Assembly (NCBI GenBank): GCA_002708445.1
Contig: PAOB01000043.1
Location: forward strand, 1 to 35,239
Reading direction: 5' to 3'
DNA from: Candidatus Arcticimaribacter sp.
GTDB taxonomy: Bacteria; Bacteroidota; Bacteroidia; Flavobacteriales; Flavobacteriaceae
DNA: 35,239 nucleotides
Numbering within the stretch: the first letter of the stretch is position 1; every line of letters begins with the position of its first letter. The translations under genes and the position numbers were made by a program. Below, piece by piece: positions 1 to 35,239 of this stretch. The notes under the pieces were generated by a model. It had not been told where the DNA came from, did no database searches, and saw only the letters and a list, made by a program, of their open reading frames with translations.

Positions 1-17
1 ATTTAATTTTTATCAAA

Positions 18-2129
18 ATGAAAAAAGGTTTATTAACTCTTTTGGCGGCTGCACTAACGATAGTAGGTTGTCAAGATTATGACTCACAGTTCAAGGAACT
101 TACTACGTTGGTGACTCAACTCTCTACCGATGTTGCTGGACTTAAAGCTTTGTCTGACGATATCGACGATCTCAGTGACACAGTTACTGGTTTGGCGTCT
201 TCGATTGACGTTTCTAGTCTTCAGACTCAACTAGATGCACTCGAAGCAGCACTTGTAGGTGTAGCAGACGAAACAGATCTAACAACGCTTGCTGAAGCAC
301 TTGCTTTAGTACAAGAAGATCTAAAAGAATTACTTGCTGCTAACGCTGTAATCAACCAAAGCATCACAATTAGCAACGAAGCTACTCTTCAGTACGCTGA
401 ATCTCTTGTAGGTACAGGAACTGACGATCCTACCGTGATCGTTAACGGAAGTGTAACTGTTGATTCTGCTTTTGCAAATGCAGATGCTTCACTAACAGCT
501 AGAATCAATGCAATCACAAACAAAATTGCTACTATCCTAGGAGTTGAAGATGGTGAAGGACTTGTTCTTACTCACAGTGCTTCTTCGACAATCAACTTCA
601 ACGAGTTGGCATTTGTAGACAAGACTGTAGAAGTGAGTGGTTCTTCATATGGACATCCTAAATTAACTACAATTTCTGGGAATGTTACTGAAACTCACAG
701 TGGTGCGATTTCTTACCCACTATTAGCTTCTGCTGGAATATTTGCTATTGGTAATGACGTTACCTCTGTTGATTTCCCAACGACTGCTAACATCACTTCG
801 ATGTCTACTGTAGGTTCTGCAACTGGTGAATTATGGTTAAAGAAAGCTACAACTATTAATACTGGTAAATCTGTTATAAGCAACTTAAATGCTACAAAAG
901 CTACAGATATTACAATTGGTAGTGGGGCGCATACTGGAAACGTTGTTATCAACGCTCCTGAAACAGCTACGATCAATCATGGTGTTGCTTCTATCTCAGG
1001 TACATTATCTGTATCAAGTGCTTCTTCTTCAACTATATACTTTGGTAGTAGTTTAACTTCTGTTGGATCAACTACTGTAGGTGCTATAGGACAAGCTCAT
1101 TTCCCAAAAATTACTCAATTTGGTGGTGATGCATCGCTTGGTGCAAAAGTACTTGACCTTTCAGGTTTAACTGGGAATGTATCAGGAACTATTGTTATTC
1201 CAAATGCATTAACAGTAGACACTCAAAAATTAGTTGTAAGTAGTAATGTAACTTATACTGCTGCTACAACTGCTCACTTCAAGACAGGAAGCCATACAAA
1301 TATTAACTTACCTGCTGTAACAACACTTGAACTTTTTAAACAAGGAGTTGTTTCATATATGGATACAAGAGGTTACACCACATTGAAGAATTTCTATGTA
1401 ACTGGAGCACAAGGTAAAGCACCGTTCTCTACCACCGTTACAAGTGTTGTTATTATTGGTGGACCTGCCTTAACAACAGCTGAAGTTAAAGGGGGTGATT
1501 TCGATACCGTAGCCGTACAAAGTCCTCTATTAACAAGTTTAACTACTGCTGGTGAGATTAGATATATTACAATAGATACTTGCCCGGAATTAGAAGAAAT
1601 CGCAATGAATCATGATCACTTAAGTGGAAGTGGCGCTGCGGAAATTGAAATTGTTGACAATGCAAAACTAAAATCGCTGGCGCCAACTGCTCTTAAATAT
1701 GTGGGCGATATCACAGTTGAGGATAATCCTTCACTTACCTCTCTAAATCTAAGTTCAATAACTAAAATTCCATTAGCGGGTTCTTATGAAGTGGGTATAT
1801 CTGGAAACAAGCTCACTGGCACTTATGTCGAAGCAACTGCAGGTTCTACAACTACTGCGTTTGTTGAAGCTCAAATTAAATCAGATGATTTACTCACCCT
1901 AATGCCAATGGTTGATTTAGCAATAGCTTCAAGAGCAGATGCATCAATTGGTAATGTAACATACACATTTGAGGTGAATTTATTTGATGTTGATCCTGCT
2001 ACTGCTGGAGCTCAAGATTTAGACACAATGATTCCTAATACACCTGTTGGAAGTGCTCCTTTCGTTAGTCAAGCCTCTGATGGTATTGGACTAGATACGC
2101 TCTTCAAACTATTAGTTAAACCTGAGTAA
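18..2129 (+). CDS. Large surface lipoprotein with coiled coil and beta-repeat (L-domain-like) region
   Basis: 703 residues starting with a lipoprotein signal: a short KK n-region, a hydrophobic stretch and a lipobox ending TIVGC, so Cys18 would be lipidated. Residues about 25-110 are rich in Leu, Asp, Ala and Thr with heptad-like spacing and probably form a coiled-coil stalk. From about residue 200 to 640 the chain is made of short Thr/Ser/Val/Ile strands with turns. Around residues 540-600 the pattern (DNPSLTSLNL, LKSL) resembles the leucine-rich solenoid of receptor L-domain or BspA-like proteins. Positively charged residues are few. It is likely anchored in the outer membrane and displayed at the surface. 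No enzyme motif is visible and I cannot assign a function; adhesin or surface-layer-like roles are possibilities only. The ATG at 18 is the obvious start because it opens the signal peptide. A strong terminator follows. Confidence 0.7.
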   Translation: MKKGLLTLLAAALTIVGCQDYDSQFKELTTLVTQLSTDVAGLKALSDDIDDLSDTVTGLASSIDVSSLQTQLDALEAALVGVADETDLTTLAEALALVQEDLKELLAANAVINQSITISNEATLQYAESLVGTGTDDPTVIVNGSVTVDSAFANADASLTARINAITNKIATILGVEDGEGLVLTHSASSTINFNELAFVDKTVEVSGSSYGHPKLTTISGNVTETHSGAISYPLLASAGIFAIGNDVTSVDFPTTANITSMSTVGSATGELWLKKATTINTGKSVISNLNATKATDITIGSGAHTGNVVINAPETATINHGVASISGTLSVSSASSSTIYFGSSLTSVGSTTVGAIGQAHFPKITQFGGDASLGAKVLDLSGLTGNVSGTIVIPNALTVDTQKLVVSSNVTYTAATTAHFKTGSHTNINLPAVTTLELFKQGVVSYMDTRGYTTLKNFYVTGAQGKAPFSTTVTSVVIIGGPALTTAEVKGGDFDTVAVQSPLLTSLTTAGEIRYITIDTCPELEEIAMNHDHLSGSGAAEIEIVDNAKLKSLAPTALKYVGDITVEDNPSLTSLNLSSITKIPLAGSYEVGISGNKLTGTYVEATAGSTTTAFVEAQIKSDDLLTLMPMVDLAIASRADASIGNVTYTFEVNLFDVDPATAGAQDLDTMIPNTPVGSAPFVSQASDGIGLDTLFKLLVKPE

Positions 2130-2169
2130 TCAATATAAACTACCAACTTATAACTTGCCGATAAGTGTA

Positions 2170-2201
2170 AAACCCTCAAACAGCATACTTGAGGGTTTTT
2201 T
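2170..2201 (+). terminator. Rho-independent terminator after the surface lipoprotein gene
   Basis: AACCCTCAA (2171-2179) pairs with TTGAGGGTT (2189-2197) around a 9-base loop, followed by a T run. The stem is 9 bp and perfect. A short T run on the other strand as well means it could also serve the convergent DUF2147 gene, which stops at 2248. Confidence 0.85.
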
Positions 2202-2247
2202 AATAAACATAATATTAAAATATACTTTTTAAAAGGATTATTTAGTG

Positions 2248-2664
2248 TTATTCTAAGCGTTTCCATACTTGAGTTCTCCCCAGGAAAGAAAAACCAATAA
2301 AACCACGAACCTTTAATTTTGATGGACCGTTTAAAGTTAACGTACAGTCATATTCTTTACCATTGGCGGGATCCAAAATGGTTCCATCAGTCCAACTGTC
2401 TCCATCTTTAGTCAAACCTTTTAAAATAAGTAAACCCTCAATGGGTTGATTTTTTTCTGATCCTTTACAATTTGTACAAACCTTACCTTTGTCTCCATCC
2501 TGCAAAAGTTTTTCAATTTTTCCATACAATTTATCGTTTTGAACATAAAGAGAAATGATGGACTTTTCGATCCCTGTTTCATCGTCAACACTTACCCATT
2601 TACCCTCGAAATTAGAAGTTTGAAAGAATAGGCATAAAAACAAAGAATAAAGTGAAAGAAACAT
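2248..2664 (-). CDS. DUF2147 family secreted protein
   Basis: A small exported protein of the DUF2147 family. The pattern GKWVSVDDETG near the mature N-terminus, a central CTNCKG...QPIEGLLILKGL segment and a C-terminal FLGRTQVWKR stretch are typical of this beta-rich family, whose function is unknown. The reading frame is open back to 2727, but I place the start at the ATG at 2664. That gives a normal signal peptide (MFLSLYSLFLCLFFQ) and about 138 residues, the usual family size; the longer form adds an unlikely 21-residue extension. The gene is convergent with the surface lipoprotein gene and divergent from the small membrane-protein gene at 2736. The two Cys (C-x-x-C) might bind metal or form a disulfide; that is inference. 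Confidence 0.75.
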   Translation of the reverse strand: MFLSLYSLFLCLFFQTSNFEGKWVSVDDETGIEKSIISLYVQNDKLYGKIEKLLQDGDKGKVCTNCKGSEKNQPIEGLLILKGLTKDGDSWTDGTILDPANGKEYDCTLTLNGPSKLKVRGFIGFSFLGRTQVWKRLE

Positions 2665-2735
2665 AGTTTTTATTTTAAAAATAAAAAAAAAATTGGAAGA
2701 GATTTTTGTAACTTGAAAATAAAACAAAATTAGAA

Positions 2736-2900
2736 GTGAAATTCCTAAGAATTATCTTATTTGTTCTCGGTATAGTCTGTTTAGCAGAAGTTGCTTATGT
2801 GCATTTTATGTTGAGTTTTGTGGACATCCCTTATTTAATCGTGGGTAGTGTTCTTTGTAGTTCTTCCATTTATTGGGGGATTAGAAAAAAAACAGATTAA
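2736..2900 (+). CDS. Small two-helix membrane protein (hypothetical, 54 aa)
   Basis: An ORF opening with GTG at 2736 and ending TAA at 2900. The translation has two hydrophobic segments (about residues 4-24 and 28-47), separated by the polar turn SFVDIP and ending in a basic tail RKKTD. This is the usual look of a small inner-membrane protein. It fills the otherwise empty gap between the DUF2147 gene and the ORF at 2936, and runs in the same direction as the latter, 35 bp upstream. I do not recognise a family. Support comes only from the reading frame, hydropathy and position. Confidence 0.45.
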   Translation: MKFLRIILFVLGIVCLAEVAYVHFMLSFVDIPYLIVGSVLCSSSIYWGIRKKTD

Positions 2901-2935
2901 AATTGTAAGAATTCGGTTTATTTAAAAAATAAAAA

Positions 2936-3181
2936 ATGTACCTAAGTGATAGTGAAGAATGGTTAGTCATTCTTGTAGCAACCACCATAGTTTTGGGGTT
3001 GATAATAAAAAGTTACCGTGATTACAAAACAATGTCTGCTGAAGCTAACGTGAAAATCGAGCAGAAAAAAAAAGATGAAGCCTATGTCCGAAAGCTCAAA
3101 GAAGTTATTGATCAAAAAAATGAATTACTCCAACAAGCGATTAAATTAAAAAAGGAACAAGCTGAAAAATCTGAAAATTAA
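2936..3181 (+). CDS. Small membrane-anchored coiled-coil protein (hypothetical)
   Basis: 81 residues. One N-terminal transmembrane helix (about residues 9-24, LVILVATTIVLGLIIK) is followed by a highly charged Lys/Glu-rich helix from about 35 to the C-terminus with coiled-coil periodicity. The layout resembles small single-span scaffold or cell-envelope proteins, but I cannot name a family. It lies 35 bp downstream of the small two-helix ORF and may share its transcript. The next gene (pirin) has its own -7 element in the 67-bp gap. Confidence 0.6.
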   Translation: MYLSDSEEWLVILVATTIVLGLIIKSYRDYKTMSAEANVKIEQKKKDEAYVRKLKEVIDQKNELLQQAIKLKKEQAEKSEN

Positions 3182-3206
3182 ACATGATTTATTTTGAATT
3201 GAATCT

Positions 3207-3214
3207 TATATTTG
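3207..3214 (+). promoter_or_regulatory. Bacteroidota-type -7 element upstream of the pirin gene
   Basis: TATATTTG matches the Bacteroidota primary-sigma -7 consensus TAnnTTTG exactly and lies 34 bp before the pirin ATG. I see no convincing TTG-type -33 element at the usual 17-23 bp distance. Confidence 0.5.
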
Positions 3215-3248
3215 TACCTACAAATGTTGTGAAGATAAATCAAAAAAT

Positions 3249-3962
3249 ATGAAAACTGTTCATCATCCAGCAGATAGTCGGGGAAATCAAAATCATGGTT
3301 GGCTAAAAGTGAATCATTCGTTTAGTTTTGCTAATTTTTATGACCCTAATAAAATGAATTTTGGAGCATTGCGAGTGCTCAACGATGATACCATTGCAGC
3401 AGGTATGGGTTTTGGTTCACATCCACATAATGACATGGAGATCATTACAATCCCGTTAAAAGGAGATCTTGAACACAAAGACAGTATGGGTTATTCTGAA
3501 GTAATCAAAGAAGGAGATATTCAGGTTTTGAGTGCTGGAACAGGTATTCAACACAGTGAATACAACAAGAATACAGATCGCCCCATCAACTTGCTACAAT
3601 TATGGGTTTTTCCAGAAAAAAAAGGTGTAAATCCAAGATACGATCAATTATCTATTAGAAATTTAAAAAAAGAAAATAAATTTTATCAGATACTATCTCC
3701 TTATGCAGATGATCAAGGTGTCTGGATACATCAAAATGCGTGGATGCATATGGGCGAATTTACAGATGACATAGAGCATATTTATCAATTGAAAGATAAG
3801 AGTAATGGAGTTTATGTTTTTGTAATCGAAGGTGGTGCTTTTGTTGATTCTCAAAATCTTCAAAAAAGAGATGCATTGGGTGTATGGGAAACCGAATCCA
3901 TACAAATTAAAACAGAAAAAAAATCGAAAATCCTACTGATCGAAGTTCCGATGAAATTTTAA
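3249..3962 (+). CDS. Pirin family protein (bicupin)
   Basis: 237 residues, the normal length of bacterial pirins of the YhhW type. The N-terminal cupin carries the family metal ligands: His58 and His60 in SHPHNDMEI, His102 and Glu104 in GTGIQHSEY. The opening section with HSFSFANFYDP is also typical. Members bind a single metal ion (Fe, Ni or similar). Some, such as E. coli YhhW, show quercetin dioxygenase activity; others are redox or regulatory proteins. The physiological substrate here cannot be deduced. There is no signal peptide, so it is cytoplasmic. The gene appears to stand alone behind its own -7 element, with a tiny ORF 9 bp downstream. Confidence 0.9.
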   Translation: MKTVHHPADSRGNQNHGWLKVNHSFSFANFYDPNKMNFGALRVLNDDTIAAGMGFGSHPHNDMEIITIPLKGDLEHKDSMGYSEVIKEGDIQVLSAGTGIQHSEYNKNTDRPINLLQLWVFPEKKGVNPRYDQLSIRNLKKENKFYQILSPYADDQGVWIHQNAWMHMGEFTDDIEHIYQLKDKSNGVYVFVIEGGAFVDSQNLQKRDALGVWETESIQIKTEKKSKILLIEVPMKF

Positions 3963-3971
3963 ACAAAAAAA

Positions 3972-4109
3972 ATGAACAAAGAAAATACCCTTGCAGAACT
4001 TATTGATGTTCTCAACAAAAGAATTGAAAACAACGATGTTATTGATTCAGTACATAAAATAAAATTAATGACTGCTAGAGATGTTATAAAAGAGATGATT
4101 CATGAATAA
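3972..4109 (+). CDS. Small acidic helical protein (hypothetical, 45 aa)
   Basis: An ATG-started ORF of 45 codons beginning 9 bp after the pirin stop, so it may be co-transcribed with pirin. The translation opens MNKENTLAELIDVLNKRI and ends ARDVIKEMIHE. It is a polar, probably all-helical protein with no signal or membrane segment. I recognise no family. The amino acid composition is that of a normal soluble protein, which argues for real coding, but the size makes this tentative. Confidence 0.4.
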   Translation: MNKENTLAELIDVLNKRIENNDVIDSVHKIKLMTARDVIKEMIHE

Positions 4110-4176
4110 ATTTGTTTAGAAAATCGAAACTGCACATAAAAAAATTTACAGGTTAAAAAAAATCTGACTTTATCAT

Positions 4177-4184
4177 TACATTTG
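4177..4184 (+). promoter_or_regulatory. -7 element directly before the GH16 lipoprotein gene
   Basis: TACATTTG fits TAnnTTTG exactly. Transcription would start a few bases after 4184. That is almost on the GTG at 4189 and just before the in-frame ATGs at 4201 and 4204, so the position bears on the choice of start codon. It is the likely promoter of the GH16-GH3-GH16 operon. Confidence 0.5.
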
Positions 4185-4188
4185 CAAA

Positions 4189-5067
4189 GTGAAAAAAAAT
4201 ATGATGAGAAAGAAATTAGTACTCTTTTTATCAATAATAAGCTTTTCATGTTCTAGTGGTGGAGATGATCCCTCGCCTATTCCGATAGTTGAACCTCAAG
4301 TAATTGCCCCAGTTGAAGGTTGTAAAGGAGGAAGAATTGAAAATGCTAGTCCCAACGGAGATAGAACCACCCTTGTATGGGCAGAAGAATTTAATGAAGA
4401 CGGAGCTCCTTGTGTGAAAAATTGGAATCACGAAACTATTCCGCCAAACAACGGAAGTTGGTGGAACGAAGAGGTTCAATATTATACTGATAGAAGAGAA
4501 AATTCTATTGTAGAAGATGGTGTACTCAAGATCATCGCAAGAAAAGAAAATTACATTTCCAAAGAATACACCTCAGCCCGAATGACAACACAACGTCTTT
4601 TTGAGTTTCGATATGGAAAAGTAGAAATTAAAGCAAAACTCCCAGAGGGACAAGGCACTTGGCCTGCTCTGTGGTTTTTAGGAGCCAATATTGATACTGT
4701 AGGTTGGCCCACTTGTGGTGAAATTGATCTTATGGAGCACGGCGATGGGGAACCCGGTTTGGTTTCTTCTACAGTTCACAGAGCAAATGCTGATGGAAAT
4801 AATTATTACCGAAGAGGGGAACAAGTCATCGAAAATGAATCTTCTAAATTTCATATTTACGAAATGATTTGGACCAATTCTTCAATTCAATTTTTTGTAG
4901 ATGAAGTCATGCATCACAGTGTGTCTTATGACCCTAATACACCATTCGACAAATACTTTTTTATAATTCTAAATGTTGCAATGGGTGGAACATTTACTGG
5001 AAATAATATTGATCCAAACTTCACTTCCTCTGCCCTAGAAGTAGATTACATTCGAGTATATCAATAA
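4189..5067 (+). CDS. GH16 family beta-glucanase (laminarinase-type), lipoprotein
   Basis: An endo-acting glycoside hydrolase of family 16, most like the laminarinases that cut beta-1,3-glucan with retention of configuration. The catalytic signature is CGEIDLMEH: Glu178 as nucleophile, Asp180, and Glu183 as acid/base, counted from the GTG. The family hallmarks LPEGQGTWPALW before it and the C-terminal VDYIRVYQ strand after it are present. The N-terminus has a lipoprotein signal ending FSC (Cys21), then a Ser/Gly/Asp linker, so it is probably anchored to the outer membrane and may face outward. The frame opens with GTG at 4189; ATG at 4201 or 4204 would also give a complete signal peptide. It leads a tight three-gene unit with GH3 (22-bp gap) and a second GH16. 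Confidence 0.9.
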   Translation: MKKNMMRKKLVLFLSIISFSCSSGGDDPSPIPIVEPQVIAPVEGCKGGRIENASPNGDRTTLVWAEEFNEDGAPCVKNWNHETIPPNNGSWWNEEVQYYTDRRENSIVEDGVLKIIARKENYISKEYTSARMTTQRLFEFRYGKVEIKAKLPEGQGTWPALWFLGANIDTVGWPTCGEIDLMEHGDGEPGLVSSTVHRANADGNNYYRRGEQVIENESSKFHIYEMIWTNSSIQFFVDEVMHHSVSYDPNTPFDKYFFIILNVAMGGTFTGNNIDPNFTSSALEVDYIRVYQ

Positions 5068-5089
5068 ATACGATTTTAATTAAAATATT

Positions 5090-7366
5090 ATGCTAAAAAA
5101 ATTATTTATCCTCATATTAATTTTTGTAGGTCAAATTTCAACTGGACAACAAACATCAAATGCTGCAATTGAAGCCAAGGTAGAAAACCTATTAAAAAAA
5201 ATGACCTTAAAGGAAAAGATAGGTCAAATGAATCAATACAATGGTTTTTGGAACGTAACTGGTCCCGTTCCTGAAGGTGGCGATGCAAAAGCAAAATACG
5301 ATCACTTAGCACAAGGATATGTCGGTTCAATGCTTAATGTTCGAGGGGTCAAAGAAGTACGCGAAGTACAAAAAATAGCCGTTGAAAAATCAAGATTAGG
5401 GATACCCCTAATCGTAGGTTTCGATTTGATCCACGGATACAAAACAATCAGCCCAATTCCACTTGCAGAGTCTGCTAGTTGGGATTTAAAAGCGATCAAA
5501 CACTCAGCTGCTCTGGGAGCAAAAGAAGCTTCTGCCGCAGGGATTAATTGGACCTTTGCTCCAATGGTCGATATCACAAGAGATGCTCGCTGGGGAAGAG
5601 TTATGGAAGGAGCAGGAGAAGATCCCTTTTTGGGAAGTCAAATTGCTGTTGCTCGGGTTCAAGGTTTTCAAGGAACCGATTTAGATTCCCCACATACAGT
5701 AGCCGCATGTGCTAAACACTTCGCTGGTTATGGGTTTGCAGAAGCAGGAAGAGATTACAACACAGTTGATGTTGGAATTAACACCCTTCACAACATCATC
5801 CTCCCTCCTTTCAAAGCTGTCGTAGATGCAGGTATAAGAACCTTTATGAACTCATTCAACGACCTCAATGGTATTCCTGCTACCGCAGATGCTTATTTAC
5901 AAAGAAAGATCCTTAAAGGCGATTGGAACTTTGACGGTTTTGTAGTTTCTGATTGGGGATCTCTCAGAGAAATGATGGATCACGGATATGCCAGAGACAG
6001 AAAACACGCAGGTGAATTGGCTCTTAATGGTGGGTCAGATATGGACATGGAATCCTACATCTACTTTAATGAGACTGAAAATCTTCTTGCAGAAGGAAAG
6101 GTAACTCAAGATCAAATTGATGACGCTGTACGTAGAATCCTTCGAGTAAAATTTGAATTGGGATTATTTGATGACCCCTACAGATACCTTGACGAAAAGA
6201 GAGAAGAAGAAATTACTGGATCCCAAGAAATACTCGATGGAGTATTAGATATGGCAAAAAAGTCGATCGTTTTACTCAAAAACGAAAAGCAAACATTACC
6301 CCTTAAAAAAGAGGGTCAAAAAATTGCTTTAATAGGACCTTTAGCTGCAGATAAAAATAGCCCACTGGGTAACTGGAGAATCGCTGCAGAAAACAACACT
6401 GCTGTATCTGTATTGGAAGGATTGCAAGCTTTTAAAGGCAACAAAATAACCCATGAGCAAGGAGTAAGACTTGTCAACAAAATTCCCTCTGGATTTCACG
6501 AAGAGGTAATCATTAATGAAACGGATAGAACTGGATTTGAAGCTGCAAAAAAAGCTGCTGCTGAAGCTGATGTCGTAGTTATGGTTCTAGGAGAATACGG
6601 GTTTCAGTCAGGAGAAGCACGAAGTAGAGCTAACCTCGATCTTCCTGGACTTCAACAAGAATTACTGGAAGAAGTTTTTGCTGTAAATCAAAACATAGTA
6701 TTGGTACTGATGAACGGAAGACCTTTGATTTTGAATTGGGCAGAGCAAAACCTCCCAAGCATAGTAGAGGCATGGCATTTAGGAACCCAAAGTGGAAACG
6801 CAATTGCACAGGTACTTTATGGAGAATACAACCCCAGTGGAAAGCTGCCTATGAGTTTTCCCAGAAATGTAGGTCAAATGCCCTTGTACTACAATCACAA
6901 AAGTACGGGTAGACCAGGAGCTGACGGTGAAGATCAAGGAAGCGTTTTCTGGTCACATTACATTGATGAAGAAAACACCCCTCTTTATCCGTTTGGGTAT
7001 GGTCTTAGTTACACCAAATTCAACTACTCCGATATTGAGTTAAGTACCTCTGAAATTTACGAAGGAAGTTCAATTGAAGCATCAATTGTACTAACCAACA
7101 CAGGAAAAGTTGAAGGTAAAGAAGTTGTTCAATTGTATCTTCAAGATCCATTTGCAAGTGCTGTTCGACCCGTAAGAGAATTGAAAGAATTTGAATTGGT
7201 AAACCTCAAAGCAGGTGAATCCAAAAAGATCCGTTTTACCATCACCAAAAAAATGCTAGAATTTTACAGTGCACAAAATATTTGGGAAGCTGAAGCCGGA
7301 AAGTTCAATGTCTTTATTGGTAGTGACTCAAACACAACTAGAAAAGCTGAGTTTATCCTTAAGTAA
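5090..7366 (+). CDS. bglX: GH3 family beta-glucosidase, periplasmic (BglX-type)
   Basis: 758 residues with a Sec signal peptide (cleavage near residues 18-20, STGQ), matching periplasmic BglX-type enzymes that remove glucose from short beta-glucans. The N-terminal TIM barrel includes the substrate-binding GFDLIHGYKT (about 110-119) and KHFAGYG (209-215). The nucleophile is Asp288 in GFVVSDWGS. The alpha/beta sandwich domain lies around 390-600, with GEYGFQSGEARSR near the active site, and a C-terminal fibronectin type III-like domain covers about 660-758. All family landmarks are intact. It sits between two GH16 laminarinases (22 bp upstream, 5 bp downstream), so its likely task is hydrolysis of laminari-oligosaccharides in the periplasm. 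The bglX symbol rests on architecture only. Confidence 0.92.
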   Translation: MLKKLFILILIFVGQISTGQQTSNAAIEAKVENLLKKMTLKEKIGQMNQYNGFWNVTGPVPEGGDAKAKYDHLAQGYVGSMLNVRGVKEVREVQKIAVEKSRLGIPLIVGFDLIHGYKTISPIPLAESASWDLKAIKHSAALGAKEASAAGINWTFAPMVDITRDARWGRVMEGAGEDPFLGSQIAVARVQGFQGTDLDSPHTVAACAKHFAGYGFAEAGRDYNTVDVGINTLHNIILPPFKAVVDAGIRTFMNSFNDLNGIPATADAYLQRKILKGDWNFDGFVVSDWGSLREMMDHGYARDRKHAGELALNGGSDMDMESYIYFNETENLLAEGKVTQDQIDDAVRRILRVKFELGLFDDPYRYLDEKREEEITGSQEILDGVLDMAKKSIVLLKNEKQTLPLKKEGQKIALIGPLAADKNSPLGNWRIAAENNTAVSVLEGLQAFKGNKITHEQGVRLVNKIPSGFHEEVIINETDRTGFEAAKKAAAEADVVVMVLGEYGFQSGEARSRANLDLPGLQQELLEEVFAVNQNIVLVLMNGRPLILNWAEQNLPSIVEAWHLGTQSGNAIAQVLYGEYNPSGKLPMSFPRNVGQMPLYYNHKSTGRPGADGEDQGSVFWSHYIDEENTPLYPFGYGLSYTKFNYSDIELSTSEIYEGSSIEASIVLTNTGKVEGKEVVQLYLQDPFASAVRPVRELKEFELVNLKAGESKKIRFTITKKMLEFYSAQNIWEAEAGKFNVFIGSDSNTTRKAEFILK

Positions 7367-7371
7367 TTTCA

Positions 7372-8139
7372 ATGCTCCAAAAAGCGCTTTTTTTTCTGTT
7401 ATTAATTTTCTTTACCACTGTTCAAGCGCAAAAAAGTAAACGAAAACTGGTCTGGTCTGATGAATTTGAGCAACCAACATTAGATCTCAATTACTGGAGT
7501 TACAAAACTGGGGATGGATGCCCCGAATTATGTGGTTGGGGAAACAATGAATGCCAAATTTACACAGACAGTAATCATTTGATAAGAAACGGTAATCTCG
7601 TGATTCAAGCACGCTTAAAAGATCAGGTTTACACTTCAACAAGAATTACTACAAAAGGGAAAGTAGAATACCAATACGGCCGTTTTGAAGTACGTGCAAA
7701 GCTCCCTACTGGACAAGGAGTTTGGCCAGCATTTTGGATGTTAGGAAATTCCATATCGGAAGTGGGTTGGCCACTCTGTGGCGAAATAGATGTTTTGGAA
7801 TACGTCGGTAAAAATCCTGAAGAAATTTTTACCTCCTTGCACACCCAAGCTAGTCATGGAAATACCATCAATACCAAAACAACCAAATTCTCAAATATTG
7901 AAGAAGGGTTTCATATCTATGCAGCAGATTGGACCCAAGATCAAATTGAGTTTTTTGTTGACGGAAAAAGTGTCTACACCTTTATTCCCAAAGATAAAAG
8001 CACAGAGGAATGGCCCTTTGATCAACCCTTTTATCTACTGTTGAATTTAGCCATAGGAGGTGATTTTGGTGGACCAGAAGTTGATGACAAGATTTTTCCT
8101 CAAGAATTCATAATTGATTACGTTCGAGTTTATCAGTAG
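7372..8139 (+). CDS. GH16 family beta-glucanase (laminarinase-type), Sec-exported
   Basis: 255 residues with a plain Sec signal peptide (hydrophobic to about residue 18, TVQAQ), so it is released to the periplasm or exterior rather than lipid-anchored. The catalytic motif CGEIDVLEY (Glu138, Asp140, Glu143) follows LPTGQGVWPAFW. The chain ends with the same IDYVRVYQ strand as the first GH16. Sequence similarity to the lipoprotein GH16 is evident throughout, but this one is shorter, lacks the N-terminal linker, and has extra Cys residues (CPELCGWGNNEC) near residues 50-61. The start is 5 bp after the GH3 stop, so translation is probably coupled. The gene ends only 6 bp from the convergent symporter gene. 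Confidence 0.92.
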   Translation: MLQKALFFLLLIFFTTVQAQKSKRKLVWSDEFEQPTLDLNYWSYKTGDGCPELCGWGNNECQIYTDSNHLIRNGNLVIQARLKDQVYTSTRITTKGKVEYQYGRFEVRAKLPTGQGVWPAFWMLGNSISEVGWPLCGEIDVLEYVGKNPEEIFTSLHTQASHGNTINTKTTKFSNIEEGFHIYAADWTQDQIEFFVDGKSVYTFIPKDKSTEEWPFDQPFYLLLNLAIGGDFGGPEVDDKIFPQEFIIDYVRVYQ

Positions 8140-8145
8140 GTAATA

Positions 8146-9939
8146 CTAATCAGAAGACAACAACTTTTTCATCAAATTACGAAGTGCCAGAAAAGCAAAT
8201 ACGGTTACCAAAAGTAAAATAAAGCCCTGCTTGATTTCACCATAAATAAAATAACCCGTGCTAAACAAAGCTCCGTAAATTCCTATCGATCCAACCAACA
8301 TACATAGAATACCCGTAGGCACATTCCAGGCTTTCTTATCCGTAATCAAATCAATTCCATCCCCTTTAGCATCAGAAACAACTTTACTCCAACCACGACC
8401 ACCAGGTTGAGTGATTTTGTAAAAATTATTCAAGGTAGTTTTGTCTGAAGGAGAAGTTAACAAGGTTATTGAAACCCATGCTAAGGTGGTTAATGCAACC
8501 CCTAAAACCAACTGAATGTCGTTAGCAATTGGATCAAAACCTAATTTGACGTGTATGAGTTTAAAATAGAGCGCAAGAATAAAAGAAACAGTCATTGCTG
8601 TTATTTCACTGTAAGCATTGATTCGATACCAAAACCAACGCATAATGAACAACAAACCAGTTCCTGCTCCAATTTGTAACAAGATTTGAAAAGCCTCTAA
8701 AGCATTACTCAGAAGCAACGCAAAAAGTGCAGAAGCAATCATCAAAATTAAGGTACTCCATCGACCAACACTTACCAATTCTTTTTCTGAAGCCTCTGGC
8801 TTTACAAAACGTTTGTAAAAATCATAAACCACATACGATGATCCCCAATTTAGATGAGAAGAAATTGTTGACATAAAGGCAGCAATCAATGAAGCAACAA
8901 TAAGACCTATTAGACCCGCAGGCAAAAAAGTCATCATAGCAGGATAGGCCAAATCATCTTTTACAATCCCAGGGTCAATATCGGGAAAAGCAAGTTGAAT
9001 CGCTTCAATATTAGGAAAAACAATCAAACTGGCAAGAGCGATGATAATCCATGGCCATGGACGCAAAGCGTAATGAGCAAAATTGAACAGTAAAGTTGCC
9101 CAAACTGCATTTTTTTCATCCTTAGCCGACAACATTCTCTGAGCGATGTAACCCCCACCACCTGGTTCTGCACCAGGATACCAAACACTCCACCATTGAA
9201 TCGCAATAGGAAGAATGAATAACGTTATGAAGACCTCACGCTGATCGAAGTTGGGAATAAAATCTAATTTTGGAATAACATTGGGATGTGTCAAAAGGTT
9301 TTCCAAACTTCCTATTTGGGGAAGATCTATTATGTAATACGTAGCCCAAAAGGTAGCCCCCATGGCTAAAATAAATTGAAAAAAGTCGGTAATCACAACT
9401 CCTTTTAATCCACCTAAAGAACTGTACAATACAGTAATTGTAGAAGCAATTACCAAGGTCTCTACAGCAGTAAATCCGAGAAGAACACTCCCTATTTTTA
9501 TTGCTGCTAAACAAACCGAAGCCATAATCATAATATTAAAGAAGACTCCCAAATACAAAGCTCTGAACCCTCTTAAAAATGCAGCTCCTTTTCCGCTGTA
9601 TCTCAATTCATAAAATTCCAAATCAGTTACAACTCCAGATTTTCGCCACAATTTTGCATAAACAAAAACCGTTAACATCCCCGTGAGTAAAAAAGCCCAC
9701 CAAACCCAGTTTCCAGAAACTCCATTTTTCCTTACAATATCGGTTACTAAATTTGGAGTATCCGCAGAGAATGTTGTCGCTACCATTGAAATCCCCAAAA
9801 GCCACCAAGGCATGTTTCTACCTGATAAGAAAAATTCCGTACTACTCGTACCCGCTTTTTTTGACACAACAAGTCCAATGACAAGTGTGAGCACAAAAAA
9901 TAAAATAATGATTCCCCAGTCTAAAGTTGAAAGTGTCAT
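8146..9939 (-). CDS. Sodium:solute symporter (SSS/SLC5 family), probable sugar transporter
   Basis: 597 residues, strongly hydrophobic with roughly 13-15 transmembrane helices, as in SSS/SLC5 carriers. Family signs include TTFSADTPNLVTDIVRKNG in the first helices, YSSLGGLKGVVITDFFQ around residues 170-190, and ISSHLNWGSSYVVYDFY (about 355-370). The family couples Na+ to uptake of sugars, inositols, amino acids or organic acids; this subgroup in Bacteroidota is usually found near sugar-use genes. It is the last gene of a minus-strand unit (kinase, nucleotidyltransferase, symporter; 41-bp gap), so the substrate is more likely the sugar handled by that kinase than laminarin glucose. The convergent position next to the laminarin cluster leaves glucose as an alternative. 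Confidence 0.85.
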   Translation of the reverse strand: MTLSTLDWGIIILFFVLTLVIGLVVSKKAGTSSTEFFLSGRNMPWWLLGISMVATTFSADTPNLVTDIVRKNGVSGNWVWWAFLLTGMLTVFVYAKLWRKSGVVTDLEFYELRYSGKGAAFLRGFRALYLGVFFNIMIMASVCLAAIKIGSVLLGFTAVETLVIASTITVLYSSLGGLKGVVITDFFQFILAMGATFWATYYIIDLPQIGSLENLLTHPNVIPKLDFIPNFDQREVFITLFILPIAIQWWSVWYPGAEPGGGGYIAQRMLSAKDEKNAVWATLLFNFAHYALRPWPWIIIALASLIVFPNIEAIQLAFPDIDPGIVKDDLAYPAMMTFLPAGLIGLIVASLIAAFMSTISSHLNWGSSYVVYDFYKRFVKPEASEKELVSVGRWSTLILMIASALFALLLSNALEAFQILLQIGAGTGLLFIMRWFWYRINAYSEITAMTVSFILALYFKLIHVKLGFDPIANDIQLVLGVALTTLAWVSITLLTSPSDKTTLNNFYKITQPGGRGWSKVVSDAKGDGIDLITDKKAWNVPTGILCMLVGSIGIYGALFSTGYFIYGEIKQGFILLLVTVFAFLALRNLMKKLLSSD

Positions 9940-9980
9940 AGTTATTAATTAAAGTTTCAATGTATGAAAAAAATAATTAT

Positions 9981-10832
9981 CTAAATTAAAAAATCAAGAT
10001 CATTCAAATGGTCTTCAAAATGTTGTATGTCTTCTTTAACAGTCAAATCGGGAACATGTTCTTGCAGTGGTATTCCAACAACCGATCCAGGATTGGCATG
10101 AACCATATTTAAAATTGCAGATGGAAGTTCTTTTTCATTGCGAATTGTATTTACTGGACAATCTTTCAAAAAAGAATAAAATTGAGCTCCATAAAAACTA
10201 AAAAGATTCATACTCACATACAAACATCCTTCTGAATCTGAATACTTTTTAAAATCGTCAGGGTTTGGTTTTTCAATAATTTTTTGGAGTCTAAAATTTG
10301 AATCAAAAACAAGGAGAGCAAAACCCGCCATCTTCTTTTTATTGAATTTTAAAAAACTCAAATCATATGCAATCATAGCCCCTCCTACTTCAATTTCTTT
10401 TATCTTTTGAAATGCATTAATAGAATAAAAATTATCACTGTTGCAGACAGAAAAATACTCCTTTTTTAGTTTAGGAAACTGTTCCAAAGCTTGGTAAACA
10501 GCATCTGCTGTACCCCAGGGTTTTGTCCTTGTTGAAGGAATATGCTGAGTAACGTATTTTATTTGAAGATGGTCCAAGTTAGAAAAGCTTTTCACAATCA
10601 ATCGAAAAGGAGAAGAGTCTTTTCCTGTGATAAGATAAATCGTTTTGTAACCTGCTTGCTGTGCATTGAACAACAAATAATAAAGCAACGGTTTTGAATC
10701 CTTCCCGATTTCGATGAGTCCTTTTGATCGGGTATTTGCTTGAGTTATTTTTTTGTCCTCAATTTGATCCGATGAAGAAGCTTTCATACGAGAAGACATA
10801 CCAGCTGCCATAATTAGTAAAGAAGTATTCAT
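9981..10832 (-). CDS. Sugar-phosphate nucleotidyltransferase (NTP_transferase fold)
   Basis: 283 residues with the GT-A-like nucleotidyltransferase fold. It starts with the nucleotide-binding loop MAAGMSSRMK (residues 8-17, variant of AxGxGTR), followed by KGLIEIG with the expected active-site Lys, then KPWGTADAV (104-112) and CNSDN (130-134) in place of the usual metal-binding D-x-D region. Such enzymes join a sugar-1-phosphate to an NTP. The start codon directly abuts the stop of the upstream GHMP kinase with no gap, a strong sign that the two work in sequence: kinase makes sugar-1-P, this enzyme makes NDP-sugar. There is an insertion of charged residues (about 18-36) between the loop and the Lys. 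Sugar and base specificity cannot be read from sequence. Confidence 0.8.
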   Translation of the reverse strand: MNTSLLIMAAGMSSRMKASSSDQIEDKKITQANTRSKGLIEIGKDSKPLLYYLLFNAQQAGYKTIYLITGKDSSPFRLIVKSFSNLDHLQIKYVTQHIPSTRTKPWGTADAVYQALEQFPKLKKEYFSVCNSDNFYSINAFQKIKEIEVGGAMIAYDLSFLKFNKKKMAGFALLVFDSNFRLQKIIEKPNPDDFKKYSDSEGCLYVSMNLFSFYGAQFYSFLKDCPVNTIRNEKELPSAILNMVHANPGSVVGIPLQEHVPDLTVKEDIQHFEDHLNDLDFLI

Positions 10833-11918
10833 CTAAAAAATCTTTTTGGTTTCACTTCCACTCGATTGAACAACCACAAAAGCATCAACTGCACCCGCAT
10901 TTTTGAAAGACTCAACAAGAGCATTTGTGTTGTTTTGATCTGTCAAAGCAACAATACATCCTCCACCTCCCGAACCCACAATTTTAGCTCCATATGCTCC
11001 AGCATCAAGAACTGCACTGATCATATTATCTATTTTTGGAGTAGTGATTTTTAGGTTGTTTTTGAGTTGCTGGTGATGCAGGTTCATCAACTTCCCTAAA
11101 ACAACAAGATTAGGCTTTGCTTTTTCTAACTCCAACTTTGCCAGCTTTGTAAGGTGGTGATTGGTTATTGCTGCAGTAAAAAAAGGTGCTAATTCGGGGG
11201 TAACAAAAGTTAAATAATGTTCCAAATCAGAAATTGATGCAGTTGAAATTTCAAATGAAAGCAGCTTTTGTTTGACTTGATCAATTGCTTTGAGAGCATT
11301 CTCTTTTAAAAAACTAAGAGAACCCAAAGTGTCTTTTGCTATTCCCGAAACTCCTATTACCATTTGACCAATCGGATTGAAAAAAATCGTGTGAGCATTG
11401 TTGAATGTATTTAAATAAATCATGTTTCCCAATGCAATAGTAAACTGATCCATTTTACCCCCAGAAGTTTTGTGTTCCAAAACCTCTGTTTCGTAAGCCA
11501 ATTGTGCTATTAAATCGGGGGTTACTTTTTTATCTATTCCATAAGCTTCAATCAAAAACTGAATCCAAGCAATTGTCAATGCTGAGGAGCTAGACAAGCC
11601 CGCATTTATCGGGATATTACCCTCGATTTCAACATCATATCCTCTAGTAGGGATACAACCGTAACGACTGAGAACTCTCAATGCTGTTTCTAAATAATCT
11701 GTTTTTGTGATTTTTCTTTTATCAATTAGAAGCGGGAGAGTTACCGACTCGTTCATGTTGGTTTTATGAATCAAAAAACAACCCCTGTCATTGATACTAG
11801 CCTCAATCTGAATCTTACGATCAATTGCACAAGCTATCACAGGAAGTTGTAAATAATCTTGATGATCCCCAAAAAGACATATTCGTGCTGGAGCTACAGA
11901 TAAAATAGAATTAAACAA
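10833..11918 (-). CDS. GHMP family sugar kinase (galactokinase-like)
   Basis: 361 residues with the three GHMP motifs. Motif 1 near the N-terminus is APARICLFGDHQDY (10-22), akin to the galactokinase GEHTDY signature. Motif 2 is the phosphate loop GLSSSSAL (107-114), and motif 3 is GSGGGGCI (315-322). GGKMDQ (153-158) supplies the likely catalytic Asp157. Galactokinase-branch members phosphorylate galactose, GalNAc, fucose, arabinose and related sugars at C1. The start is the TTG at 11918: no in-frame ATG exists between the upstream stop and motif 1, and homologous proteins begin about ten residues before the motif. It is the first gene of the unit with the nucleotidyltransferase and symporter, divergent from the GH109-like gene. 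The sugar is unknown; mevalonate-type substrates are less likely given the neighbours. Confidence 0.8.
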   Translation of the reverse strand: MFNSILSVAPARICLFGDHQDYLQLPVIACAIDRKIQIEASINDRGCFLIHKTNMNESVTLPLLIDKRKITKTDYLETALRVLSRYGCIPTRGYDVEIEGNIPINAGLSSSSALTIAWIQFLIEAYGIDKKVTPDLIAQLAYETEVLEHKTSGGKMDQFTIALGNMIYLNTFNNAHTIFFNPIGQMVIGVSGIAKDTLGSLSFLKENALKAIDQVKQKLLSFEISTASISDLEHYLTFVTPELAPFFTAAITNHHLTKLAKLELEKAKPNLVVLGKLMNLHHQQLKNNLKITTPKIDNMISAVLDAGAYGAKIVGSGGGGCIVALTDQNNTNALVESFKNAGAVDAFVVVQSSGSETKKIF

Positions 11919-12039
11919 ACGGATTCTGATTTATTATGTACAATATAAAAAAATCATTAGAGAAAACGAATGACTTTGACCAACAGCTGACTGCAAACAA
12001 AAAAAAATACATACCTTTCTGTTAGTAAAAACAGCTCCC

Positions 12040-13431
12040 ATGAAAAAATTTTCCCGCAGATCCTTCATAAAAACCTCATCCCTGTCTGCTGCTGGAATAG
12101 CATCAATCGCACTTTTAAATAATTGTGTAAGTCCAAAAACAGCTTCAAATGGAATATACATGGGAGGGTTTGCAGCACCCAAAATTTCAAATTTACGGGC
12201 TGCTTTCATTGGTGTTGGAGCTCGAGGAGGAAACCACCTTAAAATCTTAGCATCCCTAAACAACACCGAGGTAGTGGCAATTAGTGACCTCTATCAAGAT
12301 AATGTAAACCATTGGAAGAAAATTGCATCAGATATTGGGAAAAGTAATCGTCATCAAAATATTGCAACTTATTTTGGAGATGAAAACTTGTGGAAAACCA
12401 TGCTAAAGGAAGTAAAACCCGATGTGGTTTTTATCGCAACAAATTGGGAAAATCATGCACATATGGCTATTGAAACTATGAAAAGTGGTGCACACTCTTT
12501 CGTCGAAGTACCCATAGCAACTACTTTAGAGGCAATGTGGGAAATTGTACACACCTCAGAAGAAACTCAAAAGCACTGCATGATGATGGAAAATGTCAAT
12601 TACGGAAGAACCGAATTGATGTACCTCAATATGTGTCGCCAAGGAGTTATTGGCGACCTATTACACGCTGAGGCGGCTTACATTCATGATCTGCGTTTTC
12701 AAATGGAAGAACAAGAACGTGGAACAGGATCTTGGAGAACCCATCATTATTCCAAGGGAAAAGGGAACCTCTACCCTACCCACGGGCTTGGACCCGTTGC
12801 TCAATACATGAATATTGCTCGTACAGATGACAATTTCAAAAGTATCGTTTCCTATTCTACTCCTGCAAAGGGCAGAAAATTGTACGCCAAAAAAAACTAT
12901 GCCCCCAATCATAAATGGAACCAACTGGATTATCAAAATGGAGACCTAAATACCTCCATCATCAAAACTCATATGGGAAGAACCATAATGATTCAATGGG
13001 ACGAAACCAGTCCAAGACCCTACACGCGTCACAACCTCATTCAAGGAACCAAAGGTATTCTTGCAGGTTTTCCAACCCGAGTAGCATTAGAAGGAGGCTT
13101 TGAAGGAGTTACCGAAAACCATCATTCATGGATTCAAGGAGAAGCATTGGAACTCCTCTATGAAAAATATGATCATCCCCTTTTTAAACGACTCAATCAA
13201 AAGACTCAAAACAGCGGTCACGGAGGTATGGACGGAATCATGGTAAATCGAATTGTAGAGTGCTTACAGCAAGGTTTACCCCTGGATCAAAATGTGTACG
13301 AAGGTTGTTTTTGGAGTGCAGTAACACCCCTGTCAGCAGCCTCAATAACTCAATACGGAGCCCCACAACAGTTTCCTGATTTTACCCTTGGAAAATGGAA
13401 ACAAACCCTGCCTTTGGGCATTGTAAGTTAA
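12040..13431 (+). CDS. GH109-like protein (Gfo/Idh/MocA fold, Tat-exported lipoprotein), putative alpha-N-acetylgalactosaminidase
   Basis: 463 residues with a twin-arginine signal (SRRSFIK, residues 5-11), a hydrophobic stretch and a possible lipobox Cys29, so it is folded with cofactor before export. The Rossmann loop GVGARGG (58-64) binds NAD. The body matches the GH109 branch: VEVPIATTLEAMW (155-167), ENVNYGRTELM (184-194), RTHHYSKGKGNLYPTHGLGPV (233-253) and IMVNR near the C-terminus. In GH109, NAD-dependent redox catalysis cleaves alpha-linked GalNAc. The conserved Glu156, Tyr188, Tyr245 and His248 correspond to residues expected near the nicotinamide and sugar. Length is near the family norm. 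It is divergent from the kinase-nucleotidyltransferase-symporter unit, hinting at a joint amino-sugar salvage route. Other exported Gfo/Idh/MocA oxidoreductases are the alternative. Confidence 0.78.
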   Translation: MKKFSRRSFIKTSSLSAAGIASIALLNNCVSPKTASNGIYMGGFAAPKISNLRAAFIGVGARGGNHLKILASLNNTEVVAISDLYQDNVNHWKKIASDIGKSNRHQNIATYFGDENLWKTMLKEVKPDVVFIATNWENHAHMAIETMKSGAHSFVEVPIATTLEAMWEIVHTSEETQKHCMMMENVNYGRTELMYLNMCRQGVIGDLLHAEAAYIHDLRFQMEEQERGTGSWRTHHYSKGKGNLYPTHGLGPVAQYMNIARTDDNFKSIVSYSTPAKGRKLYAKKNYAPNHKWNQLDYQNGDLNTSIIKTHMGRTIMIQWDETSPRPYTRHNLIQGTKGILAGFPTRVALEGGFEGVTENHHSWIQGEALELLYEKYDHPLFKRLNQKTQNSGHGGMDGIMVNRIVECLQQGLPLDQNVYEGCFWSAVTPLSAASITQYGAPQQFPDFTLGKWKQTLPLGIVS

Positions 13432-13437
13432 ACACCA

Positions 13438-13851
13438 ATGAAAAAATCCAACCCAAATCTTTTTAAAATTAAAGAAATTAACGCTCCTTTGGGAAGCGTT
13501 TCATTGTACACCAATACAAAAAAGGATTTGCTTTACGCCAAAGCATCGGGTTACATAAACTTGGGATTAGTAAAAAAAGATTTGAGTTTTGTCCAGTCTT
13601 TTGACACAACACACCCCTGGACCTATCTGGTCGATACATCAAAAGTTAAATCTGCACATCCACTGAATCCGTTTTATTTAGCCCAGCTAAAAAACAATAA
13701 ATTCTTAAAAACCTTCATAGTTTTCATGCCGTCGGCTTTTGTTCGATTGATGAATCAACTTTACAAAAATGTCAATCGCATTGATCTAATTTTGAAAACC
13801 GAAAAAGAATTGAATAAATTTCTCAATGAATATTATTTAAATGAAAATTAA
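13438..13851 (+). CDS. Hypothetical protein, possible STAS/SpoIIAA-like fold
   Basis: 137 residues without signal peptide or membrane helix. The pattern of a strand (LLYAKASGYIN), a helix, a central strand (WTYLVDTSKV) and a later strand (TFIVFMPS) followed by a C-terminal helix with an acidic, EKELNKFL-like end is reminiscent of STAS/SpoIIAA-like domains common in Bacteroidota. I make this call on pattern only. It starts 6 bp after the GH109-like gene and is probably translated from the same mRNA. No catalytic motif is seen. Function unknown. Confidence 0.6.
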   Translation: MKKSNPNLFKIKEINAPLGSVSLYTNTKKDLLYAKASGYINLGLVKKDLSFVQSFDTTHPWTYLVDTSKVKSAHPLNPFYLAQLKNNKFLKTFIVFMPSAFVRLMNQLYKNVNRIDLILKTEKELNKFLNEYYLNEN

Positions 13852-13889
13852 ATCCCTGTTAAACTTTTTTAAAAAAAGGAGATATTCCT

Positions 13890-13897
13890 TAGGTTTG
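13890..13897 (+). promoter_or_regulatory. -7 element directly before the gene at 13902
   Basis: TAGGTTTG matches TAnnTTTG. It ends 4 bp before the ATG at 13902, so a transcript from here would begin at or next to the start codon. The spacing equals that between the -7 element at 4177-4184 and the GTG at 4189. Confidence 0.4.
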
Positions 13898-13901
13898 AGG
13901 G

Positions 13902-14567
13902 ATGAAACCCGATTGGAAATTTTTTGGCTTTTTAATCCCACTTTTTTTTAGTGTATTTACTTTATTAGGTCAGGGTTTTGAGTTTAACCCTCAAGAATTC
14001 GAAACCGAAGGGAATAAAGAATCTCTTCTGCTGCCCAAAAAAGACACTGATGATCTGCCCAATTATTTGAAAAAAGATTTTTTTAAAAACACTCCAGATC
14101 CTAACAATAAAAATGAATATTTTGATCGCCCAAAAATTCAAATGGATAAACAAGAAACTTTTGTAGATCCAGGAGAATACTATCTCAACAAGTTACGATC
14201 CCCCGAAAAAGAAAAAAACCCAAACGATTTTAAAGTCGATCAATATTTGGGAGATTTTAAAAGCAACGCCCCCTTTGTACAGGTAATTTTTAGAGATCAT
14301 GAAGCAGCAGACGGAGATCGGGTAAAAATACTATTTAACGATCGAGTAGTTGAAGCCAATGTATTGCTTCAAGAAAGATTCAAACGGCTAAAAGTTGATT
14401 TAATTTCGGGCTTCAACAAAATTGATTTTGTAGCCCTCAATCAAGGTGAATCTGGACCTAATACAGCTGAAATCAGAGTGTATGATAATGAAGGGATGTT
14501 GCTTATGGCTAATCAATGGAATCTGGCTACGGGAACTAAAGCAACCTTAATCGTAGCAAAAGAATAG
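13902..14567 (+). CDS. Exported hypothetical protein with C-terminal beta-domain
   Basis: 221 residues with a Sec signal peptide (hydrophobic to about residue 23, LLGQ). The middle part (about 30-115) is polar, rich in Lys, Asp, Asn and Pro, and probably flexible. From about residue 120 to the end there is a compact segment of alternating strands (FVQVIFRDHEAADGDRVKI, NKIDFVALNQGESGPNTAEI, a final strand KATLIVAKE) that looks like a small beta-sandwich. I recognise this only as a protein type seen in Flavobacteriia and cannot name a function. It is separated from the STAS-like gene by 50 bp holding a possible promoter, and a weak hairpin overlaps its stop codon. Confidence 0.6.
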   Translation: MKPDWKFFGFLIPLFFSVFTLLGQGFEFNPQEFETEGNKESLLLPKKDTDDLPNYLKKDFFKNTPDPNNKNEYFDRPKIQMDKQETFVDPGEYYLNKLRSPEKEKNPNDFKVDQYLGDFKSNAPFVQVIFRDHEAADGDRVKILFNDRVVEANVLLQERFKRLKVDLISGFNKIDFVALNQGESGPNTAEIRVYDNEGMLLMANQWNLATGTKATLIVAKE

Positions 14568-14585
14568 TTGTTTTTAGCAACTATT
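14563..14585 (+). terminator. Hairpin overlapping the stop codon of the 13902 gene, weak terminator candidate
   Basis: AATAGTTG (14563-14570) pairs perfectly with CAACTATT (14578-14585) around a 7-base loop. The stop codon TAG lies inside the left arm. No T run follows, so termination would be poor; mRNA 3'-end protection is another option. Confidence 0.3.
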
Positions 14586-14602
14586 AAGCTTTAAAAAAGA
14601 AG

Positions 14603-14610
14603 TACATTTA
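14603..14610 (+). promoter_or_regulatory. -7 element candidate for the M13 peptidase gene
   Basis: TACATTTA, one base off TAnnTTTG, 20 bp before the ATG at 14631. The identical octamer occurs before the BNR gene at 18108. No clear -33 element. Confidence 0.35.
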
Positions 14611-14630
14611 CAAGTTTTAAAATTCTAATT

Positions 14631-16670
14631 ATGAAAGCTAAATTTTTCATTTTTGTGCTTAGCCTAACTACGCTCTTGTTTGTTGGGTGTGATAATACTT
14701 CAGAAAAATCCCCTGGGATTAACATTTCGCTACTGGATTCCACCGTCCGTCCTCAAGATAATTTTTACAACTACGTCAACGGAAAATGGATGACCAATAC
14801 AAAAATTCCTGACGATAAAATTCGTTGGGGTAGTGCCTACGAAGTGCGAAAAAAAACTGATGAAGATGTTCTCTCCTTATTAAAAAAAGCCTCAAAAACT
14901 AAACTTGATGAAAGTTCCGACGAAGCAAAAGCGGTAATGTTTTTTAAATTGATAAACGACACTGTAAAAAGAAATACCGAAGGAATTGATCCCCTAAAAC
15001 CTTACCTTAAAAAAATTGACGAAATTAGTTCTTTAGAAGGTATTCAAAACTATTTGATCCACACTGAACCTTTGGGAGGTGGAGGTATTTTAGGGTTTTA
15101 TGTTTCCTCGGATGCTAAAGACAGCAATACAAACGTTCCACATATGAATCCCGGTGCTTTGGGGATCGAAAGAGATTATTATCTCAAAGACGATGATGAC
15201 TCTAAAAAAGTAATGGAACAATATGAAGCGCACGTAGCTCGTATGTTTGACTTTTTAGGTCTAGAAAAAACAACTGAATTGGCAGCAACCGTAGTCGCTA
15301 TGGAAACACAAATGGCGGCTGCTCGAATGGATAAGGTAGAATATCGCGATCCAGCAAAACGTTACAATCCTACGTCAATTGAAAGTTTACAACTTTTAAT
15401 TCCAGCTATCAACTGGACTTCATATTTCAATGGAATTGGAGCAGAAGGTTTAGATCAAGATGTAATAATTACCGACCTAGGGTATTTCAAATCATTGAAT
15501 AAACTATTAAAAAATAATAGTGTTCAAGATTGGAAAACTTATTTGAAGTGGTCTTTAGTAGATCGATTTGCTAGTAGACTTACAACCCAAATGGATAAAG
15601 CCAATTGGGACTTTTATTACAAAACCCTACGAGGTGCTAAAAAACAAGAACCCCTAGAAAAAATAGCTTTGAGAATAGTAAACGGAAGTTTAGGTCAACC
15701 TTTAGGGAAACTCTATGTTGCTGAAAAATTTCCTCCGCAAGCCAAAGAAAAAATGAAAGAATTGGTAAGCAATTTAATTGAAGCTTACGAAGCTCGAATC
15801 AATAATTTGGAATGGATGGATGCCACAACAAAAAGCAAAGCCATCGAAAAACTCAAAAAAACAACTGTTAAAGTTGGATATCCAGATCAATGGGAAGACT
15901 ATCAAAAATTATCCTTAAAAGATTTAGAAGGGGGGGTTACTTATTTGGGAGCAATACTCAATATCTCTCGCTTCTATTTTATGGAAGATCTTGAAGATCT
16001 GAAAAAACCAGTAGATAAAACCAGATGGTTTATGTCTCCTCAAACAGTAAATGCATACTACAACCCAACCTACAACGAGATCGTTTTCCCTGCTGCAATT
16101 TTACAACCCCCTTTCTTTGATTTTAAAGCAGATGCTGCTATTAATTACGGAGCTATTGGCGGGATTATTGGCCATGAAATTTCTCATGGGTTTGACGATA
16201 GTGGTGCCGATTACGATGCAGAAGGTAACTTAGTGAATTGGTGGTCAGATGATGATTTGACTGAATTCAATAACCTTGGAGAAAAATTAGCAGATCAATA
16301 CAGTACTTTGGAAGTACTCCCCGATGTTTTTATCAATGGAAAATTTACACTAGGCGAAAACATTGGTGATTTAGGAGGTATTAATGCTTCTTTTGATGCT
16401 TTAAAATTACACTTTAAAAAACATGGAAAACCCAATCCAATTGATGGGTTTTCTGCAGAAGAACGCTTTTTCCTTTCTTGGGGAACTGTTTGGAGAACCA
16501 AAACCAGAGAACAAGCACTCAAAAATCAAGTGCGAACAGATCCGCACTCACCCGCAATTCAAAGGGCAATGCAGCCACTAAAAAACATGGATGCTTTCTA
16601 CAACACATTCAATGTAAAAGAAGGAGACTCGATGTATTTGAAACCAGAGGAACGCGTACTCATCTGGTAA
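14631..16670 (+). CDS. pepO: M13 family zinc metallopeptidase (neprilysin/PepO-like), lipoprotein
   Basis: 679 residues. A lipoprotein signal ends LLFVGC (Cys20), so the enzyme is membrane-anchored in the periplasm or at the cell surface. The zinc site HEISH is at residues 515-519 (GHEISHGFDD), with the third ligand Glu576 in GENIGDLGG, the M13 signature. An upstream VNAYYNPTYNEIVFPAAILQPPF block (about 465-490) is the typical substrate-binding segment, and a conserved C-terminal Trp ends the chain (VLIW). The N-terminal region around PQDNFYNYVNGKWM is also standard. The length matches bacterial PepO. It degrades small peptides. Downstream comes an AGCS amino-acid symporter behind a weak terminator, fitting a peptide-use theme. 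Symbol by family resemblance. Confidence 0.93.
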   Translation: MKAKFFIFVLSLTTLLFVGCDNTSEKSPGINISLLDSTVRPQDNFYNYVNGKWMTNTKIPDDKIRWGSAYEVRKKTDEDVLSLLKKASKTKLDESSDEAKAVMFFKLINDTVKRNTEGIDPLKPYLKKIDEISSLEGIQNYLIHTEPLGGGGILGFYVSSDAKDSNTNVPHMNPGALGIERDYYLKDDDDSKKVMEQYEAHVARMFDFLGLEKTTELAATVVAMETQMAAARMDKVEYRDPAKRYNPTSIESLQLLIPAINWTSYFNGIGAEGLDQDVIITDLGYFKSLNKLLKNNSVQDWKTYLKWSLVDRFASRLTTQMDKANWDFYYKTLRGAKKQEPLEKIALRIVNGSLGQPLGKLYVAEKFPPQAKEKMKELVSNLIEAYEARINNLEWMDATTKSKAIEKLKKTTVKVGYPDQWEDYQKLSLKDLEGGVTYLGAILNISRFYFMEDLEDLKKPVDKTRWFMSPQTVNAYYNPTYNEIVFPAAILQPPFFDFKADAAINYGAIGGIIGHEISHGFDDSGADYDAEGNLVNWWSDDDLTEFNNLGEKLADQYSTLEVLPDVFINGKFTLGENIGDLGGINASFDALKLHFKKHGKPNPIDGFSAEERFFLSWGTVWRTKTREQALKNQVRTDPHSPAIQRAMQPLKNMDAFYNTFNVKEGDSMYLKPEERVLIW

Positions 16671-16685
16671 AAACCAATACTTTTT

Positions 16686-16713
16686 AAAACCAAGAATGTA
16701 ATCTTGCTTTTTT
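16686..16713 (+). terminator. Possible terminator between the M13 peptidase and AGCS genes
   Basis: CAAGA (16691-16695) pairs with TCTTG (16702-16706), followed after one C by six T. The stem is only 5 bp, flanked by an A run on the left that could extend pairing with the T run. Moderate to weak. Confidence 0.4.
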
Positions 16714-16720
16714 ATCTTTA
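16713..16720 (+). promoter_or_regulatory. -7 element candidate for the AGCS symporter gene
   Basis: TATCTTTA, one base off TAnnTTTG, ends 6 bp before the ATG at 16727 and overlaps the T run of the preceding hairpin. If used, the leader would be nearly absent. Confidence 0.3.
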
Positions 16721-16726
16721 TTCAAC

Positions 16727-18052
16727 ATGGAATTATTATCCACGCTACTTCTAGAATTAATCAGCTCGATAGAGTTGATTATGTTCCTTCTCATTATCGG
16801 CGGGGGTGTTTTTTTACTTGTTCAATCCAAAGCAAAACCTTTATTTTTTATCAAGAGTGCACCAAAACTTCTTTTAAGTAAAGACGGAGGTGAGGGAATT
16901 TCAAGATTTCAAGCCTTGTCCGCTGTTTTAGCATCAACCGTTGGACTGGGAAATATTTCAGGAGTAGCAATTGCAATTTACATGGGAGGTCCAGGAGTTT
17001 TAGTTTGGATGTGGGCAACAGCAATTTTGGGAGCAATAATCAAATTTTATTCTTGCACCCTAGCGGTTCTGTTTAGAGAAAAAGAAGAAGACGGTAGTCC
17101 CTTGGGAGGACCCATGTATTATATGAAAATTGCTCTTCCCCATTACGGCAAGTCATTTGCCGTATGGTTTTCCATAGCAGGCTTATTTGGGGTACTCCCT
17201 GCTTTTACAGCAAACCAATTGACACAAACCTTAGTATCCGTTATAGAACCCGATCAATATCTAAATTTAGGAGTATTAAACTGGAAACTCATCATCGGGG
17301 TTGTATTAGCAATTCTTAGTGCAATTGTAATTCTTGGAGGTTTAAAAAAAATAGTGACGGTAACATCCACCCTAGTTCCATTAATGGTAGGCTTGTATTT
17401 CAGTATGGGGATTATTATGCTTGCCCTAAATGCAGAAGCAATAATACCAGCTTTTCAGAAAATATTCGATCAAGCTTTTTCGGTTCAGGCAGCAGCAAAT
17501 GGTAGTTTTTGGGCGCTGGTAATTCTTGGAGTACGAAGAGCTGTTTTTTCTAATGAAAGTGGCGTAGGTAATGCCCCCATGTATCACGGTCAATCCAATA
17601 CCAAAAATCCAATTGACGAAGGATTAGTTGCCTCTTTAGGCCCCTTGTTGGACACCATTTTAGTTTGTTCAATTACAGGATTAATAATCATTATCAGCGG
17701 AGCAACAGAGCTTGGACAGTTAAACGGAATTGAACTTACCCTTGAAGCTTTCAAAAGACTTTTTTATGGAATTGGTGATGAATTGTTACTGTTGATGGTT
17801 TTCGTTTTTGGAATTTCAAGTTTATTCACCTATTCCTATTATGGAGTAAAATGCTTGCGCTATTTAACCCAAAAATCTTGGGGGAATTGGTACAATTACA
17901 TCTACATCATTAGTATTGTCTTTTTTGCAATAGCCACTGTTGATCTTGTTATCGGAATCATTGATCTGTCATTTGCTCTTATGGCAATCCCCAACATGAT
18001 TACACTTCTATGGCTTTCAAAAAAGGTTAAAAAATTATTGTTTACCAACTAA
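16727..18052 (+). CDS. Alanine/glycine:cation symporter family protein (AGCS)
   Basis: 441 residues, about 10-11 transmembrane helices. Recognised by the AGCS signatures ASTVGLGNISGVAIAIYMGGPGVLVWMW (about residues 65-105), GGPMYYM after the acidic loop KEEDGSPLG, and NESGVGNAPMYHG (about 275-287). These carriers import alanine, glycine or related amino acids with Na+ or H+. The first helix is preceded by a short amphipathic segment, as usual. Its place just after a cell-surface M13 peptidase suggests uptake of released amino acids, though a hairpin and separate -7 element between them argue against a single transcript. Exact substrate unknown. Confidence 0.92.
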   Translation: MELLSTLLLELISSIELIMFLLIIGGGVFLLVQSKAKPLFFIKSAPKLLLSKDGGEGISRFQALSAVLASTVGLGNISGVAIAIYMGGPGVLVWMWATAILGAIIKFYSCTLAVLFREKEEDGSPLGGPMYYMKIALPHYGKSFAVWFSIAGLFGVLPAFTANQLTQTLVSVIEPDQYLNLGVLNWKLIIGVVLAILSAIVILGGLKKIVTVTSTLVPLMVGLYFSMGIIMLALNAEAIIPAFQKIFDQAFSVQAAANGSFWALVILGVRRAVFSNESGVGNAPMYHGQSNTKNPIDEGLVASLGPLLDTILVCSITGLIIIISGATELGQLNGIELTLEAFKRLFYGIGDELLLLMVFVFGISSLFTYSYYGVKCLRYLTQKSWGNWYNYIYIISIVFFAIATVDLVIGIIDLSFALMAIPNMITLLWLSKKVKKLLFTN

Positions 18053-18084
18053 AATTTCTTGATCCATTCAAAAAAAAAACCGAA

Positions 18085-18115
18085 TTGGTCAAAGAATTTG
18101 TTTTTAGTACATTTA
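18085..18115 (+). promoter_or_regulatory. Bacteroidota-type promoter of the BNR repeat protein gene
   Basis: TTG at 18085-18087 (-33) and TACATTTA at 18108-18115 (-7) are separated by 20 bp, within the 17-23 bp range for Bacteroidota promoters. The -7 ends 26 bp before the ATG at 18142. This is the best paired promoter in the window. Confidence 0.5.
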
Positions 18116-18141
18116 TTAAATCAATTTGATAACACACTCTT

Positions 18142-21100
18142 ATGAAGAAATACATCATCGCATTATTTAGCTTCGCATTTTTATTGAATGGGCTAAATCT
18201 TGAAGCCCAACGCAAAAAATCATCTCAAAAAAAATCAGACACAATTTCTTTAGATGCTTTTAAATTCAGAAACATAGGTCCTGCTTTTTTATCTGGAAGA
18301 ATCGCTGATATTGCCATTCATCCTAAAAACGACAACATATGGTATGTAGCCGTAGGATCAGGAGGAGTATGGAAAACTAAAAATTCGGGAACCACTTGGG
18401 ATCCCATATTTGATGATCAAGTATCGTATTCGACAGGTTGTATTACCATTGATCCCAACAACCCTGCTCGTGTTTGGGTTGGAAGTGGAGAAAATGTTGG
18501 AGGCCGTCATGTAGGCTATGGAGATGGTATTTATCTGAGTACCAATAATGGCGGTTCTTGGAAAAACATGGGATTAAAAAACTCTGAACATATTTCGAAA
18601 ATTATCGTTCATCCCGACAACTCAAATGTAGTTTGGGTAGCAAGTCAAGGCCCCCTTTGGAAAAAAGGCGGAGAACGAGGTGTTTACAAAACAAATAATG
18701 GAGGGAAAACATGGAAACGTGTTTTAGGAAACTCCGAATGGACAGGAGCTACCGATTTAATTATTGATCCTAACAATCCTCAAGTTTTGTTCGCTGCTAC
18801 CTGGGATCGCCATCGAACTGTAGCCGCCTATATGGGAGGAGGTCCTGGTTCGGGAATTCATCGCTCTACAGATGGAGGAGAAAGCTGGGAAAAACTCAGC
18901 AATGGATTGCCAGAATCCAATATGGGAAAAATTGGTTTAGCCATTTCTCCTCAAAAATCAAACGTACTCTATGCAGCAATTGAACTGGATAGAACCAAAG
19001 GTGGAGTTTATCGATCAGAAGACGACGGAAATTCATGGTCCAAAATGTCGGACACTGTTTCTGGAGGAACTGGTCCGCATTACTATCAAGAACTTTATGC
19101 TAGCCCACACAAGTTTGATCGTTTGTACCTTATGAATGTTAGGGTTTTGACTTCAGAAGATGGTGGGAAGAACTTTGTACAACTAAAAGAAGAGAAAAAA
19201 CACTCAGACAACCATGCTTTGATATTCAAAAAAGATGATCCCAACTACCTCATGATTGGAACAGATGCAGGAATTTATGAAAGTTTTGATTTAGCAAAAA
19301 ACTGGAGATACATTAAAAATCTTCCACTCACACAGTTTTACAAAGTTGCGGTAAACAATGCAGAACCCTTTTACAGTATTTTTGGTGGAACCCAAGACAA
19401 TGGATCTGTTGGAGGACCATCAGCAACAGACGAAAGAGAGGGAATTGCAAACAAGCACTGGTACAAAACCTTGTTTGCAGACGGACATCAATCGGCTACG
19501 GACCCAGTACATAACGATATTATTTATGCAGAGACTCAACAAGGAGGTCTACACCGAATAGATTTAACCTCAGGAGAACCCGTTCTAGTTCAACCGCAAG
19601 CTAGAGAAGGAGAACCTTATGAGCGCTTCAACTGGGATGCTCCCATCCTGGTCAGTCCGCACAAGCCCAGCAGGCTCTACTTCGCTTCCTATCGAGTATG
19701 GAAATCAGAAAGTCGAGGAGATGATTGGGAGCCCATTTCGGGAGACTTAACTCGAAATGAAGAACGCATAAAGCTCCTTATTATGGGACGCCAACAAAGT
19801 TGGGATAATCCATGGGATGTTGGAGCCATGTCCAATTACAACACCATTACCTCTTTGTCTGAATCACCTTTAAAAGAGGGAGTCCTTTTTGCTGGAACAG
19901 ATGATGGTTTTATTCAAATTACACAAAATGGTGGAGCACAATGGACACAAGTTCCAGTAACTAAACTAGGGCTTCCAAGTCGTTCATTTGTAAATGATAT
20001 CAAGGCAGATTTGTATGACTCCAACACCCTGTACGTTGTTTTAGACAATCACAAAGAAGGGGACTTCAACCCCTACATCTACAAAAGTACCGATCTAGGA
20101 AAAACATGGACATCAATCAGCAGCAACCTCCCAAAACGTACTTTAGTGTGGCGGATTGTTCAAGATCACGTAAACAAAAACTTGTTTTTTGCAGCAACCG
20201 AATTTGGAGTTTATGTAAGTTTAAATGCAGGTGCAAAGTGGCAAAAACTTCCTGGAACGCCAACCCTTCCTTTTAGAGATCTAGTAATTCAAAAAAGAGA
20301 AAATGACTTAGTTGCTGCCTCATTTGGTAGAGGTTTTTATGTGCTTGATGATTACAGTGCATTGCGAGAAATGAATTCCGAAAACTTAAAGCGTAAAGGA
20401 AAATTATTTGCTCCTAGAACTGCAAAATGGTATGTGCCAAGAAGTAATGTAGGAAACACAGGTGCAGATTACTTTTTTTCCAAAAACCCAACTTTTGGAG
20501 CAGTATTCACTTATCATCTTTCCGATGATTTTACAACTCAAAAAGAAAGTCGCAAAAAGAAAGAAAAGAAATTGAATGAAAAAAAATCCAATATTCCTTT
20601 CCCCGGATGGGAAGCTTTGGACAAAGAAGAAAAAGAAAAAGAGGCATCCGTTTTGTTGACCATCCAAGACCCCGAAGGCAATATCATTCGAAAAATTAGT
20701 GAAAAAGCCAAAAAAGGAAGTCATCGAATTGCATGGGATTTAAAACATTTTAACCCCTTTTCTATTCCTGAGGATGGAAAAATAATAAACTCTGGTTACA
20801 ATTATGGAGCCCTAGCAATTCCACAAAAATACACAGCAACCCTCTATTTAGAAAAAAACGGAACCATTACCCAATTGGATGAACCTATTGATTTTAATGT
20901 GAAACCAATTCGCAATGGGGTTCTCAAAGGTACTTCATACAAAGATTATGATACTTACCGAACCAATATGAATGCTTTGATTAAAAAAATTGATTTTTTG
21001 GAAGATGTTTTGGAACGTAACGAAAATAAACTATCAGCTCTCAAGACTGCACTGAGGAATTCAAGCATTGTCCCCGGTGAAATGAATCAAAAAATTCAAA

Positions 21101-21396
21101 ACATACAAAACGAGATTGAGAAGCTTAAAACACTAATTGAAGGTAATGCCTCTAAAAGTGAAATTGGAGAACGTAACTCCCCTACTATCGGAACTCATAT
21201 AAGAGTAGCTTATCGAGGGATGTTTTCTACATACGGACCAACAGCTTTGCACAAAAAAAGCATGGCTCTAGCAAAAAAGATGATGCAAAACATAGAACAA
21301 AAAATTCTCGATCTTAACACAAATAAAATTATTCCTTTAGAACAAGAATTGAAAGACCAAGGTGCACCTTACATTCAAGGCCAAGGAATCAAATAA
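18142..21396 (+). CDS. Secreted BNR/sortilin (VPS10)-like beta-propeller protein
   Basis: 1084 residues with a Sec signal peptide ending LEAQ near residue 22. From about 40 to 740 the chain consists of repeated Asp-box/BNR units of the type S-x-D-x-G-x-x-W, for example TKNSGTTW, STNNGGSW, TNNGGKTW, STDGGESW, SEDDGNSW and STDLGKTW. They build one or two beta-propellers like VPS10/sortilin domains. After the propellers come a Lys/Glu-rich linker (about 800-840), a beta-rich domain with IPFPGWEAL, and a coiled-coil-like helix (about 945-1015). Such proteins are frequent in Bacteroidota and often annotated as glycosyl hydrolases, but I see no catalytic residues that would justify an enzymatic call. 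It is probably periplasmic or outer-membrane associated. It has its own promoter and a strong terminator. Confidence 0.85.
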   Translation: MKKYIIALFSFAFLLNGLNLEAQRKKSSQKKSDTISLDAFKFRNIGPAFLSGRIADIAIHPKNDNIWYVAVGSGGVWKTKNSGTTWDPIFDDQVSYSTGCITIDPNNPARVWVGSGENVGGRHVGYGDGIYLSTNNGGSWKNMGLKNSEHISKIIVHPDNSNVVWVASQGPLWKKGGERGVYKTNNGGKTWKRVLGNSEWTGATDLIIDPNNPQVLFAATWDRHRTVAAYMGGGPGSGIHRSTDGGESWEKLSNGLPESNMGKIGLAISPQKSNVLYAAIELDRTKGGVYRSEDDGNSWSKMSDTVSGGTGPHYYQELYASPHKFDRLYLMNVRVLTSEDGGKNFVQLKEEKKHSDNHALIFKKDDPNYLMIGTDAGIYESFDLAKNWRYIKNLPLTQFYKVAVNNAEPFYSIFGGTQDNGSVGGPSATDEREGIANKHWYKTLFADGHQSATDPVHNDIIYAETQQGGLHRIDLTSGEPVLVQPQAREGEPYERFNWDAPILVSPHKPSRLYFASYRVWKSESRGDDWEPISGDLTRNEERIKLLIMGRQQSWDNPWDVGAMSNYNTITSLSESPLKEGVLFAGTDDGFIQITQNGGAQWTQVPVTKLGLPSRSFVNDIKADLYDSNTLYVVLDNHKEGDFNPYIYKSTDLGKTWTSISSNLPKRTLVWRIVQDHVNKNLFFAATEFGVYVSLNAGAKWQKLPGTPTLPFRDLVIQKRENDLVAASFGRGFYVLDDYSALREMNSENLKRKGKLFAPRTAKWYVPRSNVGNTGADYFFSKNPTFGAVFTYHLSDDFTTQKESRKKKEKKLNEKKSNIPFPGWEALDKEEKEKEASVLLTIQDPEGNIIRKISEKAKKGSHRIAWDLKHFNPFSIPEDGKIINSGYNYGALAIPQKYTATLYLEKNGTITQLDEPIDFNVKPIRNGVLKGTSYKDYDTYRTNMNALIKKIDFLEDVLERNENKLSALKTALRNSSIVPGEMNQKIQNIQNEIEKLKTLIEGNASKSEIGERNSPTIGTHIRVAYRGMFSTYGPTALHKKSMALAKKMMQNIEQKILDLNTNKIIPLEQELKDQGAPYIQGQGIK

Positions 21397-21400
21397 CCCT

Positions 21401-21438
21401 AAAAACCCCTCTGCTCATTAAAATCAGGGGGGGTTTAA
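21401..21438 (+). terminator. Rho-independent terminator after the BNR protein gene
   Basis: CCCCTCTG (21406-21413) pairs with the CAGGGGGGG arm (21425-21433), including one G-T wobble, and flanking AAA/TTT extends the stem. The loop is 11 bases. The T run is short (TTTAATTTC). Confidence 0.7.
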
Positions 21439-21448
21439 TTTCATTCGT

Positions 21449-21895
21449 ATGAATTTCAAGAACATCCACGGGACTTCAATCGACCCAATTACATACACCC
21501 AAAATATGGTTTCCAAACATCCTGTGATTACCATCCATATAGGAACAGATTCACAATGCGTAGCCAAACAAACACAATATGCAACTGTAATTGCTTATCG
21601 ATTAGGAAATCATGGAGTTCACTACATCGTTCATAAAATTGGTGTCCCAAAAATCAAAGACCTTTGGACCCGTTTGTGGAAAGAAACCGAAATGAGCATT
21701 AATATTGCCGAAAAAATGAAAAATGCCTTAGGTGTTGAAGTTCAAATAGATATGGATTACAATGAAGACGAAAGCTTTAAATCAAATCGATTGGTAAATG
21801 CATCCCGAGGATGGGCCAATTCTTTGGGTTATCAAGTCAATATGAAACCTAATATTCAGATAGCAACTCGAGCAGCAGATCATAATTGTAGGTAA
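21449..21895 (+). CDS. YkuK/DUF458-type RNase H-fold protein
   Basis: 148 residues, no signal peptide. The segment ITIHIGTDSQ (about 28-37) is the hallmark first strand with acidic residue of the DUF458 (YkuK) group, which has an RNase H-like fold. Further acidic positions occur in VQIDMDYNEDES (about 98-109) and in AADHNCR at the C-terminus, which would complete the metal-binding cluster. The family is predicted to be nuclease-like; its biological role is not settled. The length is normal. The gene follows the BNR terminator directly (ATG at 21449) and is convergent with the Dabb lipoprotein gene 36 bp away, so it is probably monocistronic. Confidence 0.8.
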   Translation: MNFKNIHGTSIDPITYTQNMVSKHPVITIHIGTDSQCVAKQTQYATVIAYRLGNHGVHYIVHKIGVPKIKDLWTRLWKETEMSINIAEKMKNALGVEVQIDMDYNEDESFKSNRLVNASRGWANSLGYQVNMKPNIQIATRAADHNCR

Positions 21896-21924
21896 AAGAT
21901 ATTGCTCTACTATTAATCCTCAAA

Positions 21925-21939
21925 GGGAATATTATTCCC
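21925..21939. repeat. Short palindrome between convergent genes
   Basis: GGGAATA and TATTCCC form a 7-bp inverted repeat with one central T. It overlaps the last codons of the minus-strand Dabb gene. It could fold on either strand and mark the 3' ends of both convergent transcripts, but T runs are missing. Confidence 0.3.
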
Positions 21940-22318
21940 AATAATCATAGACCAATACATCGATTGTGAAGGGTACAAAAAGCTTTACAAATTCCTGATG
22001 TATTGAATGCGGTAAATAAACTTCGTCTCGATCCTTTTCATTTTCAAAATACATGGTCAAGCTGTGGGTGTAGCCCTTGTTAAGTCCCTCTGGAGAAACA
22101 TTTTCTGAATAGTTAAGATTCTTTACTCCAGCGATTTCTTTAAGCGTGTAAGCTGCTCTCTCAATGGCTTTCAATTCTTGGGGAGTTGTAGTTTCCTTGT
22201 ATTTTATCAATACAATATGTTGGAGTTTTTTTTGCTGCACAGGAAGTTGGTTTTTTTGTGTTGAATTACAAGATGTAATTAAAAACAAGGAGATTAAAAA
22301 AATTATTCGGTTCATCAT
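21932..22318 (-). CDS. Dabb (stress-responsive A/B barrel) domain lipoprotein
   Basis: 128 residues. A lipoprotein signal ends LITSC (Cys17). Residues about 34-128 form a single Dabb ferredoxin-like domain: it opens LQHIVLIKYKE, carries GVKNLNYSENVSPEGLNKGYTHSLTMYFEN in the middle and ends with HQEFVKLFVPFTIDVLVYDY. Dabb domains usually dimerise to form a small barrel, and their exported versions in Bacteroidota are uncharacterised. It lies 9 bp after the alpha/beta hydrolase stop on the same strand, so the two are probably one transcript. Two adjacent ATG codons (22318 and 22315) are possible starts. Confidence 0.82.
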   Translation of the reverse strand: MMNRIIFLISLFLITSCNSTQKNQLPVQQKKLQHIVLIKYKETTTPQELKAIERAAYTLKEIAGVKNLNYSENVSPEGLNKGYTHSLTMYFENEKDRDEVYLPHSIHQEFVKLFVPFTIDVLVYDYWE

Positions 22319-22327
22319 AGCTAAGGT

Positions 22328-23185
22328 TTAGAGTGAATCATGAAATTTAAAAAATGCTTTTAGTACTTCTTTTGGAGTTTCGATGTGAGGGTAATGTCCA
22401 GTATTTTGGAGGAAAATGGTCATGGATTGAGGCTGTAGCCTCTGGAAAAAATCGGCTGTAGGTTTTCCAGAAATTGGATCTTCAATTCCATTGATCATTG
22501 CCATTGGGATTTTAGGATTCTTTAGGGGATCTCTCCATCGGTCCAAATGAGTCCATCTTTCTTTCAAATATTGTAGTAATAGCGGAATCATTTTACGACC
22601 ATCATTTTCTTCAAGTAGTGCCCATGAAGATTCCAAAAATTCTGGGGAAGGTGGGTTTTTCTTACTGAAAATATCCCGCATGGTTTTGTCAAAAGTTCGT
22701 TTCGACAGAAAACGTCCAAGAAATGGTCCTAAAAAAGAAGCCAAAAGCTTCTGTATGGGTCGAGGAGTATTTGCCTCTGGAAACATCCCCCCATTCATAA
22801 AAACTGCAGACAACCACTCAGTCTTGGTGTTTTTATCATTCATCCGTGCCAATAATTCTTGAGCTACAGTGTCCCCAATATCATGAGCAAAAATATGTGC
22901 TTGATCAACTTGTAGATCATCCATCAATAATTCAATTGCATCAGCTTGCTTCATAATGATATCCGAGTTTAAATCGTCTTTAGAAATTCCTAAACCCGGT
23001 AGATCAGGAACAATACAATCGAATTTACTGGACAATTCTAGGAAAACTGAAGCAAAATCCCAAGAAGAGGTTGGAAACCCGTGAATACAAAGAAGTGGAA
23101 CTCCTTTTCCTTCCCGAACAAAAAAGATAGAAGTATTTTCAGAATAAAGAACAACTCCTTTTGCAAACCAGGTTTTGATATCCAT
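22328..23185 (-). CDS. Alpha/beta-fold hydrolase (epoxide hydrolase/haloalkane dehalogenase-like)
   Basis: About 285 residues from the ATG at 23185; the frame continues to a TTG at 23206, which would add seven residues. The oxyanion-hole motif HGFPTSSWDF lies near residues 35-44. The nucleophile elbow is AHDIGD, with Asp in place of the usual Ser (about residue 102), which is the hallmark of epoxide hydrolases and haloalkane dehalogenases. GIEDPIS supplies a later acidic residue and NTGHYPHIETP the catalytic His. A cap domain of helices sits in between (about 130-200). No signal peptide, so cytoplasmic. It precedes the Dabb lipoprotein by 9 bp. Substrate cannot be predicted; I do not see enough to choose between epoxide and halide chemistry. 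Confidence 0.85.
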   Translation of the reverse strand: MDIKTWFAKGVVLYSENTSIFFVREGKGVPLLCIHGFPTSSWDFASVFLELSSKFDCIVPDLPGLGISKDDLNSDIIMKQADAIELLMDDLQVDQAHIFAHDIGDTVAQELLARMNDKNTKTEWLSAVFMNGGMFPEANTPRPIQKLLASFLGPFLGRFLSKRTFDKTMRDIFSKKNPPSPEFLESSWALLEENDGRKMIPLLLQYLKERWTHLDRWRDPLKNPKIPMAMINGIEDPISGKPTADFFQRLQPQSMTIFLQNTGHYPHIETPKEVLKAFFKFHDSL

Positions 23186-23249
23186 TTTGATCTGTTTTTG
23201 GTTCAAGATAATGAAAAAAGAACGCGATTGTAATTGATCGTATTTTTTC

Positions 23250-23257
23250 TATCTTGA
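23250..23257 (+). promoter_or_regulatory. -7 element candidate for the M20 amidohydrolase gene
   Basis: TATCTTGA resembles the TAnnTTTG element, with ATTG at 23227-23230 as a possible -33 element 19 bp upstream. It overlaps the TTG at 23254 that would be the longest start, which supports the ATG at 23287 as the real one. Confidence 0.35.
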
Positions 23258-23286
23258 AAGCACAAATCAGATTCAAATTTTATGCT

Positions 23287-24705
23287 ATGAAAAATATTCA
23301 ACTTATCCTATGCAGTTTTTTGATGCTAAGTCTTCAGGCTCAAACCAATTACATAACTTTTATGGAAGGCATCGATTCTAAGTCGTCAAAATATTCTGAA
23401 ATAGCACAAACCATATGGAACTACGCCGAAATGGGTTATCAGGAAAAACAAAGCAGCGCACTTCTCAAAAAAACTTTGGCAGACGAAGGCTTTACGTTTA
23501 AAAAAGGAGTTGCTGGAATCCCAACGGCTTTCTCTGCAACTTTTGGAACCAGTGGCCCTGTAATAGCAATCTTAGGAGAATATGATGCCTTACCCGGTTT
23601 ATCTCAAAAAAATGTCCCTTACAAAATATCAAACAACACAAGAGCAGGTCACGGATGCGGCCATCATTTATTTGGAACAGCATCAGCAGCTGCGGCAATT
23701 GCCATTAAAGATTATTTGGAGAAAACCGGAAAACCAGGAACAGTAAAATTCTTTGGATGCCCAGCAGAAGAGGGAGGTTCAGGAAAAGTGTACATGACTC
23801 GTGCCGGTCTTTTTGACAATGCAGATGTAGCCCTACACTGGCATCCCAACAGTAAAAATGCCGCGAATCCAGGAGCAGCACTGGCAAACAAATCAGCTAA
23901 GTTTCGGTTTTATGGTGTGTCCGCTCATGCGGCAGCGGCTCCCGAACAAGGAAGATCAGCACTCGATGCTGTAGAATCTATGAATTTTATGGTCAACATG
24001 ATGCGAGAACACATTCCTTCGAGTGCCCGAATACATTATGTAATTACTCGTGGAGGAGAAGCTCCAAATGTGGTTCCAGATTTTGCCGAAGTGTATTACT
24101 ATGCACGGCACGAACAAAGAGATGTGGTTATTAAAATATTTGATCGGATTGTAAATACAGCCAAAGGTGCAGCTCTTGGAACTGGAACAAGCATGGATTT
24201 TGAAATGATTGGAGGAACACATGAACTATTGCCCAATGAGGTTTTACAAAAATTGATGCACAACAGCCTTACAGAAATTAATGGTTTTAACTACAATAAT
24301 GAAGAAAAAGAATTTGCGGAAAAAATATCCAAAACCCTGGGGAAACCACTAAACATGAAATATGTAAATGGCGTAGAACCCTACGATTCCAATGCTTTAC
24401 CTATGGGATCAACCGATGTTGGAGATGTAAGTTTTATGGTGCCTACCGCAGGAATGGTTGCAGCTACTTGGGTGCCCGGCACCCCAGCTCACAGCTGGCA
24501 AGCAGTTGCTAGTGGAGGAACTTCCATCGGAAATAAAGGCATGATCGTAGCGGCTAAAACCTTGGCTCTAACGGCATTTAAATTGATCGATAATCCAAAA
24601 ATAATAGAAAAAGCTCATGCTGAATTTCTCCAAAAACGAGGGAAAGATTTTAAATACATTCCCCTTTTGGGAGATCGAGATCCTGCTCTAAATTACCGAG
24701 ATTAA
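23287..24705 (+). CDS. M20 family amidohydrolase (AbgB-like), exported
   Basis: About 472 residues from the ATG at 23287. This start opens a clean Sec signal peptide (MKNIQLILCSFLMLSLQAQ); a TTG at 23254 in the same frame is unlikely. The dinuclear metal site is visible as GEYDALPGLS and AGHGCGHHLFG (His and Cys around residues 122-127), followed by CPAEEGGSGK with the catalytic/ligand Glu pair. A lid/dimerisation domain follows (HAAAAPEQGRSALDAVE). The closest named relatives are AbgB, which with AbgA cleaves p-aminobenzoyl-glutamate, and other amide hydrolases. AbgB-type proteins are generally cytoplasmic, so the signal peptide is notable and points to a periplasmic substrate. The gene ends 6 bp from the convergent clpB. 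Confidence 0.88.
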   Translation: MKNIQLILCSFLMLSLQAQTNYITFMEGIDSKSSKYSEIAQTIWNYAEMGYQEKQSSALLKKTLADEGFTFKKGVAGIPTAFSATFGTSGPVIAILGEYDALPGLSQKNVPYKISNNTRAGHGCGHHLFGTASAAAAIAIKDYLEKTGKPGTVKFFGCPAEEGGSGKVYMTRAGLFDNADVALHWHPNSKNAANPGAALANKSAKFRFYGVSAHAAAAPEQGRSALDAVESMNFMVNMMREHIPSSARIHYVITRGGEAPNVVPDFAEVYYYARHEQRDVVIKIFDRIVNTAKGAALGTGTSMDFEMIGGTHELLPNEVLQKLMHNSLTEINGFNYNNEEKEFAEKISKTLGKPLNMKYVNGVEPYDSNALPMGSTDVGDVSFMVPTAGMVAATWVPGTPAHSWQAVASGGTSIGNKGMIVAAKTLALTAFKLIDNPKIIEKAHAEFLQKRGKDFKYIPLLGDRDPALNYRD

Positions 24706-24711
24706 GAATTA

Positions 24712-27297
24712 TTAATTTTTAAAACTCAATTCATTATTCTCAAAATCGATGCTAATTGAATCATTAGCTACAAGTTCTCCCGATAGAATTTTCTTAGAAA
24801 GCTCATTCAATATTTTACGTTGAATTAATCTTTTTATGGGTCGTGCTCCAAATTGAGGTTCATAACCAAGTGCTGCCAAATGGTCAATTACACCATCATT
24901 AAATTCTAAACGAATATTCTTTTTTTCCAGAAGTTCAATCAGTTTTTTTAATTGATGGTTAACTATTTGTCGAACCTCATCTTGGCTTAAAGGAGTAAAC
25001 ATTACAATCTCATCAATTCTATTCAAAAACTCATGTCTTATTGTTTGCTTCAATAAGTTGAGAACCTCCAATTTTGTGTTTTCTAAAACCGTTGATTGGC
25101 TTTTGTTATCGATCTTACCAAGATTCTCCTGAATGATGTGAGCTCCCATATTGGAGGTCATGATGATTATGGTATTCCTGAAATCTGCAACCCTCCCTTT
25201 GTTATCGGTCAATCTTCCTTCATCGAGTACTTGCAACAAGATATTGAACGTATCTGGATGTGCTTTTTCTATTTCATCCAATAGAACAACAGAATATGGT
25301 TTTCTCCTAACGGCCTCGGTAAGTTGCCCACCCTCTTCATAACCAACATATCCGGGAGGAGCTCCAACCAAACGACTGACAGCATGTTTTTCTTGATATT
25401 CACTCATGTCGATTCGGGTCATTGCTCCTTCATCGTTAAATAAAAATTCTGCTAGTGTTTTTGCTAGCTCTGTTTTACCAACCCCCGTAGTCCCCAAAAA
25501 CAAGAAAGTTCCAATAGGTTTTTGGCTATCCTGCAAATCTGCTCGACTTCTTCGAACAGCATCAGCAACAACACCAATGGCCTCGTTTTGTCCAATTACC
25601 CTTTTGTGAAGCTCTTCCTCTAATTTCAATAATTTTAATCGATCACTTTGAAGCATTTTGGAAACAGGAATACCCGTCCATTTGGCAACAACCTCAGCAA
25701 TATCCCCTGAGTCCACCTCTTCTTTTATCAGTGCATTTTCTTGATTTTCTATTAATTTTTTTTGCAATTCATCCAGCAGTTCATGTTCTTTTTGAATTTT
25801 GCCGTAACGCAATTCAGCTACTAAACCAAAATTACCTTCACGTTCAGCTTTATCTGCTGCGCTTTTGAATTGCTCAATATTGGTTTTTACTTTTTGAATT
25901 GAATCTACCAACTCTTTTTCTAATTTCCACTGAGCAAAAATACTTTTACGATTTTCTTTTAAATCAGCGAGTTCTTTTTTGAGGACAGCAATTTTATCTT
26001 TATCGTTTTCTCGCTTAATAGCTTCCAATTCAATTTCACTTTGCATGATTTTTCGATCATAAACATCCAGCTCTTCTGGTTTCGAGTTTATTTCCATTCT
26101 TAACTTTGAGGAAGCTTCATCAATCAAATCAATTGCTTTATCGGGTAAAAATCGATCTGAAATGTAACGTTGAGAAAGTTCAACAGCTGAAATAATAGCA
26201 CTGTCTTTGATCCTTACTTTGTGATGGCTTTCATATTTTCCTTTTATCCCTCTGAGAATTGATATGGAACTTTCCTTATCCGGTTCATCTACCATGACTT
26301 TTTGAAAACGACGTTCCAGCGCTTTGTCTTTTTCAAAATACTTTTGGTATTCATCCAAAGTTGTAGCTCCAATAACCCGAAGTTCTCCACGAGCCAAAGC
26401 TGGTTTCAAAATATTTGCGGCATCCATTGCACCCTCTCCACCTCCAGCTCCCACCAAAGTGTGAATTTCATCAATGAATAAAACTATTCTCCCAGCCCCG
26501 TTTATTACCTCTTTTACTACTGATTTTAAACGTTCTTCAAACTCACCTTTGTACTTTGCTCCGGCAATTAAAGAACTAATATCCAAGGAATAAATTATTT
26601 TGTCTTTTAAATTTTCTGGAATGTCCTCTTTAACTAATCGATTGGCTAAGCCCTCTGCTATTGCAGTTTTTCCAGTTCCCGGTTCACCTATCAAAATGGG
26701 ATTATTTTTATTACGCCTGGATAGAATTTGTAATATTCTTCGGATTTCTACATCTCTTCCAATAACAGGATCTAGCTTTTCATCTAATGCCAATCGATTT
26801 AAATTTCTTGCATATTTATCAAGAGCATTGTAGGTGTCTTCCTGTGTTGGTGAAGTTACTTTTGTGCCCTTTCGTAATTCTTTGATGATGTCTTTTAAGC
26901 CTTTTTGGGTTAATCCAAAATCTTTTAACAATTGTGAAGCACTGTCTTTGGCCTCAATAATCGATAAGATCAAATGCTCAATTGATATGAATTCATCCTT
27001 CATTTTATTTGCAGTTAATTCTGCACCATTTAGTGTCTTTTGAGCATCTAACGATAAGCTTATCGTTCCACCTTGAACTCTTACAAAACTTTGCAAGATC
27101 TTTCCTAGTTTTTGATTGAAAGGCTGAACATCAACACCGGCTTTTTTGAGAATGTAGGGTAAAACATTTTGATCAATTTCTGATATTCCTTTCAGGATAT
27201 GTGCATTTTGAATTTGCTGATGTTCCAATTCAAGACATACTTGTTGCGCTTTTTGGAGCGCTTCCTGGGATTTCAATGTGTATTTATTGTAATTCAT
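24712..27297 (-). CDS. clpB: ATP-dependent disaggregase ClpB (Hsp100)
   Basis: 861 residues, the normal ClpB size. An N-terminal Clp repeat domain (1-145) is followed by AAA+ module 1 with Walker A GEPGTGKT (204-211) and Walker [15 protein letters not shown]. The long coiled-coil middle domain (about 400-530, rich in Lys/Glu) separates ClpB from ClpA/ClpC. AAA+ module 2 has [16 protein letters not shown] and [11 protein letters not shown], then the C-terminal small domain ([21 protein letters not shown]). It works with the DnaK system to pull proteins out of aggregates in the cytosol. There is no ClpP-binding loop evident. It lies 124 bp downstream of the LysR gene on the same strand; I could not find a convincing promoter in that gap. 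Confidence 0.97.
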
Positions 27298-27393
27298 AAA
27301 GTGGGTATTGATTAGAATTTACATTCAAAGAAATCAAAGGATGTACCACAGTTGTTTTGTGTCATTTTGGCGGCTATGTAGCTGTTTATTAAT

Positions 27394-27404
27394 GACATAA
27401 TGTC
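27394..27404. repeat. Short palindrome upstream of clpB
   Basis: GACAT and ATGTC flank a central A in the 124-bp gap between the LysR gene stop and the clpB start. It could be an operator or part of the LysR transcript end. With a one-base centre it cannot form a good hairpin. Nothing else is evident in this gap. Confidence 0.25.
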
Positions 27405-27421
27405 TTTTTTATGAATTTTCT

Positions 27422-28339
27422 TTACTTCATGACATCATCAAAAAGCTGAGTTTTTTCGGAATCAAGCAACTCAATGATGTTGACCAAAGCGGGATTTCGA
27501 TTGTTGCTGTTCCAAACAGCGGATAGAACAGTACGTTGTGGAAGCTGATCCAATTCGATAAATTTTACCCCTTTTGCAGAATTCATTTGTAAAGATTTTG
27601 GAACGATAGAAATCCCTAAATGATGAGTTACCAATTTGTAAATTGTATTTGAATGAATCGTATTGTGAGATACTATTGGAGAAAAACCACTGTCTTTAAA
27701 AAGCTGAAGAACTGTTTGATAATAGGAAGGACTGTACTTTTGATCGAACAAAATAAAAGGTTCGTCTTTGAGCTGCGCCAAGCTCTTAAAATTACTTTGA
27801 TCCAAAGGGTGGTCCTGAGGTAAAACGAGGCAAAAAGGTTCCCTCAATACGGCTCTAAACTCTAGTCCTCGTGGAATATTTTCTAGGCGTACAAATGCTA
27901 AGTCCAGCTCTTGAACCAATAAACCCTCTATTTGCTTTTGATTGTCCATTTCTCTTAAATTGAAGAGTATCTTGGGATGCATCTTTCGAAAGGAGAGCAA
28001 AAGGTCTGGGATGATCTTTTGCATAGCAGATCCCACATATCCTAATTTCAAATTTCCTTGTTTCCCCTGATCAATCAACTTTGTGTGTTCAATAATCTGA
28101 TCCAATTTTCTAAAATAATGGGTCATTTCTCCCTTGAGATATGCTCCTGGAGGAGTCAAAACTACTTTTCGTGTATGTCTGTCGAAAAGTTTAACACCCA
28201 ATTGATTTTCCAATTCTTTGATCTGTTTACTCAATCCCGGCTGGGATATGAATAAGCGCTCTGCTGCTTTTCGAAAATGAAGCTCTTCTGCTACAGCCAA
28301 AAAAAACTGTAAGTGTCGATAACTTAATTGATAATTCAT
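27422..28339 (-). CDS. LysR family transcriptional regulator, probable regulator of the hut operon
   Basis: 305 residues, the standard LysR size. The N-terminal winged helix-turn-helix (about residues 5-65) has RHLQFFLAVAEELHFRKAAERL, then SQPGLSKQIKELENQLGVKLFDR as the recognition-helix region. The rest (about 90-295) is the periplasmic-binding-like effector domain. It is transcribed divergently from hutH with a 77-bp intergenic region holding repeated CTTAT/ATAAG elements. LysR proteins commonly control the adjacent divergent operon and bind the pathway intermediate; for hut genes that could be urocanate or histidine. This is by position and family habit. It is not HutC (GntR family) nor HutP, so the regulator type is less common for hut. 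Confidence 0.9.
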   Translation of the reverse strand: MNYQLSYRHLQFFLAVAEELHFRKAAERLFISQPGLSKQIKELENQLGVKLFDRHTRKVVLTPPGAYLKGEMTHYFRKLDQIIEHTKLIDQGKQGNLKLGYVGSAMQKIIPDLLLSFRKMHPKILFNLREMDNQKQIEGLLVQELDLAFVRLENIPRGLEFRAVLREPFCLVLPQDHPLDQSNFKSLAQLKDEPFILFDQKYSPSYYQTVLQLFKDSGFSPIVSHNTIHSNTIYKLVTHHLGISIVPKSLQMNSAKGVKFIELDQLPQRTVLSAVWNSNNRNPALVNIIELLDSEKTQLFDDVMK

Positions 28340-28349
28340 GATTATTAAT

Positions 28350-28387
28350 CTTATGCTTATATGGTCTTATTAGGTATTAAATATAAG
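28350..28387. promoter_or_regulatory. CTTAT/ATAAG repeat array, probable LysR operator for hut
   Basis: CTTAT occurs at 28350-28354, 28356-28360 and 28366-28370, and its inverse ATAAG at 28383-28387. CTTATAT (28356-28362) and ATATAAG (28381-28387) form a 7-bp inverted repeat. The inner CTTAT and ATAAG are 12 bp apart, with T28370 and A28382 separated by 11 bases as in the LysR T-N11-A box. The array fills the gap between the divergent LysR gene and hutH. Confidence 0.5.
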
Positions 28388-28389
28388 TG

Positions 28390-28397
28390 TAATTTTA
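28390..28397 (+). promoter_or_regulatory. -7 element candidate for the hut operon
   Basis: TAATTTTA, close to TAnnTTTG, ends 19 bp before the hutH ATG and follows the CTTAT/ATAAG array directly. This places the array where an activator of hut would bind, around the -33 region and upstream. Confidence 0.35.
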
Positions 28398-28416
28398 GGT
28401 TAAAATCCTGTACTGA

Positions 28417-29913
28417 ATGAATTTTAATTTTGGATTAGAAAAATTGACATTAAAAAAAGTAATGCAATTGACGGAGGGAACCCGGGCAGGAATCTTACTC
28501 CCTGAGGTAATCGCCAGAATCCAAAAAAGCAATGAAATTGTTCAAAATATCGTTCACTCTAAAAAAGCTGTTTACGGGATCAATACTGGGTTTGGTCCAT
28601 TATGCGATACTCTTATTTCTGCAAAACAAACCAACACACTCCAACGAAATTTGTTGATTACTCATGCGGTAGGAGTCGGTAAACCCATTGATAAAAAGCT
28701 TTCAAAAATCATGATGATTTGTAAGGTTCATGCATTGTGTCAAGGATACTCTGGAATACGCCTAAAAGTGATCGAACGAATTTTGTTTTGTATTGAAAAT
28801 GATTTACTCCCAGTAGTTCCTGAGCAAGGTTCTGTTGGTGCATCTGGTGACTTAGCACCTTTATCTCATCTTTTCTTACCGCTTATTGGAGAGGGAGAAT
28901 TTTGGGTAAACGACAAAATTGTTGCTGCCAAAAAAGTTTTATCTGATCACAATCTAAAACCAATTGTTCTTGAGGCAAAAGAGGGTTTAGCATTAATCAA
29001 CGGGACTCAATTCATACTTGCACATGCTTTAATTGGTTTAGAGAAGATGAATTACTTGCTCGATTTAGCTGATGTTGCAGGAGCCATGAGCCTTGAGGGC
29101 TTCCAAGGGAGTGCTGCTCCGTTTAAGAGTGCATTACATAAAATACGCCCTTTTAAAGGATCACAAAAAGTTGCCAAACGAATGCGCTTACTTCTCAAGG
29201 ATTCTGAAAATTTAAATGCCCATAAAGATTGTGATCGTGTGCAAGACCCGTATTCAATTCGATGCATTCCACAAGTTCATGGAGCCTCACGAAATGCTTT
29301 TTATCATCTCAAAGATCTGGTAACTGTTGAACTCAATGCGGTAACCGACAACCCCATAATTTTAAGTGAAAACGAAATTATTTCGGGCGGTAACTTTCAC
29401 GGGCAACCCTTGGCAATAGCATTGGATTATGCATCTATTGCTGCATCGGAACTGGGAAATATTTCTGATCGCCGCTGTTATCTTTTACTAGAAGGTAAAT
29501 ATGGATTGCCCCGATTACTCACTGAAAAAGGGGGAGTGAATTCTGGGTTTATGATTCCTCAATACACAACCGCAGCACTGGTTACCGAAAACAAATCGCT
29601 TTGTTTTCCTCCCTCTGCTGATAGTGTACCCACCTCTTTGGGTCAAGAAGATCATGTTTCTATGGGAAGTATTTCGGGACGAAAATTCAATCAGATTTTG
29701 GGTAATCTAGAAAAAATCCTCGCTGTAGAATTGATGTATGCTGCACAAGCTTTAGAATTTCGAGGTTCCCACAAATGCTCTGCAATAATCGAAAAAAACC
29801 ATCGCCTCATTCGTTCAAAAGTTCGAAAACTAGAAGAAGATCGACTGCTAAAAAATGACATCCATTCGATGATAAAAATGGTAACTAATCAATCTTTTAC
29901 AGTAAAAAAATGA
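28417..29913 (+). CDS. hutH: Histidine ammonia-lyase HutH
   Basis: 498 residues, the normal size. It converts histidine to urocanate plus ammonia, the first step of the hut pathway, in the cytosol. The MIO cofactor arises from Ala142-Ser143-Gly144 in GSVGASGDLAPLSH, which is intact. Other family blocks are YGINTGFGPL (about 53-62), the QDPYSIRC-type segment here VQDPYSIRCIPQVHGASR (about 270-287) and ISGGNFHGQPLA (about 320). The C-terminal SADSVPTSLGQEDHVSMG is also complete. It is first in the hutHUIG unit and its stop overlaps the hutU start (ATGA), so the two are translationally coupled. Divergent LysR gene upstream. Confidence 0.97.
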   Translation: MNFNFGLEKLTLKKVMQLTEGTRAGILLPEVIARIQKSNEIVQNIVHSKKAVYGINTGFGPLCDTLISAKQTNTLQRNLLITHAVGVGKPIDKKLSKIMMICKVHALCQGYSGIRLKVIERILFCIENDLLPVVPEQGSVGASGDLAPLSHLFLPLIGEGEFWVNDKIVAAKKVLSDHNLKPIVLEAKEGLALINGTQFILAHALIGLEKMNYLLDLADVAGAMSLEGFQGSAAPFKSALHKIRPFKGSQKVAKRMRLLLKDSENLNAHKDCDRVQDPYSIRCIPQVHGASRNAFYHLKDLVTVELNAVTDNPIILSENEIISGGNFHGQPLAIALDYASIAASELGNISDRRCYLLLEGKYGLPRLLTEKGGVNSGFMIPQYTTAALVTENKSLCFPPSADSVPTSLGQEDHVSMGSISGRKFNQILGNLEKILAVELMYAAQALEFRGSHKCSAIIEKNHRLIRSKVRKLEEDRLLKNDIHSMIKMVTNQSFTVKK

Positions 29914-31922
29914 CTCCAAAAACAACTGCATTTGAGGCTCAAATTCTTCAGGGGATCCCAGACAAATTGCCCCCGCAATACATCGCCCCAAAAAATATTA
30001 ATCGAGCACCTAAAAGAAAAGACAGTTTGTCTAAAGAAGAAAAGCAATTGGCAATTCGAAATGCCTTGCGTTATTTCCCCAAACATTGGCATTCTGTTTT
30101 GGGTGAAGAATTTGCAACAGAACTTTTGGACTATGGCAGAATTTACATGTTCCGATTCAAGCCTTCTTATGCTATTTTTGCACGTCCCATTTCAGAATAT
30201 CCTGCTCAATCTATTCAGGCTGCAGGAATTATGCTAATGATTCAAAACAACCTTAATCCAGAGGTTGCTCAACATCCAGAAGAATTAATCACTTATGGAG
30301 GTAATGGTGCTGTTTTTCAAAATTGGGCACAGTACCTAATTACCATGCAATATTTGGCTCAAATGACAGACCAACAAACCCTGCACCTCTACTCCGGTCA
30401 CCCTATGGGTTTATTTCCTTCCTCAAAAGAAGCTCCTCGAGTTGTGGTTACCAACGGGTTGATGATCCCCAATTATTCAAAACCAAACTCTTGGGAAAAA
30501 TTAAATGCCTTGGGAGTTACTCAATACGGTCAAATGACTGCAGGTTCATTTATGTACATTGGTCCGCAAGGGATTGTTCATGGTACTACTATTACCCTTT
30601 TAAATGCCTTTCGAATGATTTTGAGTCCCAAAGAAACTGTTGCCGGGAAGATTTTCCTGACTGCTGGTTTGGGAGGGATGAGTGGCGCACAACCCAAAGC
30701 AGGAAATATTTGTGGATGTATCACGGTCTGCGCAGAAATAAACCCTAAAGCGGCAATCAAAAGACACGAACAAGGTTGGGTAGATGAATTGATTTTCGAC
30801 TTACCGTCTTTAGTCAAACGCATCAAAACAGCACAAAAAAACAATGAAATTGTTTCAATAGCATTCATCGGAAATGTTGTGGACGTTTGGGAATGCTTTG
30901 ACCATGAAAACATTCACGTTCAATTAGGATCGGACCAAACCTCGCTTCACATTCCGTGGACGGGTGGCTACTACCCTGTTGGACTGACTTATGAGGAATC
31001 CAATCAAATGCTTCGTCAGAATCCAGAGTTGTTTAAAAAATACGTGCAGAAGTCCCTAAAGCGTCATGCTGCTGCTGTTCAAAAACACACCGAAAAAGGC
31101 ACTTATTTTTTTGATTATGGAAATGCTTTTTTACTTGAGGCGTCTCGAGCTGGAGCATCGGTAATGGCAGTAAATAAAGTCGATTTTAAGTATCCATCTT
31201 ATGTTCAAGATATTCTAGGCCCTCTGTGTTTTGACTACGGTTTTGGTCCATTCCGATGGGTTTGTGTATCGGGTAAACCAGAAGATTTGGATAAAACAGA
31301 TTCCATTGCTCTTGAAGTGATGCAAGAAATTGAAAAAACAGCCCCTCCCGAAATTAAACTACAAATCCAAGACAACATTAGATGGATTAAGGATGCAAAA
31401 AATAATAAGTTAGTTGTTGGTTCTCAAGCTCGTATCTTGTATGCAGATTCAGAAGGGCGGATAAAAATAGCCCAGGCATTCAATGCCTCCATTGCCAGAA
31501 ATGAAATCGGCCCAATCGTTTTGGGTAGAGATCATCATGATGTAAGTGGAACAGATTCTCCTTATCGAGAAACTTCAAACATTTACGACGGCAGTAAGTT
31601 TACTGCAGATATGGCAATTCACAATGTGATAGGAGACGGTTTCAGAGGTGCGACTTGGGTATCAATACACAATGGAGGTGGTGTTGGTTGGGGTGAAGTT
31701 ATCAACGGTGGTTTTGGAATGTTACTGGACGGTAGTAATGAAGCATCTGAACGGTTAAAAAACATGCTGTTTTATGATGTCAACAATGGAGTTGCTCGCC
31801 GAAGTTGGGCTAGAAACAAAGAGGCTGTTTTTGCAATCAAAAGAGAAATGAAACGAACTCCCAATCTAAAAGTTACTTTACCTAATCTGGTAGAAGATTC
31901 TATCATAAATGAACTTTTTTAA
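29910..31922 (+). CDS. hutU: Urocanate hydratase HutU (long form)
   Basis: 670 residues. It hydrates urocanate to imidazolone propionate using tightly bound NAD+, the second step of the pathway. The family NAD-binding segment is GLGGMSGAQPKAGNICGC (about 253-270), and further strong blocks include LYSGHPMGLFPS (about 155-166), IPWTGGYYPVG (about 348-358) and GGGVGWGEVINGGFGM near the C-terminus. The length is greater than the 555-560 residues of the Bacillus/Pseudomonas enzyme but agrees with the long form found in Bacteroidota and in animals (UROC1). The start overlaps hutH by 4 bp and the stop abuts the hutI ATG. Confidence 0.96.
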   Translation: MTPKTTAFEAQILQGIPDKLPPQYIAPKNINRAPKRKDSLSKEEKQLAIRNALRYFPKHWHSVLGEEFATELLDYGRIYMFRFKPSYAIFARPISEYPAQSIQAAGIMLMIQNNLNPEVAQHPEELITYGGNGAVFQNWAQYLITMQYLAQMTDQQTLHLYSGHPMGLFPSSKEAPRVVVTNGLMIPNYSKPNSWEKLNALGVTQYGQMTAGSFMYIGPQGIVHGTTITLLNAFRMILSPKETVAGKIFLTAGLGGMSGAQPKAGNICGCITVCAEINPKAAIKRHEQGWVDELIFDLPSLVKRIKTAQKNNEIVSIAFIGNVVDVWECFDHENIHVQLGSDQTSLHIPWTGGYYPVGLTYEESNQMLRQNPELFKKYVQKSLKRHAAAVQKHTEKGTYFFDYGNAFLLEASRAGASVMAVNKVDFKYPSYVQDILGPLCFDYGFGPFRWVCVSGKPEDLDKTDSIALEVMQEIEKTAPPEIKLQIQDNIRWIKDAKNNKLVVGSQARILYADSEGRIKIAQAFNASIARNEIGPIVLGRDHHDVSGTDSPYRETSNIYDGSKFTADMAIHNVIGDGFRGATWVSIHNGGGVGWGEVINGGFGMLLDGSNEASERLKNMLFYDVNNGVARRSWARNKEAVFAIKREMKRTPNLKVTLPNLVEDSIINELF

Positions 31923-33164
31923 ATGCAGATACTTTTTAAAAATATCAAGGAGTTAATTCAGGTTCGTGAAAAAACTGAGGTTTTTGTTTCGGGGAAAGCA
32001 ATGAAAACTTTACCCAGTATTCAGAATGCTTATTTACTCATAAAAAAAGGGGTGATTGCAAGCTTCGGCCCAATGACCGATTGTCCTGAATTTGAAGTTG
32101 ATGAAATTGTAGATGCAACAGGAAAAATGATCTTACCCTCTTGGTGCGATTCACACACACATTTGGTTTATGCAGGAAATCGAGAAAGAGAATTTGAGGA
32201 TCGGATCAACGGACTTAGTTACAAAGAAATCGCCGAAAAAGGAGGTGGAATCTTAAATTCAGCAAAGGTTTTAGAAAACACATCTCTAAAAGATTTGTAC
32301 CTCCAAAGTAAAGTAAGACTTGAAGATGTAATGCGTCTGGGTACAGGAGCTATTGAAATTAAATCGGGTTATGGCTTAACACCTAAGTCGGAATTAAAAA
32401 TGTTACGCGTAATCAAGCGTTTACAGAAAGAATATTCCATTCCTATCCGAGCTACTTTTTTGGCGGCTCATGCGGTTCCAAAAGCCTATGAAAACAAGAA
32501 GAAGTTGTTTCTCAAAACAATGTTAGAAGAAACCTTACCCATTATTCAAGCGGAAAATTTAGCTACTGCTATTGATGTTTTTTGTGAAAAGGGTTATTTT
32601 ACCTCTGAAGATACCGCCTATGTTTTAAAAACTGCACAACCTTATGGTCTAAAACCTAAAATTCATGTAAACCAATTTAACGCAATAGGAGGAGTTGCCG
32701 TTGGGGTTCGTTTCAAAGCCCTTTCGGTAGATCACCTTGAACTTATTTGTGATGAGGATTTAGCTGTTTTGGCAGGAAGTAAAACCATTCCAGTTGCTTT
32801 ACCTGGCTGTTCCTTTTTTCTGGGAATACCATACACCCCAGCACGAAAAATATTAGATGCTGGACTTCCTCTGGCTTTGGCTTCGGATTACAACCCCGGA
32901 TCTGCTCCCTCTGGAAACATGAATTTTGTTGTTTCAACAGCATGCGTAAAAATGAAAATGACACCTCAAGAAGTCATCAATGCCGCAACAATCAATGGAG
33001 CTTTTGCAATGGGTGTAGAACAGGAGGTTGGATCAATAACTTTAGGTAAAAAGGCTAACTTAATTTTGACAAAACCCATTCAATCGCTAACTGCACTCCC
33101 GTATTCCTTTGGGTCAAACTTGATTGAAAAAGTTTATGTAAACGGTAAAGCACTAAATAAATAA
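31923..33164 (+). CDS. hutI: Imidazolonepropionase HutI
   Basis: 413 residues, typical length. It opens the ring of imidazolone propionate to N-formimino-glutamate, the third step. An amidohydrolase-fold enzyme: metal ligands His78 and His80 in DSHTHLVYAGNREREFE, followed by the family KGGGI loop. Then come IEIKSGYGLT (about 143-152), a downstream AAHAVP metal His, HVNQF and SDYNPGSAPSGN (about 321-332) with the catalytic Asp. All expected residues are present. It starts immediately after the hutU stop with no gap and is followed by hutG after 2 bp, consistent with a single mRNA. Confidence 0.96.
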   Translation: MQILFKNIKELIQVREKTEVFVSGKAMKTLPSIQNAYLLIKKGVIASFGPMTDCPEFEVDEIVDATGKMILPSWCDSHTHLVYAGNREREFEDRINGLSYKEIAEKGGGILNSAKVLENTSLKDLYLQSKVRLEDVMRLGTGAIEIKSGYGLTPKSELKMLRVIKRLQKEYSIPIRATFLAAHAVPKAYENKKKLFLKTMLEETLPIIQAENLATAIDVFCEKGYFTSEDTAYVLKTAQPYGLKPKIHVNQFNAIGGVAVGVRFKALSVDHLELICDEDLAVLAGSKTIPVALPGCSFFLGIPYTPARKILDAGLPLALASDYNPGSAPSGNMNFVVSTACVKMKMTPQEVINAATINGAFAMGVEQEVGSITLGKKANLILTKPIQSLTALPYSFGSNLIEKVYVNGKALNK

Positions 33165-33166
33165 AT

Positions 33167-34027
33167 ATGGATGCGATTGATCTGAACATCTATGAGCTAA
33201 ACTATGTCCCTCCCAAGCAAGAACTGTGGAAAGGTCGTGCATCTGCTTTAGAACTCAATGTTCAGTATTGGTGTCAACAGATCGAATGCCACAATTTACA
33301 AAACGATTTAACCGCAGTTGAAAAGCCCCATTTTGCAATCATCGGATATGCTTGTGATGAGGGAGTAAGACGAAACCAAGGGAGGGTTGGCGCTAAAAAT
33401 GGGCCGGAGGCTATTCGAAAACAACTGAGCCGTTTTGCCTTCAATCATCCTCCGAAAAGAATAATAGACTTTGGGAATATTATCCCTGTTGAAGAGGATA
33501 TGGAAAGCTGTCAAGCTGCACTTGCTCGGGTTACAGAACAGTTGCTCTCACAAAATATTTTTCCAATCGTATTGGGTGGAGGACACGATGTTGCCTTTGG
33601 ACATTTTATGGGAATTGAACGAGCCATCCAAAAAAGAGGAATTCATTCCATAGGAATCATCAACTTCGATGCGCATTTTGATTTACGCCCTTCAAAAGAA
33701 CAGCCCAATTCAGGCACTCCATTCTATCAAATTCTTAACGGATATAAAAACAGTGTGGCCTATTTTGTCTTAGGTATCCAAACTGCTGCAAACAGCCCTC
33801 AATTATTTGAAATTGCTAAACAGAAAGGGGTAAACTACCTGTTGAATAATGTTTGTGAGCCTAGTTCGATAATGGAAGTCAAAAATCAACTAGATGCATT
33901 CATTCAGCAGCACGACTACCTTTATGTAACTATTGATTTAGACGGTTTTTCTTCCGCCTATGCTCCGGGGGTTAGTGCCTCTTCTCCGCTAGGATTTTCT
34001 CCATCTTTTGTCTTTGATCTTTTATAA
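33167..34027 (+). CDS. hutG: Formimidoylglutamase HutG, truncated by an in-frame TAA
   Basis: An arginase-superfamily enzyme for the last hut step (N-formimino-glutamate to glutamate plus formamide). The manganese ligands are intact: His140 in GGGHD, Asp168/His170/Asp172 in NFDAHFD, and Asp257/Asp259 in TIDLDGF. The reading frame stops at codon 287 (TAA, 34025-34027), giving 286 residues against about 310-330 for the family. Directly after the stop the same frame runs on for 43 codons of recognisable HutG C-terminus to a TAA at 34157-34159. The missing part includes the D-x-A-E-L-N-P block, whose Glu contacts substrate in arginases. The 286-residue product is therefore probably inactive unless the stop is read through, or unless the TAA is a sequence error. 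Last gene of hutHUIG, 2 bp after hutI. Confidence 0.85.
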   Translation: MDAIDLNIYELNYVPPKQELWKGRASALELNVQYWCQQIECHNLQNDLTAVEKPHFAIIGYACDEGVRRNQGRVGAKNGPEAIRKQLSRFAFNHPPKRIIDFGNIIPVEEDMESCQAALARVTEQLLSQNIFPIVLGGGHDVAFGHFMGIERAIQKRGIHSIGIINFDAHFDLRPSKEQPNSGTPFYQILNGYKNSVAYFVLGIQTAANSPQLFEIAKQKGVNYLLNNVCEPSSIMEVKNQLDAFIQQHDYLYVTIDLDGFSSAYAPGVSASSPLGFSPSFVFDLL

Positions 34028-34159
34028 CACCTTTTCCAAACCCAAAAAATTGTTGCTATGGATTTAGCCGAATTGAATCCCAAATTTGACCGAGATGACA
34101 CCACTGCTCGATTAGCTGCTCATCTTTTGGATGCTGTAGTTGGTATGAAAAACTTTTAA
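34028..34159 (+). pseudogene. hutG: C-terminal remainder of hutG downstream of the in-frame stop
   Basis: 43 codons plus TAA, in the same frame as hutG. The translation reads HLFQTQKIVA, then MDLAELNPKFDRDDTTARLA, then AHLLDAVVGMKNF, which is the usual end of HutG/ureohydrolase proteins (D-x-A-E-x-N-P, D-x-x-x-x-T-A-x-L-A-A). No frame change is needed to join it to the upstream part. No obvious independent start: an in-frame ATG exists just before GATTTAGCC, but the fragment would not fold alone. Confidence 0.8.
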
Positions 34160-34217
34160 CCAATAAGTTCAAATACAAAAGAATTCGGATTATCTTAGCT
34201 CAGTTTAAAAAAAAATT

Positions 34218-35219
34218 ATGATCAATAAAAAACAACTTTTATCCCAACGTCCCAAAGGAATGCCAAACGAATCAACCTGGAGCTTTGTAGAAGAAACTGT
34301 AGCTCCACTCAAGGATGGTGAAATTCTCGTTGAACAAAGTCATATTTCGCTTGACCCAGCAATGCGGGGGTGGATGAACGACAGTCGTTCTTACATTCCT
34401 CCAGTAGAAATTGGAGAAGTAATGAGAGCCGGGAGTGTAGGGAAAGTTATTGAGACAAAAGGAGATACCAAATTCAAAGTCGGAGATTATGTAAGTGGCT
34501 GGGGTGGAGTACAACAGTATTATGTAGGAGACGGGAATGGATTTGTTCAAGTCGATCCAAATTGGGCAGATATCACTCGGTATTTGGGTGTTTTGGGAAT
34601 GCCCGGAATGACAGCATACTTTGGAATTCTGGAAGTTGGCGAAATCAAAGAAGGTGATGTGGTATTGGTTTCGGGAGGAGCAGGAGCAGTTGGTTCTGTT
34701 GTAGGTCAGATTGCAAAAATCAAAGGCTGTCGTGTGATTGGTATTGCAGGAGGTCCCGAAAAATGTACTTACATGACCGAAGAACTCGGTTTTGACGGTG
34801 CCATAGACTACAAAAATGAAAATGTAATCTCAGGAATAAAACAACATTGCCCCAAAGGGATTGATGTTTATTTCGATAATGTTGGAGGTGATATCCTCGA
34901 TGCAGCTTTAATTTTTATCCGAAAAAATGCACGTATTGTAATCTGTGGAGCCATTTCACAATACAACAATACAACTGCTGTACAAGGACCCAAAAACTAC
35001 ATGTCTCTTTTAGTTAACAGGGGTTCTATGAAAGGAATGGTTGTTATGGATTATGCTCCAAAATACCGTGATGCAATGAAAGAAATGGCGCAGTGGATTG
35101 ATGAAGGAAAACTCAAAGCAAAAGAAGACGTTTACGAAGGGATTGAAAACTTTAGAGAAACTTTTTACCGTTTGTTCAATGGTGATAAACTGGGGAAACT
35201 GGTGCTAAAAATAAAGTAA
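34218..35219 (+). CDS. NADP-dependent oxidoreductase, MDR superfamily (CurA/LTB4 dehydrogenase-like)
   Basis: 333 residues, the typical size of zinc-independent medium-chain reductases. An N-terminal GroES-like domain has LVEQSHISLDPAMRGWMND (about 38-56), the hallmark of the leukotriene B4 12-hydroxydehydrogenase / CurA group. A Rossmann domain follows with VSGGAGAVGSVVGQIAK (about 152-168), YFDNVGGDILD and AQWIDEGKLKAKE near the C-terminus. Members reduce alpha,beta-unsaturated ketones and aldehydes with NADPH. Cytosolic, no signal peptide. It is separated from hutG by 58 bp with no shared operon sign; TATCTTAG at 34191 is a weak -7-like element. Role probably in detoxification of enones; specific substrate unknown. 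Confidence 0.92.
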   Translation: MINKKQLLSQRPKGMPNESTWSFVEETVAPLKDGEILVEQSHISLDPAMRGWMNDSRSYIPPVEIGEVMRAGSVGKVIETKGDTKFKVGDYVSGWGGVQQYYVGDGNGFVQVDPNWADITRYLGVLGMPGMTAYFGILEVGEIKEGDVVLVSGGAGAVGSVVGQIAKIKGCRVIGIAGGPEKCTYMTEELGFDGAIDYKNENVISGIKQHCPKGIDVYFDNVGGDILDAALIFIRKNARIVICGAISQYNNTTAVQGPKNYMSLLVNRGSMKGMVVMDYAPKYRDAMKEMAQWIDEGKLKAKEDVYEGIENFRETFYRLFNGDKLGKLVLKIK

Positions 35220-35228
35220 TTAACATTT

Positions 35229-35239
35229 ATGAAACGCCG
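35229..35239 (+). CDS. Possible start of the next gene (cut by window end)
   Basis: ATG AAA CGC follows the oxidoreductase stop by 9 bp and runs off the window. Too short to identify; only its position suggests a gene start. Confidence 0.2.

What the first reader, a model, noticed from the sequence alone, without database searches (positions are those of the whole stretch)
33167..34159. In-frame TAA interrupts hutG while the frame and C-terminal motif beyond it remain intact
Seen: codon 287 (34025-34027) is TAA, and the next 43 codons in the same frame encode the family C-terminus (M-D-L-A-E-L-N-P...T-A-R-L-A-A) to a TAA at 34157. There is no frameshift and no decay. Known: in the arginase superfamily the Glu of the D-x-x-E-x-N-P block contacts the substrate guanidinium/formimino group, so a 286-residue product should be impaired. 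Inference: a very recent nonsense mutation, a sequencing or assembly error, strain heterogeneity, or stop readthrough (the base after TAA is C, a weak termination context in E. coli). The other three hut genes are intact, so loss here would stall the pathway at formimino-glutamate.
Basis: partly seen in the sequence, partly recalled or inferred. Interest (0 to 1): 0.65.

Follow-up and report, generated by a model that had tools for sequence, protein, structure and literature searches.

The report
Recent nonsense mutation in hutG
One letter change has put a stop signal near the end of an otherwise normal histidine-breakdown gene in a flavobacterium; it looks like a very young broken gene, or an error in an incomplete genome, and not a new mechanism.

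Summary
Codon 287 of hutG (34025-34027) is TAA, and 43 open codons of the family C-terminus follow before the usual stop. The five congeners with the whole gene read a sense codon there; the nearest (G016, 88% identical) has AAA, so one A-to-T change explains the stop. Of 109 loci aligned there, the window's own included, only the window has a stop. The gene shows no decay: on the window's lineage hutG has 31 synonymous and 15 non-synonymous changes besides the stop, a balance like that of hutH, hutU and hutI. The stop is very recent (about the last 15% of that branch or less, rough model) or not real. It removes the last core strand, the C-terminal helix and invariant D299, E302, N304, P305 and D308, so the product should be dead. 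Nothing supports readthrough: RF1 is intact, none of 23 typed tRNAs is a suppressor (tRNA set incomplete), and no other interior stop was seen in 112 compared ORF pairs. The genome is 65% complete. Without reads, mutation and error cannot be separated. Ordinary finding.

The parts
33167..34027 (+). hutG as interrupted: 286-residue ORF of a formimidoylglutamase
34025..34027 (+). in-frame TAA at codon 287; AAA in G016, AAG in G001 and G007, AAT in G012
34028..34159 (+). 43 further codons of the HutG C-terminus plus the normal TAA stop; holds K294, D299, E302, N304, P305, D308, A314, L316, invariant in 37 aligned proteins
28417..29913 (+). hutH, histidine ammonia-lyase, unbroken
   Evidence: TIGR01225 599.4 bits, cut-off 539.15
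29910..31922 (+). hutU, urocanate hydratase, unbroken
   Evidence: TIGR01228 403.8 bits, cut-off 375
31923..33164 (+). hutI, imidazolonepropionase, unbroken
   Evidence: TIGR01224 395.5 bits, cut-off 298.15
27422..28339 (-). divergent LysR-type regulator next to hutH; same divergent pair in G016, G007, G001 (cut by the end of the stretch taken) and G012

Best explanation
An ordinary hutG, last gene of a hutHUIG operon, has taken one recent base change (Lys codon AAA to TAA at codon 287) in this lineage or in the sequenced strain. Translation stops after 286 residues; the C-terminal strand, helix and active-site Glu block are missing, and the enzyme is most likely inactive. The rest of the gene has not had time to decay. 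Shown: the base difference, the intact relatives, the constraint on the lineage, the residues lost. Inferred: that the change is in the living cells, and that the product is dead.
For: Sense codon in the five congeners with the whole gene, AAA in the nearest. Only 1 of 109 loci aligned at this residue has a stop, the window itself. Window-lineage hutG changes are 31 synonymous to 16 non-synonymous with the stop counted, against 97 to 46 in hutH, hutU and hutI together (Fisher p 0.86). A rough model rejects more than about 15% of the branch without constraint at about 0.05. The operon looks dispensable in the genus: hutU and hutG are over cut-off in the same 6 of 19 genomes, own included. The cut lies in helix 279-291 and removes strand 295-301 and helix 312-327 of a model with mean pLDDT 93.
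Against: The assembly is 65.48% complete in 55 contigs, and a single base without reads cannot exclude an error. Full constraint is also what an error would show. Such stops are rare here: this is the only interior one among 112 compared ORF pairs.
Confidence: 0.58

Rival explanations
1. The stop is not in the dominant genome: a consensus or assembly error, or a minority strain variant picked up if the genome was assembled from a mixed sample (its origin was not given to me).
For: Fragmented, 65%-complete genome; no decay around the stop; one occurrence in 112 ORF pairs; interruptions also occur in the relative G016 (an M20 peptidase frameshift and a broken GH109-like gene).
Against: The change is a base substitution, not an indel; the other 22 window ORF pairs with G016 show no interior stop, one has a stop 3% from its start.
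Confidence: 0.36
2. The stop is real but is read through or suppressed, so that some 330-residue enzyme is made.
For: The gene is still under the same constraint as its neighbours; residue 287 is very variable in relatives (K, R, E, N, Q, S and others), so an inserted residue might be tolerated; the base after TAA is C.
Against: RF1 is present and unbroken. None of 23 typed tRNAs of 24 found reads UAA, but the set lacks several normal tRNAs (no Gln or Trp, for instance), so this is weak. TAA ends 80 of 114 other sampled ORFs, five of them TAAC, and the gene's normal stop is TAAC too. No relative has a stop here. No Rfam element in 27000-35239.
Confidence: 0.04
3. The 286-residue protein is itself a working enzyme or has taken a new role.
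For: H140, D168, H170, D172, D257 and D259, metal ligands as I recall the family, lie before the stop, and the truncated protein still passes the hutG cut-off.
Against: Invariant D299, E302, N304, P305, D308 and the last core strand are gone; no aligned homologue has a stop here.
Confidence: 0.02

Closest known systems
Formimidoylglutamase HutG, arginase superfamily (TIGR01227, PF00491; closest solved relative 1xfk)
   Same: Family score, place after hutI, full C-terminal block present in the same frame
   Different: In-frame TAA at codon 287, where relatives have a sense codon
Young single-mutation pseudogenes, and false premature stops in draft genomes (kinds recalled, not from a call)
   Same: One substitution, frame and constraint intact, operon patchy in the genus
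   Different: Nothing distinctive; which of the two it is cannot be tested without reads

Membership tests
HutG formimidoylglutamase (TIGR01227) | Score over the curated cut-off (229.15 bits) | tested here: met
   283 bits read through, 235.9 bits truncated
HutG formimidoylglutamase (TIGR01227) | Complete C-terminal D-x-x-E-x-N-P block in the translated ORF | tested here: not met
   The block lies after the TAA; so the gene is a hutG, its 286-residue product an incomplete HutG
HutG formimidoylglutamase (TIGR01227) | Place in a hut operon | tested here: met
   hutH-hutU-hutI-hutG order, same in G016, G007, G001 and G012
HutG formimidoylglutamase (TIGR01227) | Enzyme activity | not testable with these tools
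   No assay
Recent pseudogene | Disabling change absent from close relatives | tested here: met
   AAA, AAG, AAG, AAT in G016, G001, G007, G012
Recent pseudogene | Change present in the organism's DNA (reads, isolate) | not testable with these tools
   No reads and no second genome of the species at hand
Programmed stop readthrough / recoding | Stop conserved in relatives | tested here: not met
   1 of 109 loci aligned there, the window itself
Programmed stop readthrough / recoding | Suppressor tRNA or damaged release factor | tested here: inconclusive
   None among 23 typed tRNAs, RF1 unbroken, but the genome is 65% complete and its tRNA set partial

The most novel reading that the evidence does not exclude
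The UAA at codon 287 is read through at a useful rate in this species, giving a short and a full HutG, with the variable helix position 287 tolerating the inserted residue.
Probability: 0.02. Interest if true: 0.45.

Novelty: new member of a known kind. Interest (0 to 1): 0.1.

Why it matters
If real, it catches a hut operon at the first step of loss in a genus where 6 of 19 genomes hold it. It also shows a practical trap: the truncated ORF still passes the hutG cut-off (235.9 against 229.15), so annotation by that model would call the pathway complete. It does not bear on a long-standing open question.

Tried and rejected
Considered and rejected: a natural shorter HutG (109 of 110 loci align on past residue 300, none but the window with a stop); general recoding of TAA (TAA ends 80 of 114 other sampled ORFs and no second interior stop was seen in 112 pairs); relaxed selection before the stop (window lineage 31:16, G016 lineage 22:17, Fisher p 0.38; sites where the outgroups disagree were dropped); rescue by another arginase-family gene (the homologue on contig C49 is an arginase, TIGR01229 243.6 bits over its cut-off, and 82.8 bits for hutG); rescue by FtcD or N-formylglutamate amidohydrolase (found in none of 19 genomes, own included; each search rang in 1 of its 14 control genomes). 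A hutG piece in G002 is at a contig end (17890-18027 of 18029), so it is not decay.

Led nowhere: pattern scan of viral contigs around the stop, 0 matches; Rfam scan of 27000-35239, 0 matches; four paper searches, of which I saw the listings only and noticed no such case; of two papers I saw passages (PMC10028609; PMC5373646).

Limits: one search kept the best 80 of 581 confirmed relatives. The alignment used 36 of the other loci then held, chosen by me. marks one TAA inside the G053 match; my alignment of that locus shows none up to residue 322 and I did not pursue it. In the reverse comparison one 130-residue ORF has a stop 12% from its start in G016; not pursued. The first form of this report counted hutG's own premature stop in the TAA and open-tail figures; one search gives them without it.

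Full report
Check of the observation. The frame 33167-34159 reads 286 codons, TAA at 34025-34027, 43 codons, and TAA at 34157-34159. The gene is formimidoylglutamase hutG: 283 bits to TIGR01227 when read through, 235.9 when truncated, cut-off 229.15. It follows hutH, hutU and hutI, all over their cut-offs and unbroken. A LysR-type regulator stands divergent upstream. Regulator and hutHUIG stand in the same order in G016, G007, G001 and G012 (the regulator of G001 is cut by the end of the stretch taken); the oxidoreductase gene downstream was found beside hutG in G016, G007 and G001, not in the G012 stretches taken.

Relatives. The window lies in a genome of 1,557,090 bases in 55 contigs, 65.48% complete. 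I take it to be a member of the Flavobacteriaceae, because a locus of that title (L001) is 80% identical and its contig has the length of the G001 contig in the same genus. HutG is over the family cut-off in 6 of 19 genomes of the genus, own included, and hutU in the same 6, so the operon is patchy; many of these genomes are incomplete, so some absences may be gaps. At codon 287 G016 has AAA, G001 and G007 AAG, G012 AAT; G018 has Asn. Of 110 loci held, 109 align at this residue and on past residue 300; the exception is L102, 29% identical. The residue is variable (K 37, R 17, E 10, N, Q and S 7 each, others), and the single stop is the window itself. 91 of the 110, the window included, are at least 40% identical; the rest are more distant relatives of the query. 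Some loci appear twice under two names (L001 and L083, L002 and L086, judged by equal contig lengths).

Age of the stop. With G001 and G007 as outgroups, the window lineage has 31 synonymous and 16 non-synonymous changes in hutG, the stop being one of the 16; the G016 lineage has 22 and 17 (Fisher p 0.38). For hutH, hutU and hutI together the window lineage has 97 and 46 (p 0.86 against hutG). Sites where the outgroups disagree or fit neither were dropped. After the stop the window lineage has 6 synonymous and 1 non-synonymous, too few to test alone. A simple mixture model rejects more than about 15% of the branch without constraint at about the 0.05 level; the model is rough. HutG is the least conserved of the four against each of the four relatives compared, so its 88% identity to G016 is not a sign of decay; 24 of 112 compared pairs are at or below 88.5%.

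Base rate. I compared 661 ORFs of at least 100 residues (overlaps removed) from 784,990 bases of G016 with 394,238 bases of the own genome, window included. 112 found a partner of at least 70% identity; the others did not, and only parts of both genomes were taken. Four pairs hold a stop in the aligned stretch; three of these stops lie within the first 7% and look like over-long starts; hutG is the only interior one. In the reverse direction, among 115 pairs, G016 has an M20 peptidase split by a frameshift and a broken GH109-like gene, besides stops within the first 12% of three further ORFs. Isolated interruptions are thus seen in both genomes.

What is lost. In 37 aligned proteins K294, D299, E302, N304, P305, D308, A314 and L316 are invariant and lie after the stop. 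The AlphaFold2 model of the read-through protein (mean pLDDT 93.0) puts residue 287 in helix 279-291; strand 295-301 and helix 312-327 follow. The closest solved relative by sequence, 1xfk, aligns over residues 19-321. A 286-residue product is expected to be inactive (inference).

Readthrough. RF1 is present and unbroken. Of 24 tRNA matches in the genome 23 could be typed and none reads UAA; several normal tRNAs are missing from this list, so the test is weak. Leaving hutG out, TAA ends 80 of 114 sampled ORFs with a G016 partner, five of them TAAC; the normal hutG stop is TAAC too. Passages of PMC5373646 say that the fourth base affects termination in E. coli, and that readthrough is rare relative to frameshifting in bacteria, the readthrough cases named in its discussion being at UGA. 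I see no support for readthrough here, though it is not excluded.

Back-up. FtcD and N-formylglutamate amidohydrolase were found in none of the 19 genomes; the other arginase-family gene examined in the own genome is an arginase. HutF was not searched. If the stop is real, formiminoglutamate would be the expected end point (inference).

Verdict. One recent point change, or an error in one base of an incomplete genome. Reads decide; none are available here.

Noticed in passing
window 23254-24705; L138 8590-10037: The M20-family peptidase, one 483-residue frame in the window, is split by a frameshift near residue 119 in the relative G016.
   Followed up: partly
window 12040-13431; L137 17390-18771: The GH109-like oxidoreductase gene is whole in the window and in G007 (90% identity), but in G016 it matches in several frames, with 3 stops in one stretch and only 48% identity over the first 253 residues.
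   Followed up: partly
window 33167-34027: The truncated HutG still passes the TIGR01227 cut-off (235.9 against 229.15 bits), so annotation by that model would not flag the loss.
   Followed up: yes
genus of the window (19 genomes, own included): The hut operon is patchy: hutU and hutG over cut-off in the same 6 of 19 genomes, plus a contig-end hutG piece in G002.
   Followed up: partly
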